Of a DNA stretch of 64,000 bases, positions 1 through 64,000 are shown in pieces. Where the stretch lies: contig NW_003148769.1 in assembly GCF_000003605.2 (NCBI RefSeq), positions 490,256 through 554,255 on the forward strand, written 5' to 3'. Each line of letters opens with the position of its first letter. The stretch's first letter is position 1. This DNA comes from Saccoglossus kowalevskii (lineage: Eukaryota > Hemichordata > Enteropneusta > Harrimaniidae). Below the pieces are notes generated by a model. That model saw only the letters and a list, made by a program, of their open reading frames with translations. It made no database searches and was not told the DNA's origin. The position numbers and the translations under genes are program-made.

Positions 1-2320
1 ACATACTATCGGTGATTTTACGAAAATACGAAAAGACGTGTAATCAGCGGACGATGCTAAGTATGTGTGTTGGTGCGTGTGTGAATGGAGGGAGGGGGGT
101 CTTACTATTTCACAATGTCTACATTCATACCACCAAAGAATAAACAGCGAACAACACTCTGTCTCGGTCAATGTGTCAAGTCTCACGCGTGAATTTATCA
201 TACACTTCACAAATTGTCGTGATTTCTGCTACAATAAAAAAATTAGTCAAGAATGACTGTACATGCATAATATGACAGAACCCCACACCCTCCCCGTGGC
301 TTTCGTTGCGTATGGAAGTTATTTTCACGAGTGATGCGGTGTATCCTGCGGCCGTACTTTCACAAGCGAAGCGAGTGAAAGTACAGCAGAATACACCGCA
401 TCTCGGACGACTATGATACACAATTTATGTTGATGTTAAATGTTCCGCCACATAATTGTGCATTGGCAAACATGCCGTGCAACTGCGGTAGTACTCCACA
501 GACGGGATGACTTTCGTCGACAGCGGCTGTCGCTTAGCTGCACCACAGTCCTTCGTTGATGGACTGTGGCTGCACGCTACACCTTCGTGTGTGATGTTGC
601 TTGCTGGTCGTGGATTGACTGAGTCTTGATTACCGGTTAAAATGTTGCTCTTTTGGCGTTGGTAATTTTTATTTGGAACTGAGTAACGCCGCAACGTCGC
701 CAGCAGAAACCTGGTATCTCGATGGTTGCAGCTGCATAGTAATCGCTGATTTTACTGCTGGTGGATCTTCTGAGAGCCCTTCAAGGTTTATAAAACTCAG
801 TTTCCAGGTGATCAACATACATTAAGTTCTCCCAATCGTAGTATTCCATGTGATGTACACCTGACATGCCAAAAATGTTGTTGAACGATTTGAACTGGAT
901 AAAAATAGCAGACGAAAATGTGTTTACAAAATAAAAATAGTTCGGTAGCCAATGAAAATACCATGTTCATTTGCATATCGACCGTGAAAATACCGAAAAC
1001 ATTATTGCATGGGTGATATGCAAATTAGTTTGGGCCAAAATAAGTGACTGCCTAAAAGTACCATTACTGTTGTTCAAATTTCATGTCACTCGGCAAGTAT
1101 ATTCATGTACCCCAAGGGCAAAATATCGTACTTCTAAACATTGTTTATTCCGAAAAACTGTACTCCTGAAGGGACTACTTTGTTTGCTCTCAGACCTCAT
1201 TTGCATATGGGTTGTGGAAATACCGATTTTGATTTCAGGGACGAATCAAAATAAACTGCAGTACATATGTAATAATGTGAATTATTTTGTTAACTATGAC
1301 AAATGTATAACAGACTTGTCCCATATTTTGTTGGTTCGTAGCATTTATCTGAACATGGATTAAGTGTCCACGGGGAGTGGCTGTATTAACCTCGTGGTGA
1401 TCCAGTGCAAACATGTTGAACCGATATAAAACACGTGCTTACGACCACAGTGTATAGCAGTGTAGTTAGTTGCACTCACATGTAGTAAGGCTAACTCATG
1501 AATGTACACTAACATAGAACGTAGTGACAGGGTGGAATCATTTTACAGTCATATGCAAGAAAGTACGGAATCGATGTCGGAATTATATACTCCAGCTGAC
1601 GTGTAGTGTATCAAATTATTGAGCAATTGGATGCTGGAATTACATGACGTTAGTGACAAAATTTAGGAGAATGTTAACATCTTTCACATCAGTACTCCTC
1701 GATATCGATGGAGGTTTTTCAAGCTGCTTAATGGGATCTATGCCGCGGATTTGTTTTATCTTGTCTTGTTTCAATTGATACATATCAATATGTGTGTTTT
1801 GCTGTGTGGACGTTTCACGTTCTTTATGGCAATTTCAACGTTATTTGTGAATCTCCATGCTGGAACTATCGTACATGTTACAACGACTTTTGATGTGACT
1901 GAAATATACAAATAGATAAGTTGAATTCTCTGTTATTAGTAGGCATTCATAGTAAATTGCATAGCTGAGATACTGCTGTTTAAATTTGATTGTTTTTATT
2001 TGTATTAACGTGAGTAGAGTATGAGTGCCGACATATCTAGTAAATTGAGTATAAGTGCCCACGTGTGGAATGGCTGTATCAGCCTCGTGTAACGCAATGC
2101 AAACATGGTCGCCATGTGTAAAACTTGTGCACTAGACCACGGCGAACATCAGTGTCGCTACACACACATGTTGTAGACTAAACTCAGAATGTAAACTAAT
2201 ATGCACCGGACATACTGAATGGATAGAACCCAGGTGGCGACGGCACGAATTTTTGCATGGGGGGGGGGAGATGAAGGGGGAGATGAAGGCGTGACCTAAC
2301 TAGTGGGTCCGGGCATGTTC
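1..2320. repeat. Family A repeat modules, first block
   Basis: This block contains modules that recur through the first 27 kb: a block ending in AATGTCTACATTCAT with AAACAGC; the block GTGTCCACG...TATAAAACACGTGC (about 1370-1470); a block around GTCGGAATTATAT; and a TTGAATTCTCTGTTATTAGTAGGCATTCATAG block (about 1918-1960). That last block returns nearly unchanged at about 12715-12750. No reading frame here looks like a protein. Confidence 0.65.
333..402. repeat. Long near-perfect hairpin
   Basis: Arms 333-363 and 375-402 (GATGCGGTGTATCCTGC... against the complement of ...GCAGAATACACCGCATC) pair over about 28 bp around an 11-base loop AAGCGAAGCGA. A second small palindrome CGACAG-CGG-CTGTCG and a CCACAGTCC/GGACTGTGG stem lie within the next 230 bp. 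Confidence 0.6.
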
Positions 2321-2548
2321 CTCCTTAAACAATTTGAAATCTAGATCATCTGAAACGCTATTTCCTGCATTTTGAGGGGCAAATTTTGCTGGCACAAAAG
2401 GTTTAAGCTTGATTTTAGAGGGACAACGCCCCAACATTTTTTTCGAGTCTACCGCTGACACACATACTCGACTAAGTCACATGAGTCCAAATATTGATTG
2501 TTTCATGATATTCGGGCAGTTGTAAACTACCTGAAGTATGATTATCTA

Positions 2549-3430
2549 AGTGGTAACTGGTTGTATCAACCTCCGGGTGATCCTGTACAAACATGTATTA
2601 AAACACGTGCACACCACCGCTATCTTATCTACGTCGTATATCAATTAGACAGACAGGAAGTTTATGACGTAGTGACATATTGCTAAAGTTAAATTCATGT
2701 ACTTTAAGCGAGGTTTCAACTTTACCCGCCAAATCATTTATCTAGGGATTTCAATTAAAATGATTCCCCAATACATAAGCTATACATTCATGTCACCATT
2801 GGAAAAAAAATGTCGGTGATTTTCTATTCAAGATATGAAATGCGCATGTGATCCGTAGACGATGCCATGTATGTGTGTGTGTCCATATTGGTGAGGTCCT
2901 TATTCATTCGCAATGTCTACATTCATAATAGCAAAGTATTTATAAACAGAGAAACACACTTCTGTTTTATCATACACTTAATAATAAAAACTTACATGAT
3001 GTTATACATTTACATAGTGTGCTTATAAACTGTTTTCCAAAGGCATGACGTATAATGTATCGTATATTTTGCTGGTTCTAAGCATTTATCTACTAAACGG
3101 GGTCGAGTGTCGACATGGGGAGTGACTGTATGAACTTCGTGGTGATCCAGTGCAAACATGTTGAACCGGTATAAAACACGTGCTCACGACCACAGTGTAC
3201 AGCGGTGTAGTTAGTTGCACGCACGTGTACCGGACTAACTGACCAGATGGGATCATTTTACTATTACGTGCACGGAAGTACAAAATCGATGTCGGAATTA
3301 TATACATCTGCTGAAGTGTATTTCTGTGCAATTTGTTGAGCAATTGAATGCAGTACAGTTAAAATTACATGACGGTTTGTGACAAAGTTTAGAAGAGTGT
3401 TAACATCAGTACTCCTGAATATAGGAGGAC
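2549..3430. repeat. Family A module, paralogous to 13733-14580
   Basis: It starts TGGTAACTGGTTGTATCAACC and shares a long collinear alignment with 13733-14580 (offset about 11.2 kb). Shared landmarks are GAAGTTTATGACGTAGTG, GATTTTCTATTCAAGATAT, AATGTCTACATTCATAATA and TATAAAACACGTGCTCACGA. It is non-coding. Confidence 0.75.
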
Positions 3431-3639
3431 ATTTTTTCAAGCCGCATAATGTGATCCAGACCGCGGATTTGTTTGATACATAATTTTATACGAAATTTAT
3501 TACAATTTCAATATGTCAATTTCAAACGTTGTTTGCAACGTCAGTTACAGCGACCTGGATAAATCTAATTCTTAGTTTTTGGTAGGCATTCGTACTGAAT
3601 TACATATCTGAGTTGCTATTTAAATTGAGGTGACAGGTC

Positions 3640-4240
3640 AATACGACTCTGGTTTATCAATAACTTGCAAGGTAGGATCGCGAACATCCTTATCGACGTG
3701 TAGACTTGCACACAGTCTCTTGTTTGTTTGTTGGTTATGCTTTTTTCCAATAGAATATTATTTGAGTGTATAAATAACTAAAGCAGAATCACCACAGAAG
3801 CTTAATAGACAGTGAAACAAACAAAATATTCGTGACCTTTGTAGCGACCTTTTGCCACGCCAGTGACGATCATGACTGGCATCCGCCCCCAATCAGTTTC
3901 AAAATTTGAGTAAGATTTTCAGAAATATACGTTTGTCTCGATATTTATTAGAAAATGCGCCAAAACTGAAGTTACACACGCTTAAAATTCAAAATATTTT
4001 TTGAGATATTGTTTGCGATGGTATTTACCAGCTAGAAGTCGAGACTGTGATATGTAAATCACGCCAATTTGTGACGTCATTGAATTAATATCAAGAGAAA
4101 CCTTGCACGGGTCACATGTCTCTTGTTTAATTTCCAGTATACCACATCAACAGATGTACGCAACTAAGTATTTTATCGGTAGGTTTCAAGGTGCAAAATT
4201 CAAGAGACAGTTACACCCAATTACTACGTTCCTACCATTG
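3640..4240. repeat. Family B repeat copy (GATCGCGAA...TTATCGAC element)
   Basis: Landmarks are GGTCAATACGACTCTGG, AGGATCGCGAA, GTAGACTTGCACACAGTCTC and a CAATCAGTTTCAAAATT end. Other copies lie at about 9400-9770, 10790-11150 and 22600-22870, and an inverted one at 19430-19640. Confidence 0.65.
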
Positions 4241-4469
4241 AATTAAAAAATGCTATGCTTACCGAAGCTAAAAAGCTTCAATCATTATATATATAACTTA
4301 TTTGCTATATAAAATAGAAAAAAAAAACACTGTTGGTAGCGGAGTGCCACAATTCCCTACACGTAATAAGTTAATTAGCTAATTCGCATAAGTCTGAAAT
4401 TTACCATGAGGATGACAAGATTTCCATTATATAATCAGCATTACGAATAAGGTGGTCTATAAAAACAGA

Positions 4470-5960
4470 TTATGTTACAAGCGCAAGTCCAAGATTCGTT
4501 CAACCCTTGCTGCTCTAAAGTTCAGTGCTTATTACTTAACACTAACTTCATATTACAGTGTACATTTGTCACGTCATTGTCACGTGTTTACCGGGAAGAC
4601 ACAGCTGTTTCTAGTCGCTGCAAAAAGCTTCTTCTTACACAAAAATACAACAAATCCACAACGATTTTCCAAACATTCTGTATGAACGCTGTTTTAAACG
4701 TCTCATGATACTTGTCTACTAAATGAAGTATTAATGTCCTCATGGCGAATAGCTGTATCCACCTCGTATTGCAAACATGTTGAATAGGTATAAAAACACG
4801 TGAACAACACCGCGACTACACCATAGTATTACAAATAGTTTATTTAAACACTGAAAAAATGACAGTTATAAAATAAAGACGCTGTTTTCAATGTTTCCTA
4901 AAGCAGTTTGGCCTGGCTGCTGCACATGAGACTTATCTACGTCGAACAACACTCTGGCAGACAGGAAGTTTATGAGCTAGTGACATATTGTAAATAAAAA
5001 GTGATATACTTCAAGCGTTTAAAATGATTACCCAACATAAGGAATACATTCATGTCACCACTAGAAAATACTACTCAAGATGAAATGTGCATGTGACCAG
5101 TGAACGATGTAAGTGTGTGTGTATCTGTGGGTAGTGCTAAGGTATAAACACCAAAACACACTTCTGTCTTAGTCAATGTGCCAAATCTCATGCATCGATT
5201 AATGATACACTTCACGTTTTTTTTTTCAATTTGCTGTGTCTTAAATTCTGACTTAATAACAAATAGAATGAAGTTATACTATACATGCATATTGTGAATT
5301 AATTTGCCTTTCTCAACTGTTTCTGCAAAACTTGACTATGACAAATAACAAATGCATATTTTGTTGGTTCGTTGCATCTCTATACTGAACCGAGTCTGAA
5401 TGTCCACGCGGGGAGTGGCTGTACAAACTTCGTGATGATCCAGTGCAAACATGTTGAACCTGTATAAAACAAGTGCTCACGACCACAATCTATAACAGTG
5501 TAGTTAGTTATACTGATGTGTAGTAACTCGTTAACATGCATCGGAAGTACTACGTTAAAACGTTTTACTATTATGTGCAAGAAAGTAAAGAATCAATTAT
5601 TTATTGCTGCTGGTGTGTATTGCTGCGCAAATTTGTTGCAATTTAATGATGTACACTTCGAATTACATGACAAAGTTTAGAAGAATGTTAACATCATTCA
5701 CAACAGTGTTCCCGGATATCAGTGGACGTTTTTCAAGCTGCACAGTGTTATCCACAATGCGGATCTATTTATTTATGAAATTCATTTACATTTCCATGTG
5801 TGTTTTGCTCAATTTCAATGTTATTTGTGGATCTCCATGTAGGAAATACCGTTCATGCTATAGCGACTTTTGATGTGACTGAAATAAAAGAATAGATGAA
5901 TTGGATTTTTGTTATTAGTAGGTATTGTTAGTAAATCGCATAGTTATTTAAATTTGATTG
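4470..5960. repeat. Segment duplicated at 16215-17910, with an H2A-like remnant at its left end
   Basis: The collinear similarity covers the H2A-like start, AAGACACAGCTGTTT, GTATAAAAACACGTGAACAA, TTTGGCCTGGCTGCTGC, GTGACATATTG, and the ATACTGATGTGTAGT block. Offset is about 11.9 kb. Small indels separate the copies. Confidence 0.75.
4481..4535 (+). pseudogene. Histone H2A-like fragment (N-terminal part)
   Basis: The frame reads KSKIRSTLAALKFSA, comparable to the H2A region KSRSSRAGLQFPV that leads into the first helix. The homology stops after about 15 residues. The same block opens the paralog at 16.22 kb. Support comes mainly from the better preserved copies at 6.6 and 16.3 kb. Confidence 0.5.
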
Positions 5961-6577
5961 TTTTAATTTGTAATAAATGTTGTGGTATTGCACGGTGTAT
6001 CTGCATCTGTATAGGGAAATACAAATTCCAATATATAGAACTCTTATGTTATTTCTGTGCATTCTCGCACTAACTTCATATCACGACGTACATTTAACAC
6101 GTGTTTATCGCGCGTGTTCCCTTGTTTCCGTTACCGGTCTCCAATGATTGTAGAAAGCTATTTCATTTTCAGAATTGTATATGAACCAAACGTGAGCGAA
6201 AACAGCAACTACCAAAAATGTGACTCCTAATTTGCACATTATTATCATGGAAGTAGCGGAAACCTAAAATGCTATGATTGTTGAAGATAGAATAAACACT
6301 CATGGCAGTAAAATGACCAGTACAAACTTTGGTATCGAAGATAATTATAATAATTTGCTTTAAATATGTTGTGATTTCAAAAATCAAGTTTTCTTGAAAC
6401 ATTATGCTATCACTTTTTTGCTATTTAAGCTCGAAAAACCTTGTTGGCTGCAGAGTAAAGTCTTAACCAGCAACAATATCTATATAGAAACATATGCAAT
6501 TAAGTGTTATGGAATTTTATATTTATATAATCTCCATACTGACTACTACTATGTTCCCCTACTTCAAAAGATTACGT
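5961..6577. repeat. Diverged repeat-derived DNA between family A blocks
   Basis: AT-rich and stop-dense. Short stretches (TGTGGTATTGCACGGTGTATCTGCATC, seen also near 10.25 and 17.9 kb) tie it to the surrounding modules. No gene seen. Confidence 0.4.
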
Positions 6578-6830
6578 TGCAAAGACCAAAGACCAAAGTC
6601 AAAGACATGATCGTCTTCATGCTGGTCTACAATTCACAGTAGGCCGAGTAGACAGATTCTTACTCAATATCAACTATGCCGAGCATGTTGTCGCCGGCGC
6701 CCAGTACACTGACCTAATTGAGTACTTCCATGTAATTTGCAATTGGCTTTCCAAAACGATGAATAATTGAACAAGCTCATGTCGAGAGTCTCCATCGCCC
6801 AGGGTGATGTATTTCAGTGAAGTTGACAGT
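6578..6830 (+). pseudogene. Histone H2A pseudogene, longest N-terminal copy
   Basis: One open stretch reads HAGLQFTVGRVDRFLLNINY and then AEHVVAGAQYTDLIEY, following the H2A order AGLQFPVGRxHRxLRKGNYAERVGAGAPVYLxxxxEYL. The region after EY is deleted. Out of frame, a later part reads CNLQLAFQNDE and then LNKLMSRVSIAQGDV, matching the H2A C-terminal half. It is therefore a frameshifted, internally deleted H2A. RKG is replaced by LNI, a change shared with the copies at 11.67 and 16.29 kb. That points to amplification after decay. No H2A 3' stem-loop was seen. Confidence 0.75.
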
Positions 6831-8310
6831 GACATTGATTGACATTGTTATGTGATGCCAGAGTATGTGTGCGTGTGACTATTTGCAGGAGAGTGATTTA
6901 ATATTTCGAATTATCTACATTCAAAATACTAGATTATTTATAAACAGCAACACAGAGTTCTGGGCTGAGGCAACATATTTATATTCCATAATACCCATTA
7001 AAGTAAACACAATCACACCATATTTTGATGTCAACAATCATCATCTTAGAACCAGGTCTGCAAAGCAGCTATCCCAAATTTCTCAGTACACACAAAAAAA
7101 TTAACCTCCAGGTTCTCGAGTGTAGCATGTTGAACAGGTATACAACACGTACACGCCACCGCGAAGGTCATTAGTACACCAGCACACATGATATTGCAAA
7201 TAGTTATTTTCACAGAAATAAAAACAAAAAAACAACAACATTTCCCGTCTGGACGCTAAACGTCTCTTAAAAGTTTGGTCATGCTGTGAGAAATAAGCTT
7301 TACTAGGTATAATCTGGATTTTGTATATTGTGTGGAGCTCCAACATCTGGGAGCATTATTCTGTTTGCCAGTCCCTAAAGTAGAACAAGACAGTGTATAA
7401 TATAAGTTTACTCAATACAGTATCAGTACAGAAGCAATGGCCTGTTTTCTCACCTGCATATTTAGTTGGCTCATAATATTCCCGTCTACTAAAGAAAGTA
7501 TTATTGTCCACATGAGGAGTGGCTGAATCGACCTCTTTCTTATTCAGTGAATACATGTGTAAGTATGAAAATACGTGCATATCACCGAAGTTGGCTACAG
7601 ACATAGTATTTCAAATAGTTTACTTACATATAAAAAATAATGATAATTTTTCATTATAATTATCATTAGACGCTGTTTCCAAAGTATCTGATGCCAGTTT
7701 GGCTAGGCTGCTGCACTGAACTCCAGAGATATGGATGAAGCTAAAAATAACATCAACCTTTTTGACCTTAGACGAGTAAATAAAACTACCTCTGGACTTT
7801 GTTCTGCTATAAGTTAGCATCCTTTTAATCACGCCATAACCTCAATGTTGTCTACCTCTGTACATCAGTCAGACAGACAGGAATATTATAACATAGGGAC
7901 ATATTGCTAAATTTAAATTCATGTATTGTTTATTCAATCGATGTCTCAAATCTACCCACCAACTCATTTCGCTGGGGATTTCAATTAAAACGACCCCCTA
8001 ACATAAGCTGTATTTGGTGAAGGCAATCTGTGAATTGTCGTAACGTCGGTAGAAATAAAATCTTGAAGATCAAGTTCTGGTTGAGCTACTATTCCTTATT
8101 AACCACTACACTAATCACTTAGTGTACTCCCATACTTCAATAAAGACTTCTAACGTTGTAGTTGGACAAACTCTACTCAGTATATTATATTATGTTTAAC
8201 CCCTTTCCTCACCATCAAACAACTTAAACTCTTAAGTTTTTACACCGTATTTTCATGCCAGAGTAAACAGGTTGATAAAATAATGAAACAAATAGAAATG
8301 GTCTCCAAAT
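6831..8310. repeat. Family A modules, diverged
   Basis: The order is an AAACAGCAACACAG block, GGTATACAACACGTACACGCCACCGCG (about 7136), a GTCCACATGAGGAGTGGCTGAATCGACC block (about 7507), and a GACAGACAGGAATATTATAACATAGGGACATATTGC block (about 7870). Frames of 60-80 codons here are chance openings. Confidence 0.5.
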
Positions 8311-9775
8311 ACCCACACAAAAATAGTCTGTCCCGTGATCAGATATGCAATTTATTATGTCATAACCTCTATCCTACCTGCCTCGTATGTCAATTAGACA
8401 GACAGGAGGTTTATGACGTAGCGACATATTGGTAGATTTAAATTGAGGTTTCTACCCGCAAACTCATTTAGCTGGGATTTCAATTAAAATGATTCCTCAG
8501 CATAAGCAATACATTCATGACACCATTTGAAAATATTAAAATTCATTCGATTTTGGAAAATGTATCAGTGATTTTTTTTATTATTATGAAATGAACATGT
8601 AATCAGTGGACGATGCTACGTACGTTTTTGTGTTGGTCGGTTAATCTTAATCTTTCACAATATCTACATTAAAATCACCAAAGTATTTTCATGAAACAAA
8701 CTTCTCATGTGGCACTGTATCATACATTTCTGATTTATCAATTTAATTTCAGAAATAAAAACTTAAGTATTAAATTCTATAGCTGAGTTGCTATTTAAAC
8801 ATGATATTTTTATTTGTTTTATCAAATTATATGATTTTGCGGTATGGCACAGGTATCTGCATCCCAACATATAAAAATAAAATGCGAATTCCAAATATAC
8901 TTCTTGGTATTTTCAAGATGATGGGATTTTTTTTTCACTGAGAGAGTTTCAAATTTTTAACCATTTTATCGTTTTATTTAAATCTTTTTTTTAACCATTT
9001 TATTCACTCTGACAGTGCGAGGTTAAATCGACCTCCGCGACGGATCGGTTGATACTAGTCACCGTCGATTACTGCCTTCTTTGTTGTACATAGTAGTAAA
9101 TAAACCAGAGAGTCCAAAACTAGACTTAGAGCGTATTTTCACGTCGATTGAAACGTTTTTTCAATCTGTTTGCCACCAGTTCCCTCCTTTCATCACAAAA
9201 TAGTTCAAAAATAGCCAAATTGTTTCAGTGACAACTTGAAAATTGCCTCAAATTCTATCTGTTGGTTCAAAATTTGGGTTCATTTCCAGAAATTTTGAAG
9301 AATATAAGGAAAGTGCAGACAAAGTTGGGCAAGAAAGTCTAGTGGTGAAAAACCGAAACTCGTAGCATTTCATTTCATGATTGTATTCAGTTGACATGGC
9401 CAGTAAGGTGATTGGTCAATACGACTCTTGTTTAGAATAGATAGGATCGCGAAACCCTTATCGACACCCATATCGTAGTTTGTATGAGCCCTCACCTGCA
9501 CGTGTAGACTTGCACACAGTCTCTTGTTTGTTGGTTGGTGGTGTTTTTTCAATAAAATATTTTTTAAGTTTATAAATAACTAAAGCACAAAAGGGTAGAC
9601 AGCAAAATAAAGATGAGATGTGTGCCCCTTGTAGCGACCTCTTGCCACCCCAATCAGTTTCAAGATTTTCAGAAATATACATTTGTCTCGATATTTTATT
9701 ATAAACTGCACCAAAACTGAAATTTCGCACGCTTACATTTCAAAATATTGTTTGAGATATAGATAATAGAAATAC
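8310..9775. repeat. Tandem segmental duplication, copy 1
   Basis: It begins CACAAAAATAGTCTGTCCCG and includes ATGATTTTGCGGTATGGCAC, GACAGTGCGAGGTTAAATCG, CCTCCGCGACGGATCGG, AAAATAGCCAAATTGTTTCA and a family B end (GGATCGCGAAACCCTTATCG). It aligns collinearly to 9776-11150. Confidence 0.85.
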
Positions 9776-11150
9776 CCTCACAAAAATAGTCTGTCCCGTG
9801 ATCAGATAAGCAATTTATCATGTCATAACTGTGTCGTATATCAATTAGACAGACAAGAAGTATATGACGTAGTGACATATTTAGCTAGGAATTTCAATTA
9901 AAATGATTCCTCAGCATAAGCAATACATTCATGTCACCAAGGGAAAATATTGAAATTCATTCGTTTTTGGAAAATTTATCAGTGATTTTCTACTCAAGAT
10001 ATGAAATGAGCATGTGATCAGTGGACGATGCTAAGTACGTTTGTGTGTTGGTCAGTTAATCTTAATCTTTCACAATATCTACATTAACAGTTTTTTCATG
10101 AAACAAACTGCTCATGTGGCACTGTATCACACATTTCTGATTTATCAATTTAATTTCAGAAATAAAAACTTAAGTAGTAAATTCCATAGCTGAGTTGCTA
10201 TTTAAACATGATATTTTTATTTGTTTTATTAAATTATATGATTTTGCGGTATGGCACAGGGTATCTGCATCCAGCATATACAAACAATGTGAATTCCAAA
10301 TATACTTCTTGGTATTTTCAAGATGATTGGATTTTTTTCACTGAGAGTTTCAAATTTTTAACCATTTTATCGCTTTTTTAAATCATTTTTTTAACCATTT
10401 TATTCACTCTGACAGTGCGAGGTTAAATCGACCTCCGCGACGGATCGGTTGATACGAGTCACCGTCGATTACTGCCTTTGTTGTACATATTAGTAAATAA
10501 ACCAGAAAGTCCAAAACTAGACTTAGAACGTATTTTCACGTCGATTGAAACGTTTTTTTTCAATCTGTTTGCCACCAGTTCCCTCCTTTCATCACAAAAT
10601 AGTTCAAAAATAGCCAAATTGTTTCAGTGACAACTTGAAAATTGCCTCAAATTCTATCTGTTGGTTCAAAATTTGGGTTCATTTCCAGAAATTTTGAAGA
10701 ATATAAGGAAAGTGCAGACAAAGTTGGGCAAGAAAGTCTAGTGGTGAAAACACCAAAACTCGTAGCATTTAATTTAATTTTATGATTGTATTCAGTTGAC
10801 ATGGCCAGTAAGGTGATTGGTCAATACGACTCTGGTTTAGGATAGATAGGATCGCGAAACCCTTATCGACACCACATCATAGTTTGTATGAGGCTTCACC
10901 TGCACGTGCAGACTTGCATACAGTCTCTTTCTTGTTTTTGTTCAATACAATTTTATTTGAGTGTATAAATGTCAAAAGCAGGATCACCATAAAAGTCTGA
11001 GCAGCCCGTGAAACAAACAAGGGATTTGTTACCCTTGCAGTTCACTCTTGCCACACAAGTGACGATTGTTACCAGAATGGAGTTCGGTGCGTGTAGTTCA
11101 ATAACATTCCTCCAATCAGTGTAAAGATTGGAGTAAGATTTTTGTATCAT
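9776..11150. repeat. Tandem segmental duplication, copy 2
   Basis: Nearly base-for-base similar to copy 1 over the core (for example ATTTCCAGAAATTTTGAAGA and AAAGTTGGGCAAGAAAGTCT). The offset falls from about 1462 at the left to about 1408 at the right because of indels. The two copies lie head to tail. Confidence 0.85.
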
Positions 11151-12600
11151 TGTTCATCAGAAATCGCGTCAAAATAAAAAGAATTTTTGGGGTATACTTT
11201 ATAATGGCACTGCTGTAGCTTATTAGGTTGAAAATCCAAGTGACAATTACAGACCAGGCTAAATGACATACATTCAGGATAGTTAGCCATTGGCATGTAC
11301 ATTACAGAACAAAGCAGCTTGCAAAAGTTTGATAAATCGAATACACCCAATTCCTAACTTGTTACCATGAAAGTAACGGTAATTATAAAATTCTTACCAA
11401 ATTACTGGCATTATGATCAATAAAAAACGAAGATTATGTTATTTGCTATCACTTACTTGTTTTTTAGAATAGAAAAACACTGTTGGTAGCAATTCCCTAC
11501 ACGCAATAAGTTAATTAGCTAATTTGCATAAGTCTGAAATTAACCACTGAGGATGACAAGATTTCCATTATACAATCAGTATTACGAATAAGACGTCCCT
11601 ATAACAAAATATAATGTTACAAGGGCAAATCCAAGGTTCGTTCAATCCATGCTGCTCTACATTTCACTCAATATAAACTACAACGAGCGTGTTGGCGTCG
11701 GTACTCCATTTGAATTCCTAAGGATTTAATACGATAACATCACACCATAGAAAACAGGTTGCCAGAATAATGGAAAGGTATCAAAATACACATGCACAAA
11801 CTTGTCTTCTCATGATCGTAATTTGCCCAGACTATAACCTCTCTCTTATCTACATTATACATCAGTCAGGCAGGCAGAAAATGTATTGATTTACTTCAAC
11901 CGAGGTTTCAGCTCACCCGCAAGCTGATTTGCCTAGGCATTTCAATTATAATGATTCCCCAAAATAAGCAATACATTCACGTCGCCATTGAAAACTATTC
12001 AAATAAATTATTGTTTGGGACATTTATCAGTAATTTTCTACTCAAGATATGGAATGCGCATTTCATCCGTAAAGGGACGGGGGGGGGGGTAATCATTTGC
12101 AATGCCTATATTCATAGTACAACAATAATTATCAACAGGAAAGAAACACTTCCATCTCATCATACACTTAATAATAAAAACTGAAATGCATTTATAAATA
12201 TATATAAGGATGACAAATAACAAATGCATAATAAAGTGGTCGCATATTTTGTTGGTTCAAAGCGTTTATCTACTGAACGGGTTCTGAGTGTCCACGTTGG
12301 GAGTGGCTATATCAACCTCGTAATGATCCAGTACAAACATGTTGAACCGGTATAAAACGTGTGCCCAGAACCACATTGTACAATGTTGTAGTTAGTTACA
12401 TGCACTTGTAGTAAGACTAATTAATGAATGTACGCTAACAATCATCGGATCTACTGACAGGCTGGAATCGTTTTACTTGTGTGCAAGGAAGTACAGAATC
12501 AATGTCGGAGTTATATATTTCTGCTGACGTATTGCAGTGCCATTTGACAAAACTGTTTATGACAACGTTTAGGAAAATATAGGATAGTATCATTCACAAC
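11150..12600. repeat. Family A segment, partly paralogous to 21238-22050
   Basis: From about 11720 the alignment to 21238 onward is continuous (CTTCTCATGATCGTAATTTG, CAGCTCACCCGCAAGCTGA, AATAAATTATTGTTTGG, TACTCAAGATATGGAATGCG); offset about 9.5 kb. The left part carries an H2A remnant at 11630-11705. Confidence 0.7.
11630..11705 (+). pseudogene. Histone H2A pseudogene fragment
   Basis: GKSKVRSIHAALHFT is followed, after an internal deletion and frame change, by LNINYNERVGVGTP, the counterpart of RKGNYAERVGAGAP in H2A. It shares the LNINY change with the copies at 6.66 and 16.29 kb. Confidence 0.65.
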
Positions 12601-13732
12601 ATCACTCTTGAGTTTCGGTGGACGATTTACAGGCTGCATAATGTCATCCAGACCACGGAATTGTTTGATATGGAATATGGAATTTTAAACAACATTTATT
12701 GTAATTTCCATAAGTTGAATTCTCTGTTATTAGTAGGCATTCATAGTAAATTGCATAGCTGATACTGTTGTTTAAATTTGATTGTTTTTATTTGTATTAC
12801 CGTGAATGGAGTATGATGTGTATTGTTGTGTTAATATATTGATCAATCATCTCTTGTTCACTTGGAATCACATGGCCGTTCATGACGGTTTAGAAGAATG
12901 TCAACATCATTCACAACTATACTGCTGGATATCAGTGGACGTTTTACTACCTGCATAATGTGATTCACAATGCAGCGGTTATTTTTGCGCATACGTTGTG
13001 GCATCCTCCTAATAACCTAATATTACCAACATTTATTTTTATTCAAGTATTCAAAGGCAGCCTATAGCGGAATACAATACTAAATATATATACTGAATCA
13101 TATATTAAACTTCTGTCTAAAACTTCTTGCCGATCCGAACTACACCAACGTTGATCTACGTATTTGTCGCGTTACACTTAAGTTGGCATGGCTAGTCAGG
13201 TGACAGGTCAAATTGACTGCAGTTTATCATTAACGTACTTTAAATAAGGCTTCTCTAGTACGTTCTTTTCATTACAAGGAGAACTGTATCTGTAGGAAGC
13301 TCCTTTAGTCTTCCCCTGACACACATACTTAGGTCACACGAGTCCAAATGCTGATACATTTTTGAAATTTTATATATGCAAAAATTATAAATTTACAATT
13401 GGCAAATTGTCAGGAAAGTGAGGCACTGTCATATACATTACGTTGTTAGCGTGGGAATAACAGGACCATAAATTCATATAAGTATTTTATCGAAAACGTT
13501 AATCACATAATTTGCTTTGAAATTTCAGCGATGGCAAATATCAAACTAAATATATTATCAATTCTTCTTTAATTAAACATTGTTGGCAGTATAAATAGGT
13601 AATATGTGACAAAATAAGTGAAACTATAAATGCAAAATGTGAATTATTTTGTTGCTTATGAACTGTTTTTTCAAATAGTTGCATATTGTGAAGGTTCGGG
13701 CATTTGTCCACTAAATGAAGTATGATTATCCA
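12600..13732. repeat. Diverged repeat-derived DNA
   Basis: It holds short matches to the 1.9-kb and 5.7-kb modules (ATATCAGTGGACGTTTT, TTGCATAGCTGA). No gene, RNA or intact element recognised. Confidence 0.4.
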
Positions 13733-14580
13733 CGTGGTAACTGGTTGTATCAACCTCCGGGCGATCCTGTACAGACATGTTCAACAGGTATTAAAACACG
13801 TGCACACCACCACTATTTATCTCCGTCGTACATGAGTCAGACAGACAGAAAGTTTATGACGTAGTGGTATATTGCTAAAGTTAAATTAATACTTTAAGCG
13901 AGGTTTCAACTTTATCCGCCAAATCATTTAGCTAGATTTCAATTAAAATGATTCCCCAACATAATGAATACATTTATGTCATCATTGGAAAAAAATGTCC
14001 GTGATTTTCTATTCAAGATATTAAATGCGCATGTGATCCGTAGACGATGCCATGTATGTGTGTCCATGTTGGTGAGGTCCTTATTCATTCGCAATGTCTA
14101 CATTCATAATACTAAAGTATTTATAAAGAGCAGAACACACTTCTGTCTTATACACTTAAAAATAAAAAAAAACTAAGATGAAGTTTTACACATACATAGT
14201 GTGCTTATAAACTATTTTTCAAAGGTATGACTATGAATAATAACAAATATATCGTATATTTTGTTGGTTCAAAGCATTTATCTACTAAATGGGGTCTGAA
14301 TGTCCACGTGGGTTGTGGCTGTATGAACTTCGTGGTGATTCAGTATAAACATGTTGAACCTGTATAAAACACGTGCTCACGACCACAGTGTACAGCAATG
14401 TAGTTAGTTGCACGCACGTGTACCGGACTAACTGACCAGATGGGATCATTTTACTATTACGTGCAAGGAAGTACAAAATCGATGTCGGAATTATATTCAC
14501 CTGTTGAAGTGTATTTCTGTGCCAATTTGTTGAGCAATTGAATGCCGTACAGTTAGAATTACATGACTGTTTGTGACAAA
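13733..14580. repeat. Family A module, paralogous to 2549-3430
   Basis: Collinear with 2549-3430 up to GTTTGTGACAAAGTTT, where a LINE 3' end interrupts it at 14581. Confidence 0.75.
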
Positions 14581-15300
14581 GTTTTTTTTTTATTTCACAA
14601 AATAATAAAATACAAGACACACAGAAATAATGGAATAAAAACAAAAAAGACATATGTTCACAATAGCTGATCTAATAAACTTCAATATAATCTGAAAGAC
14701 TTTGATTTTACATTGTATATCCTTATTTTGTACATATCTATTTTCTTTTGGTATGCTAAATAATTACAACAAATTATAAAAGATGGCTTTACATTATTGT
14801 ACTTACAATTGAATATATTTTTTCATCAGCAGTAAAAGGTAATTTGAACAAAGAATGTAGACTGAATTTAAATTAGAGTCATGTACATTTGATGAAAAAT
14901 TTACCGAAATATTACAATTATTGTCAAGGGCCAATTCAAGATCGCGACGCACTGAGGAGTCATGGATACAATTATAAAACAAATGAAGCAGTGTTTCAGG
15001 AAAATTAGGATTTTGTAGCGATTTCGCGTGATTTGTAGTCAAGCTTGTCGTGCGTTCGCCAGCGCGCTCAGCTACGCGCTTTGAGACATTTGATCTACGA
15101 TTGCGTAGTTCGTCAACCTGAATAATCTGAGAGTCGTGGGCTTTGCTGTGTGACGGCATTGTTTTGTTTAATTTTGTTACGTATTTAGTATATTGACATA
15201 TTGTGTACAGTGTATTTGTTGAAAGAGAATGGTGCAAAATGGAACGCAATGTAGCGTATAGCTGCGCACAGGATGGCGCAGGATGTTGTTGCAAAAATCA
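14581..15300 (-). mobile_element. Truncated LINE retrotransposon, 3' end with T-tract
   Basis: A plus-strand run of T at 14581-14590 marks the minus-strand poly(A) end. The minus frame contains NPNFPETLLHLFYNC (about 14968-15008), the ETxxHLFxxC motif that follows the reverse transcriptase of many LINE families, then a hydrophobic tail (YILCSNYLLLLMKKYI). Upstream in the same frame is a basic segment (DELRNRRSNVSKRVAERAGE) of unknown origin; the join suggests internal deletion. The element interrupts a family A module. Confidence 0.6.
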
Positions 15301-15523
15301 ATTCTTCGTCAGGCTGAAGCTGTTGAAATTAAGTTTATCAAAACTACCATGAAAGTAAAAAGGCGTCCATAATAAAACTTAATAGAATTCAATCACTGCT
15401 CTTGAACTCTTTCAGCTTGTATATTTGTGTTCATACATGCATTCAGCTCTACAAGTGTGACCTGGAAGTTTTCCATGATTGAGTGCCACAATTTCTGTTT
15501 TTAGATTTATTCGGTATAATAAT

Positions 15524-16211
15524 ACAAATGTACACCCCAACAGCGGNNNNNNNNNNNNNNNNNNNNNNNNNNNNNNNNNNNNNNNNNNNNNNNNNNNNNN
15601 NNNNNNNNNNNNNNNNNNNNNNNNNNNNNNNNNNNNNNNNNNNNNNNNNNNNNNNNNNNNNNNNNNNNNNNNNNNNNNNNNNNNNNNNNNNNNNNNNNNN
15701 NNNNNNNNNNNNNNNNNNNNNNNNNNNNNNNNNNNNNNNNNNNNNNNNNNNNNNNNNNNNNNNNNNNNNNNNNNNNNNNNNNNNNNNNNNNNNNNNNNNN
15801 NNNNNNNNNNNNNNNNNNNNNNNNNNNNNNNNNNNNNNNNNNNNNNNNNNNNNNNNNNNNNNNNNNNNNNNNNNNNNNNNNNNNNNNNNNNNNNNNNNNN
15901 NNNNNNNNNNNNNNNNNNNNNNNNNNNNNNNNNNNNNNNNNNNNNNNNNNNNNNNNNNNNNNNNNNNNNNNNNNNNNNNNNNNNNNNNNNNNNNNNNNNN
16001 NNNNNNNNNNNNNNNNNNNNNNNNNNNNNNNNNNNNNNNNNNNNNNNNNNNNNNNNNNNNNNNNNNNNNNNNNNNNNNNNNNNNNNNNNNNNNNNNNNNN
16101 NNNNNNNNNNNNNNNNNNNNNNNNNNNNNNNNNNNNNNNNNNNNNNNNNNNNNNNNNNNNNNNNNNNNNNNNNNNNNNNNNNNNNNNNACCGCTGTTGGG
16201 GTGTACATTTG
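15524..16211. mobile_element. Inverted-repeat element spanning the gap
   Basis: The 22-bp inverted repeat beginning CAAATGTACACC lies on both sides of the gap and is flanked by TA on each side, consistent with a TA target duplication. The gap may mark a foldback or a DNA transposon that resisted assembly. Confidence 0.45.
15547..16188. other. Assembly gap (642 N) flanked by inverted repeats
   Basis: The left flank ends CAAATGTACACCCCAACAGC-GG. The right flank begins with its exact reverse complement, CC-GCTGTTGGGGTGTACATT-TG. Translations through the N run are meaningless. Confidence 0.95.
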
Positions 16212-16215
16212 TATA

Positions 16216-16365
16216 GTGTTGCAAGGACAAGTGCAAGATTCGTTCAACCATGCTGCTCCACAGTTCACAGTGAGACAAGTGAACAGCTTCTTACTCAATA
16301 TCAACTACACCGAGCGTGTTGGCGTCGGTACTCCAATACATTTGGCTGCAATAATCCGTTGGATC
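16216..16365 (+). pseudogene. Histone H2A pseudogene fragment beside the gap
   Basis: HAAPQFTVRQVNSFLLNINY and TERVGVGTPIHLAAIIRW follow the H2A order [37 protein letters not shown]. The first part (KDKCKIRST) is in another frame, so one frameshift is present. The open frame continues to 16644 beyond the histone match, with no recognisable domain. Confidence 0.72.
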
Positions 16366-17910
16366 GGGATGATGTATAATAAGGTTATTTCAAAAATACC
16401 GCAGGCAGTACTTGCTCACATCGACCTCTGTAACGCATCGGTCAATACTCCTGCTGTACTGTCTTTTAGTGCATATTACAATGTACATTTGTCACGTGTT
16501 TATCGTGCGTTCGTCCTTCGTTCCATAACCGGGAAGACACAGCTGTTTTTAATGGCTGTAAAAAGTTTCTCCTTACACACAAACACAACCAATTCACAAC
16601 GATTTCGACACTGTTTTAAACGTCTCACGATAGTTGTCTACTAAAGAAGTATTATTGTCCTCATGATGAGTGGCTGTATCCACCTTGTTTTGATTCAGTG
16701 AAAAAAGCATGTTAAACAGGTATAAAAACACGTGAACAACACCGCGGATACATCATAGTATTACAAATAGTGTATTTAAACACTGAAAAAATGACAGTTA
16801 TACAATAAAGAAGCTTTTTTCAATGTTTCCTAAAGCAGTTTGGCCTGGCTGCTGCACATGAGACTTATCTACGTAGAACAACACTCTGGCAGACAGAAAG
16901 TTTATGAGCTAGTGACATATTGCTAAATAAAAATTGATGTACTTCAAGCGTGGTTTCAATTACAATGATTACCCAAAATAAGGAATACATTCATGTCACC
17001 ACTGGAAAATACTACTGAAGATGAAATATGCATGTGACCAGTGGACGATGTAAGTGTGTGTGTATCGGTGGGTAGTGCTAAGGTATAAACAGCAAAACAC
17101 ACTTCTGTCATAGTCAATGTGCCAAATTGAAATCTCATGCATCGATCAATGATACACTTCACGTTGTTGTCAATTTGCTGTGTCTTAAATTCTGACCGAA
17201 TACAAACTAAAATGAAGTTATATTATACATGCAAATTGTGAATTAATTTGCCTTTCTCAACTGTTTCTTCAAAACTTGACTATGACAAATAACGAATGCA
17301 TATTTGGTTGGTTCGTTGCATTTGTATACTGGACCGAGTCTGAATGTCCACGCGGGGAGTGGTTGTATGAACTTCGTGGTGATCCACTGCAAACATGTTG
17401 AATCTGTATAAAACACGTGCTCACGACCACAATATATAACAGTGTAGTTAGTTATACTGATGTGTAGTATGACTAACTCGTTAACATGCAGCGGAAGTAC
17501 TAGGTTGAAACGTTTTACTATTATGTGCAAGAAAGTAAAGAATCAATGTCGGAATTATTTATTGCTGCTGGCAATTGCAATTTAATGTACACTTCGAATT
17601 ACATGACAAAGTTTAGGAGAATATTAACATCATTCACAGCAGTGCTCCTGGATATCAGTTGACGTTTTTCAAGCTGCATAGTGTTATCAACAATGCGGAT
17701 CTATTTATTTATGAAATTCATTTACATTTCAATGTGTTTTGCTCAATTTAAATGTTAATTGTGGATCTCCATGCATGAAATACCATTCATGCTATAACGA
17801 CTTTTGATGTGAATGAAATAAGACAATAGTAAATTGCATAGCTGAGTTATTGTTATTTAAATTTGATTGTTTTAATGTGTAATCAATTCTGTGGTATTGC
17901 ACGGGGTATT
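16366..17910. repeat. Segment paralogous to 4470-5960
   Basis: See the partner at 4470. GTATAAAAACACGTGAACAA, TTTGGCCTGGCTGCTGC and the ATACTGATGTGTAGT block all lie in the same order. Confidence 0.75.
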
Positions 17911-18645
17911 TGAATCTGATGGCGATCGTTTTTTTTTCAGCGAGAAACTTTCAAAAAAAATATTATAACAATTTCACTATTTTCTGAGAATCCTACATTA
18001 AGTGATTAGTTTGTGATGGTGTATAATAAAATTATTACGATGATACCGCAACATATTCATTCAGACAATACTTGGGCACATCAACCTCCATGACACGTCT
18101 GTCTATACACCCGCTGTACTGCCTTAGTGTATGTCCCCAGCATAATCAATACATTCATGTCACAAAGGAAAATATTAAAATTACTTCACTTTTGGAAAAC
18201 AATTATCAGTGATTTTCTACTCAAGACATGCAATGCGCATGTGATCAATGGTCTTAATTTTTCAAAATGTCTACATTCAAATTATCAAAGTATTTATAAA
18301 CACCGAAACACACTTGTCATGTGCCAATGTATCATTTGTCTTAATTTCAGAAATAAAAACTTACTTAAGTCAGGTATTACTATACGTCATGCATATTGTG
18401 AAGTATTTGTTGCTAATAAACTGTTTTACGTATAATAATGTTGTCGCATATTTTGTTAGTTCGTAGCATTTGTCTACTGAAAGAAATCTGAGTGACCACG
18501 TGGGAAGAGAGTTTTACAACCTCGTGCTGATCCAGCGTAAACAGGAACTGGTATGTTATTGAAATAATAAACAAAAATAAAAGTTTGACTCTCTATCAAT
18601 AATACGTAATTGTCGTAAATGGCATAGCTATTTGAATATGATTGT
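17911..18645. repeat. Family A modules, diverged
   Basis: It contains GTGATTTTCTACTCAAGACATG, TGTCTACATTCAAAT and GTGACCACGTGGGAAGAG blocks. No gene seen. Confidence 0.5.
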
Positions 18646-18649
18646 TCTA

Positions 18650-19034
18650 AAACGAAGCTGTAATAATTGCTAATTTGCATAACAATTCACTCAGTAAGAA
18701 GTTTGCTAATGCTCATAATTAAAATAGCTGTAACAGCTCCGAATTTAAATGTAATATCGTTTTGTTAAAAGTTATAAGTGCATAATATGGAGATCCCTTC
18801 ATTTCTTTTTTTTCACCATGTTTTTTTTTTAGTATTTACGTACATCCCTGCTAAATCTAAGTATTCGAAAGAGAGAATGTTTGCACCTGTTATCTATATT
18901 TTAAAATCGTTTTATGAGTATGTTCCATTATACACAATTCTACAAAATTTTAACAGTCTATAGCCAAGAATGTTTGGATAATAAAAAGCTAAAAAAAAAA
19001 ATCACGAAACTCACGAACCTGCAGCTCTACCTTA
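18650..19034 (+). mobile_element. Right half of the GGTAGAGATGCAG element (diverged copy)
   Basis: Collinear with 60050-60435: ATTGCTAATTTGCATAACAA, AAGTTTGCTAATGCTCATAA, AAAGAGAGAATGTTTGCACC, and an end CCTGCAGCTCTACC that matches the right terminal repeat of the 59517-60435 element. Confidence 0.7.
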
Positions 19035-19429
19035 TTTTTTTATTCTGTCAGAAATGGAAACACAACAAATTAGAAAATCGATAAATGTATGATAAATGTA
19101 TGAGACGTGACACATTGACCCAGGCTGGTGTTAGCTTATTATCATATATATTTGTTTGTACTGAGTGATTCAGAATAGCTGCGTTCTATACCTGGTTATG
19201 AGATGCACAATGTTGACATCAAAAAAGTGGTGTGATGTTTACGTTAACTGGGTACCAGGGACTATCTAAATGCCTCACCCCGAGAAGTATTTGTTATTGT
19301 TTATAAATACTCTAGCACTTTGAATGTATGAATTAAATCCACAGTGTGTATCACTCTATGCAGTTTTATTTTTTGTACTCATCATAAATTTCTAGTTTTA
19401 GAAAATGGTCTACCCGATGGCAAAAGATT

Positions 19430-19650
19430 CACGGGTCAAAGGTCATCTTGGTGTGGCGAGTCGTATTGACCTGTGACAGTTGCTGACCATTTCAACTGAA
19501 TACTATCATGAAATGTAGAGTTAAAACATAAATAATGTCAAGAATCGTAGTGAAAATGACAATTATGATTAGTATGGGGAGTATCGACTGATCCGTCGCG
19601 TCGGTCGATGGGACCTAGTACTGTCTGAGTGAATACTTTACTGTAAAGTG
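19430..19650 (-). repeat. Inverted copy of part of the 8.3-10.9 kb duplication
   Basis: GAGTCGTATTGACC and GACTGATCCGTCGCG are the reverse complements of GGTCAATACGACTC and CGCGACGGATCGGTTG in the duplicated segments. Confidence 0.55.
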
Positions 19651-19779
19651 GGTGAAAAGATTGAAAACGGCTACCATCTTGAAAATACCACGAAGTTTAC
19701 AACTTGCATTTTTAATTTGTTAGGATGCTGATACCATTTGTCATACAGCAAAATCGTATAGATTGATACAAATTAGTGC

Positions 19780-20275
19780 ACATTCCAGAACTTTAAAAAA
19801 AAGCTCCTAGACGCTTTGACCTTTTGTTTTATAAAATTTTCTCAAATGATTGACAATGTGTTTATCTTCAAAACGCCGTCGGGCATTGATTTTGGGTGAA
19901 CAGTGTTACAATAATCGTACAGACAACTTGTTTTGGTGTTAATTTATGCATAGACTTGAAGTAGTACAATTTGAGCTGCTGCCCTGCAAAATTGACAACT
20001 GTAGACAGTTTTCAAGACAGTTTTCACTTTCTTCATAAACCTATTTTGACAGGAAAAAGAAGCATGGTTAAGAAGCTAATTTTTTTAAAATCACTTTTAA
20101 CCAAAAAAGCCCATTTTTATGCATATTTTTCAAACTACGTGTCCATGAAAAACATTTTTTAAAATTCATACAATAAGCTTTCTGAAAATATATATTTTTG
20201 TGGACAAGGGAGGTCATCTTGGTTTGCGAATTAACTAATTAAAATACCTGTCAGGTAAATTGCATCTTTACCTTA
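19780..20275 (-). mobile_element. Left half of the GGTAGAGATGCAG element, inverted copy
   Basis: It is the reverse complement of 59517-60030: GACAATGTGTTTATCTTCAAAA, CATTTTTATGCATATTTTTCA, GTGGACAAGGGAGGTCAT and CCTGTCAGGTAAATTGCATC, ending in TTTACCTTAA. With 18650-19034 it shows the same two halves in another arrangement. Confidence 0.7.
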
Positions 20276-22050
20276 AGTGGAACTATACATGCATAAGTGA
20301 ACCTATAAATGCATAATGTTAATTATTTTGTTGCCTATAAACTTTTTTTTTCAAAAAGATGACTGACAAAAAACTAATGGTTTGAACATTAATGTATTTT
20401 TTTGTTGACTGTATTCCATAAATATGACTGGATAATACAATAGTCATAATTTTAGGTGCTTGATGATATTTGTTTACTAAATAAAGTATCATTGTCTAGG
20501 TTGTAAGTGGCTGTATCGACCTAGTGTACACAACCGTGGTTAGCTATACTTTACTTATACTCTGAAAATATAATGACAGTTTTTCGAAAAGAATTTTCAT
20601 TATCAGTCTGGACGCTGTTTCCAATGTGTGTTAAACCACTTTGGCCAGACTGAACTCCAGACATATGGATGAACCTTTGATGAATAAATGAATCTGCCCC
20701 TAACGTTTGTTATATTTGAAATCTTGACCTTTTAATCACGCCATTACCTCATACGTCGGTACATAAGTCAGACAGACATGACGTTTATGATATAGAGACA
20801 TATTGCTAAAATTAAGTTTGTGTATTGTTTATTCAATCGCGGTTTCAAATCTACACACCAACTCATTTAGCTAGTGATTTCAATTAAAATGACTCCCATA
20901 ACATAAGCAATACATTCTTGTTTAATCCTTGCACGCAAGTTTAGAGCATTCGGCCCCGATAGTGAATCCTAGGGCTGAAGTGAAACTAATTACATGAAAA
21001 AAGTGAATTATTTTGTTGTTTTTAAACTCTTTTTTAAATAGTTGCTTATATTGAAGTTCGTATGATTGTCAACGTGGTAAGTGGTTGTACCAAACTGTGG
21101 GCGAACATGTGTTAAAACACGTGCACACCAGTGCTGTGCACATTAGTTTGACCAGGCTGCTGCTTATGAGGCTGTTTTCTGATCTGAACTTCATTTATAC
21201 CGGAAAGCAAAAATAGACCATTTGAACTCCTAAGGATTTAATTCGGTAACTTCATGTCAGAGAAAACAGGTTGTCAGATTAATGGGAATAATGGAAGGGT
21301 CTCAAAATACCCATGCACAAATGGTTTTCTCATGATCGTAATTTGCCCAAACCATAACCTCTTTCTTATCTACGTTATACATCAGTCATACAGGCAGAAA
21401 GTTTATTGATTTACTTCAACCGAAGTTTCAGCTCACCCGCAAGCTGACTTGGCTAGGCATTTCAATTATAATGATTCCACAACATAAGCAATACATTCAC
21501 GTCACCATTGAAAACTATTGAAATAAATTATTGTTTGGAACATTTATCAGTAATTTTCTACTCAAGATATGGAATGCGCATTTGAACCGTATGAGGGCGG
21601 GGGTTTCTAATCATTTGCAATGTCAACATTCATATTACAAAATTAATTATCAACAGGAAAAAAACACACAATTTATACATATACATAAGAATGACTATGA
21701 GAAATAACAAATGCATAATAAAGTGGTCGCATATTATGTTGGTTCAAAGCGTTTATCCACTAAACGGGGTCTGAGTGTCCACGTGTGGTGTGGCTGTATC
21801 ATCCTCATGGTGATCCAGTGCAAACATGTTGAACCGGTATAAAACACGTGCCCACGACCACAGTATACAACGGTATAGTTATATACATGCACGTGCAGTA
21901 AGACTAATTCATGAATGTACGCTAACATGCACCGGATCTATTGACAGGGTGGAATCGTTTTACTATTGTGTGCAAGGAAGTACAGAATTAATGTCGGAAT
22001 TACATATTACTGATGACGTGTATTGTGTATTGCCAATTTAGATGACTGTT
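20276..22050. repeat. Family A modules, including the paralog of 11720-12560
   Basis: 21238-22050 aligns with 11720-12560. The left part has the GGACGCTGTTTCCAATGT and GACAGACATGACGTTTATGA blocks. TATAAAACACGTGCCC lies near 21838. Confidence 0.65.
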
Positions 22051-22379
22051 TATGCCAACGTTTAGGTAATAATAGAGTAGTATCATTCACAACATTATCG
22101 TGGCAATCTGTGGACGATTTACAGGCTCCATAATGTGATCCAGACAGCGAATTTGTTTGATATGGAATATGGAATTTTAAACGACATTTATTATAATTTC
22201 AATATGTGGGTTTTGTTGTTGAACATTTCGCATTTGTCATGTCAATTTCAACGTTTCGCTATGCTGAAACTACCGTTCATGTTAAAGATTGATAAGTTCG
22301 ATTCTCAGTTATTATGGAATCGTAGTCAATTGCATAGCTGTGTTGCTATTATACCTTTTGTTTTTTTAATTTTATCAAA

Positions 22380-22870
22380 TTATATGATTTTGCGGTATGA
22401 CACAGGGTATCCACCAGTTACCTCTTTCCATCACAAAGTAGCTCAAAAATAGCCAAATTGTTGGAGTAAAAATTAAGAAAAATTGACTCAAATCTGTTGG
22501 CTTCAAAATTAGGGTTCATTTCCAGAAATGTTGAAGAAAATAAGAAAAAGTGTAGAAAACACCAAAATCGTAGCATTTCATTTCATGATTGCATTCATTT
22601 GACATTTGACATGGCTACTAAGGTGGTTCATCAACTTGAAAGATAGGATCGCGAAACCCCTATTGACACCCATATTATAGTTTGTACGAGGCGTCACCTG
22701 CACATGCAGACATAGAGTCTCTTGCTTGGACTTTTTCAATAAGTGTAAAAATGACGAAAGCAGGATCACCACAAAAGCCGGGTAGACCGTGACACACTGG
22801 TGACGATTGTTACTGGCATTAGTGCGTGAGGCTCAATTAAATTGCACCAATCAGTGTCAAAATTAGAGAT
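22380..22870. repeat. Family B copy and duplicated-segment remnant
   Basis: ATGATTTTGCGGTATGACAC, GCTCAAAAATAGCCAAATTG, GATCGCGAAACCCCTATTGAC and GTCACCTGCACATGCAGAC align to 10.2-10.9 kb. The H4-like frame starts right after it. Confidence 0.6.
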
Positions 22871-23119
22871 ATTTTAATTTGGTAGTTGGCAATGACGCTT
22901 TAAACAACACGAAGTCTATAATCCTTCCCGTCATTTTCATTGGGCCACCCGGAACGACAAAACATTTAACGAACTTATGATGGAAGTCATCCACCCGCCC
23001 AGGAAGATGCAGTTTCAGTGTGTGGACGACATCAATTGCGACGACTGCCTTTCTCTTTGCGTGCTCGATGTAAGCGATGGCGTCATACAAACGATTATTG
23101 TGTCCCACTTCTAAAATAG
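22863..23119 (-). pseudogene. Histone H4-like exon or pseudogene with a non-histone tail
   Basis: The minus strand reads LYDAIAYIEHAKRKAVVAID followed by VVHTLKL, closely matching the last H4 helices ([26 protein letters not shown]). The frame then stays open for about 48 residues (LPGRVDDFHHKF..., VVPGGPMKMTGRI...) that are not H4, ending at a stop. Directly upstream the minus strand has TTTTTCCTATTTTAG, a good 3' splice site. This could be an exon of an intron-containing H4-derived gene, or an exonised or decayed copy. The canonical H4 end GRTLYGFGG and the N-terminal half are absent. Confidence 0.6.
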
Positions 23120-23283
23120 GAAAAACAAAAATGAAGTTACTTTTTTTGGAACATTTGTCATCTTATCAACGTTGTGATGACTTCCATTAAATTTTAACAC
23201 TTACCAAATGAAGACCTTCACTATTTGTATTAATTTATATTATTTAATCGATTTAAGTCGAATTGAAGTTTGCATATATTAGA

Positions 23284-23360
23284 GTTAGTGAGGAGGAATG
23301 GTATGGTAAATTTAATATTAAATTCAATTTAATTGTACCATGCCATCCCCTTTACTAGCC
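23284..23360. repeat. Imperfect long hairpin
   Basis: TAGTGAGGAGGAATGGTATGG pairs with the complement of CCATGCCATCCCCTTTACTA across an AT-rich centre. Many mismatches are G-U compatible, so RNA pairing would be better than DNA pairing. Confidence 0.45.
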
Positions 23361-25080
23361 TTAAGCTTCGCAAGCATTTCTATGTTGAGTCACATGAAGT
23401 ATAATGTTCTACTTTGTTGCATTTATATTTGATTAAACGTGAATGAAAATACAATTCTCTGTCGAATTGAGTTTAATTAATGTCCAATTAAATAGCAACA
23501 CAAGTAATTGAATAAAACACACTACAAAAACGACAATTATCCGAATATCTTGTCTGCATATTAGAGAAGCTAAAAAATATCATTAAATAACATTATTTTA
23601 TAAACTGTTTTCAAAAATTACTTTGACAAAAATAATGATTAATACAGTAGTCGCAAATTGTTGGTTCATGATATTTGTCTAATAATGAAGTATGATTGTC
23701 CACGTGGTAAGTGGCAATATCGACCTCGTAGTGGTCCAATGCAAACATCTTGAACAGATATAAAACTTGTGCACCCCATAGCAGTGTACATAACTGTAGC
23801 TACGCACATAGTATTGTAAATAGTTTACTTACACGTTAAAATAATGTCAGTTTTTCGAACAGAATATTTGTCTGGACACTGTTTCGAATGTTCATTAAAA
23901 CAGTTTGTCCAGGCTGCTTGGCGGGTCTGAACTCTAGACATATGGACAAAGCTAAAAATAACATAAACATTTTTGACGGGTAAATACAACTATCCCTAGT
24001 CTTTGTCAGAAGTCAGAAAACGTTAGATCACGCCATAACCTCTATCTTATTCACGTCTTGCAAAAATCAGACAGACAGGATGTTTATAAAATAGGAACAT
24101 ATAGCTCAATTGAAATTCACGTAAGTTCATTGAATCGAGGTTTCAAATAATTCCCCAACATAATGAATACATTCATGTTTAACCCAAAAAATATCAAAAT
24201 ATCTTTTATAAATAGCAAAACACATCTATGCCTTGGTCACTGTGTCAAGTCTCTTGCGTCAATTTATCATACATTTGATTTGCTAATTTTGCTAATTTGA
24301 TTTGTCTTGCTTTTTGAAAGTAAAGTTAAATATGCACTGTGAATTATTTTGTTGCTTAGAAACTGTTTTTCAAAAAAGATAACTATGACAATTAACAATT
24401 ATATATAAGGCAGTTGTCGCATATTTTGTTGGTTCAAAGCGTTTATCTACTAAATGGAGTCTGAGTATCCATATTGGGGGTGGTTGTATCAATTTTCTGG
24501 TAGTTCAGTGCAGACCTGTTTAACCGGTACAAAACAAATGCACATTAGTGGTATCTGCATCCTAGATACGTTTTTTTAAATAATAACAAATTTTCTCATT
24601 TTTGAGAATCTTACACTAAGCGGTTGGATCAGTATGATAAGGTTATTACAAAGATATCACAAAATATTCCCTCAGACTGTATTTGATCATATCGACCACT
24701 GTAACGTGCCGGTACTGTACTGTATTAGTGCATAATTCTTGAAGTAACGGAATCTTAAAGTTCTGTGATAATTGAAGATAGAAATACTCTAGTTGTAGCA
24801 AAATGACCAGTACAACATTATGCAACAAAGACATCAATTATATAATTTGTATTTCATTAGTTATTGCGAAAGTCGAATTTCTATGAAACATGCAAACACG
24901 TGTTTATTATTTAACACACAATAAGTTAATTAGTCAAATTGCATAAATTTGAACCAGCAAACAATTTATTATTTTTACATCAACAATTGCGCTTAAGTTC
25001 CTTTTAATTTAGCATTCATGGTGCCAAACATTCCATTATAAAATCATCATTCTAACTAAAATGTGCCTCAATGTCAAAAG
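23361..25080. repeat. Family A modules, diverged
   Basis: GTCCACGTGGTAAGTGGCAATATCGACC (about 23698), GATATAAAACTTGTGCACC and TCAGACAGACAGGATGTTTATA blocks. The 24.6-24.73 kb block matches 16.37-16.47 and 18.02-18.13 kb. No gene seen. Confidence 0.5.
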
Positions 25081-25094
25081 ATTTTGATGCTGCT

Positions 25095-25262
25095 CTGCCA
25101 TGGAAATAGTGGAGTTGGCCGGCGACACCACCTGTGACAAGTGAAGAAGAATCTTTCCACGTTCATGTAATTGGCCTTTCGAAACGAGGAAGTATTGAAC
25201 AAACTTAGGTCAGGAATGACTATCGCCCCGGGTATTGCTCTGGTGTTTCAGTATGTGGACGA
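25095..25262 (+). pseudogene. Histone H2A pseudogene, C-terminal half
   Basis: EIVELAGDTTCDK, a stop, then RRIFPRSCNW correspond to H2A [25 protein letters not shown]. After a frameshift, AFRNEEVLNKLRSGMTIAPG matches AIRNDEELNKLLxGVTIAQG. At least one stop and one frameshift separate the pieces. The frame runs on to 25446 without histone similarity. Confidence 0.75.
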
Positions 25263-25446
25263 CATGCATGGATTAGACCAAAAAAGTCGTTTGACCTCAG
25301 CACAACGTGCAAGACGCCTTGGTGGTACCTTCACGATGACGCTTAGCTATCATCTGATTAGACATTTTTCTTTTTCCCAAATATTATATACGTTTGATGA
25401 GCACTGCATAACATGCTCAAGACGTCATGGAAACAACAATCAATAG

Positions 25447-26950
25447 AAACACCAAATATGCTATAATTTCCTTATTATTCAATCTAGAAAAACAGTACTG
25501 GTAACAACATTAGTCACACTGATGATTATATAAATTTGGCATCCTGTATGATAAATTCAAAGCGCTTATGTAATTGCTGTCATATCGAGAATTTAACTCC
25601 ACTCATCATTTCTTTAGCTAGGGGCCTCAATAGAAATGACCCCATACTATTGAGAAATATATGCATGTTAATTACCTTCTGTGTCTACTTAAGACTTTCG
25701 ACCTTTAAAGTAAACTCTCGTGTTTAGAGGACTTTTAAATTCAAGTCTCAAGGTATCCAATGTGCACGTGCTATGTGATAGACATTAGAGGCACATATAT
25801 GGAACACATGTATGCATGAGTGTATTTGTAAAGTGGCAGGCAGAGGAGTTTTAATCTTTCAAATTAACTATATCCATAGTATCAGGGTATTTATAAACAA
25901 CAAACACTTCCGGGTGAGGCAATATACATTTTGATATACCAAAGCAATCTAACATCAGTCTGGTTCAGTGTGTCACGTCTCATGCGACAATTCATCAGAT
26001 ATTTTACGATTTGTAAACATTGTAGCGTCTTAATTGCCGACAGAACAAAACTTAAATTACGTGTAACTATACATAAATGATGACTTGTCAAACATGTTGA
26101 AACCGATATAAACATATGCGAGCCATCAGGGTACACATCAGTGTAGCTACACGCATGATATAGTAAATACACTGAATTGAAAAACTACGAATTTTACGAA
26201 TTAGTCCGGATGCTGTTTTTTAAAAGTCTCGTCAATGTCAAATTGTTGCACATACGACTTGTTGATCTGAACTAGTGTACTAGTATATCTGAAAATAGGA
26301 TGCAACTTTTTTTTTATCTCAGATGGTTAAGAGAAACCTTCTCTATCCTTCGGATCAGTATCTTTTTAATACTGCGACTTACGAAGCTTACCAAAATAAT
26401 TATTTCAGATTTTCAGTAAAGATGATCCCACATATACAAATTGTTTGTCTCGTGATCACGCCATTACCTCCATCTGAGTCAGCCAGTCAGACACACACAG
26501 TAAGCCACCCCTGACATAGACTATAGCATACCCGTTTGTAGTCTGTTAAGATCATTCAACCCATAAATAAAACTTCAGGAGAGGGGAAGACGTCTTGTTT
26601 TCTCTTAATACAGACACTCATAGTACCAGAGTATGTCTTCAATCAGGTAATTTCTCGTGCAATAATGTATCGTACCTTTGACGATTTGTCAATTTGTTGT
26701 GTCTAAATTTGTGATAAAATGACAAACTTAATTGAGGTTTGACTATACATGCCCATTGCGAATTGTGTTTTTGCTTATAGACTTTTTTAATATGACTATG
26801 ACAAACATTTGTTCATTTCATTTGCCTACTAAATTGAGTACGAGTGTTCATGTGCGAAGTGGATGTACCAACTTCGTAGTGATTCAATGCAAATATGTTG
26901 AACCGATATAAAACACGTGCTTATTTCAGTTTGGTCAAGCTGATATTCCA
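25447..26950. repeat. Right-hand edge of family A
   Basis: The last recognisable modules are near 25.86 kb (ATTTATAAACAACAAACACTTCC), 26.10 kb (GAAACCGATATAAAC) and 26.88 kb (GTTGAACCGATATAAAACACGTGC). Beyond this the family is not seen. Confidence 0.5.
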
Positions 26951-28584
26951 TTGGCTAGTATAACCCCCTTCGTCATGTTAAAAGTCTGTTATGTGGCATT
27001 TAAGTTTCTGCTTCAACCCATATTAGTGCATTTTTGGTGCGACAATTTTTTTGTGTTGCGGGAGACTTACATAGGCTGTTGATTGTTTAGTACTAAGTTT
27101 AATGTTGCACTTTAATACCATTCACATAGTTGCAAGACTTAGGAGGAATAAGTGAAGTAGTTGAGGTCTGAAACATAATACAGAAATTCATGCAATGACG
27201 ATCATTTCGGGCTTATCATATAACATGTGATCGAGTGTCACATGTTAACGCACGTAGATTCACAAAGATTTATTCACGCTTTGAATTATTAAGGCCTATA
27301 GTAATTTGCAATAACAAGGTCAATTTTTCACTCAATTCAATTTTTGTGCAACGAGTAGGCCAATAGACGAAATGTTTTACACACAATTTAGACGAAACTT
27401 AAAATGAACAGGATGCAGCTCAACAATCGTATCCTTTTAGACGAAAGTGCAAAATGAAGGTATTTATCCGCATTCATCAAATATCAGCAATTGTCAAGAA
27501 AACTATAAACCCTGTGAATTAATTTAAACAATGCACAATTACATATGGTTACAAAACAATGTTTTTTTTACTCATTCTAAGTTTATTTTGTTGTCTATTT
27601 GCTGCCATATATTAGACATATTGTTGAGCAAAATGTTAGTGATTGCCTTAAATGACACAGTAACAATACATTTGACACTGTAAACATCTTGAAGGTGGAG
27701 CCTGGATTTTCAAAGCTAGAAATTAATAACACACACAAAATAAAATTTTTAAACAAATGCTAAAACATGCAAAGCAATTTCCACGTAAATCTAAAAAAAG
27801 AATTTCAAAAACAAAATAAAGAACATTCCACAGATGACGGTCATATTCCAAAGGAGCCCACCAAATTCATATACTGAATTTTAAGTGAATAATTTCTAGA
27901 ATTGAAAATCGAGATTCGTCACGAAATAGCCATACACGCATGAAAATAGTTGAAATATCTTAAGTAAATTTCTAATATGAAAGGTCGCCAAAATATAAGA
28001 TCCACAATCAGCCAGAATGAATTTGAATAATATTTGTGAAAACATTAGTAAACAAATATATCAAAAAAGCTTGTAACCAAATAAAACATTCAGAAAACTT
28101 AAATAAAACACAAATATTTTTGATCATTATTTGCTCTCGTACGTTTTTGCCATGTTAATTTCACATTACATTTGTTATGATATTGACAGTAAATGAGGGC
28201 ACCCATTAGAGAATTAAATCACGTACAGTAGTTATAAATCAAGTATTCTATACATAAAAATCCATAGTGTATTCAATAACGTGTTTACGTTTACAAAATA
28301 GTCATAATACATTTTATAAAAACAAATCTAAAAAATGGTTGGACAGCCCGTCGATTTTTCTCTAAAAGATGGAAAAAAAATTGTGGGACAATTTCAACAA
28401 ATATTAGAACTATTCACATGTGAAACATGTGGCTTGGGTCATCTATATAACAAGTGAACTAAAGTTTAACAACCTCACTAAGTAAGGGGATTACATAGTT
28501 TCGTAGCTAGAGTTGATCAAAAGAAGATGGCTAAAATTGTAAATGTATCTATTTTTTTGTAAGACTCAATCAACTGATCTGTGA
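26951..28584. other. AT-rich intergenic DNA downstream of the ROCO-PNP gene
   Basis: No coding region, RNA gene or recognisable repeat was found. The reading frame at 28725-29039 on the plus strand is a product of GGT/GTT-biased DNA. Confidence 0.5.
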
Positions 28585-28590
28585 TTTATT
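28585..28590 (-). terminator. Candidate polyadenylation signal AATAAA
   Basis: The minus strand reads AATAAA about 430 nt beyond the TAA stop. It would give a 3' UTR of roughly 450 nt, containing a GTT/GGT-biased stretch (28.69-29.0 kb). Confidence 0.35.
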
Positions 28591-29016
28591 TTATAGTATA
28601 CATGGACCAATGCAATGTTTGTGATTATTACGGTTGATCACATGACATGAAATAAGTTCTGTTAACATGCTTAATCCTAGGCCTTTTTATCGCAGTTTTC
28701 GTTGGGGCAGCAGCAATAGATATTATGTTGAATCTGTCGGTAATTGGTACTGGTAACTACTGCAGCTGGTCGGTGGTGAGAGTTGTTTTTAATAATGTAG
28801 GTGGTGATACTGCTGTTGTTGGTAGTGGCAGTAGTTGGCGATGTCCTATCATGATTTACATAATTGTGATGGTAGTGGTGGTGGTAATTTTTAGCCGTGG
28901 TTGGTTATTGTTGTTGGTAGCGGCAGGTAATGTTACTTTTACTTTCATTATTTTCATTTGGCTTTGCCAGCTACAGCTAGTGAATGTGATGATTGTTGAT
29001 GGTAGACATGATAATA

Positions 29017-29960
29017 TTATTTTCGTAATTTTGCTATAATACATTTGGTGATGACTGCTGCCACTAATGCTGCATATCGATCCCATCTATGGTCAGTCAG
29101 GCCATCAGAATAATTACACACACCTCTCACAAACATACTCTGCTTCGCGGCAGTGTAAGTAGCTGAGGCAACACCACTGTTTTCCATTTCAAATCCAATT
29201 ACATTTTCAGATTCTGCGAGTCTATCACGAATTTCTGCATTTTCCATGGCGCAGTTCGCTGATGCCAAAATACCGAAGTGTACTTTAGGTTCTCCTGGGG
29301 AACGTAACTTCTCTAATGGATGAGTTGATTCCCCTGGTAACACATCACTATTAGGTCTTCCAAACATTTCTCGGTTCTGTTGGTTCATTTTCGAGTAGAT
29401 TTGCTTCAACGTTTCAGCTACTACTTTGCGGTTTTCTGGATCCATCTTGAACTCCCTTGCAGCATTCAACCCTTTCTGGGACAGCCGAATCGGGTTTTTT
29501 GACCTGATGTTTTCTGCAACATTTACAATGGCTTTTTGAGAAACGATTTTGCCTAAATCATACTGAATAAAAGCTGGGCCACTAGCGACTATTGGCGAGG
29601 AAACGATGACGTCACCTTTGCGTACATGAGGACGAATATACGCTGTTGTTTCACTGACTTTCATATCATCATACTTTGTATTTGGCACTCCACCAGCCAC
29701 GCCCACCATGAATACTATTTCAACGGTATTGAATGTGTCACACAGATGGGTGGTAGTTATTGCTGCACTGACTTCACCAATCTCTCCAACTGGCAATTGA
29801 ACTATTACTGTAGACTTTCCGCCTATCTCCCCCAACTTGTAATGGTTAGGGTCACTTCCGGGTTGCTGACCGTCATACTCAGTGGGTGACTCTAGTATTG
29901 ACATCACTGCCTGGTATTCCCAATCTGATGCAGTCACAATACCGATCTTCGGTGTATAAC
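29017..29960 (-). CDS. Terminal coding exon: PNP_UDP_1-like catalytic domain
   Basis: The acceptor is ATATTCCAG followed by GT; the phase-1 split codon makes Gly659, and TAA at 29019-29017 ends the frame. The 944-nt exon carries the whole nucleoside phosphorylase-like fold: an N-terminal strand KIGIVTASDWEY, the glycine turn VGVAGGVPN, GDVIVSSPIV, and the C-terminal FEMEN and RGVCNYSDG motifs. In MTA/SAH nucleosidases and PNPs the Glu after Met in MExx contacts the ribose, and the Asp of the SD motif protonates the base. Both are present, so activity is plausible. An insertion rich in Lys, Asn and Gln (about residues 800-870) separates the central strands. Substrate choice (phosphate or water; adenosine, inosine or uridine) cannot be read from the sequence. 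Confidence 0.88.
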
Positions 29961-32900
29961 CTGGAATATCACATTTTACAGTTAGAAGTACATAGCAGTA
30001 ATTATGAGATTGAAATATATTTTTGTGGACTAGAATTTCAGACATAGCGATAGCAAATAGTATTGCTTTTATAACAATGGTATAATGAGCATGCTCCACA
30101 AATCAACCATTAACAATAAATGAAAGGTAATCTGTCGTGTATAACCACACTGATAACTTACCTGCAGTGGCAAATTCGTCAGTCTTGGGAGCAAGGACAT
30201 TAACAAACTGGCTATGTGTATTCTTAATGGTTACACGATCTAAGAAATAATAAGATTATCCAAATTTGCATTACTCGTGTATGAGCGATAATAAGCTCAG
30301 ACAATTCAAACAATAAAATTATGAATTTAAAAAAGATTTAATCAATTCTATAGTATACTAACCTTTTGGGTACCAGAACTCTGGCAACTTGATTTGATGC
30401 GTTTTCCAACAACAGGGTTTATCAATAGAAACACAACCATCATCCACGTCGAGCGAATCCGGTACAGGTTTTGTTGCATCATGTTGACCACTTGTACATC
30501 TGATACATACTTTGTAGGATAACGCCGGGTATTGACTTTTGACCACTTCAGTCAGTGTATTATCTACATCTTCCCTGATCTTTGATCCTACGGATCCAAG
30601 CAGTCTGCTGGAATCTGTACATGCAAGAATAATGTCGCATTTGTTCTTCGATATTAGCACATTGGTACGACTTTCTTCAATGAAAAATGTGGCTCCATTC
30701 TGAAACAACTCTACATTCTTCCATTTCTGTATGCGTTTCACAACAAGGTTGTAGAATATTCCATCTGGCAAGAAATTGTCGCTGAAATGAAAGTGAAGTG
30801 GAACAGTGCTTGAATGGGATCTGGGAATGGGAAGTTCGCCCGTCTTCAGCATACATGGCATATAGTAGGAGGGCTTATCTGTGTCAGATATAACCGGACG
30901 CCTGCAAATAATATTGAACTTTTTATACATTTCTAGAAGAACTTCTTTATCACAGGATCGGTCTTCCTGTCGAAGAACAATATCAACCATCTCTTCTTGT
31001 AATATACCATGGTTATCAAGCTGACTGCAAAGCTTTCCTAGGCGAGGGGAATCACCAATTCTTTTCTTGTAAGAAGCCGATGTTGTTACGAGAATTCGCA
31101 ACAAGTCAGCTAACCAGGATGGATCAATTATAACCACGTTTCCTAGGATTCTGTCTTCATGAAAGTGGATAATTTCACGAATGCTGTGGTAAAATCGTAA
31201 CATCTTGTCGACAGTGTCCGAGGTGAGGCCTAAACTTTCTCCAACTTCGTACACCTTTGACAAATTTACCCATCGCTTATTCAGTTGGCGCAGCTTCAGT
31301 TCCAGCTGTATTTGGACACTTGGCTGTTTACCGAGGTAACACGATTCCTCGGCAAGTGTCCGAAGTGCTTCCCGAAGCTCCGGTACTCCAGATCCTGACG
31401 AATTGTCAACAGCATATATTCCAGCGTAGTTTTCGTGAGCACGTGGCGTAACATCTCGTACGTATTTCTCTATTCTAGACATACGATCAATAACAACCTC
31501 CTGAAAACATTACATTGAAAAAAAATATATAATAAAACACGAACTGCATAAAATGTTTTTGGAGTATGATGTATTGAAAATCATTTGCATAGAAATGATT
31601 TATTGGTTCATAGTAACATTGTTAAATGACAAATACAGGAATTGGCATTGCATAACATGCCAACAAAAGTTTTCTTTCATGAATTAATTGATGTCATGTA
31701 TAATTTTGATAATGACCTCTGGTTGGATGTTCGACATATCGCCAACATTGATTGAGTCCGGGGAATCATGGTTTTAAGAAACGTAGAAAATATTAATTAT
31801 AAAAGTGAAATAAATGAAAATAAATACACAGATTCAAAGTAAAACTCTTTTCAAACATTTATAAATGGTAGTTACTAAATAGTTCACATCTTCTTGTATT
31901 GTTATTCAATGAACTACAGAGAATCTGCGTTACATTTAAATTCACATATAATCATATTTTAAAATAAACTCATTCATGGCTTACCTGTGGAACCAAATCT
32001 GTTTTTGTGCAAACTATGACGAACTTTGTAACTGATGTGTTTATTTCACTGCTGAATATCGAACGACCATATATTGAATTAATCCAATAGTACAACACAT
32101 CTAGTAATGGATAATAATAATTACTTAGATATCAGTTTGGAAAAGTAACTTTAATTAGAAAATGGTTTCACCCTTATATCTAGGAAACCGACACAAGTAA
32201 TTACACCTTCTTGTCATGAGATGGGAAAGAAAACATTGACACGTGTATACTGGCAGTTTTCGATTTATGTAATAGCAAATGTAACCACTTACAGACCCTG
32301 GTCTAATAAAATACATACAAATTGGTAATTTAATGCAATGCATTCAATGATTTGCTAATGTGTATAAATATACACATTGGCAGGATCAGTTGTTATTGTA
32401 TAAATAAAGGTACAACAAACATTTACTGAACGCTGCTGAAACTGTTGTGTCATTTTAGGGAGGTACAGTTTTATATTAATCAAATCGTCATCTTAGGAGA
32501 CAATATGTTGAAAACAAATTGCGTCAATTATATATATTTACCTTTTTGCATCTCCAACGTCCCTGTGTCTTCACCTTCGAAATACTCAATTTTATCTTCA
32601 AGTAATTTGGAAATGTCAACTACAAGAACGTAGATACATTTCCTCGCCAGAAATATCTATGTACAGGAGAAATAGTTTTAAATTATTGATTCGGTTTTAT
32701 TATTATTGATTCTTAACACCTGCTTGAAACAAGCACGACTATGGAGCTGCACTTTTACTACACTGTGCAACAATTCATTATTTAATAAAATAATAACACG
32801 TGTTACAAAGTTACAAAATATTTATTTTAGCTAACTTTGATTAAGATTGTTCAAAAACAAAAACTAATATACACAATTATGCAAACTTACCTGGTGAGCT

Positions 32901-35900
32901 GTATAATAAATTTTCTGACCAGCAAAATCCCATAGGGAGAAGTGAAAGTCTGGTGCGTCAATATCAATTGCATCCAATAGACCACATAAACGTATCAACA
33001 TTTCCATTTCAGTTTCCCCGTCGAGTTTTAAGTAATCGTAAATACCGCCATCATCAACTTCATCCCGAGTTATACCTCCTTCCATGCTTGGATTCTGTTT
33101 CGCCTGACTTGCCACTATATTCGCGAGTAGCTTTTTTAAATCGTCCTCTGGTATATTGCTGAAGTAGGAGCCGGCTTTACCTACAAATAATAAATACAAA
33201 CAACGACAAAATATTTATCAGTTGTCTATTGTCTAATTTGCTAATTTGCTAATTAGGCATTACTGATTAAAGTACTGACTAGAATACCGCATGACTAAGT
33301 GAACAACTGATTTGATGCAGCTTAATATCTTAATGACAATATCAGGCGACTGAAAATATCTAATAGAACAAAATTATACAATACCAACAATAAGATTACA
33401 GACTATAAAATTAACCGTAATACATACATTTGGTTTACATTATTTACATAAATTAATATGTCGCCAGTTTTTCTGGCCTGTAAATACATAGTTGTGATTG
33501 GATGAGAGTTTTAATTTTTGCAAGTCAGGCTAAAGTTTCGTCAATCCCCAACATGCAATCGGGTCTATGGCGCTAATTGGTGTCTGTATATTTTACATTC
33601 AACTTTGCTACTAAAAGGTAACTACAAAACCGAAATATTGATGCAAATTCGCGTCACTGCTTGATGTATTTATTATCATTGTATGCACATTTCATTTAGC
33701 CATTGTTGCAAATAAAACGCTTCAAATGCTGATTCACATTTGAACATGTTGGTGCTTTAAAGTTTTCAGCATTTCAGAATTACCTATAAAATGAAGTGTG
33801 TATAATATACTAGGAATAAACAACACTAGAGGCATAGTATACCACCCAATGATGTAGCAAGAGATTTGAGTTATCGACTGAACTGAACGGGCTACCATCA
33901 AGGAAGTCTGGATGCAAATGCCTTAACTGTCGAGACATAAAAATATCACTAGCCTCTAATTAGCAACAAAGTCGCAGCCATCCCAAATAAACGGTTGATG
34001 TCACAAAAAAGGGAATGTGACATTGACCAATAATAAATGGTATGCCACCTTCATTCATAAAATTTGATAATGAGATATAGCAGTGAATTTAGTGTCTGTA
34101 TAAAATTTAGTCTGTATTACAAATTATGAAACAGAATATTGAAGGCTTTGCGTAGTATTTTCTCAAATACATCCTACTATTCCAGTAAATTCAAATACGC
34201 TCCAAAATATTTAAATCAGTGAAATGTTTGCAAAGTTCTGACAACATTATAATGTGGTACAGTTCTTGCTGTTTGAAGGTTTTTGGGAAAAAAATGTGCA
34301 ACTCCATCTTTAATATTCGCACTGCTGTCAGCCAGGGTGGACTCTCTGTAAAAAACCTGAATGCATATTATGTAAGATTATGATTTGTATACCTAGGAAA
34401 TATACACAAATCTAACAAATAAACTCAATTTTGATTACACGAAGTATTAATTCAGTTCACATCATTTTCAAAATGTGATTGAATACAGCTTGGTAATCTA
34501 GCAAATACATTACATGCCTCTTTTTGTCCATGTTGATATTTCAATTCTAAATATTTCAATCCCATCTGTAGTTTTATATTCACGTTGATATTGTTCACCA
34601 CCAATACTTCTAATTGTTGATGTTTTTCCAGCTCCATAAGAACCAACAAACATGAAGCACCCTCTGTACGTTTCTTTGTGCGCATCTTGTGTTAAGGCAG
34701 CCTGGAATATGCCTGGTATGAAATACATATTTGTTATTCTATAATACAGACATTAGGTTATCATTGTATTTAGATTCAAATAGTAAAAATGACATCTGGT
34801 AACGGAAACACTAAATAATGGTTACTTACCCTCTGTATCCATCAAATCGGTGCGAGAGAGAAAAAAAGAAACATAAAAATACCAGTTAGTGCTGTATTTG
34901 CAAATGTAATTTCAGTAATTGTAAAAATGACATCTGGTAATGGAAACACTAAATAATGTTTACTTACTCACTGTATCCATCAAATCGGTGTGGGAGAGAA
35001 AAAAAGAAACATAAAAATAAGAGTTAGTGCTGTATTTGCAAATGTAATTTCAGTTATTGTAAAAATGACATATGGTAATGGAAACACTAAATAATGTTTA
35101 CTTACTTTCTGTATCCATCAAATCGGTGCAAGAGAGAAAAAAAGAAATATAAAAATGCCAGTTAGTGCTGTATTTGCAAATGTAATTTCAGTTATTGTAA
35201 AAATGACATATGGTAATGGAAACACTAAATAATGTTTACTTACTTTCTGTATCCATCAAATCGGTGCAAGAGAGAAAAAAAGAAATATAAAAATACCAGT
35301 TAGTGCTGTATTTGCAAATGCAATTTCAGTAATTGTAAAAATGACTTATGGTAATGGAAACACTAAATAATGTTTACTTACCAACTGAATCCATCAAATC
35401 GGAGCGACATAGAAAAAAAGAAACATGAAAATACCAGTTAGTGCTGTATTTGTAAATGTAATTTCAGTTATTGTAAAAATGACATATGGTAATGGAAACA
35501 CTAAATAATGTTTACTTACAATCTGTATCCATCAAATCGGTGCAAGAGAGAAAAAAAGAAACATAAAAATATCAGTTAGTGCTGTATTTTCAAATACAAT
35601 TTCAGTAATTGAGTAATGAAAACAGAAATATCAGCATAACATTATGTCATCATTGTATTTAGATTAGAATTGTAAAAATAACTTATGGTAATGGAAACAC
35701 TAAATAATGTTTACTTACGTTCTGTATCCATCAAATCGGTACAAGAGAGAAAAAAAGAAACATAAAAATACCAGTTAGTGCTGTATTTGCAAATGTAATT
35801 TCAGTAATTGTAAAAATGACTTATGGTAATGAAAACACTAAATAATGTTTACTTACGTTCTGTATTCATCAAATCGGTGCAAGAGAGAAATAAAGAAACA

Positions 35901-38742
35901 TAAAAATACCAGTTAGTGCTGTATTTGCAAATGTAATTTCAGTAATTGTAAAAATGACTTATGGTAATGGAAACACTAAATAATGTTTACTTACGTTCTG
36001 TATTCATCAAATCGGTGTGGGAGAGAAAAAAAGAAACATAAAAATAACAGTTAGTGCTGTATTTGCAAATGTAATTTCAGTAATTGTAAAAATGACTTCT
36101 GGTAATGGAAACACTAAATAATGTTTACTTACCAACTGTATCCATCAAATCGGAGCGACATAGAAAAAAAGAAACATGAAAATACCAGTTAGTGCTGTAT
36201 TTGTAAATGTAATTTCAGTTATTGTAAAAATGACATATGGTAATGGAAATACTAAATAATGTTTACTTACAATCTGTATCCATCAAATCGGTGCAAGAGA
36301 GAAAAAAAGAAACATAAAATACCAGTTAGTGCTGTATTTGCAAATGTAATATCAGTAATTGTAAAAATGACATCTGGTAAGGGAAACACTAAATAAGGTT
36401 TACTTACCAACTGAATCCATCAAATCGGTGCGACATAGAAAAAAAGTAACATGAAAATACCAGTTAGTGCTGTATTTGCAAATACAATTTCAGTAATTGA
36501 GTAATGAAAACAGAAATATCCGCATAACATTATGTCATCATTGTATTTAGATTAGAATTGTAAAAATGACATCTGGTAATGGAAACACTAAATAATGGTT
36601 ACTTACGTCCTGTATCCATGAAATCGGTGCAAGAGAGAAAAAAAGAAACATAAAAATACCAGTTAGTGCTGTATTTGTAAATGTAATTTCAGTTATTGTA
36701 AAAATGACATACGGTAATGGAAACACTAAATAATGGTTACTTACGTCCTGTATCCATGAAATCGGTGCAAGAGAGAAAAAAAAGAAACATAACAATACCA
36801 GTTAGTGCTGTATTTGCAAATACAATTTCAGTAATTGAGTAATGAAAACAGAAATATCAGCATAACATTATGTCATCATTGTATTTAGATTAGAATTGTA
36901 AAAATGACTTATGGTAATGGAAACACTAAATAATGTTTACTTACCCGCTGTATCCATCAAATCGGTGCAAGAGAGAAAAAAAGAAACATAAAAATACCAG
37001 TTAGTGCTGTATTTGCAAATGTAATTTCAGTAATTGTAAAAATGAGATCTGGTAAGGGAAACACTAAATAATGTTTACTTACGTTCTGTATCCATCAAAT
37101 CGGTGCAAGAGAGAAAAAAAGAAACATGAAAATACCAGTTAGTGCTGTATTTGTAAATGTAATTTCAGTAATTGTAAAAATGATATCTGGTAATGGAATT
37201 ACTTAATACGGTCTACTTACGCTCTATTTTCGTCAAATCTGTGTGAGATAAAAAAAGGAAAAATATCGTTTCGGTCAGTCATGTTCACCAATGGCAATGT
37301 AACATTCCCCGGACCTTACTGACAGTCTGCATGTGGGGTACTCAACATAAAGCCAAGTATTTGATGATTTCAGTTACGAAATAAAGTATTACAGGCAAGA
37401 ATGGGATCACTAAGAAGAAGAGGTCATGCTGTGCCTTTGCGAAAATATGAATATTATTTACTGTCCGCAAATTTCATGGCTTGCATAGAATGTTGCATAA
37501 TCTTTCCAGAAAGCCTAACGTTGCCGGAGTCATACGGTATCTGAAATGCAGCCCAGGTGTTATTGTGTCTGAATTTCAGTCCTATGACATCCGTTTATAT
37601 ACACAGTTTTCTATTTGAATTAACCAATCCCAAGAAAGATAGAGACAATTACAAATAATCAGGTGTGGCATCCACTAATCAGGAGAGGCCCAAAATAGCG
37701 TTAAACAATAGGCTTCACAAGCAGATGTAATTGTTCTTGGCTGTAAGCTTACAAACTCAGAATATATATAAGGACCATGACGCGGTGAATGAGTGTGAAA
37801 TGTTGCTAAAATATCTTCAAATTAAACATGCACAGCAATATCTCACATACCTTGTATGTCATCCTCATTTTCCTAAAATAAAATAATATAAATAGATTAG
37901 GAGATACAACGTCGCCAAACAAAACTGAAACTTTGACTTTTTGACTTGTAGTCATTGAGGAATAATCTACACGTTTGTTGCTATAATAGTAAATAATTTT
38001 CACAAAAAATAGATGTTTAAAACAGTAAGAATTTCGTTGTGTTAGGTTGTCAGGTGACGCCATGATTGGACAAGCCCAATTTGGTGATCAGAAGAGTTCC
38101 AACTTGCTAGGAAGTTGAGTATTAATGATAATTGGTATACAATACTTTGAACCTTGACAAAATATCCAAAACTGCAATTGCCAAAAAATGTTCCAGGAAC
38201 ATGCTTGAAGCGCGGTGGTCGTCGCGCAGCGCGTGTTCGAATTTCATGTAATTAAACAATGTATTTTACACGCGTTGTATACGTCGCTATGAGTCCCATA
38301 TCGAACACTACGCGGCACGACGACTGCCGCCCTTTAACAACAACAGAGTAACAGAAATCATTGGCCAAAAGTCGATTTCTTTGTGATCTCATAGTTCAAG
38401 TAGTTTTGAATGTATGTTGGTTTATTTTAGAAAAATAAGATTATTTATGAAATCACTGGATTCACATGGTAAAAAATCAAGTAACTACCTCTATGTGACC
38501 ATGTGAATATCGGAAAACAACAATGTCGCGACATGCTAACACGGCGGTGATGAGACCGACCTTTAATTAATGGTTTTTCATGAAACATGATTCTCTCAAA
38601 TCGCCAACAAGCTTGGCAGTATTCAACAACGATAAGGCTAATAAACACTACGCTAAAGTATGCAAAAGAATCGGCATATCAGCGTTTTTAAATAACACTG
38701 CTGGTACACATTTAATACATAGAATACTTATGAACTTACCAT
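29017..38742 (-). CDS. Roc-COR GTPase fused to a C-terminal nucleoside phosphorylase-like domain (ROCO-PNP), spliced gene
   Basis: Coding exons in transcript order: 38742-38740 (ATG), 37872-37851, 37238-37221, 34712-34518, 33180-32891, 32656-32542, 32100-31985, 31500-30363, 30239-30162, 29960-29017. Summed length is 2919 nt with all phases matching, giving 972 residues. Roc domain about residues 30-290: P-loop GSYGAGKT at 38-45, WDFAGQ (G3) at 163-168, TKTD (G4) at 246-249, AVDN near 283. COR domain about 290-630. PNP_UDP_1-type domain 659-972, with GVAGG near 745-749, FEMEN near 915-919 and NYSD near 941-944. There is no room for N-terminal leucine-rich repeats and no kinase domain. Known of the families: Roc-COR modules bind and hydrolyse GTP and act as switches; PNP-family domains cleave the N-glycosidic bond of nucleosides and occur as effector or sensor domains in fungal NLRs. 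Inference: a cytosolic GTP-regulated nucleoside-cleaving enzyme, possibly in innate immunity. The 138-bp unit array lies between the third and fourth coding exons. Confidence 0.88.
30162..30239 (-). CDS. Linker exon between COR and PNP domains
   Basis: This 78-nt symmetric phase 1-1 exon is bounded by TTATTATTTCTTAG and GCAG|GTAAGT. It encodes about 26 residues starting DRVTIKNTHSQF with no recognised domain. Because it is symmetric it could be skipped without breaking the frame, which would place COR directly against PNP. Confidence 0.8.
30363..31500 (-). CDS. Large exon: end of Roc domain and full COR domain
   Basis: The acceptor is TGTTTTCAG|GAG (phase 0) and the donor AAAAG|GTTAGT (phase 1). 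The exon encodes 379 residues. The beginning, with YAVDNSSGSGVPELREAL, matches the last Roc strand and helix. The COR signature follows: LNKRWVNLSKVYE, then a helical segment, IREIIHFHED and VVIIDPSWLADLLR (compare the typical hydrophobic-x-DPxWL of COR). The second half (HFSDNFLPDGIFYNLVVKRI) matches COR-B. COR mediates dimerisation in ROCO proteins. A Cys-rich tail (CVSIDKPCCWKTH) precedes the linker exon. Antisense reading frames here are shadows. Confidence 0.88.
31985..32100 (-). CDS. Roc exon carrying the G4 motif TKTD
   Basis: The acceptor TTACTAG|AT (phase 1) and donor CCACAG|GTAAGC (phase 0) bound 116 nt. The translation contains LYYWINSIYGRS, a typical ROCO helix after G3, and FVIVCTKTDLVPQ, the guanine-specificity (N/T)KxD strand. 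It is open only in this frame and joins both neighbours in phase. Confidence 0.85.
32542..32656 (-). CDS. Roc exon after G3
   Basis: The acceptor is CTGTACATAG|ATA (phase 0) and the donor AAAAAG|GTAAAT (phase 1); length 115 nt. It encodes IFLARKCIYVLVVDISKLLE and an acidic helix. Together with the preceding TAHQ it gives the usual ROCO block (TAHQxFLxxxxxYVLVxD). Confidence 0.85.
32891..33180 (-). CDS. Roc exon carrying the G3 motif WDFAGQ
   Basis: The acceptor is TTATTTGTAG|GT (phase 1) and the donor CACCAG|GTAAGT (phase 0); length 290 nt. It ends in FSLWDFAGQKIYYTAHQ, the DxxG switch II of Roc GTPases. About 80 residues, many acidic (IPEDDLKKLL, TRDEVDDGG, LDGETEMEML), lie between the G2 region and G3. 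This is longer than in small Ras-like GTPases. Confidence 0.87.
33181..34517 (-). other. Intron between the P-loop and G3 exons
   Basis: 1337 nt, beginning with GC instead of GT and ending TTATTTGTAG. No exon-like open frame in phase is visible inside it. Confidence 0.6.
34518..34712 (-). CDS. Roc exon carrying the P-loop; probable GC-AG intron follows
   Basis: The acceptor is TTTCATACCAG|GC (phase 1). The exon encodes IFQAALTQDAHKETYRGCF, then MFVGSYGAGKTSTIRSIGG (Walker A, GxxxxGKT) and YKTTDGIEI, whose Thr is the likely G2 residue. The only phase-compatible donor before the in-frame stop is AAAGAG|GCATGT, a GC donor, which joins in phase to the G3 exon to give Gly80. No good GT donor in the right phase is visible. 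Confidence 0.8.
34824..37256 (-). repeat. Tandem array of 17 units (period 138 bp), each with an acceptor-NNN-donor splice cassette
   Basis: The variable triplets lie (plus coordinates) at 34830, 34968, 35106, 35244, 35382, 35520, 35719, 35857, 35995, 36133, 36271, 36408, 36607, 36745, 36945, 37083 and 37221. Spacing is 138 bp (one is 137), except three of 199-200 bp that keep an extra segment of about 61 bp. On the gene strand each close unit reads CACTAACTGG, a T-rich tract (TTTCTTTTTTTCTCTC), GATTTGATGGATACAG, NNN, GTAAGT. NNN in transcript order: AGC, AAC, CGG, GAC, GAC, TTG, ATT, TTG, AAC, AAC, AAC, ATT, TTG, AAA, AAA, TGA, AGG. Flanking exons meet in phase 1, so 3-nt exons keep the frame. 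Variants of the flanking sequence travel with certain triplets (TTG with the GTCGCTCC form), showing block duplication. Seen: the repeats and motifs. Inferred: use as microexons. Confidence 0.9.
37221..37238 (-). CDS. 18-nt microexon at the 5' end of the tandem array
   Basis: CTTTTTTTATCTCACACAG precedes the exon and GTAAGT follows it. The exon is symmetric (phase 1-1) and encodes LTKIE plus split codons. It is the divergent, outermost member of the 138-bp array. In the other units the matching acceptor reads CACCG instead of CACAG, so this site is lost there. A second acceptor, AATAG, 15 nt further in would leave only AGC, the counterpart of the 3-nt exons of the other units. Confidence 0.65.
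37851..37872 (-). CDS. 22-nt coding exon (ENEDDIQ)
   Basis: The exon lies between TTTTATTTTAG and GTATGT. It starts in phase 0 directly after the upstream ATG and ends in phase 1, matching the next exon. It encodes the acidic peptide ENEDDIQ. It is short, so support rests on splice sites and phase agreement on both sides. Confidence 0.65.
38212..38330. mobile_element. Small inverted-repeat (MITE-like) insertion in the intron following the start-codon exon
   Basis: A GC- and CpG-rich left arm (38212-38240) beginning GCGGTGGTCGTCG is matched by the reverse complement of 38301-38330 (GCGGCAGTCGTCG). The spacer is about 60 bp. The composition contrasts with the AT-rich surroundings. No clear target duplication was found. 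Confidence 0.5.
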
Positions 38743-38859
38743 TATGCCAATATTCTGTGTTGTCGACCAATGCTAATAACAATGTAAATGACGCTTCAGT
38801 CGTCAGTCGATTATCATTCTAATCCAACAATGGCGACATCTCAGTCTCGCAATGTGGCA
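38740..38859 (-). CDS. Exon with 5' UTR and the start codon at its last three bases
   Basis: The acceptor is TTTTATTGCAG and the donor ATG|GTAAGT. All three frames of the exon are closed, so it is mostly untranslated. The final ATG (38742-38740) joins in phase 0 to GAA AAT GAG of the next exon. Two short upstream ORFs precede it: 38839-38819 (6 codons plus stop) and 38817-38803 (4 codons plus stop). They could limit translation. Starting the protein exactly at the intron is inferred from phase. Confidence 0.6.
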
Positions 38860-39026
38860 CTGCAATAAAATAAGTTTTAATAGCATCGACGAACTGCACG
38901 AACATCCAGGCTAATCTATAATATATCAGAGTGAAATCCACGTAACGCAATGTACAAGTATAAGGGAGCGAGCACAATGTAAACACAATGTTCTAAAGGC
39001 AGTAAATACGAAGGAAAAATACTTAC

Positions 39027-39054
39027 CGTGTGCTGTTCAAAACAGTTCCTATCT
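39027..39054 (-). other. Untranslated first exon (predicted)
   Basis: From the predicted initiator A at 39054 to the donor CACACG|GTAAGT. Its intron (39026-38860) ends at TTTTATTGCAG. It is about 28 nt long, and no ATG is visible in it. Confidence 0.45.
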
Positions 39055-39084
39055 GACGACTTAATAAGATTGCGAATTTATATA
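39049..39084 (-). promoter_or_regulatory. Core promoter: TATA box and initiator of the ROCO-PNP gene
   Basis: On the minus strand TATATAAA occupies 39084-39077, and TCAGAT, an initiator-like motif, has its A at 39054. This is 30 bases downstream of the first T of the TATA box, the usual spacing. A good GTAAGT donor follows 28 bases later. Confidence 0.45.
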
Positions 39085-39539
39085 TACACATTACAAATTC
39101 TATAAATATGTCACATTGTTTCATTACTAGGTTTTGGTGTTTAGACATGCATACATTCTGATAGTAAAGATCAAATGTCATCTCGTACAATCTAGGGCAC
39201 TATATTGTGCTAGAGAGTTGTTGACCCGCTTGCAACCACTGCAGTATGGTCATTATAGCATGGATACCATGTTTGTATAACTATCAACAAATGATAAAAT
39301 CCACAATTTAAACAACAATCAGGTTTATATTAAACCTTAGGTAATGTTATTTTATTGCATAAATTAGCTGTGCATTTTTCTAGAAACTTATATTAATTGC
39401 TAGCATTACAATATCGATTGCTGATACATTAATACAAAAACAAAAACAAAAAAACATAATGTCTTAAATAAAATAAAACTCGTGCAAAAGTCATCGTTTG
39501 TTTGCACAAAATTATAAATGCAGACAAATATTACAACAT

Positions 39540-39615
39540 AAAGCACAGGATTCGAACACACGATCCCGAAAGTCGCTAATGCTGGCAGGCCTGCTGCTCC
39601 CCCATGTAACACTCA
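39540..39615 (-). repeat. tRNA-like B-box fragment (possible SINE)
   Basis: The minus strand contains GTGTTCGAATCC (39557-39548 core), a perfect pol III B box, preceded by a TTAGCGACTTTCGGGATC anticodon-arm-like stretch. A clear A box and acceptor stem are missing, so it is probably a tRNA-derived SINE remnant, not a functional tRNA. Confidence 0.4.
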
Positions 39616-39939
39616 CTGCACTGCATGCACACTCAATCCCATAACTGAGTTTAAACCGATAACACTGCTAAAAATATCACTGGCTGGACAATGTTTGAAA
39701 ATTCATTTAAACATTTGACAATAATACACGTGTAATAAACGAAAATTCAAATCATATGATTTTTACCTTCAATAAGTGAATTGTGCCTATAGGTGCGTTG
39801 AAACCATGCAACGAAATAACACCACAGTTTACATATTTACAGGTATGCAGCACAACGTCTTAAGAATGAACACATTTCAGGATTAAAAGAAATAAGACGT
39901 CGTGTGAACAGGGACAAATGAGGTGGCATGATTAATTTA

Positions 39940-40120
39940 GTTCATCATTAACTTTAATACTGCAGTGGCCAATTGAGAATCACGTGACATGTGTTTATTT
40001 TGTCTTATATTCACCAAGGACACACAGTTTTACCTGATTACCAGTGGAACAAATTTGATGGTCCATATGTTGGTCACACAGTTAGGGAGCTTGGTGGTAC
40101 ACCGCCCTTCTCCACACATA
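39940..40120. repeat. Family C repeat, leftmost copy
   Basis: AATTGAGAATCACGTGACATG, GTGTTTATTTTGTCTTATATTC and AAGGACACACAGTTTTAC match copies at about 47.25 and 54.86 kb. Confidence 0.6.
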
Positions 40121-40347
40121 CATAAATGTAGTTACAGAGAAACTGTACATTTTACAATGGTTTTACAAGTTAAATATCACATGAGTACTAACAAATTCAA
40201 TAATCCGATCAATACTAATATGCGAACCATCGGCAAGGTAAAATAGGTAAAATATAGTTATAAAAGAAGTTTACTTAAATATATATATATATATTAGAGC
40301 AAGTTTGTGAACAAATAGGAAAATGTAAAGGTCACAAGTATTCTAAT

Positions 40348-40351
40348 AGTT

Positions 40352-40414
<63 letters not shown>

Positions 40415-40462
40415 TTTTTTTTTATTTTCATTTATTTATTTATTTATTTATTTATTTATTTG
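40348..40462. repeat. (TTTA)n microsatellite
   Basis: Tetranucleotide run of about 115 bp, interrupted once near 40415-40430 by extra T. Confidence 0.95.
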
Positions 40463-41313
40463 AGATACCAACAGGTTTCCCCGATTACAGGCACCCATAA
40501 AAAACAAAAATATTTACAAGAATAATATAAAATAAATGAAAGACCCAAAGCTCAACATATGGCATTTGAAACAGATGTCTTGAAAGAAGATAGACTCGTA
40601 AAAATGTCCACATAACCATCAATATAAATGCAATTTAAAAAGTCAAGACAACGAGGGATAAAAGAATATTTTCTGAGATTACTGTGATAAAGAGGTAATT
40701 TGAAGGGTTATACGGGGCGGAGATTTCTGGAGGGAGCATGAAAAGGAATGTTGGAAATAGTGTAGGGAGAATAAAAAAAAAATATTAAGGCATTTATGCA
40801 AAAAGACGGAGTCCAGGAAAGCTTTACGATTCTCAAGTGACAATAAATTAAAACGAAGGCATAATTCATGATACTGTGATGATCCAAATGGACGAGAAGT
40901 TGGAATAAAGAAATATTGAAAATAGTTCTGAAACAAAGCTATTTTCCATCATGGAATGCATATACAAACAACAAAAATTTAAATATCAGAATTATGTCAT
41001 TGTAAATGAAATTTTCATCAGAAGCATTTTAATAATATAACAATAAACTATTTTACTTTGATAATTGTTATATTCCACGCGAGTCAGTCAGCCAGAAAAA
41101 TAAAGATTCCTGATGAAGAACTTGAGAAAATGGTTCGGAAACAATGCCACAATACATTTTGAAAACTCCAACAGCATAAATACGGTTGAGGCCTGCGGGG
41201 TCAAATAGGACAGCAGGCAGGTGTGTATTTGTATCGTCACGCACTGAGAAAGGTTGAAGGTACAATCCTCCACATAGAAATGGTTAAGGTACATTCACTT
41301 CATATCTTATGTG

Positions 41314-41655
41314 NNNNNNNNNNNNNNNNNNNNNNNNNNNNNNNNNNNNNNNNNNNNNNNNNNNNNNNNNNNNNNNNNNNNNNNNNNNNNNNNNNNNNNN
41401 NNNNNNNNNNNNNNNNNNNNNNNNNNNNNNNNNNNNNNNNNNNNNNNNNNNNNNNNNNNNNNNNNNNNNNNNNNNNNNNNNNNNNNNNNNNNNNNNNNNN
41501 NNNNNNNNNNNNNNNNNNNNNNNNNNNNNNNNNNNNNNNNNNNNNNNNNNNNNNNNNNNNNNNNNNNNNNNNNNNNNNNNNNNNNNNNNNNNNNNNNNNN
41601 NNNNNNNNNNNNNNNNNNNNNNNNNNNNNNNNNNNNNNNNNNNNNNNNNNNNNNN
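41314..41655. other. Assembly gap (342 N)
   Basis: Run of N. Open frames spanning it are artefacts. Confidence 0.98.
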
Positions 41656-43430
41656 AAGTAAATTACAGTGGCTGTGTTAGTGTCTTAGTTTATCCACCCG
41701 TAATAGTGACCCACTCCCCTATATCATCAATGCCTATCGAATATAGCTAAATTCCTGGTAGGACAGAAATATATCAAACCTGGTGTTTATAATTATGGTG
41801 TTTATAACACTATTTAATTGTGGCCAGGAAGCTATAAAACAATGAAGATATTCTCAATAATTAAATTCTACATATCAAGCCAATTAATTTGATATATGCT
41901 ATGCTGATTTTTGGTAACTTTAGCTAGATGTTAGATGTCAACTAATGATTGAAGTGATTTTAATTATTACCCAGTGTTCGCAATTAAAGTAGATGATTTG
42001 CAGAGACCTGCTACGTGAAGGAAACTTACACATTAGAGATATCAGGTTAGATAAAAAGGAATACGCATGAGGCATTGCCTAGTAAACATGCCAACAGCCA
42101 ATGACTGGAGCCGTTGGCTTGATCACATGATTACCAGCGATGTCTTAATGGTTAAGGACTTGTCAAATTGCCACTACTGAACACAATTAGTAAACAATGT
42201 ATTTATACAATTGCTGTAATAATGTTTATAAAATCTACCTTAAACATGCAAGTTGTTGTTGGTGAACATTTGTAGGTAACACAATTGGAAAGCTTAAGGG
42301 TACAATACCCTTCTTCCCCAGACGTACATTGCTGTAAATTCTACATAATCTGTAATATAATATAATGATAGTAAAGTATAATATTGTATTGTATTGACCA
42401 TTGTTTTGCTTTCCCTGATCCCCGTGTGATTGCCAGTGAAGTTTCACTTGACGGAGGCGGGTGTACATTTCTATATCACTGGGTTAAAAAGGCTCCCAAA
42501 TCAATCGTAATATTACAGTATTATTAGATACATTAACACTCGTTAAATCCTTTAATGTTTACGCAAAAAATACATCTTATTTGTTCACCGTCTTGTTTTA
42601 AGCTGATAATCCTAATAATTAAATAATATCCTATAATTTCGATAAGGAGCTTATGGGGGAAACATTGCTTTACCTGCTTGTTCAAGTGCAAATGGTTTTG
42701 AGCCGTAAACATGTGGCCACTGCATAGGAAATACCTAAGCAATTAAAGGATGATACGACTTGAAGTATTTCCTTATTATATATAGTACGATTTCTCATAA
42801 TGTCTCAGCGAACCAGCTCCCAGGAACAATGATTTTAGCTGTATTTGTATTCGCCTTTTTGCATTCAGTGGAGACAAGCTATCAAGCTAGATTAATGTCT
42901 TATGTTTATAACTTAATCAGAATTACTGAACGATATCCATACATATGTGCTCTACGTCATTGTATACTGTCAAGGATAGTCAAGGATAGTGAGAGAGACT
43001 GGAGCAAGAATGACATGTGGAGAGAAAAAGAAGACGTAATGAAGAGAAAAGGATAGGAAGCACATTGCTAGAGAAAAGAATATAGTAAAAGTGTCTATTG
43101 ATAGTGCCGGGCCTTGAAAAAAAGAACAACAAACATTTCAGATAAACCAGTGCAAGGTCACAGTAATGGAACAGTCAACTTTTAAAGTCTAACCTTAAAC
43201 AGTCTCTCAGGGTAGCATTTATATAGATAGGCTATACTTAACTGGTTATGTTTCAGAACTGAACATGAAAGTCCCCGTGTATGACTTTATCATCGTTAAC
43301 GTCCCTGGAACACATAAACCGACCATACTATAAAAAGATGAGAATGGAGAAGCTGGAGCGATGCTTTAGACACATAGCCAGACGAAATCAGGTAACAGTC
43401 AACCTAAATATCCTAGGGTAACGTTACTTA
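41656..43430. other. Intergenic DNA, no gene recognised
   Basis: A 98-codon frame at 42760-43056 (basic C-terminus KEDVMKRKG) has no recognisable family. Two frames of 69-77 codons on the minus strand are equally anonymous. Confidence 0.4.
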
Positions 43431-43439
43431 TAAAAGAGG

Positions 43440-44290
43440 TTACACCAGTGATGCTATCCGAGAAACAAAAGAAAGAACCTGCACTCGCAAAGATGTAGAT
43501 AAATGCTAAACTTAATTTAATGAAAGATGATGGTCATTGGTTTGTTATATCTAGGGGTATTCTGTATAATAAGTTATGTTCCCCTAAAATAGATCATAGC
43601 AACATAGACAAGTGATGTACGTCAGGTAACTATTTCTAAATGCAAAGTAGGTAGGGCACCCCAAGTCGTAGTTCCATTAATGGAAGAGACATTTCTGAAA
43701 GTTGCTATAGATATTTTGAACCAATTGACTCTATAACTGACATAGGTATTCGCTATATTCCAGTCTTGATAGATTATCAGAAGATATTTCATTGATGACA
43801 GTTGAACAGACTGTAGCGTCACTGTCATTCTAGGCTGGGTATTACTGACAATGGCTATCAATTTGGGAAATTAAGTGTATGGGTGCACAGTAAAGAGTTC
43901 ATGATGATACTACAAGACCTGTAGAAAGTCAATGGTAAGTGAAACTAGAACAGTTTATAGCTATTTGTTGAACATACATGACAAATACACAGAGGGGCAT
44001 TGAGCAAGTCAACTGCAAATTGTTGTATGTCTTAGAACAAGAAAACCAGAAACAGAAATCTTGTAGATGAAATCTTATTACTGTTACCAGCAAATCATAA
44101 AAAGACTAAAATAAAATTAGAATTTTCATTCAATGCTAAAATCAGTTAGGGACAAGTGACAAACACTTTCCATTTACATTTATTGAAGAAAGTGAACTAG
44201 GGAATATCATGTGTGAAGATGTTATATTCTACTGAAGTTAGTTCTAGCGATAATAGAATCCTCATCTCGTCTGTGCAAATAATCTGGCGT
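43440..44290 (+). pseudogene. Decayed Ty3/gypsy-like retrotransposon, integrase region
   Basis: In changing frames: EKQKKEPALAKM (pre-integrase linker), GHWFVISRGILYNKL, VVVPLMEETFLKVAIDILNQ (the P-F-x-x-V-A-x-DI block with the first catalytic Asp, about 43664-43725), GITDNGYQFG (second Asp of the DDE core, about 43838-43867), then DEILLLLPANHKK (post-integrase chromodomain-proximal motif). These occur in pol order with many stops and frameshifts. No LTRs, reverse transcriptase or gag were recognised in the flanks. Confidence 0.65.
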
Positions 44291-44299
44291 TGATGCACA

Positions 44300-45620
44300 T
44301 ATCAATCTCATTTTAAGTAAGTGCATTAAGTAGTCAATTTATTTAGTAATTTTGACGACATATTAATCAAAACATGCAATAGGGAAACTGGCTCATACAA
44401 AGATACACACAAGTGTGTCACGCGGTGTCTGGAACGAATTACATGTTGTACACAAGAGACGTAATTATGTACTTATTTATTGTAAAACTTTACTCGTTGT
44501 AAACAAGAAATACAATTATTTATTTATTAAATATTATTTTTTTGTATGATGGCAATTTCCCCATATCTACCAAGTCTGTGACACTTGCAAAAGGTTGTGT
44601 GACCAAGCATTTTACCAGCATTTGCCTGTCCTGATCTGCTGAAAACTGTAATACGACGGCGGAGAAAACTGCTATATTTCGCAACGTACTGCTAGCTAGC
44701 CAGTTATGTACTAGGAAGCTTTTTTATATCCCATCACTGACAGTCAAGTTTGACCACAGTCAGCATCCTTCAGGGGCATCATGTTACAAATGTACAGTGC
44801 GTGCGATGTCACCAGACCAGAGATGATGAGTATACTTATACTTTTTGCAACAATGTGACACTTCTAGATATATGGGGTGAAATATAAATAATAGCTCACA
44901 ATGATAGGTAGTTTTTTTATAGTACAGTGGGTAGACGCATATGACATTACACGAACATAAAGTGGGTAGTGTTACGTGCACCAGATGGTACCCCTGGACT
45001 TCGCTGGATGAGTACTTAGGTGACGAATCAACACGTGCCATAGGCCGATTAATAAGTAACACAATTAACTGTATGATGTCATGGTGCATACAACTTTGAC
45101 AGCGTGGTTCGTGGTGTGGCGCAGGATATTGACCAACAAGGGGTCCATGCTTTACGTGACCCTGACATTCGGCCAGTAGATCCACGTACTACCATATCCA
45201 AACCCGGCATTTAACATCAAACACTGATATTCTGAATTTATCCTGGGAAAGAGGCCTAGAGATAAACTTCAATTCGTGAGCACCAGTCGCTGGCTACCTA
45301 AAATTCACCAGGGTGATGATGCCGGCTGATAAGATTTGACCATTTCAAGAAACCACAGGTACCGAACATTCTTAAACAAAAAACAGATCATCCTGGGCTT
45401 TCAGTTATTCTACTATGCTATCAATTTCTAGAATTGTTATTTTCCTGGTCAGTTTATTTATATATGTGACAAGAATGGAAGGTCATTTTTCTTTGTTGCA
45501 GAATTGTTTCCGACCTTGCGGTGGTGTCTACAGTGTAACTCCACCTCTTACCAACCAGGTATTCGCGTTGCTACGTGATTAGGGTCGCGGTTAGTGCTGT
45601 TAACTGTTGCTGGTGTGGGC
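44300..45620. other. No gene recognised
   Basis: A 133-codon minus frame (45185-44784) with many Cys and His residues shows no family motif that I can name. GC content rises slightly near 45.0-45.2 kb, which may mark an old transposon. Confidence 0.35.
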
Positions 45621-45621
45621 A

Positions 45622-45705
45622 ATAGCCCAGTTGGTTGCTCAATTGTTTTGCTCTTCAGAGTCCTAAGTCATAGACGCTGTGCTGTGCAAGTTAAACCCGG
45701 TAACC
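45622..45705 (+). repeat. Possible tRNA-derived SINE head
   Basis: TAGCCCAGTTGG fits the pol III A-box consensus TRGCNNAGYNGG exactly. AGTTAAACCC about 60 bases downstream resembles a degraded B box. No second copy was recognised in the window. Confidence 0.35.
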
Positions 45706-46169
45706 ATATTTAATGCACCAAGATTTTGACCAAGATGAAATATTTTACAAGCTGTCTAAGGCTAGGATTTAAAAAAAATAGATCTCAGCAAATGATATTG
45801 TTTCTCATGTAGAATAAAATTATGTTAACTGTGTTTCTAACTCCTAATGGTCTGTATTATTTTAATGTTTTTGCCACGTTTGGTCGCATTATTCACATGT
45901 TTCTTGTTGATATGGTAAATTACATTGACGACATTCACATTTATTGTGAAAATTGGGACGATCCTATCTAGTGACTACACCAGGTTTTCCCGCATTTGAG
46001 GAAAGCAAATTTGACTGCCTGTCCAAGTAAGTTGTCACAAAAAGTAAATCAGCCGTGATGGTCGACACTTTGTGTCAAAAGACAATTTCAAGGCAAACTG
46101 CATAGACTATATTTGTTTCTAAGCGTTATGAACAACAACATCAGTTGTGCAAAGTATAAATATGTCACC

Positions 46170-47220
46170 AAGAAAGATTCACCCACAGATTTGACTTTCA
46201 TGATGTCATCACTAATTGTTGTATGGGCCATGTTTTGACTTTAAACCATTTTAAATTTGCGATTTGTATTTAACACAGATTTAAACAACAGTTTTCAATA
46301 CAAAATAACTGCCCGCCAATAAATGCTGTGTCATGGTGCGGCAAACGCAGGGTAACAATGATAATTGAGCACGTTGTTACATTAATAACGATGGGGCGAA
46401 AATAACACATTTATGCAAGACGAAATAGGCCAATCAATTTGCAGGTCACACCATAGTACACTATAGCGGTTACAGTGAAACTTTGTACATTTTTTTACTG
46501 TTTATGCAGCAACATATGCATGTGTTAATTCATCACAGCTATATTGTATTATGAAAACAAGATACTAGCCATGGTCAAGTTGAAATCAGGTTTAACTTTT
46601 CATTTCTTATCATACGATTAGATGGAATGCTGATGACGTCATTACAATTCCAGAATTTAGCAATCTGCATTAATTTGATGATTAAAATCGTCCAGTCTAG
46701 AGATTGATTTTTTAGAAGTAGTTAAGAAATCCAACGCCTTTTATATCATTTTTATGCCCAGATGGTGTTCAATGAAAATTCGGTTTTTCAAAGTGTGTTT
46801 CAAAACCATAGCTGTAAATCAATTATCTTCTATAATTCTTATTTTCTATATAAGTCAAGCTGTGGCAGTAAACCACAATATATTTTTAACTGTCCAACAT
46901 TAGACAAATGTGAGCTAATAAATGTATTACAGCGTACAAGATAATATTGCAATAACTAATTATGACACCGTCACCAAGGATACTTAGTTTTGCGTGATTA
47001 CTAGTGGGACAACATTGACGGCGAGAAATTTAATCACAAGTTAGACGTTGAAGATGTCATTACTACTTGTTGTTAATAGTTTTAACTATTAATCATGTTT
47101 CACAATCTGTATTTCACTCAGATTTGGAAAATTGCAGATAATTCTGACAGTTTTCAATACAAATAGTTGACGAATCATCAAACGGCTGTGCTATTTTGCA
47201 TTTGAAAAGGAGGGCTTATT
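46170..47220. repeat. Family C repeat modules
   Basis: Blocks such as CACCAAGGATACTTAGTTTTGCGTGATTAC and ATTTAGCAATCTGCATTAATTTG recur at 47-49, 52, 55-56 and 58 kb in diverged form. Confidence 0.55.
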
Positions 47221-48030
47221 GATTTAGTTTGGCGTACAGTATAATATAACAGTGACTAATTGAGAATCACATGGCAGGTGTTTACTTTGTCTGATATTCA
47301 TCAAGGACACACAGTTTTACGTGATTAGCAGTGGAGCAAAGTTGATGGTGTACATTTGGGTCACAGTACATTCCCTCAACCCCTATATTGTGATGCTATA
47401 GTAGTTGAGGTAAAACTCTGTAAATTTTAGAAAATGTGTGCATATGCATTACGATCACTGTAATGTGAAGGCTGAAAATACCAATAACTTTTTTTAAATA
47501 TTTGTTTAGAAGTAGTTTAAAAGCCCAACGCATTTGTTATGATTTTTTAGCCCGGATTTACTTTTGGTAACCAAGACAGAGAGAGCAACAAGAGCACATT
47601 GGTACATTATTAACGATGGTACGGACAGAGAAATTAAAACACGTCCATTGAAGGCCAAGTATGTCAGTTAATGGCACGGCGAACATCGAGTGTGTTTTAT
47701 GATTGTTATATTCTATGTGAGATATTTTGTGCCAGTCAACAAATAATACGTTGAGGGGGAGATTGGTGAGGGGGTTGCAGTAGTCTACTCTAGACAGTCG
47801 TTATCTACACAATATATGTATACACATATTTTGTTTAAATCCCCAGCATTGCATAAGAGTAAGCTTGTCGATAGTATTGCCGTGACAAATTGATAATCAC
47901 ATGATAGGTGTTTAGTATGTCACCAAGGAAACATAGTTTTACGAGATTAAAAGTGGGCAAAGTTTATAGCAGGGTGGTGTAATTTTCAGGTCACACCATT
48001 TGAAAGCCTGTTTTACAGTGCAATCCTTTG
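47220..48030. repeat. Family C segment, near-identical to 54830-55640
   Basis: GCAGTAGTCTACTCTAGACAG, AATCCCCAGCATTGCATAAG and GTCACCAAGGAAACATAG are identical in both copies. The offset is about 7.6 kb. The copies differ far less than other family C members, so this is a recent duplication. Confidence 0.85.
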
Positions 48031-48129
48031 ATCGTGTTGCAATAGTAGTTACAGTTAAATAATAACACATGCTTGTGAGGGTAATATCACGATTTGTTGC
48101 CTGCCCAAGGGATGGTGGTCATGACCATA

Positions 48130-48600
48130 ATATTGATGATGCCAGAGCCGAAGGCCTTTCACCACCTCTTCGTTATATCGCAGGTTTAAAGGAAAGTTGA
48201 GAAAATTAACTTAACAAAATTAAATTTGATGTCATGTTTTTATGTTGTGAGCCACTCCCAGCTTCCATTGTTTCCCCGCTTCGCTATCGAAAATAAACTA
48301 CATTTTCTATGAGATTCCGTTCCGACCACTATAAATATGCATATCCCGACTTGTAGCCGATCACGTGAGACGTAATGTCAGTACTAAAGGTCATCCATCC
48401 CTGGAATAATTAATAAATTACATGCCCATATAACTGGCGAGTGAATCTAACGCCACAGAATGGCGTAGGTGTTTGCTATTTTATATTTATAATAGCAGTG
48501 AATCGATGTACAATTACTGTAGCTGTGTACACTTACTGTAGATTGTTTTGTCGGTAGATCTATGTTTTTATTTAATTTTAATAATCCTAATTAAGGGGAA
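48130..48600. repeat. Family C segment, paralogous to 57090-57500
   Basis: CTACATTTTCTATGAGATTCCG, CATGCCCATATAACTGGCG, CTAACGCCACAGAATG and GTAGATCTATGTTTTTATTT are shared in order. Confidence 0.8.
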
Positions 48601-51600
48601 CTGCGAAAATGAACCCTAAATTTGATGTCAAATAATGGCGTTACGTTTTTATTTCGCGATCTAACCCCAGCTTCCCCCATCTGTTTCTGCGCTTCGCTAA
48701 CGAAAATTGACTACAACATAATATTCACGTGAGCTGAAAATCCCAATAATTTTATCAATGTTATCTATCGTGTATATTTATTACAACTCAATTGTATTAT
48801 GAACATAAGATACAAGGCATGGTCAAGTTGAAATTGGTTTTAATAATACTGTTATTACCAGACAATTAGAAGGAATACCACTGACGTCATTAAAATTCTA
48901 CCCTATAGCAATCTGCAGTAATTTAAAGATTAACGAACAGATCTGAACGCCATTCAGTGGATGTTGTGAGTTTGAGAAGTGGCTAAGGGTTTAACGAAAT
49001 ATCGAGAACTTTAACCATGGATTCGGCGTCCATGATATCATCACTATGTGCTAAGTTTAAAAAAAAATCAGTTTTATGACCGGGGCTTAAAGAAACATTG
49101 AGAACTTTAACCATGGATTTGACGTCCACGATATTACCACTATTCCTTGTATAGGTCATGTGTTAAGTTTTAACTATTTTCGCTTTGCGATCCGTTTCTC
49201 ACTCTTATTATAATATTTACAGTTTTTTTAGGTAGTTCAGTAGCCATACACATCTTATATTTTGTTTCTTTGTGGGTCCGAGGCTTGATTGCGAATATTA
49301 CCTATACCTCCAACGTCAACATACTTCATAATTAGTTGTAATCTACCGGGTCATGATTCACTACGCATTAAACAAGTGTAATTCACTCAGAGTTGTACAA
49401 GTCATGCATGCTCCGACAGTTTCTAATACACAATAGCTGATTTCCCAGCAATAAATAGATGTTCTGCGCAGGGAAATCAGGGTAGCCAAGGCAACAAAAC
49501 GTGTTGACACAAAACACAAGCGATCAAGATCATTCATGAGTGATAGGGTCAAATTATCAGTATCCACAAATTACGATACTACTCTTATTGCCCTGACTGC
49601 ACAGCATTTAATTTCATGGAGTGTCAAAACATTACAGAGTATAGAAATATCCAAACCTCGAAACTATTAGTTTGCTGAAGTGGAAAAATTATTGTGCTGG
49701 AGTTGGATATTATGACCTCATAACAATCTTTATTTGTGTCCAGAAAGCCGCAAAAACAGCGTAGGTATACTCACCATCGTCTCTTGTCGCAAAAACTTAT
49801 TTATAAAGTACAGAATCTACAGAAAGTAGGCCTGCTTATCGCTAATGAGAGGGCACCCACAGAACTCACACTGAACAGGGGGTTCTTTTACTGCTAGTAT
49901 GCGGTAGACAAGACAATAGTACTGGAATTGAAATACACATACACCAAAATATCGAGTTAAACCTTCTGGCTTTAATACCTCTCATAATAATTACAAGAAA
50001 TAAAGCACAGAATATAAAATGAATAATGTCACTAATATAAGGGATTGCTTAGGGAAGTGTGCATTGGTGATAACTCACAGTTCCAGGATGTAATAATGGA
50101 CGACAGTCAATGGCTTCTGAAACATAACAACGAAGAAATACAAGAGTCTTGCTTGCAAAGGAACGCTGGTATTCTGGAGGGCACCGCTGAAAGCAAGACA
50201 TCGCAGAGCAGTTCATACACGTCTCACAGAATTATGGTTTTAGCCTGTATCACTTGCCAAACAATATCGTAGCAGCCAACACCGGATACCAAGTTGAAAT
50301 GAAGGACTCTAACGGTCCTGAGTCTGTCCAATTTATAGGCATGATTCACCACCTGGGTTTCCACATAACCCAATCAGAATTTGATCTTGCTAGCATCTGT
50401 GTTACTCAGGCAAATGAGTAGATCATAAACATCTTTTGTTATTAAAATAACAACACACCTGGTAGATTCCAATTCTCCTTCCAAAGTTGTAAACACTCTT
50501 TGTTATGTAAATTACAAAGCACGCCTGGCAGATTCCACTGTCCTTCCAGAGTTGAAAACAAGTATGACCTATCAATCACCTTTATGGCAGTTATCACAAG
50601 GCAATTCACACCATTTCTTCCCATGAATCCATGCACACTTTCATTTGAAGGGTTTGAGGTAATATGGCAAAAAACATAAAATGAAGGGTTTTGACAGGGA
50701 CTGAGAAAATCAAATAATGGCGTTATGTTTTTATTTCGCGAACTTACCCTAGCTTCCTCCGTCTTTGTCTTCGCTTGGCTAACAAAAATTGACTACAATA
50801 AAATATGATTTGTGTTCACTGTCAGGTGCGCTGAACATCCTAGTAATTTTATCAATGTTATAAATCGTGTATTATAAACACAAGATACACTATTCGTTGT
50901 ATAGGTCATGTGTTAAGTTTTAACAATTTTCCTCTTTGCAATCCGTATTTCATAATTAGTTATAGTCTACCGGGTCATGATTTATTACGCATTATACAAG
51001 TGTAATTTAAGTGTTCCAACAGTTTCTAAAACAAAATAGCTGATTCCCCGCAATAATAGGTGTTCTGCGCAGGAAACTCAGGGTAGCCAAGGCAACAAAC
51101 GTTCTGACACAAAACACAAGGAGTCAACATCCTTTATGATTGATAGGGTCAAATTATCAGTATCCACACATTACGATACTCATCTTATTGCCCGACTCCA
51201 CAGCATGTAATTACATGGAATGTCAACATTACAGAGCACAGAAATATCCCAAACTCAAAACTATTAGTTTGCTGAAGTTGCATATTATTGTGCTGGAGTT
51301 GAATACTATGACCTCATAACAATCTTTATTTGTGACCAGAAAGCCTCAAAAATAAAGTAAGTATTCACACCATTGTCTCTTTTTACAAAGTACTGAATCT
51401 AAAGAAAATATAATACATCTATTCTAGACGGAAAGTATGCCAACTAGAGGATCATTTCAATAATATAATTCAGTGCAAGTCAGTCCCAAAATCATCAATG
51501 AACAAATCACTGAAATGGCATTTGTTACTGATTAACCTGTGGCCCACTATCTCGCGATGAACATTAACGTGTATGAATAACTTATAAGTTTCTACAGTGA

Positions 51601-52600
51601 ACCCAGGGCAGGAATTTGAAAAAAATGACAAAAAGACCGAACGCCATCTAGAACGTTTTTAAGGAACATACACCACCGCTTCGTTTTAGCACAGGTTTAG
51701 GGGAATACTGAGAAAATTGACCTTAAATTTAATGTCAAATAATGGTGTCATGCTTTTATTTTACCATCTTATCCCAGCTTCTTGCGTCCGTTTCTCTGCT
51801 TCGCTATCGTAAATTGACTACAACAAAATATGAATTGTGTTCACTATCACATGACCTGAAAATCTCGGTAATTTTATCAATATTATATATCGTGTTCATT
51901 TATCACAACTACATTGTATTATGAAAACAAGATACACGCCATGGTCAAGTTGAAATTGGTTTTAAATATCCTTTTTCTTACCAGACAATTAGAAGAAATA
52001 GCACTGACGTCATTAAAAGTCTAACCTACAGCAATCTGTAGTAACTTAAAGATTAACGAACAGACCTGAACGCCCTCTAGTGGTTGTTATTTGTGAAGTG
52101 GTTAAGTAGCCCAAATCCTTTTTTTACGTCAGGGGTTTAAAGAAATATCGTGAACATTATTCTTAAATTTGGCAACCATGGTATCATCACTATGTGTTAA
52201 GTTTTAACCTAATTTTCACTTTGCGATCTGTATTTCACTCACATTATAACATTTACTTCTATTCCCACAGTTTTCAATATACAATGACTGATGTCCAACG
52301 AAATGCCGAGTCACGGTGCTGTATACGCTGGGTGTTCAAGACAATGAAGCACGTTGCTACATTATTAATTAAAAACAATCCATTCAAGGCCAGACATTTC
52401 AGTCAGTGGCACAGCGAACTTAAAATATGTTCAATGAAAAATGCTACTTTCCAGAAGTGTTTCAGTAACATAGCAGTAAATTATTTCACTTTGATAATTG
52501 TTATATCCCATGCGAATTATTCCATGCCAGACAGCCAATATGAAACAGGACGAGCGTTTTGTTGAGGGGAGGACTAGTTGTCTGCTACATGCAATCGTAT
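48600..52600. repeat. Family C modules, three or more diverged copies
   Basis: GTCAAATAATGGCGTTA followed by CTTCGCTAACGAAAATTGACTAC occurs at about 48.63, 50.71 and 51.73 kb, and again at 58.53 kb. The TATTAGTTTGCTGAAGT block occurs at 49.67 and 51.27 kb. Reading frames (for example 52194-52565) are inside repeats. Confidence 0.65.
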
Positions 52601-52702
52601 CATACACAAATATATTTATAGATACATATTTGAAAGATGTGAGAGTAGTTTAAGTTACATTATAGAGACGACCATGAGGGCGCTGTTCATACTCGGATGA
52701 GA

Positions 52703-52851
52703 TGACGTCATACGAGGATGGATGACGTCACAATGGGTGACCGTGCATAGATGAGCATAAATAATGACGTCACAGTGGGAATTCGTGCATAAATTAGCAT
52801 AAATGAGCGACCATGGCCGTAAAAGGGTTAATTTGATTGAGGATGACGTCA
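52703..52851. promoter_or_regulatory. Cluster of four CRE palindromes (TGACGTCA), left arm
   Basis: TGACGTCA at 52703-52710, 52723-52730, 52765-52772 and 52844-52851. This is the consensus site of CREB/ATF bZIP factors. It recurs in the other arm at 54609-54616, 54678-54685 and 54720-54727. Function is inferred only. Confidence 0.5.
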
Positions 52852-53544
52852 CAATGGGGTATTGCGAATAAATTTGCATACATAAAATAGATTTGAATAC
52901 AAGGTCGTGTCGAGGTCATCGTGAAAACATTTGCATAAATTACCATCATTTTTTTTAATTATTTCTTAATTGGATTTTTTTTTTCATTTTTTAATTATTT
53001 TTAATTGGACGAGCATGGACGTCACGAAAGATTTTTCAGAATATATCGTAGAGGGCGCTCACACACATACGCTAATAAATCCACAGCATTTTGAAAACTA
53101 ACGAAGTTTATTGCACAAAAGAAGTAAACAAGAATGAAATATTGACATGGAGTATACATTCATGGCGTGGTTGAGTTTTTTTGTTTTTTTTAACGCCACG
53201 AAAAAAAAAACATACGATGTGAGTAAGGGAAATAGTTGCATAGCGCGTAAATGTATAGTGTGATTAAATATTTTTTAACACCTCGAAAAATACGTACATA
53301 AATGTGCGGCGTGGTTAAATTCATTTTTCACGCCACGAGAAATACGAGTACATAAACGATTCAATTAAAAACACGGAAGAGTGAAAAGTCAATAATAATA
53401 GTAAACAGTGATCAATAAAAATAATTCATTCTATATATACATGTTCACTTTTACATTTCTTACATCCTTTCAATGAGTCAAGCAGCGTACACTTTTTTTT
53501 CTTATTCCATCCCTCTAATCAGAATCGCTCATCTGTCATAGAAC

Positions 53545-53548
<4 letters not shown>

Positions 53549-53628
<80 letters not shown>
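53549..53628. repeat. (GA)n microsatellite inside the foldback centre
   Basis: About 40 GA units. The mirror position on the other side (53861-53872) has only a short CT run, so one side has expanded. Confidence 0.95.
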
Positions 53629-53632
<4 letters not shown>

Positions 53633-54829
53633 GATTATGTAGGTCAAAGTTATTCCGTGAAACGATCAGGTAAATATGTATTTTAACTCATAGGAGCATA
53701 GTCCGCCATTTTTTGAAAACAAAACTGTACGTCGATCAACCGATTTGGCATACTTTGCATTTTAGCAGGTTTATGACCGCAGTTTTATGGGATGACTCAT
53801 ACTTTTAAATTTCCAACACATAACCCTCTTAATATAACTATCGGTTTTTAATATTATTCTCTCTCTCTCTCTGTCTCTTTGACGTTTCTCTTTTCTGTGT
53901 TTTTAATCAAATCGTTTATGTACTCGTATTTTTTTTCGTGCCGTTAAAAATAATTTACTCAAACAAAAAAAGCAAATATGAAGTAAGAAATATAAACAAT
54001 GAACAACATATGTATATATAGAATGAATTATTTTTATTGTTCACTGTTTACTATTATTATTGACTTTTCACTCTTCCGTGTTTTTAATTGAATCGTTTAT
54101 GTACACGTATTTCTCGTGGCGTGAAAAATGAATTTAACCACGCCGCACATTTACATGTATGTACGTATTTTTCGAGGTGTTAAGAAATATTTAATCACAC
54201 TATACATTTACGCGCTATGCAACTATTTTCCTTACTCACATCGTATGTTTTTATTTTCGTGGCGTTAAAAAAAACAAAAAAACTCAACCACGCGATGAAT
54301 GTATACTCCATGTCAATATTTCATTCTTGTTTACTTCTTTTGTGCAATAAACTTCGTTAGTTTTCAAAATGCTGTGGATTTATTAGCGTATGTGTGTGAG
54401 CGCCCTCTACGATACATTCTGAAAAATCTTTCGTGACGTCCATGCTCGTCCAATTAAAAATAATTAAAAAATGAAAAAAAAAATCCAATTAAGAAATAAT
54501 AAAAAAAAAAATGATGGTAATTTATGCAAATGTATTCACGATGACCTCGACACGACCTCGTATTCAAATCTAATTTATGTATGCAAATGTATTCGCAATA
54601 CAACATTGTGACGTCATCCTCATTCAAATTAACCCTTTTACGGACATGGTCGCTCATTTATGCACGAATTCCCACTGTGACGTCATTATTTATGCTCAGC
54701 TATGCACGGTCACCCATTGTGACGTCATCCATCCCCGTATGGCGTCATCTCATCCGAGTATGAACAGCGCCCTCATGGTCGTCCCTATAATGTAACTTAA
54801 CTACTGGTGAGTTTATCGATTTTTTTTTG

Positions 54830-55640
54830 GCGTAGAGTATTATATAACAGTGACTAATTGAGAATCACATGACATGTGTTTACTTTGTCTGATATGCACT
54901 AAGGACACACAGTTTTAAGAGATTACCAGTAGCACAAAGTTTGGGGCATGACGGTGTACTTTTGTAGGTCACACCTTCTAGAAGCTTGAGTTACAGTACA
55001 TTCCCACGACCCCTCTATCGTGATGCAATAGTAGTTACAGTGAAACTCGGTAAATTTTAGAAAATTTGTGTAACAAAATATGCATTACGATCACTGTCAT
55101 GTTAGAGTTGAAAATATCAATAATTTTTTTAAATAATATTTTAATAGTAGTTAAAAAGCCCAACGCATTTTTTATCGTTTTTAGCCCGGATTTACTTTGG
55201 GTAACCAAGACGATGGGGCACATTGGTACGTTATTAACGACGGTACGGACAGACAAATTACTATGTCAGTTAATGGCACGGCGAACATAGAGTGTTTCTT
55301 ATGATTGTTATATTCTACGTGAGATATTTTGTGCCAGTCAACAAATAATACGTTGAGGGGGAGATTGGTGAGGGGGTTGCAGTAGTCTACTCTAGACAGT
55401 CGTTATCTACACAATATATGTATACACATATTTTGTTTAAATCCCCAGCATTGCATAAGAGTAAGCTTGTCGATAGTATTGCCGTGACAAATTGATAATC
55501 ACATGATAGGTGTTTAGTATGTCACCAAGGAAACATAGTTTTACGAGATTAAAGGTGGGCAATGTTTATAGCAGGGTGGTGTAATTTGCAGATCATACCA
55601 TTTGAAAGCCTGGCTTACAGTACAATCCTTTTATCAAGTT
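54830..55640. repeat. Family C segment, near-identical to 47220-48030
   Basis: Same landmarks in the same order as its partner. It begins just beyond the right TTAA of the foldback element. Confidence 0.85.
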
Positions 55641-57090
55641 GCAATAGTAGTTACAGTAATTTTTAGAATGTATGTTCAAGAAAATATACATTAAGTTCAC
55701 TGTCACGTTACAGCTGAAAATTCCAATAATTATATCAGTACTATTTATGGCGTTCATTTATCACAGCTACAATACATGGTCAAGTTGAATAAATTTTAGC
55801 TATTCTTTTTTTACAATACAATCAGACGGGATACAACTGGCATCATTACAATTCTATAATATAGCAAACTGCTGTAATTTGAAAATTAACGAAGGGACCT
55901 GAACACCCTTCAGTCAAGGGATTGATTTTTTAAAAGTTTTTGAGAAGCCCAACGCCATTTATATATTTTTGCCCAGGAAAATAAAGAAATTTATCAAATA
56001 TTCGAGGATGTCATTACTAATTGTTGTGTAGGCCAAGTTTTAACTTTTAACCATTTATCACAATCTGTATTTTACTCAGATTTGTACATTACAGCTATTC
56101 TGGAAGTATTCAATAGTTGATATTCATCAAAAGGCTGTGCCATGGTGCAGAAAACTTTGGGTAACCGAGACGACGGAACATATTGTTAGACAGACAAATT
56201 CAAACACATATGTGCAAGTAATTATGCATGATGTACACTGTCACGTGGAAGCTGAAAATCACAATAATTAGTACCAAATAATGTCAGTTAATGGCTTGGC
56301 GATTTTTAAATGTCTTCAATGAAAAATACAAAAAATATGGATTGTTTTAATTCCATAAAAATAAAATAATTATCTCTTATAGTTATTATACTCTATTTGA
56401 GGTATTCAGGGCCAGTCAACCAATATTACGCTAAGGGGGAGTTTGGTGGTGGTGATGGGGGGGGGGTCAGTAGTGACTTATAGTAACATACACAAAATAT
56501 CTCTATGCACATTAAAAAAAAAAACGTTGCTACATTATTAACTATGAGACGGACGGAAAAATTAAAACATGTCTATTCAAGGCCAGGATATCAGTCAGTG
56601 GCACAGAGAACTTAAACTATGTTGAACAAAAAATGCAACTTTCTAGGAGTGTTTCAATAACATAGCAGCAAATTATTTCATTTTGATAGTTGTTACATTC
56701 CATGCGAATTATTCCTAGCTAGCCAGTCAATAGGGAACAGAAGGAGCGTTTTTAAGAGGGAAACTAGTTGTCTGCTTCAGGCAATCGTATTATACATAAT
56801 ATATATATTTATATATATATACATATTAAAAAACTCCAGTATTGGAAATAGGTGTGTTTATCGATTTATTTTGGTCATGTGAGAGCAGAAAATACCAATA
56901 ATTTTATCAGTAATATCTATTGCGTTCCAACTGGCATTTGTTACTTATTAACTAACGGCCCTCTAGTGGTGAACATTACACATGCGCAGCATGTTTGATA
57001 TACAAGTATCTACGGTGAACACGAGGCAGGAATTTGAAAAATAACGGACAGACCGAACGCCCTCAAGTTGTCGGATTTTGAAAAGTTTTT
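55641..57090. repeat. Family C modules, diverged
   Basis: It includes ACACCCTTCAGTCAAGGGATTG and a GGGGGAGTTTGGTGGTGG block that echoes 47.75 kb. No gene seen. Confidence 0.5.
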
Positions 57091-57479
57091 AAGGGCCATA
57101 CACCTGCTCTTCGTTTCATCACAGGTTTAGGGGAAAGATGAGAAAAATAACTTAAAATTTGATGTCATGTGTTTATTTCGCTTCGCTGTCGAAAATAAAC
57201 TACATTTTCTATGAGATTCCGTTCCGCTCCCTATAAATATGCATATCCCGATTTGTATCCTTTGGAAAACATCCGATCATGTAAGACATAATGTCAGTAC
57301 CAAAGGTCACCCACTTGCATAATGCATAAATCACATGCCCATATAACTGGCGGGTGAATCTAACGCCACAGAATGCGTAGGTGTTTGCTGTTGTTATGTT
57401 TACAGTGGCAGTGAATCAGTGTACAATTACTGTAGCTGTGTTGAGATTGTTGTGTCGGTAGATCTATGTTTTTATTTAA

Positions 57480-58060
57480 TTTTAATAATCCTAATTAAGA
57501 TTTGTTTTCGATTATACTTATTAATAAACGCTTATCAAATTTTACTGATGTGTATTGTCCCATTGCTGACGCACAGTGTGGCTTCAAAAAGTATTGTACT
57601 ATATGTGTACAGGAAGGCTCCACATTGCTTTTTGTATTTAATCTGTTCAGTAATGATATAGGCAATATACTGGAAAGTGGGTTATACAAAGGAGTATATG
57701 CATATTATATATACCGATGATTTATCCATTCCTTGTAGTTTGGGTTACATAGGCAGTTGAATTAATTATGTGTTTACTGTAAAAATTGGAGGCTTAAAGT
57801 CAATGCAATCAAGTATAATATTATAGTGTTTAGAAGTGAGTTAAACTTAAATCAGATGAACATTAGTATATTGATGGGGTAAGGGTAGAAGTCGTCTCAT
57901 AATTTAATTATTTTGGTAAAACACTTTCATTATCGGGTTTATGAACAAACACTCTGCATGCTCTGGCATGTCGCGCGAGTAAAGCCGTGTAAATTTAGAA
58001 TATTAAAATTAATTTTGCTCAGAAAATTGTTGACGTCAAAATCGTATCAATAATGAATTA
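57480..58060 (+). pseudogene. Decayed LINE reverse transcriptase fragment
   Basis: Across frames: INKRLSNFTDV, IADAQCGFKK (palm motif DAQCGFR), VQEGSTLLFVFNLFSNDI (QGSxLSPxLFNLFIND), YIYR in the YADD region, LCVYCKNWRLKVNAIKYNII (CxxWxLKVNxxKTKII) and NYFGKTLSLSGL (YLGxxxSxSG). The order and spacing are those of CR1/L2/Jockey-type RT. Stops and frameshifts are present and the YADD Asp pair is not intact. Confidence 0.72.
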
Positions 58061-59510
58061 TGATTGTGAAATTTAGTGAAAATATATATTAACTTGGTGA
58101 ACTTGGTAGATTACCGCTAAGAATCCTTAGGTTGTCTCGAATTGTTATATATTGGTTATCTCGTCGCAGAAACCAGTTTTACAAAGAACAGAATTTACAT
58201 TTTTTAACACATCTATTCTAGACGGAGAGTATGTCAACTAGAGAATCGTTTCAATAACATATTTCAGTGCCAGCAAAATCCAAAATCATCAATGAACGGG
58301 TCACTGAAATGGCATTTGTTACTGGTTAACCAGTGGCCCCCTATCTAGTGATGAACATTAGTGTGTTACACATGCACAGTATGATTGACATAGAAGTATC
58401 CACAGTAAACCCAAAGCAGGAATTTGAAAAATAACGAAGAGACCAAATGCAATCTAGAACGTTTTAAGGAACGCTCACCATCGCTTCGTTTTATTCCAGC
58501 TTTAGGGGGCGAATTAACCTTACGTTTGTTGTCAAATAATGGCGTCATGTTTTCATTTGACGATCTAACCTAGCTTCCTCTGTCTGTTTCTCCACTTCGC
58601 TATCGTGAATTGACTACAACAAAATATTAATTGTGTTCACTATCACGTGAGCTGGAAATCCCAGTAATTTTATCAATGTTATTTATTGTGTTCACTTATC
58701 ACAACTACATTGTATTATGAACACAAGATATAAGCCATGGTCAAGTTGAAATTGTTTTTAGTTACACTTTTTACCAATTAGAAGGAATACCACTGATGTC
58801 ATTAAAAGTCTAACCTATAGAAATCTGCAGAAATTTAAAGATTAACGAAGAGACCTGAACGCCCTCTTGTTGTTATTTGTGAAGTGGATGAAGAGACCAA
58901 AGCCTTTTTATGTCCCGGGTTTAAAGAAATATCGAGCACTTTACGTGATTGCCAGTGGTGCAAAGCTTATGGCAGGAATGTGTACATTTATACGTCAAAC
59001 CGTTTAGAAGCTTGAGCTATAGGACACTCCTACAACTTCTCTCGGTAAATTTTAGAATGTATGTAAAAAATATGAATTGTGTGCACTATAACGTGGGAGC
59101 TGAAAATCCCAATAATTGTATCAGTATTACTAGTATTAATCGCAGCTACTTTACACTGTAAGCATAATCGTCAATCAATTCTTACCATACTTTTTCTTCC
59201 ATAGAATGTATAATAAACATTTATAATGAAACGTGATTACATTAAAGCGTTCAACAGTCCCTATGAACTTGAATAATAACGATTTAGACGGAACGCCCTC
59301 TAGTGGTTAATCTTTTAGAAGTAGCTCAATAGGTCAAACACCTCTTATATTTCGTTTTACCGCGGGTGTGAGGCCAAGTTGGGAATTTTACCTACTACGT
59401 CCACTTACGTCATAATTGGTTGTAATTTACCGAGTCATGATTTATTACGTATACAAGTGTATAACAACATTATATAAATAGAAATATCCCAAACTCAAAA
59501 TTATTAGTTT
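58061..59510. repeat. Family C modules
   Basis: ATTCTAGACGGAGAGTATG, CCTGAACGCCCTCTTG and GAGCTGAAAATCCCAATAATT recur elsewhere between 46 and 61 kb. Confidence 0.55.
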
Positions 59511-59516
59511 GCTTAA

Positions 59517-60435
59517 GGTAGAGATGCAGTTTACCTGACAGGTATTTTAGTTAGTTAATTAGGAAACCAAAATGACCTCCCTTGTCCACAAAACCATATA
59601 TTTTCGGAAAGCTTATTATATGAATTTTAGAATTCTGTTAATATTTTGTGATGGACACTGTAGTTTGAAATATGCACAAAAATGTGCTTTTTTGGTCAAA
59701 AGTGATTTAAAAAAAATAGCTTCTAAACCATGCTTCTGTTTCCTGTCAAAATTGGTTTATGGGTACATCTGTTTACTATGAAGAAAGCGCCGTCTTGAAA
59801 ACTGTCTACCAGTTGTCAATTTTGCAGGGCAGCAGCTCAAATTTCACTTCTTCACGTTTATGCATAAATTAACACCCAGGCTAGTTGTCTGTACGATTGT
59901 TGTAACACTGTTCAACCAAAAACAATGTCCCGACGGCATTTTGAAGATAAACACATTGTCTATCATTTGTGAAAATTTCAAAACAAAAGGTCGAAGCGTC
60001 TAGGAGCTATTTTTTTTTAAAGTTCTGGGATGTGCACTGAAAAGAAGCTGAGATAATTGCTAATTTGCATAACAATTCACTCAGTGAGAAGTTTGCTAAT
60101 GCTCATAATTAAAATGGCTGTAACAGTTCCAAATTTAAATGTATTATCGTTTGTTTTGTTAAAAGTTAAATACAGTGCATATTATGGAGATCCCTTCATT
60201 TCTTTTTTTACCATGTTTCTTTTTTATTATTTATGTACAGCCTTGCTCAATCTTGCTAAGCATTCAAAAGAGAGAATGTTTGCACCTGTTATCTATATTT
60301 TAAAATCGTTTTTTGAGTATGTTCCACTATTCACAATTCTACAAAATTTTAACAGTCTTTGGCCTAGACTGTTTGGATAATAAAAAGCAAAAAAAAAAAA
60401 TCACTCCCAAGTGCCCACGAACCTGCATCTCTACC
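59517..60435 (+). mobile_element. Non-autonomous DNA transposon, 13-bp TIR, TAA target duplication
   Basis: The termini are GGTAGAGATGCAG and CTGCATCTCTACC, flanked by TAA on both sides (59514-59516; 60436-60438). Removing the element plus one TAA restores a family C sequence that exists uninterrupted at about 49.67 and 51.27 kb (TTAGTTTGCTGAAGT...ATTATTGTGCTGGAG). A 3-bp TAA duplication and GG terminus fit PIF/Harbinger. It carries no transposase; frames at 59572 and 60057 are not recognised. Confidence 0.8.
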
Positions 60436-60438
60436 TAA

Positions 60439-61200
60439 AGTGGCATATTATTGTGCTGGAGTTGTTTTATATGAGCTCATAACAATCTTTTTGTGTGACC
60501 AGAAAGCCGCAAAACAGCGTAAGTATTCTCAACATCGTCTCTCAGCACAGAAACCAGTTTTACAAAGAACAGAATCAACATTAAATATAACACATCTATT
60601 CTAGACGGAAAGTATGCCAACTAGAAGATCATTTCAATAATATAATTTAGTGCCAGCCAGTCCCACAATCATCAATGAGCGGATCACTGAAATGAAATTT
60701 GTTACTGATTAACCAGTGATCCACTATCTCGCGACAAAGATTAACGTGTATGATTGACTTATAAGTATCCACAGTGAACCCAAAGCAGGAATTTGAAAAA
60801 TAACAAAGAGACTGAACGCCATCTAGAACGTTTTTAAAGACCATACGAAATCTCTTTGTTTTATCCCAGGTTCGGGGGGGGGACTGAGAAAATTAACCCT
60901 AAATTTAATTTAACATAATTCAGTGCCAGGCAGTCCCAAAATCACTAATGATTGGAATACTTAAATGCTATGTCTTTTTGATTTAGCCAGGTGGCCTCTA
61001 TATGGCAATGCACATTAGCGTGTTACACATGCGCAGTATGTTGCATTGTATTTTGACAAGATTGCAGAAGAAATTCACACCCCGAAATAAATGTCCTTCG
61101 ACAAATTTACTCTTTCGTCGGAATGAACTTACAAAAGGTATATAAGTATTTTTCCTGATGACTACTCTCGTATATTTTAACGCAACTTGCGTGTATCTGG
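60439..61200. repeat. Family C modules, right-hand edge
   Basis: Continues the 59.4-kb module beyond the insertion (GAGCTCATAACAATCTTTTTG), then a copy of the CAGTGAACCCAAAGCAGGAATTTG block. The family ends near 61 kb. Confidence 0.6.
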
Positions 61201-63550
61201 TCAACCCCTAAATCCCACATAAAGCTTTTGAAATTAAATCGAAACGACCACATACTATGTAATTAAAACACGTACCGAACGACTTTCTGCTTTGGCAGAA
61301 GTTACTGTGGTCAAATACGAGAACTTGTGGTAATATTGAACATTGGCATGCTAGATATGCGTTGTACGATTGCCATGTAGGTATTAATATATTATTTAGC
61401 AATATTTGTCATTAAAACTAAAGCCTGATAAACTAATTCCCTGGTGAACTATAATATTGCAGTGACGACATTTACGTTTTGAGTGTTTCCATGGACCATA
61501 AGGAAAACATATTTTCTCGTTTAAAACCTACTAAATTTGATGTTTAGGTCATGCAATGCCTGGTTAAGGACTTTCATGTGTTGTCATATTTGCCTGACCC
61601 ACCTTCAACAGCCTGATTGTGGAATCAATTTCTGTCACCAGGACAAAAGAATTTTTTGATTCTTGTATTACTCTTATTCTGCAATTCTCCTATACAAATA
61701 AACGATATTTGAACGATATTACCAAGATATAAAAAAGGCCAAGTCAAATTGGTTTTAGTAATGTCAGTGCTCAAAAATATTGATAACTTAAATTTAACAA
61801 AGTTTTTGATGTAGTATTCGTGGTGGAAGTAACAAAGGGCATCAATATAATGTAAACACATTTCAATGCTTGTTTAATCATGTAGTACACTTGCAAGTAT
61901 ACAAAACGTGTTCCAGCAAATCTGCCAATACAAAATGCTGACAATGTCACCGAATTGGTTTATTTCCTGTGAAATAGTTAAGTTTATAAGACATCGCTCA
62001 AATTAGAACAATATCGTCACTGCTTGCTTAGCGCCACCAAGTGGCCGTCTCTAGAAAAAAATGAGGCCTCGAAATCAGGAGACCTTTCAGGCAAGTATGA
62101 ACAATTTGAAATCACAATATTCAGCATTAATGTTACAACAATTTGACAAACCACTTGAAAACATTAGAGCAAATATGGTAATACCAAAGAGAACAAGTAT
62201 TTCTATTCATAAATATATGCTATTATATATCCTTAACATAATATGCATATTCGGGGATATTTTAATAGTCAACTCAGTATTAAATCGATTCTTAGAATAC
62301 GATTCTAACATACAATGCCTTGGTTTGTATTTATAACACGATATATTGTTGTGCATTCTAAGAATACATTTTACTAAAACATGTATTATGAAAGTAACGA
62401 TATGTCAAATTATGTATCTCCGATGTGTATTGTTATTGTTGAATAGAATTCCACATTGAAATACTTTCCATTTTTTTATATCGCATTTTAGTTTGTTTCC
62501 GGAAGCATGGAAGTACCCCTGAATATCAAGCGATTATTATGGTAACGTAATTCATTTATGTAAATATGGAAATAAAAAATGTATTTAATACAACTTTTTT
62601 TTTTTACATTTCACCCTTTGAAAAAAATATGGCAGACCTGAAAATATAAATATAAAAGAAATGTAGAGCGCTTTTGCAGCCCTACATAGCTCTTCGACAG
62701 CTTAACTGTACTCAGGCACATTATTATGGAAATATGGTCCGTACTATATATTCCGAGAACAAATAGTCGAATCAGTTTCCAAAATATATTTCTGCATGAA
62801 ATAACTTTTATGATGTTTAACGTGTTTGTATTGTGTATAGAGTGGATAAAGGGTGTACTTTTTTCTATTTTATTAATTCAGGACAACAAATCAGCAAATT
62901 TTATAACATAACCAAAAATATCTCAACTTATTCCCCTGAATATTGATTTTATTCTACATTCAAAATAATTTTCATTCGATACATCACACGATATATTATG
63001 AGTTGGCCTATTATTGTTCCTGAATATATCCTGAAATTTTATTTGTGTAAACTGTGTTAGCTTTCGGGACACATGACCACTCTCACCAGATGCGAAACAT
63101 TAGTAACATAGACAAAAATGCCAATACCATATCCATGGTTGATCTTGTGAATCATTATGAATTATTGTTATCATATGTTATGCCGAATTTATAGAATGAT
63201 TACCATACCAATGTTTTAGAAAACTGAATTTACATATATTGTATACTGTGGACGATTTCTGTATTGCATGGGCATGGTGGGAATGGTATGATCGTCTACC
63301 AGTATGCGCTTCTGATTCACATTTATTCGTGCACGTTAGTGTTTTATGTCTTGTGATCGAAATATGTGTAATTATTTAATTTTTTTGACTGATTGGAAAG
63401 ATTTAATAAGCCGACGTTAGCGTAGGTTAGTTTTAAAAAAAAGGTTTTGCCAAAAATTGCACGAATAATCCGCGTTGAGGTCAGGGGTCATCGAATGTTC
63501 TCTGATGGGATCACGTGACATAACGTGAACAAGGAAGAAACAAATGATGC
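61201..63550. other. AT-rich DNA, no gene recognised
   Basis: The longest frame (62061-62336, 91 codons) has no recognisable motif. No repeats from the left part of the window were noticed. Confidence 0.4.
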
Positions 63551-63551
63551 A

Positions 63552-63740
63552 TTAGAAGTAGACATCTGATTTTTGAGGCAGCGAAACCGTCCAGAATATG
63601 GCTATCAACACCCAAAATACATATTGAAAGTAGCGACTAGCTTTACTAAAGTGTACTAAGCTCTTTATAGATGGAATTTCATTGGGATGACCGAGATTTT
63701 GAAAGATGTAATTCACCGCTGATGAAAGCCTGGCCTGACA
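63552..63740 (-). CDS. Possible exon resembling the N-terminal transmembrane region of a DEG/ENaC-type channel
   Basis: The minus frame contains IPSIKSLVHFSKASRYFQYV followed by FWVLIAIFWTV. A short HGIxxI-like amphipathic stretch, a basic/aromatic turn and then a Trp-led hydrophobic helix is the layout before TM1 in DEG/ENaC channels. The hallmark His-Gly is absent, no strong donor follows, and the rest of a gene would lie outside the window. This is weak. Confidence 0.22.
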   Translation of the reverse strand, partial: CQARLSSAVNYIFQNLGHPNEIPSIKSLVHFSKASRYFQYVFWVLIAIFWTVSLPQKSDVYF

Positions 63741-64000
63741 AGACGCACCAAGCAAAAGACAAGGGCTTGAAATATATACGTTTCCTCTTGCCTGGATGGC
63801 TTTACATATTTTATGAACCAAGATTTGCAGGTATTTTAACATAATTACACAATAAGTCCATGTAATCAAGTCATATCGAAAAATATGATTTTCGCTTTAT
63901 TTACATGAAAGGCTTGTTCATGCAAATGAATTGATCAAAGTGAAACGATTACATCGGCATATGTTAAATTTCTGTACTACCTTTGTTACAATGAATCGTA

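Follow-up and report, generated by a model that had tools for sequence, protein, structure and literature searches.

What are three bases doing between a splice acceptor and a splice donor, repeated unit after unit in a tandem array, if they differ among the units far more than the sequence around them? The question is raised by an array of splice cassettes at 34779..37265 on the minus strand of the window (the whole 64,000-nt stretch of Saccoglossus kowalevskii DNA analysed, whose numbering is used throughout). Each unit contains a branch-point-like site, a pyrimidine tract, YAG, three bases (NNN) and GTAAGT, and the units succeed one another from 37223 to 34830. Delimited by the cassette pattern, by Tandem Repeats Finder, which recovered it as overlapping rows, and by interval measurement, the array holds 17 acceptor-triplet-donor units; the 17 AG-NNN-GTAAGT cassettes listed in a first-pass annotation of the locus were confirmed on the minus strand at 37.22-34.83 kb.

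Sixteen of the units are close copies of one another; the remaining one is divergent and is located where the repeat begins. This first cassette, u00 (37221..37238, minus strand), reads CACACAG-ATTTGACGAAAATAG-AGC-GTAAGT, with its triplet AGC at 37221-37223 and a possible exon of 18 nt or 3 nt. The close copies follow on the same strand with the triplets AAC (u01, 37083..37085), CGG (u02, 36945..36947), GAC (u03, 36745..36747), GAC (u04, 36607..36609), TTG (u05, 36408..36410), ATT (u06, 36271..36273), TTG (u07, 36133..36135), AAC (u08, 35995..35997), AAC (u09, 35857..35859), AAC (u10, 35719..35721), ATT (u11, 35520..35522), TTG (u12, 35382..35384), AAA (u13, 35244..35246), AAA (u14, 35106..35108), TGA (u15, 34968..34970), which is no stop in phase 1, and AGG (u16, 34830..34832). 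The annotated tally, eight forms of the triplet among 16 close copies, is exact: AAC four times, TTG three times, GAC, ATT and AAA twice each, and CGG, TGA and AGG once. Its uniform 138-bp unit had to be given up: 12 of the 16 intervals are 138 bp, one is 137 bp, two are 199 bp (u05 and u11) and one is 200 bp (u03). The three long units owe their length to some 61 additional bp, located at one common position, and the introns between triplets are mostly 135 nt, with 134 nt in one and 196-197 nt in the three long units. A 301-bp array probe, searched against the 572-Mb genome, gave at least 12 matches, all inside this array, and no second array copy was found elsewhere by that search, in which repeat counts are lower bounds. 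Local duplication is rife within the window. The COX1 of this genome, translated with TGA as tryptophan, matches that of S. kowalevskii at 100% identity over the query, compared with 85% for the second-best match, and the window is accordingly assigned to an acorn worm, a hemichordate.

Splicing signals around the triplets are well preserved. The AG and GTAAGT, described earlier as unchanging, are intact in 17/17 cassettes, and the gap between AG and GT is 3 nt in every one; each triplet is enclosed by a full acceptor and donor with the frame kept, as in a 3-nt microexon, and a recursive splice site with zero exon bases is not what is found. The CTAAC branch-point-like site attributed to each unit occurs in all 16 close copies, but u00 has CTGAC; in the close copies it stands 53-55 nt from the acceptor with no AG between (16/16). 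The annotated TACAG acceptor likewise stood in 14 of the 16 close copies and gave way to TTCAG in two. In u00, AG-AGC-GTAAGT is present, but two AGs lie 15 nt apart, which allows an exon of 18 nt (37238-37221) in place of one of 3 nt. The upstream AG is missing from every close copy, its place being taken by CACCG (13 copies), CTCCG (two) or TACCG (one), and where u00 has its second acceptor, AATAG, the close copies have one that leaves a 3-nt exon. Provided that u00 represents the older state, a change common to the close copies may have reduced an 18-nt exon to 3 nt.

As exon ends the triplets are unusual. Five of 17 end in G, compared with all six of the other donors of the gene (P = 0.0046; the six were read by eye, all lie downstream of the array, and a conjectural 22-nt exon was left out), and the triplets are therefore not tuned as ordinary exon ends or donors. 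A GTAAGT donor is able to compensate for a non-G exon end. A 3-nt exon is, to our knowledge, difficult for any spliceosome, and simultaneous occupancy of two splice sites 3 nt apart is not expected.

Variation within the array is concentrated in the triplet. An alignment of the 16 units has 137 ungapped columns, 96 of them invariant, and the only two four-state columns both fall in the triplet. The triplet columns take entropy ranks 1-3 among the 137 (1.59, 1.48 and 1.88 bits; next highest 0.95), and two units differ on average at 69% of triplet positions versus 6.8% of the remaining columns; under column permutation, P = 0.00027 for any 3-column window being equally variable. When parsimony steps were counted on a tree built from the non-triplet columns, the three sites of the triplet took 5, 6 and 8, whereas the other 134 sites averaged 0.43 and none exceeded 3; this makes 19 changes in 3 triplet sites versus 58 in 134 others. 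Triplet steps were 5, 5 and 7 without u01, and 4, 6 and 6 when same-triplet neighbours were collapsed to leave 12 units. Under an overdispersed negative-binomial fit the P values of the three sites multiply to ~5e-10, before correction for the choice of window, and on any tree, with up to two intermediate triplets allowed, at least 9 changes are needed versus 1.3 expected. Hypervariability between AG and GTAAGT is our strongest result, and every explanation must account for it. Plain chance was rejected as its cause by the entropy permutation, the parsimony steps and the negative-binomial fit.

The history of the units is partly legible. Certain units that agree in their triplet also have private variants near it in common (u03/u04, u08/u09, u13/u14 and the TTG units u05/u07/u12), so units were evidently duplicated along with their triplets, and 4 of 15 neighbouring triplet pairs are identical versus 1.5 expected (P = 0.046). 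In 15-nt windows, association of triplet identity with the flanks gave P = 0.04-0.18 on the upstream side and, on the downstream side, 0.05 for the 15 nt nearest the triplet and 0.75-0.90 farther out; whole-unit differences were 8.4 for same-type and 9.2 for different-type pairs (P = 0.21, not significant). Units u02 (CGG) and u06 (ATT) have 3 differences among 134 non-triplet sites. Given this weak linkage between triplet and flanks, introns and triplets have probably been reshuffled by exchange between units.

Downstream of the array, the same strand encodes a GTPase. The P-loop exon of its Roc domain (34518..34712; Roc E = 0.00048, below the Pfam cut-off) starts in phase 1 (x/GC) and reads GSYGAGKTS at the P-loop; its donor was taken as GC (GAG/GCATGT) because the next exon fits only in that way. 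There follow Roc exon 2 (32891..33180; Roc E = 0.0072, below the Pfam cut-off), which ends in phase 0; Roc exons 3 (32542..32656, IFLARKCIYVLVVDI...) and 4 (31985..32100, ...VIVCTKTDLVPQ), both assigned by eye; a COR exon (30363..31500), in which COR-A exceeded the cut-off (E = 1.9e-10) and COR-B fell below it (E = 0.00019); and a short exon, DRVTIKN...EFATA (30162..30239), placed by splice signals and phase only. An open frame at 29017..30102, with an approximate acceptor, carries a PNP_UDP_1 (Pfs) domain over the cut-off (E = 5.7e-12). The phases of the six exons from 34712 to 30162 agree and the joined Roc-COR protein is free of stops; GAGKTS, DFAGQ and TKTD were seen by eye. By its predicted domain order, Roc then COR, the gene is a Roc-COR (Roco) GTPase, and we take the Roc-COR-Pfs layout to be reminiscent of immune switches. 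Searches for a protein model of the gene among database proteins of ~370-1178 and 743-2364 residues, with at most 8000 candidates scored in each, found no Saccoglossus entry; the matches were distant Roco or Pfs proteins only, 9 and 5 in the two size ranges, and the set of five, presumably to the Pfs part, includes a fungal protein named Pfs, NACHT and ankyrin.

Whether the array lies inside this gene, as first annotated, is secure on the 3′ side, where the P-loop and later exons are good; no upstream coding exon could be established. As the P-loop exon begins in phase 1, the exon upstream has to close with the first base of a codon. A conjectural 22-nt exon, ENEDDIQ-G (37851..37872, minus strand), has an acceptor, a donor and a fitting phase only, with no homology. 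In the stretch from 38.4 to 50.8 kb, ten frames of the minus strand yielded three Pfam matches in all, each weak (E = 0.045-0.076) and short of the cut-off, and a codon-usage scan of 37.8-64 kb for exons of at least 40 nt established none (best scores 13.9, 11.1, 11.1, 11.0 and 10.0). The best of these candidates, 50792-50748 with a total of 13.9, is level with the weakest real exons and belongs to a repeated segment. In the control region the scan regained 5/5 known exons fully or partly, the weakest at 12.2 and 13.6, the same exons having trained the table; leave-one-out codon scores of two real exons were only -0.3 and 3.5, and the power of the scan is low for short exons.

The array appears restricted to one member of its gene family. 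A genome search with the P-loop exon found two relatives, 44% and 37% identical. The closer paralog, on contig C3952, has a single plain intron of ~430 nt before its P-loop exon, an upstream exon that looks ankyrin-repeat-like by eye, and a COR part that is 33% identical. No YAG-NNN-GTRAGT cassette was found on the gene strand in 19 kb around either of the two detectable paralogs and, as far as could be seen, the array seems confined to this gene.

The triplets themselves read like codons. In genomic order and in phase 1 they spell QPGRLDFEQQHFEKMK and then G, which bears out the proposal that inclusion of all 16 introduces no stop. Their codon resemblance to the gene and its paralog gives a log-ratio of 7.7 in phase 1, the phase of the P-loop exon, and of 0.2 and -5.5 in the other two, with P = 6e-5 against triplets of intron or neutral composition, 0.042 against column-permuted and 0.038 against order-shuffled triplets. 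The order effect is mostly stop avoidance, because 82% of random triplet orders hold a stop and 17.6% are stop-free. The full-chain peptide was no better than shuffled orders as an amphipathic helix (P = 0.84 and 0.65). Skipping can create stops, as anticipated: 25,152 of the 65,536 ordered subsets of the 16 triplets hold one, and the subsets yield 9,027 distinct stop-free peptides. The switch between productive and unproductive splicing that the first-pass annotation had offered is an arithmetical possibility within these counts; another of its suggestions, codon-scale diversity, best fits the three-base hypervariability and the coding-like phase, with inclusion in mRNA as the step that would still have to be supposed. 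Together these features suggest that codon-scale coding is the most economical reading of the hypervariable triplets.

We therefore turn to how such coding might work. Quite possibly, though we hold the view tentatively, the triplets act as translated microexons of one codon each, mostly joined in genomic order but with some skipping, that place a variable linker before the GTPase domain. The anatomy, the confinement of hypervariability to the triplet, the fit of frame and phase to the P-loop exon and the integrity of the downstream exons are observed. From a single microexon cassette before the P-loop exon of a Roc-COR-Pfs gene, tandem duplication would have produced ~16 copies, each with an exon of exactly one codon in phase 1, and one-codon exons in phase 1 would keep the frame with any copy number. 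Every intron between triplets would be complete in itself (GTAAGT, CTAAC, a pyrimidine tract, and TACAG or TTCAG). Since a donor and an acceptor 3 nt apart could hardly be bound together, splicing would proceed stepwise, from the nearest donor to the nearest acceptor. Most or all triplets would then be joined in genomic order, with some skipped to give subsets, and the product would be a linker of at most ~16 residues, variable in length and sequence, immediately ahead of the GTPase domain. The full serial product is predicted to read ...GAGC AAC CGG GAC GAC TTG ATT TTG AAC AAC AAC ATT TTG AAA AAA TGA AGG GCATATTCC. While the introns would be homogenised, selection on the translated triplets would preserve the differences among them. 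In this scheme we infer inclusion in mRNA, the stepwise order and selection. That the locus is a codon-scale combinatorial array, with 16-17 one-codon exons, in-order joining and stochastic skipping that yield thousands of linkers before an immune-type Roc-COR-Pfs switch, strikes us as unlikely.

Not every explanation requires the triplets to be translated. All 2.4-3.1 kb may be removed as an intronic satellite or an array of decoy or recursive sites, in which the motifs persist as the copies are young or the decoys slow splicing. Such an origin would suit the frequency of local duplication in the window, the divergence of the copies by only ~7%, the difference in context between the triplets and the other donors of the gene, and the one plain ~430-nt intron at the matching position in the C3952 paralog. 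We regard it as doubtful, though worth serious attention, for it leaves unexplained a tenfold concentration of variation in just the triplet between AG and GTAAGT, together with the retention of signals in 17/17 cassettes and of the AG-free zone in 16/16 close copies. A different use of translation would be an exclusive choice, Dscam-like at the scale of a codon, in which each transcript takes one triplet or none and the two residues before the Roc domain (GNN-NGC) are altered. Read in this way the eight forms would give eight distinct residue pairs (ES, ER, EG, DC, AG, GR, VS and VG), none a stop and codon-like in composition (P = 0.003 versus neutral composition), and selection for diversity would explain the hypervariability. 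Yet nothing in the anatomy enforces exclusivity, and docking or selector pairing was not found between the unit and the flanking introns, whose match was equalled by 70 and 25 of 100 shuffles; moreover, five of the eight forms recur, and in three places neighbouring units have identical triplets, repetition that would add no new isoform. On balance we think exclusive choice distinctly unlikely.

Two further accounts place the cause in mutation or in the origin of the introns. A mutational or recombinational hotspot, with a non-coding triplet as the junction of unit recombination or imprecise copying, could produce near-identical units with wholly unlike triplets, such as u02 (CGG) and u06 (ATT), and a triplet weakly tied to its flanking sequence. 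It seems improbable: filler from end-joining should vary in length, yet 17/17 triplets are exactly 3 nt, and the private variants near the triplet within same-triplet groups indicate that triplets were copied with the unit. Nor are we aware of any mutational process that acts on three bases lying between two splice sites. In an introner-like origin, one intron, inserted again and again, would have split an existing coding stretch codon by codon, leaving triplets unrelated by descent amid near-identical introns and in a stop-free order, much as observed. The same shared private variants point instead to whole-unit duplication, no match to the intron sequence lay outside the array among the reported genome matches, and the C3952 paralog, by eye, is without matching extra residues; nor do we know of a precedent for intron insertion at every third base. 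We give this account very little chance. A mobile intron was rejected, all reported matches of the 301-bp probe (at least 12) being in this array. A tandem cluster of ncRNA or snoRNA type was also rejected: an Rfam search of 34000-38500 gave nothing with E up to 1, and no stable fold was seen (-15.4 for the consensus unit versus a shuffle mean of -17.4).

The answer matters in either case. Should the triplets reach mRNA as one-codon exons, the locus would be an exon array at the smallest size that keeps the frame, a test of the spliceosome on serial exons too short for binding at both splice sites, and an added mechanism of diversity in a Roc-COR-Pfs gene. Should they never reach mRNA, a new mutational explanation would be needed for the tenfold surplus of change in the bases between AG and GTAAGT.

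Several known systems resemble parts of the array. At recursive splice sites, or zero-length exons, an acceptor abuts a strong donor and very long introns are removed stepwise. The array has the same succession of acceptor and strong donor, and stepwise removal is expected in both, but here three bases would be left per step and the introns are ~135 nt. In the open-licence literature, as represented by titles and the opening lines of abstracts, we found no description of an array of near-identical one-codon-exon cassettes.

Single 3-nt exons are established in Drosophila homothorax, in troponin T and in mammalian NCAM; micro-exon 8 of homothorax is spliced from within a longer exon and is conserved in many insects. 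There, as would be the case here, a 3-nt exon adds or changes one residue, but those genes are described with one such exon each, whereas this locus has a variable array. The micro-exon genes of Schistosoma have exons mostly of 15 bp, with a minimum given as 6 bp in the text and 3 bp in the abstract of the source. They share with the array many very short, mostly frame-keeping exons, longer introns between them and variable peptides; they differ in encoding secreted protein, whereas here near-identical 138-bp units stand in a Roc-COR GTPase gene. With Dscam-type clusters the array has in common tandemly duplicated cassettes at one intron position, a variable exon part and preservation of the frame. 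Unlike them, it has putative exons of one codon in place of part of an Ig domain, and no selector or docking pairing, a device that some of those clusters use, was found. Judged from its sequence, the array may be likened to a Dscam cluster reduced to one codon.

Three long units of the array of minus-strand AG-NNN-GTAAGT cassettes, u03, u05 and u11 (200, 199 and 199 bp, against 138 bp in most units), each carry about 61 extra bp that, by eye, resemble the intron immediately upstream of the P-loop exon (34713-34829; AATCTAAATACAATGAT...). This resemblance suggests that early duplications within the array took in that intron. At its downstream end (34518), the P-loop exon seems, from the sequence, to have a GC donor (GAG-GCATGT) that joins the next exon at 33180 in phase 1.

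Local duplications are clustered between window positions 46000 and 61000, mostly in the same orientation and with identities of about 68-89%. This cluster includes four minus-strand copies, at 48710, 50792, 51817 and 58613, of an exon-like segment of 45 nt (SIFVSEAEKQTEEAG-like), each preceded by TTGTAG (4/4), with GTAAGT following the copy at 50792 only (1/4). The cluster may represent another array of exon duplicates, belonging to the same Roc-COR gene as the cassettes.

A second large duplication cluster occupies positions 1-27000 of the window, where the copies are diverged and again mostly in the same orientation; a CAG-TGRACGAT-GTAAGT stretch occurs there in two plus-strand copies, at 5097 and 17038. 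The region 52644-54805 holds an inverted repeat with arms of about 830 bp (52644-53466 and 54805-53980) that are 94% identical, perhaps a recent element. Separately, on the mitochondrial contig of the genome (C4830), COX1 is encoded on one strand and frames resembling, by eye, ND1 and COX2 are on the other.
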